NCBI GenBank assembly: GCA_015654705.1
Contig: JAATGL010000038.1
Span: 1 to 42,742 of the forward strand
Length of the DNA stretch: 42,742 nt
From: Alphaproteobacteria bacterium
GTDB taxonomy: Bacteria; Pseudomonadota; Alphaproteobacteria; Micropepsales; Micropepsaceae
Reading direction: 5' to 3'
In this document: one piece after another, positions 1-42,742 of the stretch
How positions within the stretch are numbered: the stretch's first letter is position 1
Layout of the letters: the number at the start of each line of letters is the position of its first letter
Position numbers and translations under genes: made by a program
Notes under the pieces: model-generated
Database searches by the model: none
The model's input: only the letters and a program-made list of their open reading frames with translations
What the model was told of the DNA's origin: nothing

Positions 1-248
1 TCGCTGCCGGCGACCGCCGCGTCGAGATTGTCGGTGAACTGCAGCTTGGAAGGCGAGGCGCCGGCCGCCAGGCCCGACTGCTCCAGCGCCGGCCACGCGG
101 CCGCCACGAAAGCATCCAGCTTCGTCTTGGCGTCCGCAGCGATGTCGGTCGCGACGACTTCCAATCCCTTTGCCAGGAAAAGCGCCGCCCAGCTCGCGCC
201 GATGACGCCGGTGCCGATGATGGTGACACGCCTGATATCTTTGCTCAT
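1..248 (-). CDS. 3-hydroxyacyl-CoA dehydrogenase, N-terminal part (cut by window edge)
   Basis: The first 82 or so residues of an NAD-dependent 3-hydroxyacyl-CoA dehydrogenase, whose family oxidises the 3-hydroxyacyl-CoA intermediate of beta-oxidation to the 3-ketoacyl-CoA. The protein opens MSKDIRRVTIIGTGVIGASW, a Rossmann dinucleotide fold with the GxGxxG-type turn, followed by the acidic residue at the end of beta-2 (VVATDIA). Start chosen at ATG 248, preceded by GGAGAG at a good distance. It is the last visible gene of the minus-strand CoA operon, 24 bp after the acyl-CoA dehydrogenase. The catalytic His/Glu and the C-terminal domain lie outside the window, so substrate class is not visible; a lambda-crystallin/CHB-type dehydrogenase is equally possible. 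Confidence 0.85.
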   Translation of the reverse strand, partial: MSKDIRRVTIIGTGVIGASWAALFLAKGLEVVATDIAADAKTKLDAFVAAAWPALEQSGLAAGASPSKLQFTDNLDAAVAGS

Positions 249-272
249 TGATAATCTCTCCGGGCGTTTCGA

Positions 273-1481
273 TCAGACAAAAGCGCTGAAGCCGCTGACC
301 GCTTTGCCAACGATCAGCGAGTTCATCTCGCGCGTGCCTTCATAGGAGTAGAGCGCTTCCGCATCGGCCACGAAGCGCGCGACGTTGTAGTCCAGCACGA
401 TGCCGTTGCCGCCGAAGATCTCGCGCGCCCACGCGACCGTCTCGCGCATGCGAACCGTGCAGAACGCCTTCGCGAGCGACGCGTGCTGGTCCAGAAGTTT
501 GCCCTGGTCCTGAAGCTGCGCCAGCCGCACCACCATGCACTGGGACGCCGTGATGTTGCCGAGCATCCTGCTCAGCAGATCCTGCACCAGCTGGAAGGAG
601 GCGATCGGCTTGCCGAACTGCTCCCGCGTCTGGGCATAGGCGAGCGCGTGCTCATAGGCGCCCATGCTGCAGCCCACCGCTTCCCAGGCGACATATTGAC
701 GGGTCAGCCGCAACACGCGGGCGGTATCGCGGAATGAGGAATCACCTTGCAGGCGGTTCTCTTCGGGAACGCGGCAATTTTCGAGCGTGATCACGCCGTT
801 CTGCACGACGCGCAGCGCGATCTTGTTCAGCATTTTTTCGACCGAAAAGCCCGGCGTGGTCTTGTTCTCGACGATGAAGCCCTTGACCTGGTTGTCGTCG
901 ACGTCGCGCGCCCAGATGATGGAAAGATCGCACCAGGGCGAATTTCCGATCCAGCGTTTCTGGCCGTTGAGGACCCAGCTATCACCCTCCCGCTTGGCGG
1001 TCGTCAAAAGGCCGCCGCCGGCGCCGGAGCCGACCAGCGGTTCGGTCAGGCCGAAGCAGCCCACTTTTTCGAGCCGCGCCATCGGCGGCAGCCATTTGTT
1101 CTTCTGCTCTTCCGAGCCGCCGAGATAGATCGAGCCCATCGCCAGGCCGCTATGCACGCCGTAGAAGGTCGCGATGGAGGAATCGACGCGCGCGATTTCC
1201 ATGGCGATGAAGCCATCCAGCAGCGTGCTGCCGCCGGGACAGCCATATCCGTCGAAGCCGACGCCCACGATGCCGAGATCGCGGATGGGCGGGATGAGTT
1301 CGAAGGGGAACGCGTCCTCGGCCCAGTATTTGTTGATCACCGGAGCGACCTTCGTCTCCATGAAGGCGCGCACCTTCTGAAGGACACCCTGCTCTTTCTC
1401 GCTCAGGATTTGCCGGATGAGATAAAAATCGCTGTCGGGTGCGGGAAGCGGCGGATGGCTGTGCTTTGCGCTGGCGGTCAC
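273..1481 (-). CDS. Acyl-CoA dehydrogenase, glutaryl-CoA dehydrogenase-like
   Basis: FAD enzyme of 402 aa that would alpha,beta-dehydrogenate an acyl-CoA. The FAD/substrate motif CFGLTEP is present, followed by GSGAGGG where true glutaryl-CoA dehydrogenases usually have a GSD-type stretch. The catalytic Glu is at about residue 381 in YSYEGTREMNSLIVGKA, the arrangement of the glutaryl-CoA dehydrogenase subfamily (YEGT). IFGGNGI is also typical of the family. I chose GTG 1481 because AGGAG lies 6-7 bases upstream and this start avoids overlap with the previous gene; an in-frame start at 1532 would overlap it. It sits between the decarboxylase-like gene and the 3-hydroxyacyl-CoA dehydrogenase. 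True glutaryl-CoA dehydrogenases also decarboxylate; whether this one does cannot be read from the sequence, and another short or branched acyl-CoA is possible. Confidence 0.9.
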   Translation of the reverse strand: MTASAKHSHPPLPAPDSDFYLIRQILSEKEQGVLQKVRAFMETKVAPVINKYWAEDAFPFELIPPIRDLGIVGVGFDGYGCPGGSTLLDGFIAMEIARVDSSIATFYGVHSGLAMGSIYLGGSEEQKNKWLPPMARLEKVGCFGLTEPLVGSGAGGGLLTTAKREGDSWVLNGQKRWIGNSPWCDLSIIWARDVDDNQVKGFIVENKTTPGFSVEKMLNKIALRVVQNGVITLENCRVPEENRLQGDSSFRDTARVLRLTRQYVAWEAVGCSMGAYEHALAYAQTREQFGKPIASFQLVQDLLSRMLGNITASQCMVVRLAQLQDQGKLLDQHASLAKAFCTVRMRETVAWAREIFGGNGIVLDYNVARFVADAEALYSYEGTREMNSLIVGKAVSGFSAFV

Positions 1482-1497
1482 GGTCTGTCTCCTGGAG

Positions 1498-2247
1498 CTA
1501 GGACGCGGAGGCGTAGAGATAGTCATGGACAACCTCCCCGCCCGCGATCGAGAGATCGGTCAGAATATGGGTGGCCGACAGGACCTCGAGCACCGGCAGC
1601 TTGGCGACTGGTGCGAAGCAGTGAGGATGCAGCTCGAGCGAGGCGGGGCCAGTCCACGCGCCTTTCACGACGACGTCGGTCACGTAGTATTTCACCAGCT
1701 CGCAGACCCGCGCCGAGCCGTCGACATGCGGGAGGATTTTGAGAAGGAAGCCCGGCGCCGCGAGGGTCTTTTCGACCGCGGCCAGATCGAGCGGCTTGTA
1801 TTTGTAGCCCATCGTGGCGGTGGCCACGCGCACGCCATTGTAGTCGAGCGTTCCGACCAGTGCATCATTGCGGACTGCGAGCTTGGGCTGCGCCAGCACC
1901 TTCGGAAAGCCCAGCAACTCGCGGCCGGACGCGATCCCGGCTTCGCTGTCCAGATACATTGCGTGGGTGAAGCCGCCGCTGGCGCCCTTGAATGTCACCG
2001 GAATCACCTGTCCGGACTCGGTGTAGGAGCCCAGCCCGCTGGAATCCGGCATGTTGATGAATTCGTATTTGACGATCGGCTCGGTCGGCACCAGCGGCGC
2101 AGGCACCACGCGCGCCAGCGCCGCCGGATCGGTGCGGTAAGCGATGATCACGAATTCGCGGTTTACGAAACGGAACGGCGGTTTGGGATAAGCCGGACTC
2201 GTCAGTGGCATCGCATAGGCCGATGCGCGCACTTCCTCTTCCGTCAT
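1498..2247 (-). CDS. Acetoacetate decarboxylase family protein
   Basis: A 249-aa protein of the acetoacetate decarboxylase superfamily. Visible family marks are [15 protein letters not shown], the PAPL segment, [14 protein letters not shown] with the conserved Glu at about 77, and [16 protein letters not shown] with Lys116. In the classical enzyme a pair of lysines follows Gly-Phe-Pro: the first forms the Schiff base and its neighbour lowers its pKa. Here the second is Val117, so activity may differ from simple acetoacetate decarboxylation. Start ATG 2247 has CGGAG six bases upstream; the frame stays open further upstream, but no ribosome site supports that. It lies 16 bp before the acyl-CoA dehydrogenase and 79 bp after the CoA-transferase, so it is probably co-transcribed with them. 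A role on a beta-keto acid or enol intermediate of this operon is inferred. Confidence 0.85.
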
Positions 2248-2326
2248 GTGAAACTCCGAGCCGTGATGATTGGGCGCCTGCCGAAGGACCGGCGCGCATT
2301 GCCCGCTTCCAAAGCAGCCGCTCCGG

Positions 2327-3556
2327 TCAAGTTCCACCTCCAAACAGCGGAACGGCGCCCGACTGGTGCAGGCGGTCGATCTCGGCGTCGGCGAATCCGA
2401 TTTCCTGCAGGATCTCCTTGCCGTGCTCGCCGAGTTGCGGAGCGAGAGACGGCTTCACCTTGTCCGCGCCGAGGATCTGTATCGGACTGCTCACGGTGCG
2501 CGCGCCGCTGCGGCCGGCCGCCTCCAGGGGCACGACGATGCCGTTTGCCGACAATTGCGGATCGTTGATGATCTCGTGCGCGATCTGCACCACCCCGAAG
2601 ATGACGCGACTGTCGCTCAGCACCTTCTTCCAATGGGCGAGCGGCTGGCTGGCGAACAGGGGATCCAGGATTTCGACGAGCTGCGCCGCGTTGGCGGCGC
2701 GCTTGTCATCGGCGAAGCGCGGGTCCTGCAGAAGCTCGGGCTTGCCGATGGCCTTCGCGAAACCGGGCCAATCCTTGCGCTGGGCCGCGACGAGAAGGAT
2801 CCAGCGTTTGTCGGACGTCTGATATGGGTTGAGCAGCGCGTTCGGCGGGGCCTTGCGATCGTGCTGCGGAAAGAAGTGGCCGCCATTGAGGCCGCCTTCG
2901 ACCCAACAAGCGGCAGCCCATATGCCGTTGGCGATCAGCGAGGTCGAAACGTGACTGCCCTTGCCGGTCGTGGCGCGCACATAGAGCGCCGTCACGATCG
3001 CCGCATAGAGGGTCGTCGCCGTCGCGTGATCGCCGATGCCGGGAATGGGCAGCGTCGGCGGACTGCCGGCATCGTGCGTCACCTCCATCAATCCGGATCG
3101 CGCCCAATAGGCGGTGATGTCGAAGCCGGGCGTGTCCGCCTCCGGCCCCTCGGAGCCGTAGCCGGTGATGTCGGCATAGATCAGTTTCGGGTTGAGCGGC
3201 TCCAAAGCTTCGTAGGTGACGCAGAGCGCCGCCTTGACGCGCGGCGGAAAATTCACGACGACGACATCCGCCCAGCGAACCAGCCGCGCAAGCACGTCCT
3301 TCGCCTCGGCCGATTTCAGATCGATCGCGATGCTGCGCTTGTTCCGATTGGTCAGCTGCCAGGCATAATTGATGTCGGTCACGGGATTGGGCGGTGTCGT
3401 CGAAAAGAACCGATACGCGTCGCCGGTGCCGGGCGGCTCCACTTTTATGACGTCGGCGCCGAAATCCGCGAGAATGGTGGTGGCGGCGGGCCCAGCGATA
3501 TAGCTCGCAAGATCGAGCACCTTCAGGTCCGAGAAAATATATTTGCCGGCGGTCAT
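2327..3556 (-). CDS. CaiB/BaiF family III CoA-transferase
   Basis: A 409-aa formyl-CoA:oxalate/carnitine-type CoA transferase that would move CoA from a donor thioester to a carboxylate. The N-terminus has [32 protein letters not shown], the family signature (split here: LASYIAGP, then [12 protein letters not shown]). The catalytic Asp is expected in [25 protein letters not shown] and the small interlocking domain follow. Length is normal for the family. Start ATG 3556 has GAGGA nine bases upstream. It follows the enoyl-CoA hydratase and precedes the decarboxylase-like gene on the same strand, so it probably activates the pathway substrate as its CoA ester. The acid used cannot be told. Confidence 0.9.
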
Positions 3557-3635
3557 GGACGAAAATCCTCGAGATGGGCGGAGTTCAAGAAAATCGCCGG
3601 ATCTGTGAATCCCAATGGAGAGGTGCGTCGGATCA

Positions 3636-4439
3636 TCATCGGCCCTCGAACTTCGGCAGACGCTTTTCCAGAAAGGCCGAGGTGCCTTCCTTCTTGTCCT
3701 CAGTGGAGGCGCATAGCGCGAAGAGCTTGCCTTCGAGGGACAACCCCTCGGACAGAGGTCCCTCAAGACCGAGATTGACGGCCTCGATCGCATAGCCGAC
3801 CGCCAGCGGCGCATTCGCCGCGATCTGCGCCAGAATCGCCTCGGCCCGCGCCAAAAGGCCGGACGGCTCGACGATTTCGTTCACCAGCCCGATGCGATAG
3901 GCGTCCTCGGCCGAGATCATCTCGCCGGTCAGAATGAGCTGGAGCGCGATGCCTTTCCCGACCAGCCGGGCCAGACGTTGCGTGCCGCCAAATCCGGGAA
4001 TGAGTCCCAGCTTGATCTCGGGCTGACCGAATTTCGCGCCCGAACTTGCCAGCCGGATCGTGCAGGCGAGCGCGGTCTCGCACCCCCCGCCAAGCGCCAG
4101 GCCGTTCACCGCGGCGATCACAGGTTTGCCGAGCTGCTCTATCAGATTGAGCAGCCCCTGCCCCGCCCTGGTTTGGCGTTCCGCTTCGACCGGCGTGGCC
4201 TTGGCAAGTTCGGCAATATCGGCGCCTGCGATGAATGCCCGGTCTCCGGCGCCGGTGAGGATGATGCCGCGAACGGCCGGATCGTCACGGGCGTCGTCGA
4301 AGGCGGCTCTCAATTCCGCGATCGCGCGCTGGTTCAGCGCATTCATCACCTTGGGACGATTGAGCGTCACATAGGCCGTTCCGCCCCTCTTTTCGTAAAG
4401 GACGGTCTCGAATGCGGTTCGATCGGCAGGTTGTGACAT
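3636..4439 (-). CDS. Enoyl-CoA hydratase/isomerase (crotonase)
   Basis: A 267-aa crotonase. Oxyanion-hole segments are AFIAGADIAEL and ALGGGCETAL; the two Glu residues of true hydratases are both present, one in GGGCE and one in FGQPEIKLGLIPGFGGTQRL. It should therefore hydrate a 2-enoyl-CoA rather than only isomerise it. Start ATG 4439 lies 11 bases after AGGAG; an in-frame TTG at 4463 is less likely because that AGGAG would lie inside the gene. It is the first gene of the five-gene minus-strand operon, and its promoter must lie in the 386-bp region shared with the divergent sensor kinase. Confidence 0.92.
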   Translation of the reverse strand: MSQPADRTAFETVLYEKRGGTAYVTLNRPKVMNALNQRAIAELRAAFDDARDDPAVRGIILTGAGDRAFIAGADIAELAKATPVEAERQTRAGQGLLNLIEQLGKPVIAAVNGLALGGGCETALACTIRLASSGAKFGQPEIKLGLIPGFGGTQRLARLVGKGIALQLILTGEMISAEDAYRIGLVNEIVEPSGLLARAEAILAQIAANAPLAVGYAIEAVNLGLEGPLSEGLSLEGKLFALCASTEDKKEGTSAFLEKRLPKFEGR

Positions 4440-4825
4440 TGGCCCCGTTTCTCCTGTTCCCAAAACGCTGGAAACGACAGCATTGCGGCCGCAACCTCGA
4501 CATCTCGCGGAAAGCGCGGGATCGGGTCGTTATCCGGCTGTGTACGGGGAGAACTCTGACCCATCGGCTTGCGCTTCCCCTATCCCCCATTTGGGGGTCA
4601 AAATCGGGTATTTTGGGGGATCTCACGAAGGGTGGCGCCGAACGCTCTTCAATGCGCATGTTTGTTGCATGCGATCGGTCCCGCTATTCCAATGTTCTGT
4701 CGGAGCATTCATCGGTCGGCCGGTGGCGCAAGACGTTCAAGAAGCGGCCAACTTGCCGATAGAATGAAAAGCCGGAACACTCAGGGCGGCCGCCGGTGCC
4801 GGCGCGCCGGAGGGGCAATTCGCCG
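4440..4825. promoter_or_regulatory. Divergent promoter region between the CoA operon and the sensor kinase
   Basis: 386 bp without a convincing gene. It must hold promoters for the minus-strand CoA operon and the plus-strand sensor kinase. The only strong structure I see is the C-tract/G-tract cluster at 4581-4622, described separately. No clear -35/-10 pair was identified. Confidence 0.6.
4581..4622. promoter_or_regulatory. Candidate operator: repeated TATCCCCCA / TGGGGGAT motif
   Basis: Within 42 bp the motif appears once on the plus strand (TATCCCCCAT, 4581-4590) and twice in inverted form (ATTTGGGGGTC at 4589-4599, TTTTGGGGGATC at 4611-4622). The first two form a dyad, CCCCCATTTGGGGG. 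A single further plus-strand copy, TATCCCCCAAA, occurs at 8553-8563 before araC. Binding by the neighbouring LuxR-type regulator is inferred from position only. Confidence 0.5.
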
Positions 4826-7800
4826 ATGGGCTCCTGCGTGAAGGTAGTCGCCCTGGGCTGGTTGCTCTGGGCATTGGCCGTGGTCGATTGCCGGGCGCTG
4901 GACAGCCTGCGCGCCATCGATCAGTTCCAGCATACGGCCTGGTCGACGGGCGACGGCGCGCCGCCCGATATCTGGGCGCTTGCGCAAGGTCCGGACGGCT
5001 TCCTCTGGCTGGCCACGGGCGCCGGCCTTTATCGCTTCGACGGCGTCGCGTTCGAACGCATCCAGCCGGCGGGAAACCGCCAGTTCCTGTCAATGGACAT
5101 CACCTCGATCGCCACGCGATTGGCGGGCGATGTTTGGGTCGGCTATTACGCTGGCGGCGTGAGCCGGCTAAAGGACGGATTTCTGACGAATTTCACTGTC
5201 CAGCAGGGCTTCCCCGCTGGACGGGTCTTCGGCATCGCGATCGAATCGTCCGGCGTGGTGTGGGCCGCGGCCAAGCAGGGATTGGCGCGATACGACGGAA
5301 AACGGTGGCAGATCGTCGGCGCGGACTGGAACTTTCCTCCCTACGGCGCCCTGTATGTCATGATTTCGCGTGACGGAACGCTCTGGGTCACGACGGACAA
5401 ATCGATCGTCTGCCTGAGGCCGCATGCCCGACGCTTTCAGACCGTGCTGGAACCCGCCCTGGCGCGGGCACGGCCGGCGGAAGCCCCGGACGGAACGATC
5501 TGGATTTCCGAACAGGCCGCCGGAATCTTTGCGCTCTCGGGCCCCGACGGGAGGCTACCGGGTCGGCCCTCGCCCGCCAGGCCGGGATCGAACGGGAACA
5601 TCCTGCGTGCCAAGTCGCTGCTCTTCGACCGGGAAGGCGTCCTTTGGGCCGCCGATGCCGATCATGGCGGCATCTTCCGGGTCCTGCATCCTTCGGCGCA
5701 TGCCGGCGCGCTGCAGCGGGCGGATATCGACGATGTCTTCGACCGGAAAAGCGGGTTGACGTCGGATATCGCCGTACCGCTTCTGGAGGATTCGGAACAT
5801 GACGTTTGGGTCGGCACAAATCTGGGCCTGGACAGGTTCCGCGACGTTGCCTTCTCGTCGGTCAGGCAGATCCCGGATATGGGAAAGGGCTTCGCCTTTG
5901 GCCGCAGGCCGGATGGCTCGCTTCTGATCGTCAACCGCGTCTCGCTGTTCCATGCGCAAAACGCGGAGTCGATCGACCGCGTGATGGCGTTGCCGCAACT
6001 TGTCAGCAGCCTGTTCGTGGGTCAGGAGGGCACGGTTTGGCTGGGAGGGATCAGCCAGGATTGGAAATCGAATATCATCGCGCGCCTCGACGGCTCCCGG
6101 CTGACGCCGATTCCGCTGCCCAAGGCGCCGGCCGAAAATGTCCTGGTGCTGACCGAGGATCGCGACGGCGGCCTTATCGCCGCGTTCGATCCATACGGCA
6201 TCATGCGATATAAGGATCACGCATGGTCGGTGCTGCGGGCGCGGCCCACCTTGCCGTCTCCCGGCTATGGGACCGCGTCGCGCGATTCGCACGGCCGCCT
6301 GTGGATCGGCTATCCGACCGGCGTGGCTGCACTCATCGACCATGGTTCGGCCCGGTTCTTCTCCGCACGCGACGGACTGTCCGTGGGGGATATCGCGACC
6401 ATCGAAGACGAGGCCGGCATCGTCTGGATCGGCGGTGACGAGGGGCTGGCGCGATTCGACGGCCAGCGGTTCGATACGATCGACGCCAAAAGGATTGCGC
6501 CGTTCAGGGGCATCTCCGGCATCGTGGCCTCCACCGACGATGCGGTATGGCTCAACGGCATTTTCGGCATCGTCCGCGTCGGGCAGCGTGACCTTCTGAG
6601 AGCCTTTCGCGACCGGGACTTTCGGCTTCCGTGGCGCCTGTTCGACTATCGCGACGGAGTCGTCGGAGCGGCCCAACAAGGTGCGCCCCACACGGCCTTG
6701 GCGGGCAGGGATGGCACGCTCTGGTTCATCACCAACCAGGGCATCGTAACCGCCGATCCGGGCCGATTGCGTCTGAACGCCAGGCCGCCGCCCGTCCAGA
6801 TCCTCGGCCTCGCCGCAGACGGCCGTTCCTTTCCGCTCGCCGGCGCGGCCCTGTCGCCGGGAACCAGCGACATCCGAATCGACTACACGGCGCCCAGCCT
6901 GCCGGTGCCCGAGCGCGTGCAGTTTCGATACAGGCTGGAAGGTCTCGACAAGACATGGACCGACGCCGGGACGCGCAGGCAGGCCTTCTATACCAACCTG
7001 TCTCCCGGCGATTATCGCTTCCGGGTCATCGCTTCGAACAATGACGGCGTCTGGAACACCGCCGGTGCGAGCCTCGCCTTCTCGGTCCAGCCGACGTTCT
7101 TTCAGACGAGATTCTTCTATGCGCTTTGCGCGGCGGTTCTGCTGCTGGTTCTGTGGCTTCTCTATTCGCTTCGCCTCAGGCAGGTGACGGCGCGGCTGAC
7201 GGGCATGCTCGAGGAACGCCTTCGGGAGCGCGAACGCATCGCGCGCGAACTTCACGACACGTTCCTGCAGGGTATACAGGGTCTCATTCTCGAATTTCAG
7301 GCCATCGCGAACCGGATTCCGGCGCCGGAGCCCGTTCACCAGCAGATGGAGCGTGCGCTCGAGCGCGCGGACAACATCCTCGTCGAAGGCCGCGAGAGCG
7401 TCCACGATTTGCGCGCGTCGCATGAAGACGGGGACGTCGCGAGGGATTTCGAGGATGCCATCGCGGAATTGCCGCCTGCGTCTCCCCGGTGCGCGCTTTC
7501 GCAACGCGGCCAGCCACGCCGTCTGCATCCGGTGATCCGCGAGGAAATCCTCAAGATCGGCCGCGAAGCGCTCATAAACGCCTGCCGTCACGCCCAGGCG
7601 ACCACCGTACAAATCGAACTCACCTATATGTACGGCAGGTTCCGTCTGCGCGTGCGGGACGATGGCGCCGGCATTGCCGCCGAGGTTCTGGCTCGCGGAG
7701 AGCGCGAGGGGCATTACGGTCTCAAGGGCATGCGCGAGCGTGCCGAGCGAATCAAATCCGTTGTCTCTGTCGTGACGGCGGCGTCGGTCGGTACGGAGAT

Positions 7801-7891
7801 TGAATTGCGCGTTCCAGCGCGGATCGCCTATATGCGCCCCCCGCGTGCCGCGACCTGGCTATCGCGACTGCAATTGATCTTGGGGGTCTGA
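4826..7891 (+). CDS. Two-component sensor histidine kinase with propeller sensor, Y_Y_Y and HisKA_3 domains
   Basis: A 1021-aa membrane sensor. After an N-terminal hydrophobic signal (about 1-24) come about a dozen repeats of the form G-x-(L/V)-W-(I/L/V)-(G/A)-x2-x-G-L-x-R-(F/Y)-D-G, enough for two beta-propellers. Next is a Y_Y_Y domain (FRYRLEGLDKTW, LSPGDYRFRV) near residues 690-745, then one membrane span around 763-785 (LCAAVLLLVLWLLYSL). The cytoplasmic part has the NarL-type H-box RELHDTFLQ with His810, N-box EALINACRHA, and ATP-lid motifs DDGAGI and GHYGLKGMRERA. Start ATG 4826 follows GGAGGGG; a GTG at 4796 is in frame but weaker. The partner regulator starts 3 bp after the stop. The signal sensed is unknown; related sensors often detect carbohydrates, but nothing here shows that. 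Confidence 0.92.
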   Translation: MGSCVKVVALGWLLWALAVVDCRALDSLRAIDQFQHTAWSTGDGAPPDIWALAQGPDGFLWLATGAGLYRFDGVAFERIQPAGNRQFLSMDITSIATRLAGDVWVGYYAGGVSRLKDGFLTNFTVQQGFPAGRVFGIAIESSGVVWAAAKQGLARYDGKRWQIVGADWNFPPYGALYVMISRDGTLWVTTDKSIVCLRPHARRFQTVLEPALARARPAEAPDGTIWISEQAAGIFALSGPDGRLPGRPSPARPGSNGNILRAKSLLFDREGVLWAADADHGGIFRVLHPSAHAGALQRADIDDVFDRKSGLTSDIAVPLLEDSEHDVWVGTNLGLDRFRDVAFSSVRQIPDMGKGFAFGRRPDGSLLIVNRVSLFHAQNAESIDRVMALPQLVSSLFVGQEGTVWLGGISQDWKSNIIARLDGSRLTPIPLPKAPAENVLVLTEDRDGGLIAAFDPYGIMRYKDHAWSVLRARPTLPSPGYGTASRDSHGRLWIGYPTGVAALIDHGSARFFSARDGLSVGDIATIEDEAGIVWIGGDEGLARFDGQRFDTIDAKRIAPFRGISGIVASTDDAVWLNGIFGIVRVGQRDLLRAFRDRDFRLPWRLFDYRDGVVGAAQQGAPHTALAGRDGTLWFITNQGIVTADPGRLRLNARPPPVQILGLAADGRSFPLAGAALSPGTSDIRIDYTAPSLPVPERVQFRYRLEGLDKTWTDAGTRRQAFYTNLSPGDYRFRVIASNNDGVWNTAGASLAFSVQPTFFQTRFFYALCAAVLLLVLWLLYSLRLRQVTARLTGMLEERLRERERIARELHDTFLQGIQGLILEFQAIANRIPAPEPVHQQMERALERADNILVEGRESVHDLRASHEDGDVARDFEDAIAELPPASPRCALSQRGQPRRLHPVIREEILKIGREALINACRHAQATTVQIELTYMYGRFRLRVRDDGAGIAAEVLARGEREGHYGLKGMRERAERIKSVVSVVTAASVGTEIELRVPARIAYMRPPRAATWLSRLQLILGV

Positions 7892-7894
7892 TTC

Positions 7895-8533
7895 ATGCCG
7901 CCATCGCGATCGGTCCAGCCCATCCGCGTCCTGACGACCGACGATCATCCCATGCTGCGCCAGGGCATCGCGAGCCTGCTGCAGTCCGAAGCGGATATGG
8001 CCCTGGCCGGCGAGGCGGAGACAGGCGCCGAGGCGATCGAACGCTTCCGCGCGCTCCGCCCCGACGTAACGCTGATGGACCTTCATCTGCCCGACATGGA
8101 CGGCACCGAGGCCATTCGGCGGATCAAGGACGAGTTTCCCGCCGCCCGCCTGATCGTGCTCACGACCTATTCCGGCGACGCACAAATCCTGCGGGCGCTG
8201 AAAGCGGGCGCCGCCGGCTATCTTCTGAAGAGCGCGCTGCGCAAGGATCTGCTCGACGCAATCCGGAGCGTTCATGCGGGAGGACGCAAGCTTCCGCCCG
8301 ACATCGCGATGAAGATCGCCGAGCATGCCGGCGACGATGCCCTCAGCGGCCGCGAAATCGAGATCCTGCGCCTTGTCGCCACGGGCCGCACGAATAAACA
8401 GGTCGGCGACAGGTTGTCGATCACCGAAGAGACCGTGAAAACCCATATCAAAAGCATCCTGTCCAAGCTGGGCGCCGGCGACCGGACCGAGGCCGTCACC
8501 ACCGCCTTGAAGCGCGGCATCATCGAACTTTGA
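7895..8533 (+). CDS. LuxR/NarL-type response regulator
   Basis: A 212-aa cytoplasmic response regulator. Receiver domain about 10-125: acidic pair DD at 16-17, phospho-acceptor Asp62 in TLMDLHLPDMDG, switch Thr around 90, Lys112 in GYLLKSA. A LuxR-type helix-turn-helix fills about 148-212 (LSGREIEILRLVATGRTNKQ, then VKTHIKSILSKL). It starts 3 bp after the kinase stop and is certainly its partner. G-rich sequence before the ATG can serve as ribosome site; TTGGGGGTC there (7880-7888) also matches part of the 4581-4622 motif, though it lies within the end of the kinase gene. Likely targets are the divergent CoA operon and araC, by shared motif (inference). Confidence 0.95.
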   Translation: MPPSRSVQPIRVLTTDDHPMLRQGIASLLQSEADMALAGEAETGAEAIERFRALRPDVTLMDLHLPDMDGTEAIRRIKDEFPAARLIVLTTYSGDAQILRALKAGAAGYLLKSALRKDLLDAIRSVHAGGRKLPPDIAMKIAEHAGDDALSGREIEILRLVATGRTNKQVGDRLSITEETVKTHIKSILSKLGAGDRTEAVTTALKRGIIEL

Positions 8534-8552
8534 TTCGAACCACTGGCCGGCC

Positions 8553-8563
8553 TATCCCCCAAA
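8553..8563 (+). promoter_or_regulatory. Second copy of the TATCCCCCAAA motif, upstream of araC
   Basis: TATCCCCCAAA lies in the 113-bp gap between the response regulator and the AraC-family gene. It matches the plus-strand copy at 4581 in 9 of its first 9 bases and the inverted copy at 4611-4622. The reuse at two promoters around one two-component system suggests an operator. Confidence 0.4.
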
Positions 8564-8646
8564 GGAGGGAGCGGACATTCGCTCGAACTGGTCTTTGGCG
8601 GCGGGATGATCTCTGCGAGCGTGCGATCTCCTTGAGGGGCGCGCTC

Positions 8647-9588
8647 ATGCACACGGTCGTTCAGACATCAACGTGTTTTTCGTATCCCGTGCCCTCCCCT
8701 TCGAGTGCCCTGGCAGGCCGTCCCCTTCATGCGGACAAAACCCGGTCGCATCGCACGTGGAGGGGTGTCGTCGCCGAGCTGGTGGACGTTGGACCGAGCG
8801 GCATCTGGAAGGAACCGTTCCCGGCGGGCACGCTGCGCGTGACGGCCGTACTCGGCTTTGCCGGCAGCGCGATCGAGATGCGGCTCGCCCCTGACAGACC
8901 CGTGCGCGGCGGACGAACCAGACGCGGGCAGTTGAACATCCTTCCACCCGAAATCCCGGCATGGGAGCATGCTGACGGCATCCTGCATCTGCGCCGGCTT
9001 GCGCTGCATTTCGATATCGCGTCGATTTGCGTGGCCACGGGTTTGTCGCCGTCCTTCGCGGCATCGCCACTGCTCATGTTCGAGGATTCCCGCATCCTCG
9101 ATCTCGCCGGCCTGCTCGCCGACGAATGCGAGGCCGCCGTACCGCTCGGCGCTCTCTATGCAGAATGTGTTGTCGCGGCGCTGATCTCCGCCGTGCAGGC
9201 CTGTGTCGGGGCGCCCACACCGGAAAACATTGGCGGTTTGACGGCGAGACACCTCAAGCAGGTCGAGGCGTTCGTCGAAGCATCCCTGTCAGGGCAAATT
9301 CAGCTTCACGAGCTTGCGGCACTGACCGGATTCTCGGAATCGCATTTTTGCCGCGCCTTCAAGACGTCGACAGGACTGTCGCCGCATCGCTGGGTGCAAG
9401 AGCGGCGCATCCGCCATGCGCAGGCCCTCATCGTCGCGGCGGCGCTGCCTTTGGCGCAGATCGCCCTGGAGTCCGGGTTCGCGGACCAGGGCCATCTGAC
9501 GCGCGTCTTCCGCGTCGTGACTGGAACAACCCCGGCAGCCTGGCGCCGGAAGACTCTGCACCGCCGCGCAACGGCGAACGCCGCGTGA
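8647..9588 (+). CDS. AraC-family transcriptional regulator
   Basis: A 313-aa regulator. The C-terminal 100 residues form two helix-turn-helix units: LHELAALTGFSESHFCRAFK then the long linker helix, and LAQIALESGFADQGHLTRVFRVVTGTTPAAWRR, in which GFADQGHLTRVF is the typical second HTH. The N-terminal 200 residues are an unassigned sensing domain. Start ATG 8647 has GAGGGG seven bases upstream; the frame is open to 8530 but without a better site. It heads a plus-strand series of hydrolase, DUF3237, MFS, DJ-1, EthD and SDR genes and probably controls some of them. Its own promoter carries the TATCCCCCAAA motif. Confidence 0.9.
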   Translation: MHTVVQTSTCFSYPVPSPSSALAGRPLHADKTRSHRTWRGVVAELVDVGPSGIWKEPFPAGTLRVTAVLGFAGSAIEMRLAPDRPVRGGRTRRGQLNILPPEIPAWEHADGILHLRRLALHFDIASICVATGLSPSFAASPLLMFEDSRILDLAGLLADECEAAVPLGALYAECVVAALISAVQACVGAPTPENIGGLTARHLKQVEAFVEASLSGQIQLHELAALTGFSESHFCRAFKTSTGLSPHRWVQERRIRHAQALIVAAALPLAQIALESGFADQGHLTRVFRVVTGTTPAAWRRKTLHRRATANAA

Positions 9589-9739
9589 CCTATCAAGAAC
9601 GGCCGGTCTGTTCAGTGCCGTCATTCGATGAGAAGATCATGGCAACGCGGCGTATTCGTCCAAGAACGAGAGGACCGTCGGCATATCTTGAATGGCAGCG
9701 ACCTTGGCGCCTCAATCACACGCAAGATAGGAGAGCAAA

Positions 9740-10453
9740 ATGTCTGCAAGCATGACGGCCGTGGCGGCCGTGACGGTGGTCCTGGTCCACGGCGCCTTCG
9801 CCGACGGATCGAGCTGGAGCAAGGTGGTCTCGCGGCTGCAAGGTAAGGGTATCGAGGTTATCGCGGTGCAGAATCCGCTGACCTCACTGGCCGACGACGT
9901 CACCGCGACGCGCCGGGCGATCGCGGCGGCGCCGGGCCCCGTCGTCCTCGTCGGCCATTCCTGGGCCGGCGCCGTCATCACGCAGGCGGGAGACGATCCC
10001 AAGGTGAAGGCGCTGGTCTATGTTGCCGCCTTCGCGCCGGACGCCGGGATGTCGGTCGGCGATTTGGGCAAAGGCAAGCCGCCCTCGCCCGGCATCCAGA
10101 ACGCCGTGGTCAGTCCCGATGGGTTCATGACGATCTCGAAGAAAGGCTTCATCGCCAATTTCGCGCAGGACCTGCCGGAGGCCGAGGCAGCCGTGCTGGC
10201 CGTATCGCAGGGTCCGACCGCGGTGCGCGTCTTCGACGACAAGCTGACCGTCGCCGCTTGGCGCCTCAAACCCACCTGGTACGTTGTCGCCAGGCAGGAT
10301 CGCATGATCGATCCCGATGGAGAACGCGCCATGGCGCACGCCATGAACGCCACCATCACCGAGCTCGACGCCAGCCACGCTGTGCTGCTTTCCCGGCCGG
10401 ATGAGGTGACCGCGGTGATCGGGGACGCCATCGCGGCTTCGTCGGCCAAATAG
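9740..10453 (+). CDS. Alpha/beta hydrolase (esterase-like)
   Basis: A 237-aa cytoplasmic alpha/beta hydrolase. VVLVHGAFADGSSW gives the HG oxyanion motif, GHSWAG the nucleophile Ser, RQDRMIDPD the likely acid and DASHAVLLSRPDEV the catalytic His. Start ATG 9740 has AGGAG six bases upstream. This family includes small esterases and plant methylesterase-like enzymes; the substrate is not visible. A relative that lacks the HG motif lies at 35224-35856. The 151-bp gap before it may contain the AraC target, but I could not define one. Confidence 0.9.
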   Translation: MSASMTAVAAVTVVLVHGAFADGSSWSKVVSRLQGKGIEVIAVQNPLTSLADDVTATRRAIAAAPGPVVLVGHSWAGAVITQAGDDPKVKALVYVAAFAPDAGMSVGDLGKGKPPSPGIQNAVVSPDGFMTISKKGFIANFAQDLPEAEAAVLAVSQGPTAVRVFDDKLTVAAWRLKPTWYVVARQDRMIDPDGERAMAHAMNATITELDASHAVLLSRPDEVTAVIGDAIAASSAK

Positions 10454-10482
10454 CGATCCCCGCCCGGACTCGGAGACGCGTC

Positions 10483-10977
10483 ATGGCCACGGCTTTCGAG
10501 GGCGGCCTGCCCGAAGCCCTGAGGACAATACGCATGCGGCCTCTGCTCGTGATCCGTCCCGATGTCCGGGAAACCCTGATCCTGGGTTCGACACCAACCG
10601 CGTTCCGGCGCATCGGCATGGTGAAGGGCGGCACGTTCGAGGGCGAGCGCCTCTCCGGTGACGTTCTGGACGGCGGCAATGACTGGCAGACCGTGCGCGA
10701 CGACGGCGCGACGACGCTGGACGTGCGCCTCGCACTCAAGACGAGCGACGGCGCCATGATCGCCATGACCTATCAAGGCATCCGGCACGGCCCGCCGGAT
10801 CTGATGGCCAAGGTCGACAAGGGTGAGCCGGTCGATCCCGCCCAATACTATTTTCGGATCACCCCCCGCTTCGAGACGGCGTCGCCGCACTATGCCTGGC
10901 TCAACCGGGTCATCGCGGTCGGCACCGGCTATCGTCTGCCGAACGGCCCGGTCTACAGCGTTTTCGAAGTGCTCTAA
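10483..10977 (+). CDS. DUF3237 family protein
   Basis: A 164-aa protein of the DUF3237 family, compact beta-barrel proteins of unknown function that are frequent in catabolic clusters. Visible family features are the GxxxGGTFEGERLSG core (RIGMVKGGTFEGERLSGDV), GGNDWQTVRDDG, LDVRLALKTSDGAMI and the Tyr/Arg-rich middle MTYQGIRHGP, and YYFRITPRFET near the end. No signal peptide. GGAG lies seven bases before the ATG. It is 29 bp after the hydrolase and 10 bp before the MFS gene, so the three are probably one transcript. Catalytic function is not established. Confidence 0.85.
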   Translation: MATAFEGGLPEALRTIRMRPLLVIRPDVRETLILGSTPTAFRRIGMVKGGTFEGERLSGDVLDGGNDWQTVRDDGATTLDVRLALKTSDGAMIAMTYQGIRHGPPDLMAKVDKGEPVDPAQYYFRITPRFETASPHYAWLNRVIAVGTGYRLPNGPVYSVFEVL

Positions 10978-10987
10978 GCCCGGGAAT

Positions 10988-12178
10988 GTGAGCGCGGCCG
11001 CCGAACAAATGGGAGCCACAAGCATCGTTCGTCTGCAGTGGCTGCTCGGTGCGGCGTGCGCCGCGCTGATCGCAAACCTCTACTATGTGCAGCCCTTGAC
11101 CGGCGTGATCGGCGCGGCGCTCGGAATTCCGCGGGCGGGTGTCGGTCTTCTGGTCACGCTGCCGCTCGCAGGCTATGGCGTGGGGCTGCTGTTGCTGGTG
11201 CCGCTCGCGGATCTGTTCGAGAACCGACGCCTTGTGCTGGTCCTGGTCGGCGGCGAGACGATCTGCGTCCTGCTGCTGGCGTTCGTCTCGCGCGCCGGTC
11301 CTTTCTTCGCCACGGCCTTTGTCGTCGGCGTCCTGGCGTCCGCCGTGCAGATCCTCGTGCCATACGTGACCTATGTCACGCCCGAGGCAACGCGCGGACA
11401 GGCGGTCGGCAAGGTCATAAGCGGCGTCATGCTCGGCATCATGCTGGCGCGACCGCTGTCGAGCTTTGTGTCCGATCTGTGGACGTGGCGCGCGATCTTC
11501 GGCATCTCGGCCGCGCTGCTGGCATTGTTCTTCGTCGCGCTGTGGCTCGCATTGCCGCCGCGTCGGCCGGCGACCGCACTACGCTATGGCAGCCTGCTGG
11601 TCTCGATGGGCCGCATTTTCCTGACGGCCCCAGTCCTGCGCCGGCGTGCTTTCTATCACGCGCTGATGTTCGGCGCGTTCAGCGTCTTCTGGACCGCCGT
11701 GCCGCTGTGGTTGAGCGACCCGCGATTCGCCCTATCGCAGCGCGGCATCGCCGCGGTCGCGCTGGCAGGCGTCGCCGGCGCGATCGCGCCGTCTATCGCC
11801 GGCCGCATCGCCGACAAGGGTTTCACGCAAATCGGCACGATGCTGGCGATGATGCTCGCCATTGCCTCATTCCTGCTGTCCGCGCTGGCCAGGGGCGGCT
11901 CGACGGCCGGCGTGGTGCTTGTCGCCCTCTGTGCGGTCGCTCTCGATTTCGCAGTGTCCGCCAATCTGGTTTTCGGACAACGTGCGATCTATGCGCTGGC
12001 GGCGGAGCAACGCAGCCGGATCAACAGCCTGTTCATGACCACGTTCTTTATCGGCGGTGCCGTCGGTTCGGCGGCGAGCGGCTGGTGCTATTTCCATTTC
12101 GGCTGGCCGGGCATTATCGCGCTTGGAAGCGCGCTGCCGGCTTTGGGCCTCGCCTATCTCGGTACCGAGCGGCGCTGA
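10988..12178 (+). CDS. MFS transporter
   Basis: About 396 aa with 12 predicted membrane spans. ANLYYVQPLTGVIGAALGI at the start and the short loop after the second span (LADLFENRRLVLV) are typical of small-solute or drug exporters of the major facilitator superfamily. The N-terminal start is uncertain: GTG 10988 is used here, ATG 11009 is the alternative, and neither has a strong ribosome site, which fits coupling to the DUF3237 gene that ends 10 bp upstream. It ends in LGTERR. Likely exports or imports the compound handled by the neighbouring enzymes. Confidence 0.88.
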   Translation: MSAAAEQMGATSIVRLQWLLGAACAALIANLYYVQPLTGVIGAALGIPRAGVGLLVTLPLAGYGVGLLLLVPLADLFENRRLVLVLVGGETICVLLLAFVSRAGPFFATAFVVGVLASAVQILVPYVTYVTPEATRGQAVGKVISGVMLGIMLARPLSSFVSDLWTWRAIFGISAALLALFFVALWLALPPRRPATALRYGSLLVSMGRIFLTAPVLRRRAFYHALMFGAFSVFWTAVPLWLSDPRFALSQRGIAAVALAGVAGAIAPSIAGRIADKGFTQIGTMLAMMLAIASFLLSALARGGSTAGVVLVALCAVALDFAVSANLVFGQRAIYALAAEQRSRINSLFMTTFFIGGAVGSAASGWCYFHFGWPGIIALGSALPALGLAYLGTERR

Positions 12179-12357
12179 CCTCGCGTCGTCCTGCCCGAAA
12201 AACAACGGTACGCGATCGTTCCAAAAAACCTTGAATATCCAATCCGGGCAACGCGTGCAGATGTTCAATGGCCGGGAGGTGATTTCCGGGCCGGCGCGCC
12301 GCGTGCGGTGGCTCCTTCGGCCGGAAAAAGCCAAGGACAGATTTCGCGAGGCTAAAC

Positions 12358-13047
12358 ATGAGAGCGTTGTTCATCGTCACAGGCTCCGATCAGGCAACCT
12401 GGCTGTCGGAAGTTACCCATCCCTACTGGCATCTCGCCGAGCGGGGAGTTGAGATCGATATCGTCACTCCGGAAGGAAACAAGATCGTGTGGGATCCGTT
12501 GAGCGATCCCTCCACCGAAGGCTCGGCCGAGCCCGACGATCTGGTGAGCAAGGGATTCCTGTCGGACAGGACGCTTGTTGCGAAACTCCATTCGACTTCG
12601 AAACTCCGGGATGCCGAACTGGACAGCTACGACGCCGTCCACGTCGCGGGCGGCCTGGGCGCCGTTTTCGACCTCTATCCGAACAAGGACGTCGCACGGG
12701 TACTCGAACATTTCTGGGCGCACGGCAAAATCATCGGCGCGATCTGCCATGGCGTCGTCGCGCTGGCCAACAATCCGGAGCGAATCCGCGGCCGTCCGCT
12801 GACTGCCTATACGATTGCAGAAGACGACGAACTCAGGCCCCGGCTGGGCAGCGGCTTCGTGATGCCCCATTACCCGCAGCAGGTTCTCGAAGAGGTTGGA
12901 GCCGCGTTCAAGAGCGTCGCGCCTCACGAGGTCTGCGTCGTCCGCGACGGCCAGCTGGTAACCGGGCAGAACCAGCAATCCGCATCGGATTACGGACTGA
13001 CCCTGTTCCACGCGATGGCGGGCCTCGATCCGGTTCTGACGTTTTAG
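12358..13047 (+). CDS. DJ-1/PfpI family protein (Hsp31/glyoxalase III-like)
   Basis: A 229-aa class I glutamine amidotransferase-like protein. The nucleophile elbow is IIGAICHGV with Cys130 and His131; the conserved acidic residue near the N-terminus is Glu18 (TWLSEVTHPY). The insertion pattern with HYPQQVLEEVG and TGQNQQSA resembles the Hsp31/glutathione-independent glyoxalase III branch. Members act on reactive carbonyls or as chaperones or peptidases. GAGG lies before ATG 12358. The 179-bp gap to the MFS gene suggests its own promoter. Confidence 0.88.
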   Translation: MRALFIVTGSDQATWLSEVTHPYWHLAERGVEIDIVTPEGNKIVWDPLSDPSTEGSAEPDDLVSKGFLSDRTLVAKLHSTSKLRDAELDSYDAVHVAGGLGAVFDLYPNKDVARVLEHFWAHGKIIGAICHGVVALANNPERIRGRPLTAYTIAEDDELRPRLGSGFVMPHYPQQVLEEVGAAFKSVAPHEVCVVRDGQLVTGQNQQSASDYGLTLFHAMAGLDPVLTF

Positions 13048-13102
13048 GCCGGAGCCTTCGAACCCAACCCGACTCACTGCTATGTGCAGAGAAGGACATG
13101 AG

Positions 13103-13447
13103 ATGCTGAAAGTAGACATACTCGTTCGCCGTCACCCCGCCATGACCCACACGCAATTCGTCCAGCATTGGCGGGATGTGCACGCGGAGCTTTTCTCGAG
13201 CCAGCCCATCGTCAAGGAAACCGTCCGCCGGTATCTCCAATCCAGGATCGTCGCCGACTACCCGAAAGGCATCGTGGCCGCGGATTTCGATGGTATCGCC
13301 CAACTCTGGTTTGACGATATGGAGGGGTTCCTGCGATACGCACAGTCGGACAATTACCGCGATGTGATCCGGATCGACGAGCAGAAATTCACCGACGGAA
13401 AGCGAACGGAATTCGTCTTTTCGGAGGAAACCTCCATCATCGGCTGA
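13103..13447 (+). CDS. EthD-domain protein
   Basis: A 114-aa ferredoxin-like alpha+beta barrel protein of the EthD family. Marks are KVDILVRRHPAMTHTQFVQHW at the start (a typical LxxRxPxMSxEEFxxHW pattern) followed by HAEL, and a C-terminal FSEE. Such proteins occur beside hydroxylases and catabolic oxidoreductases and often act on hydroxylated aromatic or polyketide-like compounds. Start ATG 13103 has AAGGA upstream, better than the in-frame start at 13082. It follows the DJ-1 gene by 55 bp. Confidence 0.85.
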   Translation: MLKVDILVRRHPAMTHTQFVQHWRDVHAELFSSQPIVKETVRRYLQSRIVADYPKGIVAADFDGIAQLWFDDMEGFLRYAQSDNYRDVIRIDEQKFTDGKRTEFVFSEETSIIG

Positions 13448-13593
13448 CCAAGGCGCGTTCGCTTCGTCGCCAGCCTGCGCTGCCAAGCTGTCTTGTCGGG
13501 CCCCTACGATCGGTCCAACATGGTTGCGGGATGAATTGCCTGGCGCGCCAGGGAACTGGCGCGTTGGGGTTCCTGCGCCAGGAAGGGGGAGAC

Positions 13594-14358
13594 ATGGCCG
13601 ATCGCCTGCTGGACTTCACCGGGAAGGCCGTGCTGATCACGGGCGGTGCGACCGGCATCGGCCGGGCAACCGCGCTGGCGTTCGGCCGGCAGGGCGCGAG
13701 CGTGGCCATCGGTGACGTCGACGACCGCGCCGGGGAGACCGCCAACTTGATCACCGACGCGGGCGGCCGGGCCTTCTTCAAGCATTGCGACGTCCGCAAG
13801 GCCGATCAGGTCTCTGCGCTGGTCGACGCCACGGTCTCCGCGTTCGGCCGCATGGACTGCGCCTTCAACAATGCGGGCATCCTGCCGCCCACCTTGCCGC
13901 TGGCCGACATGGCCGATGACGTCTTCGATGACATTCTGGCGGTCGATCTGCTCGGCGTGTTCCTCTGCATGAAATACGAGATCCGCCACATGCTGACGGT
14001 AGGCGGCGGTGCGATCGTCAACACCGCTTCGATTGCCGGGCTGGTCGCCGATCCCGGCATGGCGCCCTATGTCGCGGCCAAGCACGGTGTGATCGGCCTG
14101 ACCAAGGCCGGCGCGCTCGACTACGCCAAGCGGAATATCCGCATCAACGCGCTGGCGCCGGGCTTCGTCGAGACGCCGATGACCCAGCGCTGGCTCGACG
14201 ACCCGCAGTTTCGGGCGATGCTTCTGGCGCACAGCCCCGTGGGCCGCGCTGCCAAGCCGGAGGAGATCACCGGCCTGGTTCTCTACCTGTGCTCGGACTT
14301 GGCCAGCTTCGCCACCGGTCAGACCTTCGTCATCGACGGCGCCCAGACGGCGCATTGA
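13594..14358 (+). CDS. Short-chain dehydrogenase/reductase
   Basis: A 254-aa classical SDR. TGGATGIG is the nucleotide-binding glycine motif, NNAG the structural motif, Ser in NTASIAGL and YVAAKHG the catalytic Ser/Tyr/Lys, and LAPGFVETPM the usual C-terminal turn. The Asp after beta-2 (GDVDDRAG) favours NAD(H). AAGGGGGAG precedes ATG 13594 closely; the longer in-frame version from 13531 lacks this. Last gene of the plus-strand catabolic series and convergent with the SnoaL-like gene 20 bp away. Substrate not evident. Confidence 0.92.
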   Translation: MADRLLDFTGKAVLITGGATGIGRATALAFGRQGASVAIGDVDDRAGETANLITDAGGRAFFKHCDVRKADQVSALVDATVSAFGRMDCAFNNAGILPPTLPLADMADDVFDDILAVDLLGVFLCMKYEIRHMLTVGGGAIVNTASIAGLVADPGMAPYVAAKHGVIGLTKAGALDYAKRNIRINALAPGFVETPMTQRWLDDPQFRAMLLAHSPVGRAAKPEEITGLVLYLCSDLASFATGQTFVIDGAQTAH

Positions 14359-14378
14359 TGCCGCCCCGGCCTTGGGCC

Positions 14379-14987
14379 CTACTTGGCATCCTTGCCGGTC
14401 GCGCGATAGGAATTGGGATCGAAATGCAGCATCTCCTTGGTGCGCAGGGCGGGATCCCAATGCTCGGCGATCTTGCCGTCCGTCACCCGGTAGAAATCGA
14501 ACCAGGTCGTGACGTAGTCCTTGCCTTCCGAATCCTTCTGGGGCCGCTGGCTTACGACCAGCACCATGTCGCGTTCGGCGATGATGTTGAGAAGCGGGAG
14601 CTTGATGGTCGACTCGATCTCGCGCGCCGGACGCGAGCCGCGGATGAATTCGACAAGCGCATCCCGGCCGGATTTCACGTTCGGATTGTGCTGGATGTAC
14701 GACTGGGTGAAGTATTTTTCGGCCAGTTCCGCGTGCCCGCCCTGTACGATCTCCCGATACATGTCGTAGACGAGCTTCTTGTTGGCCGCGAGTTTTGGGT
14801 CGTCGCTCTGCAGCAGGGCCTGTTGTGCGGCGGCGGATGAAACGACGGGGGACATGCCTGTGTCTCCTTTTTCGATGGGCGTGTCGCGCGCATCCGCTGC
14901 GAGGACGGCGGCAGGCCACAGGCCCAGAAGCAGCGCGGTGACGATGGCCCGCATGTGCGGACCCGGTGGGCTCATTCTCTTGGACAT
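14379..14987 (-). CDS. Secreted SnoaL-like (NTF2-fold) protein
   Basis: A 202-aa exported protein. A signal peptide is evident (MRAIVTALLLGLWPAAVLAA; start at 14987 or 14954). The mature part has the SnoaL/NTF2-like cone: VYDMYREIVQGGHAELAEKY, YIQHNPNVKSGRDALVEF, DMVLVVSQR and the ending FYRVTDGKIAEHWD. The HNP and EHWD motifs are typical of SnoaL-like hypothetical proteins. Function unknown. It is divergent from a second NTF2-fold secreted protein, with 182 bp between. Confidence 0.8.
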   Translation of the reverse strand: MSKRMSPPGPHMRAIVTALLLGLWPAAVLAADARDTPIEKGDTGMSPVVSSAAAQQALLQSDDPKLAANKKLVYDMYREIVQGGHAELAEKYFTQSYIQHNPNVKSGRDALVEFIRGSRPAREIESTIKLPLLNIIAERDMVLVVSQRPQKDSEGKDYVTTWFDFYRVTDGKIAEHWDPALRTKEMLHFDPNSYRATGKDAK

Positions 14988-15169
14988 CTGCGTATCGCCT
15001 TTCCGCCCCGCGGCCCGGCACGATTGTTGAGGCCTGCGCCGAAGGCGGCCGGGGCTATTCCGTGGATCATATCCGAGACCGCTTCCGCAATCACGATCGC
15101 CGGCAGCGTTGACGTCCCGCTCGCCCGATGATGATCTAAAGGCAATAACAGGAAAACGGAGGGGACGTC

Positions 15170-15730
15170 ATGGGATATCCGAAATTCGAACGCTTGCGTG
15201 CCGGGCGATCCGGCCTTCTGGCGCTCGCCTGTACCGCGCTCGCGGTCATGGCGCGGCCCGTCGCGGCAGAGCCCAGCGAGACGAGTGCGGCCGCGTTGCT
15301 CGATCGGATCCAGATCGAAGATCTTTTGATCGATTACTACCAGCCTCTGGGAGCGGCCGGCAGCGACATGGCGCAGTTCTACATCGACGACGGCGTGCTC
15401 GACCTGAACGGCCAGGTCTTCCACGGCAAGGCGGAGATTCAACAGATCTACCAGAGGGCCACGGGGGCGATGGACCCCAAACTCAAAGGCAAGGTGCACC
15501 TGCTTATGAGCAATCCCAAGATCGTGGTGGACGGCGATACCGCCACAGCCGACCTGATCTGGACGGGGTATGCGTCCGAGACGGTGACATTGCCGCCCTA
15601 TCTCGTCGAGCAGGGGCGAGAGCATGACGACCTCGTCAAGCAGGCGGGACGGTGGTTGCTGAAGAAGCGGGCGGTCATCAGTGACGCCGGCCTGCATGTC
15701 ATCCCCGAGAAGACCGATCCGGCCCGATAA
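15170..15730 (+). CDS. Secreted NTF2-like / SnoaL_4 family protein
   Basis: A 186-aa protein with a signal peptide (LLALACTALAVMARPVAAEP) and an NTF2-type fold: LLDRIQIEDLLIDYYQPLG, YIDDGVLDLNGQVFHGKAEI, HLLMSNPKIVVDGDTATADL, then GRWLLKKRAVISDAG. Such domains bind or isomerise small hydrophobic compounds; no catalytic set can be confirmed. GGAGGGG lies five bases before ATG 15170. Divergent from the SnoaL-like gene at 14379-14987, so the pair may share a promoter region and a substrate. Confidence 0.8.
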   Translation: MGYPKFERLRAGRSGLLALACTALAVMARPVAAEPSETSAAALLDRIQIEDLLIDYYQPLGAAGSDMAQFYIDDGVLDLNGQVFHGKAEIQQIYQRATGAMDPKLKGKVHLLMSNPKIVVDGDTATADLIWTGYASETVTLPPYLVEQGREHDDLVKQAGRWLLKKRAVISDAGLHVIPEKTDPAR

Positions 15731-15871
15731 CGCCAATCCGGGATTCAGCCCATCTCAGATTTCTGGCGTTCCGACCGACGGCGCGTCGCGTTTGCGTGGG
15801 GTGCGTCATCGATCCGACAACGTGGCGGGAGAAGGTGCCATGCTTAGGATTCTCTGACAGAGGGCATCGTT

Positions 15872-17329
15872 TTGGTCCGGCCGATCCACATCGCCGCCTC
15901 ATTGGTCGCCATCTTCTGCGCCTTTGCCGCCAAGGCCGAGCCGGTCAATCCGCTGGCGTTCGGGGCGGAAATGCGTTGCACATCCGATCCGGTTGCCGCG
16001 ACCACCGTTCCGGGCTGGAACATCGTCGCCGGCAGCCCCGCGCTGGATTGCGCCAATGCCCTGCCGGCTGAATGGCCGGCCGCGAACGCACCGCGCGTGG
16101 TGATCAGCAGCGGACCCTATGGCACGAGCATTCTGCAACGGCTGATACCGCTCGAACGGGCCGCCTCCGCCGCTCCGGAGAATTTTATGCTCTCGGGCTG
16201 GTTCGGCGCTGCGGGCGGCGGCCATGAACGCACAGTTCTAAACGCGCAATTCCTCGATGAATCCGGTCGCACGATGGGGGCGCCCATCGTGCTTACCGGG
16301 CCGGAAGCGAAGATCTGGCCGATCCATTTCGCGCCGCGCACCTATTCCGGCGCCATCCCGGGCAAAGCACGGACTCTGCAGCTGGAGCTGCGCCTGTCCG
16401 GCCTGACCAGCGGCAAGGCCACCACCTATGCCGCCGGCCTGCGCCTTGAAACGAACCCGCCCATGTCCTTCCCGCCGGTTACGCCGCCCGCAATGCATGT
16501 CCCGCGCTTCGATCACGTGTTCCTCATCATGATGGAGAACACCGACTACGGTCAGGTCATCGGCGATACGGTCGATGCGCCGTTCATCAACCAGCTCGCC
16601 GCGCGCGGCACGCTGCTCGCCAATTATCAGGCCGTGTACCATCCGAGCGACGAGAATTACATGGCCATCGCGGGCGGCGAAGGCCTCATCAGCGGCGCGG
16701 TCTATTTTCCCAACATCCATATCGCGGCGCCCCATCTGGGCGATCTTCTCGAAGCGGAGGGCAAGAGTTGGAAAACCTATGAAGAGGGCATGGGCGTGCC
16801 CTGCAACACGACCACGAAATTCGACAAGCACTATGAGCCCGACGACGCGCCCTTCATCAATTTCGTAAACATCCAGCGCGATCCGACCCGCTGCCGCGCG
16901 CATCTGGTCGATCTGAGCGAATGGCCGAAAGACCTGCGCTTGGCCGGTACGACGCCCGCCTTCGCGTGGCTCGCCGCGGACGATTACAACGACGGTGAAT
17001 TGCCGGGAAACGGATCGTCCAAGAGTCTGCGCGTGCAGGACCGATGGCTCAGAACCACCCTTGCGCCGCTGTTCGCCGCGCCGGCCTGGCGCGACCAGAA
17101 AAGCGTCCTGATCCTCACCTGGGACGAGTCCAACACGGTCCTCAACAACCATATCGCGACCATCGTAATGGGATCGCAGGGCCTGGTGAAGGCGGGCCAT
17201 GTCAGCCGGCGGCGCTATGACCACTACAGCAGCGCCCGCACCATCGAAGCGGCGCTCGGGCTGCCCAGCCTGACCACCAATGACGGCTTCGCATCGACGT
17301 TCGACGATGCGTTCGCAGGCGGGCGCTGA
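15872..17329 (+). CDS. Secreted phosphoesterase-family protein with N-terminal beta domain
   Basis: A 485-aa exported protein starting at TTG 15872 (GAGGG upstream). Signal peptide to about residue 22. Residues about 25-200 resemble a carbohydrate-binding-like beta-sandwich (GWNIVAGSPALDCAN, FMLSGWFGAAGGG). The rest is a phosphoesterase (PF04185, acid phosphatase/phospholipase C fold): HVFLIMMENTDYGQVIGD with the metal-binding Glu/Asn, YHPSDENYMAIAGG, LTWDESN and YDHYSSARTIEAALGLP. It should hydrolyse phosphomonoesters or phosphodiesters outside the cytoplasm. It ends 8 bp before the convergent TonB-dependent receptor gene. Confidence 0.85.
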   Translation: MVRPIHIAASLVAIFCAFAAKAEPVNPLAFGAEMRCTSDPVAATTVPGWNIVAGSPALDCANALPAEWPAANAPRVVISSGPYGTSILQRLIPLERAASAAPENFMLSGWFGAAGGGHERTVLNAQFLDESGRTMGAPIVLTGPEAKIWPIHFAPRTYSGAIPGKARTLQLELRLSGLTSGKATTYAAGLRLETNPPMSFPPVTPPAMHVPRFDHVFLIMMENTDYGQVIGDTVDAPFINQLAARGTLLANYQAVYHPSDENYMAIAGGEGLISGAVYFPNIHIAAPHLGDLLEAEGKSWKTYEEGMGVPCNTTTKFDKHYEPDDAPFINFVNIQRDPTRCRAHLVDLSEWPKDLRLAGTTPAFAWLAADDYNDGELPGNGSSKSLRVQDRWLRTTLAPLFAAPAWRDQKSVLILTWDESNTVLNNHIATIVMGSQGLVKAGHVSRRRYDHYSSARTIEAALGLPSLTTNDGFASTFDDAFAGGR

Positions 17330-17337
17330 ACCCTCCG

Positions 17338-19596
17338 CTAGAATTTCCGCGACAGCGTCAGGCCGACCGTGCGCGGCTGGTTCGGCGTTATCTGATGTTC
17401 GTAAATGGCCGGAGAGAGATAGAGAACGGCGCGTTCGTCGAAGGCATTGTTGACGAACAGGTTGGCGCTCCACTGGCCCGCTTCGGCGCCCAACTGGAAA
17501 TTGGCCGTCGTATAGGCGGGCAAATGCCCGACCCCGACCGGATCGATGTCGTTGACCGAGTCGCCGGTCCGGCTGACATCACCCCGCAGGTGGCCAGCGG
17601 CGCCGATCCAATCGATGGAAAAATCATATTCGGCATAGAGCGAGAATTTATAGCGCGGCGTCACCGGCAGCCGGCTGCCGACCGGCGCCTCGACGAAGCT
17701 GCTGGGCTGGGTGAGCGTGGCGTCGAGATAGGTCGCGCCGCCGCCGACCGTGACTTGCGGAATCGGACGCGCCTCGAACTCCGCCTCGACGCCCTTCGAC
17801 TCGGCCTGACCGACATTGGCCACGACGTAATAAAAGGTCGACGGATCGGGATTGAGGATCGAAAGCTGGAAGTTCTTCCACTGCATCCAGTAGGCAGACA
17901 GGTTCAGTTGCAGGCGATTGTCGAACCATTCGGTCTTGCTGCCTACCTCATAATTGTAAAGGTGATCCGGCCCGTATTGCAGCGGCACCGCGAGCCTCGG
18001 CTTCTGCCGGTTTGCCCCGCCCAGGCGGAAGCCCTCCGAATAGAGCGCGTAAAGCAGGATCGAGGGAGTCCATTTGTAGGACAGCTCAACCTTCGGCGTC
18101 TCGCCGTTCTGCGGCGCCCTCAGATGCGAGTTTTCCACCGGCAGGCCCTTCGGAATTTCCGTGTAGATCTTCCCATTGTTGTGGGCCACGAAATAGCGCC
18201 CGCCGATGGTCGCGGTCAGCTGATCGGTGATTTCGTAGCTGAGCTCGCCGAAAAGGGAAACCTGCGAGCGGTCGTAGGTGACCGTCTGGTGGAAATAGAC
18301 GTCGGTGGGCTCGCTCAGATAGGCCGCGACCGATGCGTAGGACGGCGTGAGCGTGTAGTTGTTGACGTAGGAATCGGAGAGCGTGCTCGTCCGGTCGTTC
18401 TCATAGAAGCCGCCGATAATCCAACTCCAGCGCGAGCCGCTCTTGGAGGTCAGGCGCACCTCGTTGCTGAAGCGTTCGTTCTTCAGGTGAAAATCGTAAT
18501 AGCCTTTGGGGTCGGGCCCGAAATTGTAGAAGGAGTCGTAGGTCGGATAGGCCGCGGCAAGGCCGGTCAGATACTGCATATAAGCGGTGTTATCGACCAT
18601 GCTGTTGATATGCCGGCGGAAATAGCCGCTGGCGGCGACAAGATCGGCAAAGCCGACATCCGCGTTCACCGTGAGCGCAAATTGGTCCCACCTGTCCTTG
18701 AAGAACTCGTCGTAGAAACGAACCGTCTGAAGATCTCCGACCGTGGGATCGAAAGACGACGGACCAGACTGATCGGTGTTCTGGAAGATATAACTTCCGG
18801 TCACCGAGACGTTGCTGTTGATCTGCCATTTGAGCTCGGCGCGGACGCCGCTCTCGCGCTCCGGGTTGACATCCTTCCTGGCGATGGCGGCGTTGCTGTT
18901 CGTTCCGCCGGGCGTGGTGCCGCGAACATTGTCGATGAAGCCGGGCGTCAAGGTGTTGAACGCGGCCATGCGAAACGCCAGCGTGTCCTCGACGATCGGA
19001 ACGTTCACCATCCCGTTGACGTCATAACCCAGTCCGCCATGATCGACGGAGGTGCCGGTGCCTTCCAGCGAACCTTCGAAGGTGTCGAGATCCGGCTTGT
19101 TGGTGATGATGCGGATCGTTCCGGACTCGGAACTGGCGCCGAACAGCGTGCCTTGGGGGCCCGGCAACACCTCGATGCGTTCGATGTCGAACAGATGCGG
19201 GTCGGGCATCAGCCCGTGGGCGGTCAGGGGCTGCTCGTCCAGGTAAAGAGCGGCGGGTGATTCCAGCGTGCGGTCGCCGGTGCTGGCGGCGATGCCGCGT
19301 ATGACCAGCGTCGTCTGTCCGGGCCCCGCCTCGTTGAACGACACGCTGGGCGCGAAACGGGCGTAATCGTCGAACTTCTGAAGATTGAGATCCTTGATCT
19401 TCTGATTGCTGAAGGCCTGGAGCGTGACCGGCGTATCCTGGGCGATTTCCGGGCGCTTGCGCGCCGTCACCACGACCGTCTCGATTCCCTGCGGCGTTTC
19501 CGGCGCGGGATCGGCCCGGCCCATCGACGCGGCGGCGATGAGGGCCGCGAGCGAAACGCTTCCCAATAACGCGGCGTGTCGGCGACGCGAACGCAT
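17338..19596 (-). CDS. TonB-dependent outer-membrane receptor
   Basis: A 752-aa receptor. Signal peptide, then a TonB-box-like ETVVVTARK near residue 40, a plug domain (LVIRGIAASTG, YLDEQPLT, IERIEVLPGPQGTLFGASSESGTIRIITNKP), and a beta-barrel with repeated aromatic strands ending in SRKF with C-terminal Phe. No N-terminal STN signalling domain, so it is a plain transporter. The plug is of the type seen in sphingomonad/caulobacter receptors. AGGGGG lies just before ATG 19596. It is divergent from the beta-hydroxylase gene; the 165-bp gap may hold a shared promoter. The ligand is unknown; the neighbouring side-chain-modifying enzymes make a modified peptide or protein-bound ligand worth considering. 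Confidence 0.92.
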   Translation of the reverse strand: MRSRRRHAALLGSVSLAALIAAASMGRADPAPETPQGIETVVVTARKRPEIAQDTPVTLQAFSNQKIKDLNLQKFDDYARFAPSVSFNEAGPGQTTLVIRGIAASTGDRTLESPAALYLDEQPLTAHGLMPDPHLFDIERIEVLPGPQGTLFGASSESGTIRIITNKPDLDTFEGSLEGTGTSVDHGGLGYDVNGMVNVPIVEDTLAFRMAAFNTLTPGFIDNVRGTTPGGTNSNAAIARKDVNPERESGVRAELKWQINSNVSVTGSYIFQNTDQSGPSSFDPTVGDLQTVRFYDEFFKDRWDQFALTVNADVGFADLVAASGYFRRHINSMVDNTAYMQYLTGLAAAYPTYDSFYNFGPDPKGYYDFHLKNERFSNEVRLTSKSGSRWSWIIGGFYENDRTSTLSDSYVNNYTLTPSYASVAAYLSEPTDVYFHQTVTYDRSQVSLFGELSYEITDQLTATIGGRYFVAHNNGKIYTEIPKGLPVENSHLRAPQNGETPKVELSYKWTPSILLYALYSEGFRLGGANRQKPRLAVPLQYGPDHLYNYEVGSKTEWFDNRLQLNLSAYWMQWKNFQLSILNPDPSTFYYVVANVGQAESKGVEAEFEARPIPQVTVGGGATYLDATLTQPSSFVEAPVGSRLPVTPRYKFSLYAEYDFSIDWIGAAGHLRGDVSRTGDSVNDIDPVGVGHLPAYTTANFQLGAEAGQWSANLFVNNAFDERAVLYLSPAIYEHQITPNQPRTVGLTLSRKF

Positions 19597-19761
19597 GCTG
19601 CCCCCTGAAAACTCATCATGCGGCAGCGCGCCATGCGCGACAGCCCCCGCTCATGTTATGAACGCGGGGAAATCCGGTGCCCAGTGAAGCTTTGGTGAAA
19701 GCGCCACTGCGCAACGCCGGAATTGAAATCGTGAACGTCTTCGATCGCCGGACGGAACAGG

Positions 19762-20307
19762 ATGGATATCGACGTGCCCTTTCGTTGCCTCGGCCCGGCC
19801 GCCTCCGAAGCGCTGACCGCGGCCATTCTGTCGCAGCCGGAGGAAGCCTGGCTGGAGCAGCCGCATCGTCAGCGCGCCTATGACGTTCATCACCAGACCG
19901 CCTCCATCGTCCTGCTGTTCTGCGATGAGGGCTGGCCCAACGGCCAAGTGTTCCGGGAGCCCGGATGGGCGCGGCTGGCCGACACCGCCTTGCCGCTCGT
20001 CGAAACGATCATCGCGCGGCACTATCGGCCCGGCGGCACCGTGCTGCGGGCCATGGCGGCCAGGCTGAAAGCCGGCGGCCGCATCGCCCCGCATATCGAC
20101 TCGCTGGAATCGTTTCGGATGGGCCACCGCATTCATGTACCGATCACCACTCATCCGCGCGTGCGTTTCACCATCGACGGCAAGCCGCTGACGATGCAGA
20201 CGGGCAACGCCTATGAGATCAACAATCAGAAAATGCATAGCGTCATGAATGCGGGCAGCGACGACCGCATCACCTTCATCTTCGATTACGTCGCGCCGGC
20301 ATCGTGA
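19762..20307 (+). CDS. Aspartyl/asparaginyl beta-hydroxylase-type dioxygenase
   Basis: A 181-aa Fe(II)/2-oxoglutarate dioxygenase of the aspartyl/asparaginyl beta-hydroxylase family. Iron ligands HxD are His111 and Asp113 (RIAPHIDS) with distal His159 in NNQKMHSVMN; Arg169 in DDRITFIFDY would bind 2-oxoglutarate. HRIHVPI (122-128) is a family signature. It probably hydroxylates an Asp/Asn or related side chain. No signal peptide. Its stop overlaps the next gene's start, so the two products are co-translated. Divergent from the TonB receptor. The peptide substrate is not encoded recognisably nearby. Confidence 0.88.
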   Translation: MDIDVPFRCLGPAASEALTAAILSQPEEAWLEQPHRQRAYDVHHQTASIVLLFCDEGWPNGQVFREPGWARLADTALPLVETIIARHYRPGGTVLRAMAARLKAGGRIAPHIDSLESFRMGHRIHVPITTHPRVRFTIDGKPLTMQTGNAYEINNQKMHSVMNAGSDDRITFIFDYVAPAS

Positions 20308-21221
20308 CCAGGCTTCTCGCCACCTCCGTCGTCCGCGGCAGCGTCCAGGGGGAGAGCCATGGCGGCGCCTTTCTCATCGACCTTCAGGCCGAAACCGTCG
20401 AGCAGAAACTCGACTGGAACACCGCCGATATCGCATGGGAGGGGCGCGGCTGGGACCGCGGCCTGCGCGGCATCGCCTTCGGTGACGACGCGGTGCTGAT
20501 CGCCGCCAGCGCCGAGCTCACCATGTTCACGCCGGATTTCGGCTCGCGCCGCGCCTGGTCCAATCCCTATCTGCGCCATGCGCACGAAATCTCGCGCTGG
20601 CGCCAGATGCTCTACATGACCTCGACCGGGTTCGACGCCATCCTCGGTTTCGATCTCTCCGTTTGCGCCTTCACCTTTGGGCTCGCCTTGAGCGCCCAGG
20701 GCGAGCGCATCGGCTGGCGCGTCTTCGATCCGCGCCAGCCCGGCGGCCCGCCGCCGTGCAACACCTTTCATCTGAACAGCGTCACCGCGACCGATTACGG
20801 GCTATTCATCGCCGGGCTCAATTCGCCGGGCCTCTTGCGCTTCGACGGCAAGGCGCTGGCCGTCGTGGCGAGCCTGCCGGCCGGCACGCACAATGCCCAG
20901 CCCTTCGGCGGCGGCCTTCTGTTCAACGATACGCGCGCCAATCTGGTGCGCCACGTCACCGCCGCGCGCCAACGCCAGTTCTTCGTCCCCTCTTACGACG
21001 AGGCCTCGCTGACCCACCGCGACGCCGACCGCAGCGGCATCGCGCGGCAGGCCTTCGCCCGCGGACTGTGCGCGATCGGCGAGACGATCGTCGCGGCGGG
21101 TTCTTCGCCCTCCACCATCGCCCTGCACGATCTGGCCGCCAACAAAACGACGCGGGTGATCACGCTGTCGCGCGATCTGCGCAACGCCATTCACGGACTG
21201 GAAGTCTGGCCCTTCGATTAA
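20304..21221 (+). CDS. Conserved propeller-like protein, coupled to the hydroxylase
   Basis: A 305-aa protein without signal peptide whose GTG start overlaps the hydroxylase stop by four bases (GTGA), a sign of translational coupling. Repeated beta units are visible: RGIAFGDDAVLIAASAELTM, NSVTATDYGLFIAGLNSPGL, ARGLCAIGETIVAAGSSPST, each ending in a short L/F-R-F-D or H-D-L turn, as in six-bladed propellers. It recalls the TIGR03032/DUF4915 type of hypothetical protein, but I am not sure of that. GTHNAQPFGGGLLFNDT is a notable conserved-looking segment. It probably assists the hydroxylase or binds its substrate. It overlaps the convergent sulfotransferase gene by four bases at the stop. Confidence 0.7.
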   Translation: MTRLLATSVVRGSVQGESHGGAFLIDLQAETVEQKLDWNTADIAWEGRGWDRGLRGIAFGDDAVLIAASAELTMFTPDFGSRRAWSNPYLRHAHEISRWRQMLYMTSTGFDAILGFDLSVCAFTFGLALSAQGERIGWRVFDPRQPGGPPPCNTFHLNSVTATDYGLFIAGLNSPGLLRFDGKALAVVASLPAGTHNAQPFGGGLLFNDTRANLVRHVTAARQRQFFVPSYDEASLTHRDADRSGIARQAFARGLCAIGETIVAAGSSPSTIALHDLAANKTTRVITLSRDLRNAIHGLEVWPFD

Positions 21222-23002
21222 ACGCCGGCCGCGCGCACATGATCGGGAAGCTCCGCCAGCGCGGGCGCCAAATGCCGTTCGAGATCTTCGAGGAACGGCG
21301 CAAAACGCCGCCAGCTCTGCAGCGAACTCCTGTAGACGGGCCGGCGCACCTGCTCCGAACTGGCCGTCTTCACCGCCCGCTCGGTGCGATGAAAATCCAG
21401 GCAGGCATCCTCCCAGGCAAGGCCGCAATGGGCGAGGATGCGCCGCGTCTGGCCCTCCTGATCGGCAAGCATCGCTTCATAGTCCACGCGCAGCACCGTT
21501 CCCGGCAAGACGCGGTCCCAATGTTTCATGATCCGCGCATATTGCAGATAATATTCGGCGAGTTCGAACAGGTCGTAGGTGAAGGCCTGACCCTTGGCGA
21601 AAAGCTGCTTGAACGAGCCCATGCAGCTGTCCATGGGATGACGTCGCGCGTCGATCACCTTTGCATTCGGCAGGATGAGCTTGAGAAAGCCGATGGTCGG
21701 GAAATTGTTGGGCATCTTGTCCGTGAAATGGACGGCCGGGCCCCGTTGCCAGCGTGTTTGCTCAATATAGGCGCGTCCGAGCGCCGCGAAATCCGCTTCC
21801 TCCAGATCGCGCAAGGTCTCCGGATAGCTCACACCGTCGGAACGGTATTTGCCCGTCGCCATGGCGAGCTGGCCGAGATTCGGCAACTCGCTGGTGCCGT
21901 CGACCTGGCTGTGGCTGGCCAGAATCTGCTCGATCAGCGTCGAACCCGACCGCGGCAGGCCGACGATGAAGATCGGCGCGGAATCGTCGTGGCCGAAGCC
22001 CGCGCGCTCGGCCAGGAATTTTTCGTCGAACAGACCGATGATGTGATCGTTGAGCGTCTCCGTTTGCACGGGATCGTAGCTGACGCGGGTCCGCTGTTCC
22101 CGGTTGCCGTCGCAATAGAAGGCGAACGCACGGGCGAAATCCCCTTCGTCTTCGTGAGCCTTGCCGAGCGCGAACAGAATGGCGATGCGATTGTCGGGCG
22201 ACAGCGCCGCCTGTTCGAGCAGCCGTTCCATGCGCATGATTTCGTCGGCGGCGAACCGATAGGTCTTGAGGTTGGCGAGACTCCACCAGACCTGGCCGTA
22301 ATCGGGCCTAGCATCGAGACACATGCGATAGGCCTCGATCGCTTCGCGCTGCCGGCCAATGGTCTTGAGCACATGCCCCTTGCCGATCAGCGCCCCGGGA
22401 TGAGCGGGCTGGCGTTCCAGCGCCGTGTCGTAACTTTGCTCCGCCCGCTCGTGCGCACCCGCCGCCGCCAGCGCGTTGCCGAGATTGAAATGCGACTGCG
22501 CGTCTCTGGGATCGAGCGCGGTCGCGCGCTGGAACGCATCGATGGCTTCGTCCAACCGGTCGCGCTCATAAAGCACGCTGCCGAGGTTGTTCCAGGCGAA
22601 GATAAAATCCGGCGCCAGCGCCAGGCAGCGACGAAGCTGGGTCTCGGCTTCGTCCAGATGCCCCGTCTGCGCCAGAGCCAGTGCGTAGAGACGCAGCGCA
22701 TCGACCGAATCCGGCTCGCGGGACAGAATTGCGCGATAGAGCGCAAGCGCGCCTTCGATATCGCCCGTTTGTTGCAATGTCGCCGCTTCGGCGAGCGCTG
22801 CGTGCGCTGGCGAAAGGGCAAAATACCGATCGAAGGCGATATCGGCTTCGGCCGCGCGGCCCGAGCGCAGGAGCGACTGTCCAAGCCCCCTCCAAGCCGC
22901 GGCATCGTCGGGCCGGTCCGCGCAAGCCTTCCGCCATATCGCCACCGCGCCTGCGCGGTCGCCGCTTGCCGCCGGCCGTCGTGCCTCCGCCTTGCTCTTC
23001 AT
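21218..23002 (-). CDS. TPR-containing sulfotransferase
   Basis: A 594-aa cytoplasmic protein. Residues about 10-270 are tandem TPR helices with the usual W-x3-G/A-x2-A pattern (AWNNLGSVLYERDRLDEAI, SHFNLGNALAAAGAHERAE). A PAPS-dependent sulfotransferase domain follows: 5'-phosphosulfate loop FIVGLPRSGSTLIEQILASH near 347, and 3'-phosphate motif DARRHPMDSCMGSFKQ near 450. TPR-sulfotransferases are common in alphaproteobacteria; most have no known acceptor, and tyrosine or carbohydrate sulfation are both possible. It faces the hydroxylase/propeller pair tail to tail. Ribosome site before ATG 23002 is weak. Confidence 0.9.
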   Translation of the reverse strand: MKSKAEARRPAASGDRAGAVAIWRKACADRPDDAAAWRGLGQSLLRSGRAAEADIAFDRYFALSPAHAALAEAATLQQTGDIEGALALYRAILSREPDSVDALRLYALALAQTGHLDEAETQLRRCLALAPDFIFAWNNLGSVLYERDRLDEAIDAFQRATALDPRDAQSHFNLGNALAAAGAHERAEQSYDTALERQPAHPGALIGKGHVLKTIGRQREAIEAYRMCLDARPDYGQVWWSLANLKTYRFAADEIMRMERLLEQAALSPDNRIAILFALGKAHEDEGDFARAFAFYCDGNREQRTRVSYDPVQTETLNDHIIGLFDEKFLAERAGFGHDDSAPIFIVGLPRSGSTLIEQILASHSQVDGTSELPNLGQLAMATGKYRSDGVSYPETLRDLEEADFAALGRAYIEQTRWQRGPAVHFTDKMPNNFPTIGFLKLILPNAKVIDARRHPMDSCMGSFKQLFAKGQAFTYDLFELAEYYLQYARIMKHWDRVLPGTVLRVDYEAMLADQEGQTRRILAHCGLAWEDACLDFHRTERAVKTASSEQVRRPVYRSSLQSWRRFAPFLEDLERHLAPALAELPDHVRAAGV

Positions 23003-23124
23003 GGCTCAGCTTCGCCGTCTTCAAGCACAGTGAGGGCCACCCTTCGGAACAACCTCGTGTCCGATGCGCGCATGCCCAAGCAGAATGCACCCTCACTTTT
23101 TCCGAACATGGTTTCGGCGCAGGT

Positions 23125-24723
23125 TCAGAGGCGCTTCGCATCTTTCGGCTGCACGCGAATGATCGCCATCATGCCGCGATCTTCGTGCTTGAGAATATGA
23201 CAGTGATAAACGAAGTCGCCGGTGATCGGTCCGCGAAAATCCATCCGCACCGTGATGCTCGGATAATCGCCGCCGCCGAGCCAGTAAGGCACCTGATAGG
23301 TGTCATAGAACTGCTGCTGCTTCTTCGGCACGGCAACGCCGTTGACGGCCTTGAGCAGGAAATGCACCTGGTGGATATGAAATTCGTGAACTTCCGCGGT
23401 GCGGTTCTCGATCGTCCAGTCTTCCACTGCGCCCTGGTTCGTGACGATTGCCGGCGGATTGTTGGGATCGAAAAGCTGCTCCGTCTGCCCGTCGACCGTG
23501 ACGTAATAATCGTCGCCGGCTTCCGAGAAATACAGCAGGCGGTTCGTCGTCGGCTTGAGGTCCGCCAGATTCTCGAAGCGCTGGGCGTTGGCAGGTTTGG
23601 ATCGCCTGGCGACCCGCGGCAGGTCGAGCGGCGCGGCGACATTCTGTATCTTTGCGAGCGTGCGCTCGGGATCCTTGTCGCCAAAATGACCGGTGTCGAT
23701 CGTGTTGGTGACCAGCAGCGCATCCTTTACCTTCGTCGACGGCGCGGTGACGATAAATTCCGCGCGCCCACCCGGCGGCAACAGGATGTCTTTCTGGGTG
23801 ATGATCGTGCCCTGGCGCTTGCCGTCCTGCGAGCCCGTCGGCACGCCGTCCAAGGCGACGATCTGGAGTTTCTGCACCTTGTTGTCGTAGAGTACCTGCA
23901 GATCGGCGATCGTATTGGCCGCCGCGTTGGTGACGCGCCAGAATTCCTGCTCGCCGGCGGCCGTCTGAATGATCGGCTCTGCATAGTCGGGATAGAGGAT
24001 GGGCACGTAATTCAGCGAGATGTCCCATGCCGGCGGGTAGCCGGCCGGCTTGTGCCCGGGCTGGTTCTGCAACAGCTGATCGCGGATCACCAGAATGCGC
24101 TCCGGCAAGCCGGACACCGCTGGCTGGAGATTTGCAATGCCCTCCACCTCGATCACGCCGCTCGCGCCGCCCTGCAGCGCCGCTTCGCTGAGCGTGTGCA
24201 CATGCGGATGGTACCAATAAAGCCCTGGCGGCTCGTTCGCCGGAATCCTGATCGTGTAGGTGAAAGTCTCTCCCGAATTCACCAGCGTGTGGATAATCTC
24301 GTCGCTATGGCACTTGGGCGCCACGTTGGTGCCGTGGAAATGCATGTTGACCGAGGCGGCGGTCATCGTCGCATCGCCGCACGTGTCTGCGGCGTTCGAC
24401 ATCAATTCGGCCGGTCCGCCAATAGGTGGGGGAATATTGTTGGTGAGCGTGACTTTCAGCGTGTCGCCCGGATTTACATGCAGGGTCGGCGATTGCTGCC
24501 CGTCCGGCGTCAGGAAACAAAACAGCGTATGTCCCGCGTCGTCCACGGACGTGTAGTAGCCGAGCGACACTTTCAAGACACCGTTCTTGCTGTATAGATC
24601 GGCCGGCCGCGCAACCACGCTGCCGGCAGCGGGCCTCGGACAGGTGCCGCCGTCCGGTGTCCTGGCATGGGCCGGTACGGCAAAAAGCAGCAGCAGAACC
24701 AGCAAGGCAAAAGCTTTTTGCAT
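23125..24723 (-). CDS. Secreted multicopper oxidase
   Basis: A 532-aa periplasmic multicopper oxidase with a signal peptide ending AHA (about residue 20). All four copper motifs are visible: HFHG (128-131), YHPHVH (171-176), HEFHIHQVHF (about 446-455) and YHCHILKHEDRGMM (about 506-519), the last giving the type 1 copper Cys/His with a Met axial ligand. It would couple one-electron oxidation (phenols, Cu(I) or similar) to reduction of O2 to water. No Met-rich CueO-type segment is evident, so a laccase-like role is as likely as copper resistance. Divergent from the catalase gene. Confidence 0.92.
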   Translation of the reverse strand: MQKAFALLVLLLLFAVPAHARTPDGGTCPRPAAGSVVARPADLYSKNGVLKVSLGYYTSVDDAGHTLFCFLTPDGQQSPTLHVNPGDTLKVTLTNNIPPPIGGPAELMSNAADTCGDATMTAASVNMHFHGTNVAPKCHSDEIIHTLVNSGETFTYTIRIPANEPPGLYWYHPHVHTLSEAALQGGASGVIEVEGIANLQPAVSGLPERILVIRDQLLQNQPGHKPAGYPPAWDISLNYVPILYPDYAEPIIQTAAGEQEFWRVTNAAANTIADLQVLYDNKVQKLQIVALDGVPTGSQDGKRQGTIITQKDILLPPGGRAEFIVTAPSTKVKDALLVTNTIDTGHFGDKDPERTLAKIQNVAAPLDLPRVARRSKPANAQRFENLADLKPTTNRLLYFSEAGDDYYVTVDGQTEQLFDPNNPPAIVTNQGAVEDWTIENRTAEVHEFHIHQVHFLLKAVNGVAVPKKQQQFYDTYQVPYWLGGGDYPSITVRMDFRGPITGDFVYHCHILKHEDRGMMAIIRVQPKDAKRL

Positions 24724-24941
24724 GAAATCCTCGACTCAAAGACGGCGCGCACTGAGCAAGTCGATCCTTGCCGGAAAAGTGCAGATTCTCAAGTGATCTT
24801 CGGTCGAACGAGCGCCGCCACCGTTCATCTCGCGGCGGAGTAGGCCGAGCCCTCCCGTCATCACACAGCCGACCAGCGGCCGGCCAAGAGCAGCGATTTG
24901 CAGTTTCGCGCGTTACCTCTTGCCACCGACGCGAGCAAATC

Positions 24942-27050
<2,109 letters not shown>

Positions 27051-27106
27051 GGCGCCGTCGCGCCGCAACCGCAAAATCGTGGTGGGTTTTATCAACCGCT
27101 GTTACG

Positions 27107-27352
27107 ATGTCAGGCCTGGAAGCGCAACGGGTCATCGCTCTGCGAATGGCAAAACTTGCCGTAGGCGGTCCGGCCGCTCTTGCCGAGACGCAGTTGATGC
27201 TCACCGAAAAGGTGCAGGCTTCCATTGAAGCCGCCGCGATGCTTGCGTCCGGCGGCTCTGCGCTAAGCGTTGTAAATCACTATCGCGCTGCAATTCGGGC
27301 AAACGAAAAGCGCCTTACACGCGCGCGCCAATGGAAGACTCAGCGAACGTAG
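27107..27352 (+). CDS. Short phasin-like conserved protein
   Basis: About 81 aa: MSGLEAQRVIALRMAKLAVG, then ALAETQLMLTEKVQASIEAA, VVNHYRAAIRANEKRL. The pattern (RVIxLRMxKLAxGG, EKxxAxxEA, VxxYRxxxxANxxRL) is that of small alphaproteobacterial phasin-like helical proteins of unclear role. Start uncertain: ATG 27047 overlaps the catalase stop as ATGA, which would suggest coupling, but the 20 codons between 27047 and 27107 have low GC at third positions, so ATG 27107 is preferred. The end overlaps the convergent gene by 13 bp. Confidence 0.55.
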   Translation: MSGLEAQRVIALRMAKLAVGGPAALAETQLMLTEKVQASIEAAAMLASGGSALSVVNHYRAAIRANEKRLTRARQWKTQRT

Positions 27353-27768
27353 GTGAATGTGTTGCAAAGGCCCGGCGAAGCCGTGTTCGCCGGCTTTTCC
27401 GCGCCGGTGAAAGCGTCAAGCTCCAAGCCCAGGGGCGGCTGCGGCACCACCACGATCCATGTCGGAGGCGTATCCCCACACAGTTTCTTGCCGTTAAGCA
27501 GCGTGGGATTGACCGGGCTGGTCACCGCATAAACATGAGCCGGGATCGAACCCTGGTCGGGCTTGAACGAGGCCGCCGTGCTGTCCAGGCGCAACGGAAA
27601 ATCCGCATTGCCCGCATGAAGCCTTTTCGGCTGCACGATGATCGGCCCGGTGATGGTGGTAGCCGCCGCGTTGTCCGGCCGCCAGCTCGGAAAATCATCG
27701 TCGTCCGCGAAGGCCGCGTTGGTCAGGCAAAGCAGGACGGCCGCGGCCATGCAGAACACAGGTTTCAT
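27340..27768 (-). CDS. Small secreted hypothetical protein
   Basis: A 142-aa exported protein: signal peptide MKPVFCMAAAVLLCLTNAAF-A, then an acidic start DDDDFPSW and a beta-rich region with a Cys pair (LCGDTPPTW, GLCNTFTYVR). I do not recognise a family. GGAG lies nine bases before ATG 27768. The gene runs convergently to the phasin-like gene and overlaps its 3' end slightly. Its upstream region (27769-28176) is shared with the large phosphoesterase. Confidence 0.7.
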   Translation of the reverse strand: MKPVFCMAAAVLLCLTNAAFADDDDFPSWRPDNAAATTITGPIIVQPKRLHAGNADFPLRLDSTAASFKPDQGSIPAHVYAVTSPVNPTLLNGKKLCGDTPPTWIVVVPQPPLGLELDAFTGAEKPANTASPGLCNTFTYVR

Positions 27769-28176
27769 TCGACAAATCTCCACTCTTCGACCGCCCGCAA
27801 TTCGAAGCAAGCGGTCAGATGTTCGTTGCGCGAATGTTGGCGCGCGCAAGGAATGATCGGCGAAATGTACGACAGTTTCATGTTGCGCAGCCCCTTTCGT
27901 ACGCGCCGTCTCCGTCTCTCGCACGCCGGTTCCGTCAAAAGAATTTGTGGGGAGCGAACGCCAACATGAGAAAGCCCGCGATTCTTTCCGATCCATGAAG
28001 CACTACCTACAAAAGAATGGAGCGGTGCTAACGGAATTCAGTGCCTCTTCTTCATGTCCCATCGCCCGATCGTCATGCCCTCGTCACCGGTTCGCAACAG
28101 TCGGGGCGCATTTGTGCTTGACGCCGTGAGCAGAGGCTGCGGCTCCTCGTCAATCCGATTTCAAGGGGAAATCCAA
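27769..28176. other. 408-bp divergent intergenic region
   Basis: No convincing coding sequence. It separates the divergent small secreted protein and the large phosphoesterase, so it must hold two promoters. I looked for a Pho-box type direct repeat (CTGTCAT-like) and found only CTGTCGT-type partial matches on the minus strand, which I do not count. Confidence 0.5.
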
Positions 28177-30195
28177 ATGCAATCGACACGATCTTCTTTC
28201 AGGGCCGTGCTGCGAGGCGGCGTTGCCGCGCTCGCCGCGTTGCCCATGATCGCCCAAACCTGCCTCGCCGGCGCCACGACGTTTCACGGCGAGAAGGTAA
28301 TCAAGTCCGAAGGCGCTCCGCCCTCGCAGGTCCTGGTGCACAACATCAAAACCCCCATGGGCCGCAACGACAGCAAAACGACGACGCCGATCAAGCACGT
28401 CATCATCATCGTCGGAGAAAATCGCAGCTTCGATCATCTGTACGGGACCTATGTGTCTCCGTCCGGCGATCCGGTGCTGAACCTTTTCTCGGAAGGCATC
28501 GTCAAGGCGGACGGCACGCCGGGACCGAACTTCTCCAAGGCGCAGCAGATGCAGGCTTCCGACACGGACACGTTCAGCGTCAGTCCGGAGATCGCGGGCC
28601 CGTACAAGAAGCTTCCCGCGCCGAACCTGGCCTTTACGCCCGAAGCCACGAGCTATGCGGCCGCCCCCTGGGTCAACACCCAGGTCGCCGGTCAGTATGA
28701 TTACGGCCTGCTGAAGAAGGATCTGCCGGCCGCGACCGAGGGCGCCTCGGGCCTGCCGCAGGAGACGATCGACACGCGCATCAACAACGCCACCAAGCTG
28801 CCGTCCGGTCCGTTCCAGCTCTCGCCTGGCGTGGGCTCGGAAGACTATGCGGACAGCCCGGTGCATCGTTTCTACCAGATGTTCCAGCAGCTGGATTGCA
28901 ATGTCTCCTATGCGACCAAGGCGAATCCGAGCGGCTGCCGCGCCGATCTGTTTCCGTGGGTCGAGGTCACGATTGGAGCGGGCTCCAACGGCAACCCGCC
29001 GCCGAAGAACTTCAACGAAGAGACGACCCTTGAGGGCGCGACGTCGATGGGCTTCTACAACGTCCAGCAGGGCGATGCCCCCTACTTCAAGCAGCTCGCG
29101 GACCAGTACACGCTGCTCGACAATTATCACCAGCCCGCCAAGGGCGGCACGGGTCTCGACAGCATCTATCTCGGCTTCGCCGACGATATCTGGTACAGCG
29201 ACGGCAAGGGCAAGGCCCTGACGCCGCCGGCGAACCAGATCGAGAATCCCGATCCGATGGCGTCCACCAACAATTGGTATAGCCAGGACGGCTATTCGGG
29301 CGGCTCCTACAGCGAATGCTCGGATTCGGCGCAGAAGGGCGTGGCGTCGGTCAACGCCTATCTTTCGAGCGTCGGCGTGGATCCGAACTGCGAAGCCGGA
29401 CATTACTACCTTCTGAACAACTACAATCCCGGCTATGTGGGCAACGGCGATCTGGCCGCCAAGTCCCAGGGACCGTTCACGATCCCGCCTTCCTCGACGC
29501 CGTCGATCGCCGACGTGCTGAACAAGTACGACGTTTCCTGGGCCTATTACGGCGAAGCGTGGAACGCGTATGTCAACGATCCGAGCTACTACGCGGAAGG
29601 TTCGGAATACTGCAACATCTGCAATCCCTTCCTCTATGAGACGCAGATCATGCGGGGCAAGAACAAGGACGGCGTCCCCTACCGCATCGCCAATCTTCAC
29701 GACACGACCGACCTTTATGATGCTCTGAGGACCGGCGAACTTCCGGCCGTTTCCTATGTGAAGCCGAGCGGCGTCAACGACGGACATCCGGAGTCGTCGC
29801 AGGTTGCGGAGCTCGAGGGCTTCATCAAGAAGATCGTCACCGAAGTGCAGGCGAACAAGAAGCTCGCCAACAGCACCGCCATCCTGATCACCTTCGACGA
29901 AGGCGGCGGCTACTACGACTCGGGCTACGTCCAGCAGCTCGACTTCTTCGGCGACGGCACGCGCATCCCGATGCTCATCGTCTCGCCGTGGACCAAGGGC
30001 GGCCATATCTCGCACGTCTACAGCGATCATGCCTCCATCCCGAAGTTCATCGAGGCGAACTGGGGCCTTCCGACCATCACCGGCCGCAGCCGCGACAACA
30101 TGCCGAACCCGATCACCGATCCGAAGGATCCTTACGTGCCGACCAACGGCCGGTCGATCAGCGACATGATGGCCGCGTTCAACTTCCACTCGTAA
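28177..30195 (+). CDS. Secreted acid phosphatase/phospholipase C-family phosphoesterase (large)
   Basis: A 672-aa exported hydrolase of the PF04185 family. Signal peptide to about residue 31 (TCLAGA). HVIIIVGENRSFDHLYGTYV gives metal ligands Glu81/Asn82. Further motifs are QGDAPYFKQLADQYTLLDNYHQ, AKGGTGLDSIYLGFADDIWY, FDEGGGYYDSG and DHASIPKFIEANWGLP. Extra Gly/Tyr/Asn-rich loops make it longer than the 485-aa relative at 15872. Start ATG 28177 has AAGGGGAA upstream. A strong terminator follows 20 bp after the stop, so it is probably transcribed alone. Substrate could be phosphomonoesters or phospholipids. Confidence 0.88.
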   Translation: MQSTRSSFRAVLRGGVAALAALPMIAQTCLAGATTFHGEKVIKSEGAPPSQVLVHNIKTPMGRNDSKTTTPIKHVIIIVGENRSFDHLYGTYVSPSGDPVLNLFSEGIVKADGTPGPNFSKAQQMQASDTDTFSVSPEIAGPYKKLPAPNLAFTPEATSYAAAPWVNTQVAGQYDYGLLKKDLPAATEGASGLPQETIDTRINNATKLPSGPFQLSPGVGSEDYADSPVHRFYQMFQQLDCNVSYATKANPSGCRADLFPWVEVTIGAGSNGNPPPKNFNEETTLEGATSMGFYNVQQGDAPYFKQLADQYTLLDNYHQPAKGGTGLDSIYLGFADDIWYSDGKGKALTPPANQIENPDPMASTNNWYSQDGYSGGSYSECSDSAQKGVASVNAYLSSVGVDPNCEAGHYYLLNNYNPGYVGNGDLAAKSQGPFTIPPSSTPSIADVLNKYDVSWAYYGEAWNAYVNDPSYYAEGSEYCNICNPFLYETQIMRGKNKDGVPYRIANLHDTTDLYDALRTGELPAVSYVKPSGVNDGHPESSQVAELEGFIKKIVTEVQANKKLANSTAILITFDEGGGYYDSGYVQQLDFFGDGTRIPMLIVSPWTKGGHISHVYSDHASIPKFIEANWGLPTITGRSRDNMPNPITDPKDPYVPTNGRSISDMMAAFNFHS

Positions 30196-30216
30196 TATCG
30201 ACTTACCGAAATGGGA

Positions 30217-30244
30217 AAAGGGCGCCTTCGGGCGCCCTTTTTTC
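30217..30244 (+). terminator. Rho-independent terminator after the large phosphoesterase
   Basis: AAAGGGCGCC-TTCG-GGCGCCCTTT: a perfect 10-bp stem with a stable TTCG tetraloop followed by a run of T. It lies about 20 bp after the phosphoesterase stop. Confidence 0.92.
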
Positions 30245-30392
30245 TTGTGAAAATTCATTCGTACCGTTCTTGGTGCAAGGCCGTTCGGTTTTCGGCAGCG
30301 GTGCGCGGATCCCTACTCTACCCGGCGACAGGACCGGGTCGGCCATGTCGGACAGGTGTTCGATTCTATCGACGCAAAAAGCGCGGAGCAGA

Positions 30393-31094
30393 TTACCAGG
30401 GGACCGTCCGACCGAAGCGATCAAGATATTGCAGGCCGGGCGTTCCAAGCTTCGAGACCAGCACGTTTACCAGGCTCGGCACGCTTTCCTCGATGCTGAA
30501 GGGCGCATCCGGACCGCCCAGATCGGTACGGATCCAGCCCGGAGCCATCAGCACCATCGCGCGCGGCGGCGGGGCTTGGCGGGCCGCGAAGCTCCGCATG
30601 AACATGTTCAGCGCCGCCTTGCTGCCGCGATAGACTTCCCGCATCCCCGTCTCGTTGTTGGCGATGCTGCCCTGCCCGGACGACATCGCGCCGATCAGGC
30701 CCTGCGCAGGCACGAGATCCTGCAGCGCTTCGATGACGCGCATGGGGCTCAGCGCGTTCGTGATCATCACGCGCATGAACTCTTCCGTGGTCACGTCCCC
30801 GATATGCACATGCTCATCGCGCGTGGCGGTTCCGGCGTTCACGAACAGCATGTCGAGCACCCTGCCCGACAGGCGGTTGCGCAGGGCCGCGATCTCGCCC
30901 TGATCGTTGATCTCGAGCGTCTCGATCTCCACCCGGCCTTCGTACGCCTCCGCCAGGTCGTGGAGCTTCGTGTGGGCCCCTGCCCTCACCGTACCGATCA
31001 CATTCCACCCCCTCGTCAGCAACTCGGCGGCCATCGCATGGCCGAGCCCGCGCGACGCTCCAACGATCAGGATCGTACTGGTGGCCGGGCCCAT
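30393..31094 (-). CDS. Short-chain dehydrogenase/reductase (CsgA-type)
   Basis: A 233-aa SDR. VGASRGLGHAMA is the nucleotide motif, FVNAGT the NNAG-equivalent, Ser in GAMSSGQGSI and YRGSKAAL the catalytic Ser/Tyr/Lys. The start (STILIVGASRGLG) and the SIANNETG loop are like the C-factor/CsgA group of SDRs. GAGG lies about seven bases before ATG 31094. It stands alone, on the strand opposite its neighbours. Substrate unknown. Confidence 0.9.
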   Translation of the reverse strand: MGPATSTILIVGASRGLGHAMAAELLTRGWNVIGTVRAGAHTKLHDLAEAYEGRVEIETLEINDQGEIAALRNRLSGRVLDMLFVNAGTATRDEHVHIGDVTTEEFMRVMITNALSPMRVIEALQDLVPAQGLIGAMSSGQGSIANNETGMREVYRGSKAALNMFMRSFAARQAPPPRAMVLMAPGWIRTDLGGPDAPFSIEESVPSLVNVLVSKLGTPGLQYLDRFGRTVPW

Positions 31095-31369
31095 GGGATG
31101 CCTCTAACTCGATGGGGTCGGCGACAGATTTAATGGATCCGCTCGACAGGCACCAGACGCACATTGCTTCGGATGATCGTGAGCAGCGACGATCACACGG
31201 AAAAGGTGTTTGGCGCCTGGACACGCGAGAGATGCGCCACCGTGCCTTGATCGATTTCGGGCCCCATGTTAATTTTTGGTTATCCAATCTTGGATCGTGG
31301 CGTCATATGTCGCCAAGGGCGAGCTGCGTTTCGCTGTCCGATCGTCGTTCAAATGAAGGGGGTATCTCC

Positions 31370-32329
31370 GTGAAAAATACGCTTCTGAAGCTGATCGTCA
31401 GCGTTGCTCTATCCGTTTCCGGCCTGACGGCGGCCCAGGCACTGACCAGCGCCGGCCGAAATCATCCGGCGGGCGTTCCGCAGAGTTACCTCATTACGCC
31501 CTTCGGCTATTTCCATCCCAGCTGTGTTGTGCACCTGGCCCGAGGGGATGTGTTGCGGCATGATGAAAAAACCATCCAGCACGCGAATGGAACCACGAGC
31601 CCCATGCGCGCGTGCAGCCATCCGCATTACAGAGCCGACGGAGAAAAGGTGACCGGGGATGAGCGGCACGCCGCAACCCCCGACATCAGCCATGCCTGGG
31701 TCGAGTACGGCAGCGTCACCTCGAAAAGTTCCTATGGCCAATTGTATGCCCAATGGAGCGTGCCCCCGACGCCGACTTCGAAAGACGGCCAGACCCTCTT
31801 TTACTTTCCGGGCATGGAAGACATCGACGACGTCGTGACCATCATCCAGCCTGTCCTGGGCTGGAATTCCGATTACGCCTCGGCGTGGGGCATTGCCAGC
31901 TGGAATTGCTGCGAAAGCGGCACGACCTATGAGGCCCAGCCGCAACCCGTCAATCCCGGAGACACGATTCTCGGCTCCATGGTGGCCAACTGTCCCGCCG
32001 GAACAAAGACCTGCACCTCATGGGACATCGTGACCCTGGATCTGCAAAACGGCAAATCCTCCGAACTGCCCAATACCTCGAATTTTGGGCAGACCTTCAA
32101 TTGGGCTTTCGGCGGCGTGCTGGAGGTCTACAGCGTTTCCCAGTGCAGCGATTATCCGTCCAACGGCGGACTTTGGGGTAGCCGCTCTCTCTCTTTCCAC
32201 GAGATCGGGCTCTACAACTACAAACTCAAGCCGGTCAAGCCGAAGTGGGATATCACCGTGACCAGCGGATTGAGCCCGCAATGCAACTATGGCGGCTCGG
32301 TGCCGAACCAGGTGATTATCAATTATTGA
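31370..32329 (+). CDS. Secreted protein of unassigned family, beta-rich
   Basis: A 319-aa exported protein starting at GTG 31370 (AAGGGGG seven bases upstream). Signal peptide ends near AQA. The mature part is rich in aromatics and beta strands: ISHAWVEYGSV, YGQLYAQWSVPPTP, TLFYFPGMEDID, IIQPVLGWNSDYASAWGIASWNCCE, then PVNPGDTILGSMVANC. The order (AxWSVP, an IIQPVL strand, PGDxI) recalls concanavalin-like or glutamic-peptidase-type folds and fungal secreted proteins, but the catalytic residues cannot be assigned. Eight or so Cys suggest disulfides. Stands alone between SDR and GST. Confidence 0.7.
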   Translation: MKNTLLKLIVSVALSVSGLTAAQALTSAGRNHPAGVPQSYLITPFGYFHPSCVVHLARGDVLRHDEKTIQHANGTTSPMRACSHPHYRADGEKVTGDERHAATPDISHAWVEYGSVTSKSSYGQLYAQWSVPPTPTSKDGQTLFYFPGMEDIDDVVTIIQPVLGWNSDYASAWGIASWNCCESGTTYEAQPQPVNPGDTILGSMVANCPAGTKTCTSWDIVTLDLQNGKSSELPNTSNFGQTFNWAFGGVLEVYSVSQCSDYPSNGGLWGSRSLSFHEIGLYNYKLKPVKPKWDITVTSGLSPQCNYGGSVPNQVIINY

Positions 32330-32548
32330 TCCGCATTTTTGATACTGCTGAGCCGTAGGTGGTCGGGTGAGCGCGTCGCATTTAGGCTGCCATTTGGTGC
32401 CGCGGTCAGAGGGCTAGAGAATGCAATGGGACGGAGCGCGAAGCTTTAAGAAGCACCGCGGTCCGTCTCGATGCATAAGCGGTCACGCAGGTAGACGGCG
32501 GCCAGAATCACGAGCCGACCTTACGCACCGGAGCGCCAGACGGACGCT

Positions 32549-33193
32549 TCAGTGTTCTGACATCGTCACCCGGTTCTTTACGCTGGGGCGCTCCTGCATT
32601 CTTGCGTACCAAGCCTGAAGTGCCTCGCACTCCGCCGGCACCGGCAGCGCCACGAGCCCAGCAAAAATCAACCCGCCTATGACCGTGATGTCCGCCATCG
32701 AGAACGCCTCGCCGGCGACGAAAGGCCGACTTTTCAGAATGCCGTCGAAATAGTGCATGCCCTTTAGGGCTTTGGCGCGCTGGTGAAAGCCCCATTCGGC
32801 ATTCTGATAAATCTCGACGTCGGGCCCAAGCCCCGGCGTGGCGTGATGGAAATAGACGCTGACGGCGTCGAGCAGCTCCAGTTCGGCGCGCTTGCTCATC
32901 ATGTGGATCAAGCCCTTCTCGCGCGGCGTCCCGCCGGCGAGCGTGGGAGCGCCGTCAAGCGCGTCGAGATATTCGGTAATGGCGGTGCACTCGGCAAGGA
33001 AGGTCCCATCGTCGAGTTCGAGCACCGGCAGCGTGCCCGAGTAGTTCTTGGCGAGGAACTCGGGCTTCTTGTGCTCGCCCTTCCAGAGATCGACCAAAAC
33101 GAACTCGACACACGATTGCAGGTTCTTTTCGCCCAGCGCGATCCGAACCCGAGCCGGATAGGGGCCGGTGGGCGCGTCGTAGATTTTCATCAT
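32549..33193 (-). CDS. Glutathione S-transferase
   Basis: A 214-aa cytosolic GST. Thioredoxin-like N-terminal domain KIYDAPTGPYPARVRIALGE, with cis-Pro in GTLPVLELDDG and the glutathione-binding AECTAITEYLD (Glu-Cys/Ser). The helical C-terminal domain has FSMADITVIGGL (N-capping box). Start ATG 33193 is eight bases after AGAGGA; the in-frame ATG at 33199 would be only two bases away. Divergent from the TetR gene, with two operator dyads between. Probably derepressed by an electrophilic ligand (inference). Confidence 0.9.
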   Translation of the reverse strand: MMKIYDAPTGPYPARVRIALGEKNLQSCVEFVLVDLWKGEHKKPEFLAKNYSGTLPVLELDDGTFLAECTAITEYLDALDGAPTLAGGTPREKGLIHMMSKRAELELLDAVSVYFHHATPGLGPDVEIYQNAEWGFHQRAKALKGMHYFDGILKSRPFVAGEAFSMADITVIGGLIFAGLVALPVPAECEALQAWYARMQERPSVKNRVTMSEH

Positions 33194-33213
33194 ATTCATA
33201 TTCCTCTATATAT

Positions 33214-33231
33214 CTACCTGCCACTTGGTAG
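33214..33231. promoter_or_regulatory. TetR operator dyad 1 (GST side)
   Basis: CTACCTGCCACTTGGTAG: CTACC and GGTAG are inverted around an 8-bp centre. It lies 21 bp upstream of the GST start codon, where bound repressor would block transcription. A near-copy lies at 33267-33284. Confidence 0.8.
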
Positions 33232-33266
33232 TCTTAAATACGGGTTTCAAATTTCCAGGTCAATGC

Positions 33267-33284
33267 CTATCTGTCGCTTGGTAG
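33267..33284. promoter_or_regulatory. TetR operator dyad 2 (tetR side)
   Basis: CTATCTGTCGCTTGGTAG: matches dyad 1 at 15 of 18 positions in the same orientation, including the right arm CTTGGTAG. It is 29 bp before the TetR start. The two centres are 53 bp apart, about five helical turns. Confidence 0.8.
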
Positions 33285-33312
33285 GCGATTGGCAGTGGTG
33301 GCGAGGTAGCAA

Positions 33313-33876
33313 ATGAGTTCGAGCTCTAGGGAAGCGATTTTGGCGGCCGCCAGACGGGCCGCGCAGGCGCATGGCTATGGCGGCTTGAATTTCCGCGATC
33401 TTGCGAATGAGGTGGGCATCAAGGCCGCGAGCATTCACTATCACTTCCCGAGCAAAGGCGATCTCGGCGCGGCGGTGGCGAGACGTTATTGGGAGGACGC
33501 AGCGGCCGACCTCGAGTCCATGCTGGCCGGAACATCGGACCCGGCGCTTTGCCTGCGCCGGTATCCCGATATCTTCCGCAAATCGCTCGAGGCCGGCAAT
33601 CGCATGTGCCTCTGCAGCTTCATGGCTGCCGAATATGACGATCTGCCGGACGCGGTGAAGACCGAGGTTCAGACCTTTGCCGATGTCAACGTGACGTGGC
33701 TGAGCAAGGTCCTAACTGCCGCGGCGGTGGTCGGTGCCAAGGAGAGCGAAGGGCGGGCTCACGCCATCTTCGCCGCTATCGCCGGCGCCCAGCTCGTCGC
33801 GAGGAGCCGCTCGAACCTCTCGCTCTACGACGCCTTGATCGACAATTATCGCGCGGCAGGACTCTTGCCGGCGTGA
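33313..33876 (+). CDS. TetR/AcrR-family transcriptional repressor
   Basis: A 187-aa regulator. N-terminal HTH: SREAILAAARRAAQAHGYGG, NFRDLANEVGIKAASIHYHF, PSKGDLGAAV; the IHYHFPSKGDL segment is the recognition helix and following turn. The C-terminal ligand domain contains Cys residues (RMCLCSF) that could sense electrophiles, as in NemR-like regulators. GAGG precedes ATG 33313. Divergent from the GST gene; the two dyads in the shared region are its likely sites, giving autoregulation plus GST control. Confidence 0.93.
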   Translation: MSSSSREAILAAARRAAQAHGYGGLNFRDLANEVGIKAASIHYHFPSKGDLGAAVARRYWEDAAADLESMLAGTSDPALCLRRYPDIFRKSLEAGNRMCLCSFMAAEYDDLPDAVKTEVQTFADVNVTWLSKVLTAAAVVGAKESEGRAHAIFAAIAGAQLVARSRSNLSLYDALIDNYRAAGLLPA

Positions 33877-34093
33877 GCGGCGCTATCTTCCATAGTCGAC
33901 ACTTTCCACGGCAATCCCGGCAGCTGCCGCAGCGCGCGCGACTTTCTCTTCCGACCAGATCAAGAGAAAACAGCCAAAGCGCAATAATCGGCACTTGTCA
34001 AAAGACGGGAACCGATCGAGAGCCAAAGGCGCGTCAAGCCGGCCGCCTTCAGCCGAAATGCAACGCAACCTGCCGCCCTGCCGTCGCCGGATC

Positions 34094-34918
34094 TCACCGT
34101 GGCGCTGAGATCGACTCAGCTTGAGGTTCGGGCGCCGCCGGCAAAGCCAGTCGCACCAGCGCCAACGCGCCCGGTATCACCATGGAGAAAATGGCGATGA
34201 GCCTCAACTCCGGCAATCGCCCCGGCGACAGGTATTGAAGCGAAAAAAGACAATAGAGCATGACCGGCAGAGCCGCGAAAAGCCCGCCGAAACGGTAGGC
34301 CGCGCCGGCGCGCTTGCCCGCGAGTCGATCGACAGTGTCGAAGGCGAGGTAGATCACGAAGGTGTTCAGCACCCAGCCGAAATAATTGTGCAGCGGCACG
34401 CCAAAATGGGGGCCCCCATCCAGCCACACCCAATTGTGGGCGGCCGCCATGGGCGGATCCATCACCATGTCCCAACCGGTCATGACCAGGGCTGAGAGGA
34501 GCGCCAGCGTCACCGCGCCGAAGGGCCGGCGCACATCCACGCCGCGCAGCAGCGACTGTGCCACCACCCAGGAGGGATAGATCATCATGAACCAGCCCAG
34601 CGGGACGAGTACCGGCACATTGCTGAGCTTCGGCCCCAGCATATCGCTGTAGTAATAGCGGCCGAAGACCAGCCCCGTGCGCACGCCCACCTCCTCCGCG
34701 ATGAAGGAGATGACCACCGTCAGTACGAAGAACAGGGCCGCGCGCCCGGCTCCCAGCCTCAGCCCCGCATGCAACAGCGAGAAGGCCGTAAAGGCCGGGA
34801 TGAAGACGAGATCACCCGGCGCCGGCAGGGCCACCCAACGATAGACGATGTTGGCGACGATGAAATAGGCGACGAGGACGAACAGCACCCCGTCCACGGC
34901 CCGCAAAACACGCTGCAT
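34094..34918 (-). CDS. Carotenoid biosynthesis membrane protein (CruF/DUF422-like)
   Basis: A 274-aa integral membrane protein with about seven or eight spans. Family features are FIAEEVGVRTGLVFGRYYYS, NVPVLVPLGWFMMIYPSWV, MTGWDMVMDPPMAAAHNWVW and GVPLHNYFGWVL. CruF-type proteins hydrate the C-1,2 double bond of acyclic carotenoids (bisanhydrobacterioruberin/gamma-carotene 1',2'-hydratase); related bacterial DUF422 proteins have unproven roles. No other carotenoid gene is in the window. Start ATG 34918 is preferred; a longer frame to 35062 is not supported by hydrophobicity or ribosome site. Confidence 0.8.
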   Translation of the reverse strand: MQRVLRAVDGVLFVLVAYFIVANIVYRWVALPAPGDLVFIPAFTAFSLLHAGLRLGAGRAALFFVLTVVISFIAEEVGVRTGLVFGRYYYSDMLGPKLSNVPVLVPLGWFMMIYPSWVVAQSLLRGVDVRRPFGAVTLALLSALVMTGWDMVMDPPMAAAHNWVWLDGGPHFGVPLHNYFGWVLNTFVIYLAFDTVDRLAGKRAGAAYRFGGLFAALPVMLYCLFSLQYLSPGRLPELRLIAIFSMVIPGALALVRLALPAAPEPQAESISAPR

Positions 34919-35168
34919 CCAATCCCCCGAACGTCGATACTGCGCCCAGATTATAACCCTTCGCACGCGATGGGAACCGGTTCGGCAGATTGATGTCGTG
35001 GTCCAGCGATGCCAATGAGGCGGTCGAACTTGTGTATGGTCCGCCATAGCTGTCGCCGCCATTGGGGCGTGCGTTCATGAAATCGTCTTCGCTCTGCGTG
35101 CCGCTCTAACTGTTAATCTCGCCTGCGATCGCGCCGCCGATGGTCTGGCCGATGGCATCAGGCAGGGC

Positions 35169-35222
35169 AAGCGCATTCGCGACAAGTTTGCGGCTTCCAA
35201 AAAGAAGGGAATGTGGATGGGG
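35169..35222 (+). pseudogene. Serine recombinase (resolvase) remnant, 18 codons
   Basis: In one frame these bases read KRIRDKFAASKKKGMWMG, which matches the highly conserved boundary segment of large serine recombinases (pattern: RIRDK-x-AAS-K-KGMWMGG). Nothing of the catalytic or zinc-ribbon domains is left: the flanks in the same frame show no further similarity, and directly after the final Gly the sequence enters an alpha/beta hydrolase in another frame. This is a relic of an integrase or transposon event. Confidence 0.65.
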
Positions 35223-35223
35223 A

Positions 35224-35856
35224 GATGGCTCGGGCTGGAAGGGCGTTTACGACATCCTGAAGAAGGACGGCTACAACGTCAGCGATGTCGCGAATCCAGA
35301 CACGGGCCTTGCCGACGATATCGCAGCGACCCAGCGGGTTCTCGCGCGGCAGGATGGACCAACGATCTTGGTCGGCCACTCCTACGGTGGCGTAATCATT
35401 TCCAATGCAGGAATCGACCCGAAGGTGGTGGGTCTCGTTTATATTGCTGCGTTTGCACCCGACATCGGTGAGTCCGCTGGACAGTTCTTGCCGAAGGGAC
35501 CACTTCCCGGCACGCCGACGAAAGAAGGCTTCCTCTTTATGAAGCGCGCAATCTTTCTCGCCGCATTTGCGCCGGACGTGCCCCAGGACGTGAAGGAATT
35601 CATGGCGGACGGCCAAGTCCCGATTCAACTCAGCGGCATCCTCGCGAAAGCGACGTTGGCAGCGTGGAAGAATAAGCCGACTTGGTATCTCGTTTCCAAG
35701 GACGACCAGATCATCCCTCCAGACAATGAGCGGATGTTCGCGAGACGCATGAAGGCAACCACAGAGGAAGTTGCCGGAAGCCACGTGGCCTTTATAGCAC
35801 ATCCCGATGTAGCTGCACGCATCATCGAAGCGGCGGCACAGGGAGTGAGACACTAG
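35224..35856 (+). pseudogene. Alpha/beta hydrolase lacking its N-terminus
   Basis: About 210 codons of a hydrolase related to the one at 9740: DGSGWKGVYDILKKDGYNV, nucleophile GHSYGG, acid in SKDDQIIPPDN and His in AGSHVAFIAHPD. The first strand and the HG oxyanion motif (VVLVHGAFA in the relative) are missing; the frame upstream instead reads unrelated residues and abuts the recombinase remnant. The frame stays open from 35140, so a protein could be made, but it would lack the oxyanion loop and is probably inactive. Confidence 0.75.
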
Positions 35857-35877
35857 CCATTGGCGGCGCGAGGCAGC

Positions 35878-36249
35878 TTGAGCCTTTCCGATCTCGCCTC
35901 AATCGGCAGTCTCGTGAGCAGCGTTGCCGTTCTAGCGGCCCTGAACTTTGTCGAACTTCAACTCCGCCAAAATACCAGGGCAATTCGCGCGACGGCATCA
36001 CAAGCACATTCGGCGAATTGGCAGCAGATCGTCGCGCCTATCGTCGAGAACACCGAGGTTGCACGGGTCTGGCGCATTGGCCTCCAAGTGACAGTCCTAC
36101 CTCATGAATGGACAGAGGATAAGCGTCGCGGATCGCCGACAAATAATGATGCGGCGGGCGTTCGGCACCCATGTAGTTTTCCGCGTGAACTTCAAAGAAG
36201 CCAATATCGGGACCGTGTCCAGGATCACGCGATAGTGTTCTGTCTTTAA
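35878..36249 (+). CDS. Short membrane-anchored hypothetical protein, possibly truncated
   Basis: About 123 aa: one membrane span ([19 protein letters not shown]) followed by a cytoplasmic helix ([32 protein letters not shown]). The N-terminal pattern [12 protein letters not shown]...[10 protein letters not shown] is that of a widespread proteobacterial family of unknown function with a full length near 170-200 aa. After about residue 75 the sequence loses resemblance and turns Arg/Pro-rich, so the 3' part is probably out of frame or replaced. TTG 35878 has GAGG upstream. It follows the damaged hydrolase. Confidence 0.5.
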
Positions 36250-36443
36250 CCCGAGGCCTGCACGAAGTGGAAGCGTAAAATCGCAGGTGTAACTATGAAT
36301 CATTGGCGGTGAAAGTTCTCAATGGCGAAACACGATTTCTTTCGTGTTGCCAAACCGGGCGAGTTCGCCGCACTGAAATTTTTGTTTTGAGTTTTACAAC
36401 CGCACAGCTCGCAGTCTCGGCAGACGATATCCAAGCGACTTTG

Positions 36444-37825
36444 CTAGCCTGATGGGTTCGGTTTGATGACCAATCCCGCCTTTGCAAGAGAATTTTCGAA
36501 CACAATTTCGTTTCGCATCGACTTGAACGTCGGCTCTATTTTGAGAGCAATGTTTGCCGGTTCTCGCCGCGATAGGCTGATTGCAAGATATTCTTTCGCA
36601 TTTGGCATGTCATCGAGCGCTGCGTAGGTCTTCGCCAATGCATAGGCCGGTTCTTGTCCTAACGCGAAGAGTCTGCGCTGTTCCACCAGCAAGCCGCGCA
36701 ACATTCCTGTTCGTCCGTCCACCGCCAATCCCTTCACGCCTAATGTAGCCATTCTCGAGCCGTTGGCGTCATGGCGGGCAACAGCGGTCAATTCCAGTTC
36801 CCGCAAGTACGAAGCATCGTTTCCAATGTCGAACCATATTGCCTGGAGATAGTCATGTGGCGAAGAGAAGAGGGGCTGATCGTTCTCGAGTTGTGTCAGC
36901 AACTCGATCGCTTGCTTTTCCTGTCCCGCGTAAAAAAGTATTAGCCCCTTGTCGGCGAGGATAGCAGCCGACTCCGAATCGAGGCTTTGCGCCTTTGTTA
37001 TCTCGATCAATGCGGGGGCGAATTCGCCAAGGGTCATGAGACATGTGGCATACCATTCGTGCGTAACGGCGCTTTCCGGATCGAGCGCAAGCGCAATTTT
37101 GAATTCTTTTGGGCTGCAGATGGATTTCGTGACCAATAAAATAAATCGAATGCCAACGCTGCGTGGGCGCTTGCCAGTGAAGGATCGAGCGCTATCGCTT
37201 GTATGGCCGCTTCCTCTGCCTTTGGATACAGTTGCTCCGGCGGCAATGCAGAGAATTCGCGCTGAAGGTTATAAGCGGCAGCAAGACCAGCATAGGCCTT
37301 TGCAAAATCGGGAGCGCGTGCAATCGCTTGATGAAAGTCGGCAATGGAGCGTGCGAGGCTTGCAGGCGTTCGGGTCTGCCATTCATGTAGACCGGAAACA
37401 TACAGCTCGTTGACGGCAGCGCTTGGAAGGCGGTCACGTATCCGCGTAGATTTAGCTGGCTGTACATGAGCCACCGTTAGAGCAACAAATGCCAACGCGA
37501 CTGCTGTCGCGATCACGGCAAGAACTCCCAGACCGGCTGCAGGCCAGCGCTTGAACCGCCATGTTACTTGGGGCTCCGGTAGACTTGCGCTACCCGCTAT
37601 GACTTCCGGAACTCGCGCTTGCTCTTCACCATGCCCTCGCAACCACGCTTCGATTTCATCAACGTAAGCAAAGACAGAGGCGTTGGCCGCACCCGGATAG
37701 CGCCGCACGGGAAGGCCGCGCGATTGCTCCCAACGTTTCACGGTGCGTTCGCCGCGTCCAAGAAAGGCAGCGATCTCTTTCCAGGAAGTAAGCCTTTGCC
37801 CAACGGAGTTCCTGCCATTTTCCAC
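36444..37825 (-). pseudogene. HTH-membrane-TPR regulator broken by one base
   Basis: One gene in two frames. From GTG 37825 (AGGGA upstream) the first part has a helix-turn-helix (LTSWKEIAAFLGRGERTVKR, WEQSRGLPVRRYPG), a membrane span (GLGVLAVIATAVALAFVALT) and TPR repeats (AKAYAGLAAAYNLQREF). It goes out of frame at 37107-37110. The second part (EFKIALALDPESAVTHEWYA onward to the stop at 36444) continues the TPR series at once. Joining them needs one extra A in the run CCCAAAAGAATTC, giving AQKEFKIALALDP, a perfect TPR continuation. Function: probably a transcription factor with a periplasmic TPR sensor, as in CadC-like one-component regulators. Confidence 0.75.
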
Positions 37826-38070
37826 GTCGATGTCCCTAGATGGCCTGATCCGGCCCGCATTGCCATTTGCCGATCAAGGCTTAGCCAGGCATCTTATCAT
37901 GGATTTTTTCAGTGCCGTTGGATTTGCGTTAACTGAGCCACTCTCTTGAGAGCGGTCACCGCTCTTTCGTTCGTTGTGCCCGGTTCGGGAAAACGCTCGT
38001 TTCTTCGACTAAGACACGCCAGTGTTCCCTGGTGGGGGCGCAGGTTCAACATTCACTAGGGGTAAATGCC

Positions 38071-39282
38071 ATGCGCTCTTTGCTTTCTCACGTCGCTGTC
38101 GCCGCATTGCTGGCAACGTCCGCCGCGGCTGCCTCACAGCCGGGCGCGCAATTGGGCGCTGCACCCGTAGGCGGCCCGTCTCATAAAACGCCTCCTGTAA
38201 GTGATGGGAGTTCCGGAAGTTTCAATGCGCAGTTCGGTGGTGGTAGTTGTCTGGTCTGGTTGAATACGGACACCGGCCAAGTTTGGTGCTCGGATAGCGG
38301 CGGCTTCATCTTATTTACTGTGCCATATAAAGTGGTGAAGTGGAAGAAACAGACGTTTCACGCCTATAATTTTACAGACATGACCGTGCAACCCACTGTC
38401 AAATTGACCATCTATGGCACTCAGCCGGCGATGTTTCTTGCGAATCAGGACATATCTTTCTCTGGACAGTTCACTATTGCAGCGAACGCCGGCTCTGGTG
38501 GAGTGGCGGCCACATCTGAAACTCAGGACTTAAAAGGCGGGGATGGCGCCTCGCCGGCGGGTGTCGCGGGGGGGGGCGGTGGATACGGTCCCAGCGGCAG
38601 CGTTACGGGCGGTGGCTGTGTTGAATACTATACGTCAGCTGGTGGCGGAGGCGGCAGCAGCACTTTGCATTCCGGTAAAGCTGGCCATCAAGGCGATTTT
38701 CCGTGGGATGCGGGCAACCCTATTCATGACGTGCAGGGAGATGGCGGAGCGGTCGAGCCTTCGAAATTGTACGGCGGTAGCGGCGGGGGCGCTGGGGGCG
38801 CAAGTTCCTATGCAGGCGATTTTTATGCATTTCCAGGAGCTGATGGTGGTGGTGCTGTTGTCATATCGACGACGGGCTCAATCGAAATAACTTCGACCGG
38901 CGTTATCGACGCCAGCGGTCATGATGGAATTGTGGCGGCTTATAACACTGGCTCCAGCGGCGGCGGTGGCGCTGGCAGTGAATGGTTCTATGCGGAAGGC
39001 AGCTTTTCGAATTCGGGAGTTTTGAATTTGCACGGCGGTGCCGGGGGCAAAAGCAAGTACACATCCGGATGCTCTAAGACGAAAACTATAGAAGGCCCCG
39101 ATGGCGGTGACGGTGCAGGCGGACATATGCGCGTTAACGCTGGGACTTTCGATAACACTGGTCTTATTGACGTCTCAGGCGGCGCGGGCACATCCGACAG
39201 TTCCGGCGCGGTGACCGTCGAGGGCCGTGTGCTCCACCGTGGACGGATCAAAGGTTTATCCGAATGGGGCGCAATGCCTTGA
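38071..39282 (+). CDS. Glycine-rich secreted surface protein
   Basis: A 403-aa protein. Signal peptide MRSLLSHVAVAALLATSAAA-AS; then about 130 residues of beta-rich sequence (SCLVWLNTDTGQVWCSD; TVKLTIYGTQPAMFLAN); then a long Gly/Ser-rich region with runs such as GGGGGYGPSG and SGGGGAG, and repeated beta units (SIEITSTGVIDASGHDG; NSGVLNLHGGAGG; NTGLIDVSGGAG) like a passenger or adhesin beta-helix. No transporter barrel or LPXTG-like anchor is seen. AGGGG lies eight bases before ATG 38071. Codon use is less GC-rich than that of the genes in the left half, a sign of recent acquisition. Confidence 0.75.
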   Translation: MRSLLSHVAVAALLATSAAAASQPGAQLGAAPVGGPSHKTPPVSDGSSGSFNAQFGGGSCLVWLNTDTGQVWCSDSGGFILFTVPYKVVKWKKQTFHAYNFTDMTVQPTVKLTIYGTQPAMFLANQDISFSGQFTIAANAGSGGVAATSETQDLKGGDGASPAGVAGGGGGYGPSGSVTGGGCVEYYTSAGGGGGSSTLHSGKAGHQGDFPWDAGNPIHDVQGDGGAVEPSKLYGGSGGGAGGASSYAGDFYAFPGADGGGAVVISTTGSIEITSTGVIDASGHDGIVAAYNTGSSGGGGAGSEWFYAEGSFSNSGVLNLHGGAGGKSKYTSGCSKTKTIEGPDGGDGAGGHMRVNAGTFDNTGLIDVSGGAGTSDSSGAVTVEGRVLHRGRIKGLSEWGAMP

Positions 39283-39291
39283 TTTGACCTT

Positions 39292-39352
39292 CCGCTCCTG
39301 TCCGTGGCGCTGTACTCGACCTATCTTTTGAGGTCGAGCGCGACGGGAGCGG
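39292..39352. terminator. Long imperfect hairpin after the glycine-rich gene
   Basis: Outer arms CCGCTCCTGTC (39292-39302) and GACGGGAGCGG (39342-39352), inner arms CTCGACCT (39315-39322) and AGGTCGAG (39331-39338), loop ATCTTTTG. It begins 10 bp after the stop. There is no T run, so it could be a terminator, an mRNA-stabilising hairpin or a REP-like palindrome. Confidence 0.5.
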
Positions 39353-39546
39353 TAACGTCCGCGCTGCCGACGTGGGCTACTTCGTGACGCTTCGTAATTC
39401 TGTCAGACGATACGGCGCCTCTCCGAACAATGTGAAAAGTATATGATAACAAGCCAGCGCGCCGCGTGGCGAGGGATGCTTCTTATGATCGACGCCGACA
39501 ACCGCAACATGCAGACCTTCGCCTGGCAGTAACTCGGAGTAGCAAC

Positions 39547-40245
39547 ATGCGTCCACGATCAACCGTTCGTTCATATGGCGCCCTAATCGGTTATCTGTTC
39601 TTTATGACAGTATTATCGGCGACCCCAGCGCCCGCGAAGATGACGATTGCTAGCGACGGCGGCTCCGATGCCGCTGCTCGTCTTGTTGGAACATGGTCAA
39701 TGGGCGCGCCTCAATCTGGAATAGCCTTCTCTTTCAACTCCAATGGCACTTATGTAAACGTCGCGGGCGGGCCCGCAGGCTCACAGCGTCTTTGGGGCCG
39801 ATATCGCGCAACACAGGTTTCGGCATCCGTGGTTCATATAGACTTCGACGTTCAGGGTTGGGCCCCGCGGCAATTGTGCGCTCAGGTCATTGGCGGTGCC
39901 AGAGCTTGCAAACCCTATTCACCGGTCTACAGCAAGAGCGCCGATCTGACGTTCACGTCGCAATCGAGTTTCACAGCCGCGCAAAGTCGCTTTCATCGAG
40001 ATTCATCGCCCTATCTCCTGCGGATGCAGGTGCCGGATGTTGTCGAACGTCGGATCGCAGGCATGGGTGGAATTCGCCAGCCCGTCATGCCGACCCTTCA
40101 TCCATATCAAACGCCCGGAGGTCCCGGAAGCGTCGGCGCAATGCGCTATGACGACCAGCATCTGCAGCCTTATCGCACCTGTGCCGTCAATAATGGCTCG
40201 GTCAATACCGACCAGCAAGGTGTCCAACACTGTACGAATAATTGA
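39547..40245 (+). CDS. Secreted protein, lipocalin-like in its middle part
   Basis: A 232-aa protein: signal peptide to APAKA/KM around residue 31, then ARLVGTWSMGAPQSGIAFSF and NGTYVNVAGGPAGSQRLWGRYR, the start of a lipocalin-like / calycin-type barrel (LxGTW, GxYxxxG). The C-terminal 60 residues are Pro/Gly/Tyr-rich and end in two Cys (RTCAVNNG, VQHCTNN). CGGAG lies seven bases before ATG 39547. Function unknown. Composition resembles the neighbouring glycine-rich gene. Confidence 0.65.
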   Translation: MRPRSTVRSYGALIGYLFFMTVLSATPAPAKMTIASDGGSDAAARLVGTWSMGAPQSGIAFSFNSNGTYVNVAGGPAGSQRLWGRYRATQVSASVVHIDFDVQGWAPRQLCAQVIGGARACKPYSPVYSKSADLTFTSQSSFTAAQSRFHRDSSPYLLRMQVPDVVERRIAGMGGIRQPVMPTLHPYQTPGGPGSVGAMRYDDQHLQPYRTCAVNNGSVNTDQQGVQHCTNN

Positions 40246-40530
40246 GGCGCGCCGTCGTTGAGCCGTTGGGAAGCATGGAAGTAGCCGCCTGCTCCGCCAG
40301 GCGGAATGGACATGGAGGATTTCGAGATCGCGACGGATTCTTTCGGGGACACCTTCACTCCTTCCCGGCATTCGGGTAGCGAAATGCAAAATTTGCGAGT
40401 CTCCCTCATTCCGTTTCGGACCAAGCCGATATGAAGTCGTTGCTTGATCGTCGCATCTCATCCGACGACGGGCTGGCCCATTATTTGCGTGCTGCGCGGA
40501 TCGCGGTGATTGGCGAATTGGACTGAGGGA
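40246..40530. other. Intergenic stretch without recognisable gene
   Basis: I see no reading frame with family resemblance, no strong hairpin and no tRNA. A short frame at about 40432-40527 (MKSLLDRRISSDDGLAHYLR) is open but unsupported. Confidence 0.4.
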
Positions 40531-40767
40531 TCACGCGCAATTGTGTCGAAGGGTGTTAGCTGCCCAGCCGATGGCAACGGCGAGCGGAAATTCGACTATC
40601 GCGATGACGAACAGCCTGCGCAAGATGCAGGACGGCGCATTGAAGGCGGGAAGCGCGATGGACGCCGCCTGCACCATCCGTCAGCCGATGACGGCATAGG
40701 TGGCCGCGATGCGGTCGAGATGCCTCGTGCGCGCATACTCCAGCAGTTTTTTCAGCCCTTCGCCCAT
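40531..40767 (-). pseudogene. Remnant 1 of a membrane-TPR (adenylate-cyclase-like) regulator
   Basis: In one minus-strand frame: MGEGLKKLLEYARTRHLDRI, AATYAVIG, a TGA stop at codon 29 (40681-40683), then in the same frame RMVQAASIALPAFNAPSCIL, RRLFVIAIVEFPLAVAIGWAA and a stop. This is the N-terminal membrane segment of regulators of the type with a short cytoplasmic helix, two spans and TPR or cyclase C-terminus. The in-frame stop and the loss of everything after the spans make it a dead fragment. Confidence 0.65.
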
Positions 40768-40975
40768 GCTGCTTGCCTAGCACAGAACAGTGCGCATGAG
40801 TGCGCGGTAGCATTGCGCGGCTATCCGGGCCTCGGCCAACCCGAATGCCAGAATGCCGATCAACTGAGAGTCGTGGCCCATGCTTAATTTGTCATGTCCT
40901 GCGACTTCGAAACACTATGTCATAGCTGTGTTGACGCTCGCATATTCCCGGTCTTCAATCGTTCAAAGTTTGGGG

Positions 40976-41140
40976 GTGGGCGTGCTGGCAAATGTCCTGC
41001 GCGAATTGCAGCGTCGTAACGTTCTCCGTGCCGCACTTCTTTACGCGACCAGCGTGTGGGCGTTGGCGCAGGGCATCGTCTCAATTGGACCCACCATAGG
41101 CGCGCCGGAATGGACCGGCCGCTGGTTTCTGGTGGCGGCA
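40976..41140 (+). pseudogene. Remnant 2 of the same regulator family, opposite strand
   Basis: The plus strand reads VLANVLRELQRRNVLRAALL, YATSVWALAQGIVSIGPTIG, APEWTGRWFLVAA. This is the start of the same family (typical: LxELxRRNVxRxAxxYxxxxWLLxQ...APxWxxRxxxxxA) and ends abruptly in the second span, after which the sequence is unrelated. Together with remnant 1 it shows that at least two such regulators once stood here, facing opposite ways. Confidence 0.65.
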
Positions 41141-41222
41141 CGACGATCAACTTACGATTCTGAATGCAGGCGATACAAGCGACTTATCTCACGGGAAGGG
41201 TCACAGGCTCAATTCCTGTGGT

Positions 41223-41483
41223 GTGCTTATCTTCTTGGAAACGGATCGTTTGATCGCGGCCCTCACCCTAGCGCGCGCCGTCATGGGCCTAGCCGTCGGC
41301 ATGTCCACAGGCGCGGCCGTCGCCTGGATGCCGGAACTCGACCGCACGCAGACCAAGCGCAGCGCCGCTCTCGCCTTCGTAAGCGCCGACGTGTTCGGCC
41401 ATACGAAGGGCCGGGGCCAAACGGTCGATTTCGTCGCGACGAATTTTCTGAAGGTCGCCGGCAGCCGCGTCACTGACAACTAG
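41223..41483 (+). pseudogene. MFS transporter fragment
   Basis: Contains LIAALTLARAVMGLAVGMST then GAAVAWMPELDRTQTKRSAALAF, the TM4 region of an MFS transporter (ARxxxGxAxGxxTGAAxAxxxEL). What follows (FGHTKGRGQTVDFVATNF) does not continue an MFS sequence and no other MFS spans are present, so it is an internal fragment. It starts right after remnant 2 and a tRNA T-arm-like sequence. The gap from 41484 to 41736 shows no gene I can support. Confidence 0.5.
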
Positions 41484-41736
41484 CATATCGAAGACAACCT
41501 TGCACGCTGCTGTCCAGATGGGCGTCGCAAAGGTGGCGCCATAGCAGCCGGACGACGAACCGATAGACAGGCGTCGGGGAACGCGTCACCGTTCCGGAGC
41601 TTATCTGCAGCATGGATGGCCGCCGGCCGGATCGGGATGCCATAGAGATGGGAAGCGCAACCATGCATAATATGCTGGCCGCCGCCGCACCTGCCGATTA
41701 TTTCAAGACAAACGCAAGAGACGGATGGAGGCCGGT

Positions 41737-42742
41737 ATGACACGCAGAGTAGCCGATGTGATCGTCGAGGTTCTGACCAAGGCGGGCGCGAAGCGCTGCT
41801 ATGGCGTGCCCGGCGACACCCTGAACTATTTCACCGATGCGGTACGCCGTTCCGACCTGCGCTGGGTTCATGTCCGCCACGAAGAGGTGGGCGCGATGGC
41901 CGCCGGCGCGGATGCGCTTCTGACCGGCGAGCTCGCGCTCTGCGCCGGTTCGTGCGGACCCGGCAGCCTTCACTTTATTAACGGCCTGTGGGAGAGCGGA
42001 CGCAACCGCGCACCGGTCGTGCTGATCGCGAGCCAGATCACGCGCGACGAGCTCAGCTTCGACTTCCCGCAGGAGGTCGACTTCAAGGCGGTCTACAGCG
42101 CCGGCACCATCTTCTGCGAGGAGATCGCACGCCAGCCCAGGCGCGCCGCATGACCGCGATGGCGGCGCAGACCGCGTTGTCGCGCAAAGGCGTCGCGGTG
42201 CTGATCGTGCCGGTCGACGTGTCCCACGCCGCGGCCCCCGACGAGCCGGAATTCGCCGTTCATCGCGCCAGCCCGGTCATCCGGCAGAGCGACGCGGAAC
42301 TCGATTGCATCGCCGCGATGCTCAACGCCGGAAGGCGGGTCGCGATCTATGGCGGCTCCGGCTGCGCCCATGGCCATGATGCGGTGGTCGCGCTCGCCGA
42401 GCGGTTGAAAGCACCGGTCGCCCGCACTTCGCGCGCCAAGGACTTTCTCGAACATGACAATCCTTACGACGTCGGGATGACCGGCGTGTTCGGCACGAGG
42501 GGCGGCTATCACGCGCTGATGGAATGCGACACGCTGCTGCTGCTCGGGTGCGATTTCGCCTGGCGGCAATTTTATCCGCAGCACGCCAAGATCGTCCAGA
42601 TCGACATCGAGGGTGCCCATCTCGGCCGCCGCCATCCCGTCGACATCGCCGCGGTGGGCGATATCGCACCGACTCTGGAGGCGCTGCTGCCGCGGATCGC
42701 GGCGCGCGAGGATCACGCCTTTCTCGATGCCGCGCTTGCCGA
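41737..42742 (+). pseudogene. PoxB-like thiamine-diphosphate enzyme, frameshifted, cut by window edge
   Basis: Two consecutive frames of one gene. The first (ATG 41737, GGAGG close upstream) has GVPGDTLNYFTDAV, RHEEVGAMAAGADALLTGEL with the cofactor-activating Glu, and AGSCGPGSLHFINGLWE, as in pyruvate oxidase/quinone-dependent pyruvate dehydrogenase. It stops at 42153, shortly after CEEIA. The next frame carries on from RRMTAMAAQTALSRKGVAVL through the middle domain (GGSGCAHGHDAVVALAERL, VFGTRGGYHAL, QIDIEGAHLGRR). One missing base near 42132, in GCACGCCAGCCCAGG, restores the join (ARPAQARRMT). The C-terminal ThDP-binding domain is outside the window. Likely decarboxylates pyruvate or a related 2-oxo acid if intact. 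Confidence 0.8.

Follow-up and report, generated by a model that had tools for sequence, protein, structure and literature searches.

A TonB-dependent receptor gene linked to a putative hydroxylation and sulfation module in aquatic bacteria

Introduction

Animals and plants are well known to sulfate tyrosines; in bacteria, to our knowledge, the modification has been documented for very few substrates. The stretch of DNA analyzed here (the window, 42,742 nucleotides of contig JAATGL010000038.1 from an Alphaproteobacteria bacterium) contains a sulfotransferase gene, a hydroxylase gene and a gene for an unassigned propeller protein beside that of a TonB-dependent receptor, and raises the question of what these proteins modify. 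The original prediction held that the two enzymes and the propeller act on the same peptide or protein, either a ligand of the receptor or the receptor itself. Here, we show that the four genes are linked well beyond this genome, and we assign a probability of roughly one half to the reading that the module adds hydroxyl and sulfate groups to an exported protein, for which the receptor is the likeliest candidate.

Results and discussion

Organization of the locus

The TonB-dependent receptor (TBDR, positions 17338–19596, minus strand, 752 aa) comprises a plug and a barrel, with Pfam matches above the cut-offs to both the TonB-dependent receptor β-barrel (PF00593, 124 bits) and the Plug (PF07715) models, and its AlphaFold2 model has a pLDDT of 81.4. 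The open reading frame coordinates bear out its divergence from the putative Asp/Asn β-hydroxylase (AspH, 19762–20307, plus strand, 181 aa) across 165 bp (19597–19761), in which no conserved small ORF was found. AspH is coupled to the propeller gene (PROP, 20304–21221, plus strand, 305 aa) as predicted: the junction reads GTGA (20304–20307), the GTG start of PROP lying over the TGA stop of AspH. The TPR-sulfotransferase (TPR-ST, 21218–23002, minus strand, 594 aa) faces this pair and meets PROP tail to tail in the expected 4-bp overlap (21218–21221). Judged by eye, the N-terminus of TBDR carries a signal peptide; those of AspH, PROP and TPR-ST have none.

AspH matches the Asp_Arg_Hydrox model (PF05118) at 42.3 bits against a gathering cut-off of 22.6, and contains the HxD...H iron site of the 2-oxoglutarate/Fe(II) type. 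The ligands assigned to this site at the outset, H111 and D113 (20092–20100, plus strand) and H159 (20236–20238, plus strand), are conserved in 17/17, 16/17 and 17/17 homologs, respectively, the remaining D113 cell being an X. From its sequence, AspH looks like an Asp/Asn β-hydroxylase of protein side chains.

Four linked genes make up a single evolutionary module

The neighborhood of PROP homologs, which had been proposed as a check, was strongly positive. Counting the window, 29 loci carry a PROP of at least 46% identity; a TBDR lies nearby in 27 of them, a TPR-ST in 24 and an AspH in 20, and contig ends account for both TBDR misses and three of the five TPR-ST misses. The four-gene set recurs together across many aquatic bacteria. 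The TPR-STs of the PROP loci form a single clade (25/25, no intruder among 89, support 0.979), as do their TBDRs (29/29 among 102, support 0.717), and the proteins have diverged in parallel, with Mantel r values of 0.77–0.93 across six protein pairs that none of 2000 permutations reached. AspH constitutes a module-specific subfamily by its co-occurrence with PROP: it is present in exactly the three PROP-bearing genomes among 385 of the class, and is encoded elsewhere in the genome in six of the eight searched canonical genomes that lack an AspH beside PROP.

A search of 36 other congeners did not find PROP; the distribution of the locus is therefore patchy, probably through horizontal spread. 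This patchiness would suit an arrangement produced by shared ancestry, or by hitch-hiking on a mobile segment, with no functional link between the genes. Such an explanation is already disfavored, and we consider it very improbable: the partner set survives seven gene orders and different flanks, AspH co-occurs with PROP even when it is not adjacent, and searches that start from the receptor return the same link. The linkage of TBDR, AspH, PROP and TPR-ST is real, and neighborhood, phylogenetic co-occurrence and co-divergence support their treatment as one evolutionary module.

Protein-tyrosine sulfotransferases are the nearest solved relatives of the sulfotransferase domain

TPR-ST combines TPR repeats with a Sulfotransfer_3 domain (PF13469, 176 bits; 21407–21976, minus strand), and its PAPS 5'-phosphosulfate motif, PRSGST, is invariant in 18/18 TPR-STs. 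A single-sequence search of solved structures placed protein-tyrosine sulfotransferases in all seven top positions, with E values from 1.3e-7 to 1.5e-5; CurM, a polyketide-type sulfotransferase, had E 0.2. A profile search returned 8w5z (2.7e-14), TPST1 (2e-13), CurM (1e-10), TPST2 (1.9e-9) and SULT1A1 (7e-4), placing CurM between TPST1 and TPST2. A glutamate 21 residues after the arginine of the PAPS motif (E372; 21887–21889, minus strand) is likewise invariant in 18/18 sequences. In the 8w5z alignment it pairs, ungapped, with a glutamate of the TPST, and in the TPST2 alignment a 3-residue gap immediately precedes it; we take this TPST glutamate to be the catalytic base, Glu99 of TPST2. PMC9372746 names a histidine or a glutamate as the base. 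By sequence comparison, the TPR-ST domain is thus closest to the protein-tyrosine sulfotransferases, which sharpens the earlier assignment to a side-chain-modifying family, and the TPR arm together with a domain of this type points to a protein substrate.

PROP may be an active partner

The label "propeller-like" holds for PROP, whose AlphaFold2 model (pLDDT 90.8) contains 25 strands; these strands and the closest fold matches indicate six blades. PROP has no match in Pfam or NCBIfam. Its fold matches that of arylsulfate sulfotransferase (ASST) with Z scores of 20.8–21.1 over 265–269 residues, a level that many other propellers reach and that nidogen and LDL-receptor-type propellers slightly exceed.

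Three histidine motifs are invariant in 28/28 PROP sequences. In comparisons with ASST profile windows, H156-x-N158 (20769–20777, plus strand) finds its best match at the catalytic His356/Asn358 site and H196-N197 (20889–20894, plus strand) at the catalytic His436 site, each ranking 1 of ~583 sites; H94-E95 (20583–20588, plus strand) matches the His252 site poorly (rank 20–54 of ~583) and is at most a weak candidate for its counterpart. When the single ASST sequence of E. coli replaces the profile, the His356 site is still the best for His156, and His436 ranks 2–3 ungapped and 21–26 gapped for His196. Profile alignment with hhalign relates PROP to ASST weakly (E 0.0026, probability 12%) and TIGR03032 to ASST without significance, and the Pfam matches of 28 PROPs contain no ASST model at E up to 5, a search in which the HMMER filters drop most weak matches. 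The correspondence of His156 and His196 to His356 and His436 of the PAPS-independent ASST is suggestive only. The original prediction had left the propeller unassigned; PROP is probably no passive partner but a distant relative of the TIGR03032/DUF4915 proteins, and possibly ASST-like, as profile matches and motif windows indicate.

The receptor clade is tied to the sulfotransferase

TBDR belongs to a receptor clade that is mostly encoded beside a TPR-ST, and receptor-first searches, in genomes picked from those known to carry TPR-ST or PROP, still tie the clade to TPR-ST. In six congeners, the ten best receptors all adjoin a TPR-ST and seven weaker ones do not, two of the latter adjoining an AspH. 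In eight gammaproteobacterial genomes, a TPR-ST lies beside 15 of the 22 receptors read at ≥372 bits (at least 372), leaving seven fairly close receptors with no adjacent TPR-ST, and beside none of the 18 read below 310 bits. We considered two receptor-loop residues, Asn235 and Tyr339, as modification sites. Both are invariant in the clade, yet they are also present in L208, a member without a local TPR-ST, and missing from more distant TPR-ST-linked receptors; the pattern reveals no site, and we rejected them as clade markers.

In line with the original prediction, which saw no small-peptide substrate gene, no conserved small ORF was found around the four genes in 28 loci, a search that could miss a very short divergent one. 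The small-ORF clusters listed span ≤4 loci each and have the look of shadow ORFs shared by close relatives. This argues against the enzymes making or finishing a small secreted ligand, such as a hydroxylated and sulfated peptide or amino-acid derivative, which the receptor would then retrieve. Methanobactin operons would be the precedent, since in some groups they pair TonB-dependent transporters with sulfotransferases (PMC3621798). AspH also weakly resembles the TIGR04531 model of putative nonproteinogenic amino acid hydroxylases (E 9e-4, 18.7 bits, cut-off 300), and the amine-catabolism neighbors seen in some loci would fit a ligand-centered reading too. However, the recurrent neighbor clusters that were scanned held no recognizable gene for peptide or siderophore biosynthesis, and the TPR arm and tyrosylprotein-type domain favor a protein; we regard the secreted ligand as unlikely.

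The target could instead be an envelope glycan or some exported protein other than the receptor, with the receptor linked through a shared nutrient such as amines. Several loci are flanked by PotFGHI-like, gamma-glutamylputrescine-synthetase-like, PuuD-like and agmatinase genes. PROP occurs without TBDR, TPR-ST and AspH in nine other loci, several of which have other sulfotransferases and glycosyltransferases close by; a role for PROP outside protein modification is therefore conceivable. Homologs from Actinomycetota and others similarly have glycosyltransferases and sulfotransferases of non-TPR type in their vicinity. Within the genus, some other TPR-STs adjoin small exported proteins rather than receptors. 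Against this stands the constancy of the receptor clade, which no glycan gene and no third exported protein shares, the commonest other neighbor clusters reaching ≤6/38 loci. We regard a different protein or glycan target as unlikely, too.

A receptor substrate is favored because the enzymes look cytosolic and no conserved precursor gene was found, and also because of what surrounds TPR-ST genes elsewhere in the genus. Of 40 such loci that were read, 25 include a TBDR within the same run of genes, a further seven adjoin a small protein judged by eye to be exported, and in eight neither was seen. The proposal that the enzymes and PROP act on one protein is supported in part: the four genes form a module, and of the two candidate substrates the receptor is preferred to the ligand.

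Proposed mechanism and significance

We infer the cytosolic location, the substrate, the order of steps and the role of PROP as follows. The locus would encode a module that modifies proteins in the cytosol and is devoted to one clade of TonB-dependent receptors. AspH would place a hydroxyl on an Asp or Asn side chain. TPR-ST, as a PAPS-dependent tyrosylprotein-type sulfotransferase, would grip the same protein with its TPR arm and sulfate it at a tyrosine or at the newly made hydroxyl. PROP would join the sulfuryl-transfer step through a histidine-lined axial pocket, in a second transfer, removal or proofreading. The receptor, as the most likely modified protein, would be handled before Sec export, and its modification would tune ligand binding or uptake. 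The full scheme, in which the receptor is hydroxylated and sulfated in the cytosol before export, AspH adds a further acceptor hydroxyl, and a PAPS-dependent TPR-ST and a PAPS-independent, histidine-based PROP form a two-enzyme sulfuryl relay, is speculative and has perhaps a minor chance of being correct in all its parts.

Our literature search found no description of such hydroxylation or sulfation of an outer-membrane nutrient receptor. We know of no outer-membrane transporter with sulfated or β-hydroxylated side chains; if the reading is true, these receptors would be the first, and covalent modification would tune nutrient transport across the outer membrane. Receptors of a clade whose genes usually neighbor one for a tyrosylprotein-type sulfotransferase, and often one for a hydroxylase too, would offer many candidate natural substrates for bacterial protein sulfation and a clear assay for it. 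The module would also give a first lead on the role of TIGR03032/DUF4915-like propellers.

Comparison with known systems

In the RaxX-RaxST system of Xanthomonas, a tyrosylprotein sulfotransferase whose substrate is an exported peptide works in the cytoplasm. The window module resembles it in having the gene for a bacterial, putatively cytosolic sulfotransferase of this type beside an exported-protein gene. It differs in that no gene for a small exported peptide was found and no type I secretion genes, as in RaxSTAB, were recognized among the recurrent neighbors of the PROP loci. It also possesses a TPR arm, the exported protein linked to it is a receptor, and it further includes a propeller and a hydroxylase. 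Methanobactin operons share the pairing of a TonB-dependent transporter (MbnT) with a sulfotransferase (MbnS) (PMC3621798). MbnS, however, is a PF00685 protein that presumably sulfonates a threonine of the precursor peptide, and no precursor gene was found in the window module.

PROP shares with ASST the propeller fold, and in profile comparison its His156 and His196 windows fit the catalytic His356 and His436 sites best, but it is about half as long, has no visible signal peptide and no Pfam ASST match, and its His252 counterpart is doubtful. With TIGR03032/DUF4915 it shares H(E/D), HxN, H and RGL motifs in the same order, motif windows that rank 1–3 of ~350, and an hhalign match (E 2.8e-4, probability 41%). 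BLASTP found nothing for this likeness, PROP lacks an NCBIfam match to TIGR03032, and only 4/28 PROPs match DUF4915 (best E 0.014). AspH-sulfotransferase fusions occur in three related loci, one directly beside a TBDR, and a TIGR03032/DUF4915 protein adjoins such a fusion (L006). Finally, an Asticcacaulis locus (L004) and two congener loci (L152 and L154), arranged TBDR–sulfotransferase–AspH–TPR-ST, have a receptor of another type, no PROP, a second hydroxylase-type protein and an additional small sulfotransferase, which in L152 belongs to PF03567, but like the window they bring receptor, hydroxylase and TPR-ST together.

Gene content and context of the locus

The window locus comprises a TonB-dependent receptor (TBDR) with plug and barrel domains (17338-19596, minus strand), an Asp/Asn beta-hydroxylase (AspH; 19762-20307, plus strand) that scores above the PF05118 cut-off, a 305-residue propeller protein (PROP; 20304-21221, plus strand) and a TPR-sulfotransferase (TPR-ST; 21218-23002, minus strand), in which TPR repeats are combined with a Sulfotransfer_3 domain. 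PROP had no Pfam or NCBIfam match in the model scans. The four open reading frames were recovered at the positions originally predicted, the predicted GTGA overlap and 4-bp overlap are both present in the sequence, and the HxD...H iron site assigned to AspH is kept among its homologues. The genome holds further members of both enzyme families (15 PF13469 and 5 PF05118 matches in total).

Contamination was considered unlikely, as the contig resembles eleven further segments of its genome in tetranucleotide usage (r 0.96-0.98). Within the window, positions 36000-40000 show GC down to 0.556 and a tetranucleotide correlation with the remainder down to 0.83, and may be a foreign or poorly coding segment. 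Two phosphoesterase-family (PF04185) genes, at 15872-17329 and 28054-30195, enclose the locus together with a multicopper oxidase and a large catalase.

Conservation of the four-gene module

The initial search with PROP gave no match in the other 36 congeners. PROP was found in 3 of 385 Alphaproteobacteria genomes, the window's own included, in a search that scored only part of the first-look candidates in candidate-rich genomes and may therefore have overlooked weak relatives. With alignment A4, the AspH subfamily exceeded 90 bits in exactly the same three genomes (G000, G255 and G343), in apparently the same draw and with the same limit on scoring; the next scores were 76-86 bits, and the AspH of G255 is split over two contig ends. 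Since G255 and G343 belong to one genus, the three genomes represent two independent lineages. In one of the three PROP genomes, the four genes are arranged as in the window (L008, which appears to be the contig of L042), with a PROP identity of 56% and flanks that differ by eye.

The PROP alignment (A1), run against GTDB species genomes, yielded 37 loci, and a plasmid collection gave no PROP match. Partners were counted with four family profiles run on every open reading frame of the loci. Of the 29 canonical loci (window included, PROP identity at least 46%), 27 contain a TBDR, 24 a TPR-ST and 20 an AspH. The nine loci with PROP at 42% identity or below contain none of the three, leaving the counts unchanged over all 38; this division by PROP identity was set after the loci had been viewed. 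Both loci without TBDR (L041 and L053) lie at contig ends, as do three of the five without TPR-ST (L043, L050 and L073); the other two are L052, with 0.9 kb left, and L053, with 10 kb left on one side. Nine canonical loci have no AspH nearby. In six of the eight corresponding genomes searched (that of L073 was left out), an AspH of at least 300 bits is encoded elsewhere; none at that score was found in the genomes of L052 and L055. The same search found no AspH in the seven genomes of the non-canonical loci L067-L071, L074 and L076, and the Halieaceae genome of non-canonical L066 contains a second, canonical TBDR-AspH-PROP locus (L250).

The gene set is conserved and its order is not. Seven orders were seen: a divergent TBDR with AspH-PROP facing TPR-ST (for example the window, L042, L044, L045, L058 and L075); TBDR-PROP facing TPR-ST (L046, L054 and L055), or the same with AspH behind TPR-ST (L057 and L065); TBDR-AspH-PROP in one direction (L051); TPR-ST-TBDR-PROP (L059); AspH-PROP facing TPR-ST-TBDR (L060); and PROP facing TBDR-TPR-ST and AspH (L061-L064). 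Two hosts of the module, Dasania sp. GY-MA-18 (L058) and Candidatus Litorirhabdus singularis IMCC14734 (L051), have genome records other than MAGs. The four proteins co-diverge (Mantel r 0.77-0.93 over six pairs with 16-23 loci each, the observed value being reached in 0 of 2000 permutations), with a contribution from shared species history; L041, L047, L055, L065 and L073 were excluded from these distances as partial. In a tree of 89 sequences, all 25 TPR-STs of PROP loci group in a single clade that contains no others.

To reduce the bias introduced by PROP as the entry point, genomes were searched with the receptor alignment (A3), all of them picked for carrying TPR-ST or PROP. Six TPR-ST-carrying genomes of the window's genus gave 17 receptor matches. 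The ten best (at least 453 bits, window included) all adjoin a TPR-ST, one of which has an in-frame stop; none of the other seven does, and two of these adjoin an AspH. Eight gammaproteobacterial genomes with a PROP locus gave 70 matches. Of the 62 beyond the eight entry loci, 40 were read, namely 22 of the 23 at 372 bits or more (the fragment G427:C550 was omitted) and 18 of the 39 weaker ones. A TPR-ST adjoins 15 of the 22 stronger receptors and not the other seven, the 15 including two loci (L188 and L211) where it is present only as contig-end fragments of 58 and 24 bits. At the 18 weaker receptors, all below 310 bits, the only TPR-ST match is one of 35 bits in L237. PROP is present as well in three of the 15 (L205-L207), and was thus found without having been the query.

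A tree of 102 receptors contains a clade of 55 (support 1.0), of which 26 (type A) had entered through PROP and 21 (type B) through sulfotransferase searches. TPR-ST is in the locus for 51. For three other members (L043, L050 and L052) a contig edge cuts the locus no more than 0.9 kb from PROP. The last, L208, lacks TPR-ST; this receptor (L208:4150-6555) is the sole member that has several kb of sequence to either side without an adjoining TPR-ST. Eight more distant TPR-ST-linked receptors fall outside the clade.

Partner counts, co-occurrence and receptor searches together show that the originally proposed linkage is right: the four genes are a real and widespread module, which we did not find described in the open-licence literature searched.

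The propeller protein and arylsulfate sulfotransferases

The AlphaFold2 model of PROP is a confident propeller (pLDDT 90.8). Its six presumed inner strands begin at or near the invariant residues R55, H94/E95, H156/N158, H196/N197, R253 and R293/H297, which may form an axial active site. Fold matches are mainly generic propellers: the Z-scores of nidogen and LDL-receptor-type propellers go as high as 23.8, whilst arylsulfate sulfotransferase (ASST), with Z 20.8-21.1, is tied with many others and gives longer alignments (265-269 residues). Profile comparison and motif order suggest that PROP is a distant relative of the TIGR03032/DUF4915 propeller families; direct BLAST of PROP against TIGR03032 gave nothing.

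The ASST residues concerned are those we take to be numbered His252, His356, Asn358 and Arg374, and a 27-residue offset places these positions on the right residue types. For His436, the title of entry 4p04 gives support. Windows around PROP His156 and His196 were compared with a three-sequence ASST profile (A8). At all four window sizes, the best match among about 583 positions was the catalytic His356 site for the His156 window and the catalytic His436 site for the His196 window. PROP His94 ranked 20-54 against His252, and TIGR03032 windows ranked 2-3, 2-6 and 9-23; the windows had been picked on PROP invariant histidines after the fold match, so the ranks give no clean p-value. With the E. 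coli ASST sequence alone, only His356 stayed at rank 1, and His436 ranked 2-3 ungapped and 21-26 gapped. The program hhalign aligned His156-x-Asn158 with His356-x-Asn358 unprompted in a weak match (E 0.0026, probability 12%); the ASST sequence alone gave no useful match to the PROP profile. The comparison is suggestive of homology between PROP and ASST, and the nucleophile is possibly retained in PROP.

Outside the canonical loci, sulfotransferases lie within a few genes of PROP in L066, L067, L068, L069 and L076, and the PROP of L071 directly adjoins a sulfatase; L074 has neither near PROP. These neighbours tie PROP to sulfation more than to hydroxylation. The PROP homologues of L066-L071 and L076 come from Actinomycetota, Nitrospiraceae, Verrucomicrobia and some Gammaproteobacteria, and have non-TPR sulfotransferases, glycosyltransferases or a sulfatase nearby. 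TIGR03032 matches (L078, L080, L081, L079, L082 and L084) adjoin large FG-GAP-like secreted proteins, type I secretion genes or small proteins resembling 2OG-Fe oxygenases, as recognized by eye only.

Candidate substrate and proposed mechanism

The original prediction also held that the two enzymes and PROP act on one peptide or protein, either a ligand of the receptor or the receptor itself. We grade this functional part as plausible and favor a module that would hydroxylate and sulfate an exported protein, most likely the receptor. Asp_Arg_Hydrox and Sulfotransfer_3 domains are joined in one protein in Asticcacaulis (L004:11484-13274, within a receptor-AspH-TPR-ST locus), in Diaphorobacter (L006:7788-9680, adjoining a TIGR03032 propeller and also a large protein whose annotation names a sorting domain) and in a gammaproteobacterium (L254:121-2013, directly adjoining a TBDR). 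These fusions suggest a substrate common to both activities, and possibly sulfation of the newly made hydroxyl.

A search for a small-peptide substrate gene among 1315 small open reading frames from 28 loci returned clusters of which the eight largest (three or four loci each) look like shadow reading frames of near relatives. The flanks vary: some loci have genes for a putrescine-type transporter and a gamma-glutamylputrescine-synthetase-like protein, and others for an S9 peptidase or amidohydrolase. Given that these catabolic flanks vary and that the three proteins nevertheless remain beside the receptor, the receptor as common substrate fits better than a locus-specific ligand. Against the receptor, no site was pinned down. 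Three residues of loops predicted to be extracellular, Asn235, Tyr339 and Asp335, seemed promising in a comparison of 47 clade receptors with 5 unlinked ones. They were dropped when a wider receptor set, among the rows listed, which include part of the five in group C, revealed them as clade markers. At position 339, the two AspH-only receptors differ between the narrower and wider alignments.

With the receptor as substrate, its precursor would be modified in the cytosol, hydroxylated by AspH (with 2-oxoglutarate, Fe and O2) and sulfated by TPR-ST (with PAPS). PROP might move or remove sulfuryl groups, and the receptor would then be exported by Sec and inserted.

Amine genes (putrescine-type ABC transporter, gamma-glutamylputrescine-synthetase-like, PuuD-like or agmatinase) lie near the module or a lone AspH in L040, L044, L075, L045, L048, L058, L042, L244 and L245, where part of the proteins were scanned with models. 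They offer only a hint of the type of ligand. Polyamine uptake was rejected as a general function: several gammaproteobacterial loci are flanked by amine genes, but none was recognized beside the window locus.

TPR-sulfotransferases and protein-tyrosine sulfotransferases

TPR-STs occur in 30 of the 41 genomes of the genus. Among 40 such loci read, a TBDR belongs to the gene run of the TPR-ST in 25, including L150 (by a PF00593 match) and L142, L144 and L148 (by coordinates), and excluding L161, where it lies one gene further. Seven others (L132, L134, L161-L164 and L166) adjoin a small protein, apparently exported as judged by eye; neither neighbor was seen at eight (L149, L156-L160, L165 and L167). 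Small proteins of 183-189 residues adjoining TPR-ST arrays in L029, from the window's own genome (L029:1074-1628), and in L132 (3249-3806) and L134 (2150-2701 and 2731-3300) share the C-terminal tail GHYQNDYH(V/L)Y, and are candidate sulfation substrates of a sister system. A search for such tyrosine-tail proteins gave 8 matches in 3 of 41 congeners. The four close matches (L257-L260) adjoin a TPR-ST, and the four weaker ones (L261-L264) have none within about 1.5 kb; the association is thus confined to the close family, and these proteins were set aside as a general test of substrates.

The sulfotransferase domain is nearest to protein-tyrosine sulfotransferases (TPSTs), which account for the seven best single-sequence matches among solved structures. 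The best match of a profile search is also a TPST (E 2.7e-14), with CurM (1e-10) falling between TPST1 and TPST2. The PAPS motif and a glutamate 21 residues downstream are invariant in 18 of 18 TPR-STs; for TPST2 we assume the numbering Glu99/Arg78. As most TPR-ST loci lie beside a TBDR or a small exported-looking protein, TPR-ST tends to adjoin an exported protein. Bacterial TPST genes likewise adjoin genes for exported proteins, according to unpublished observations cited in PMC9372746.
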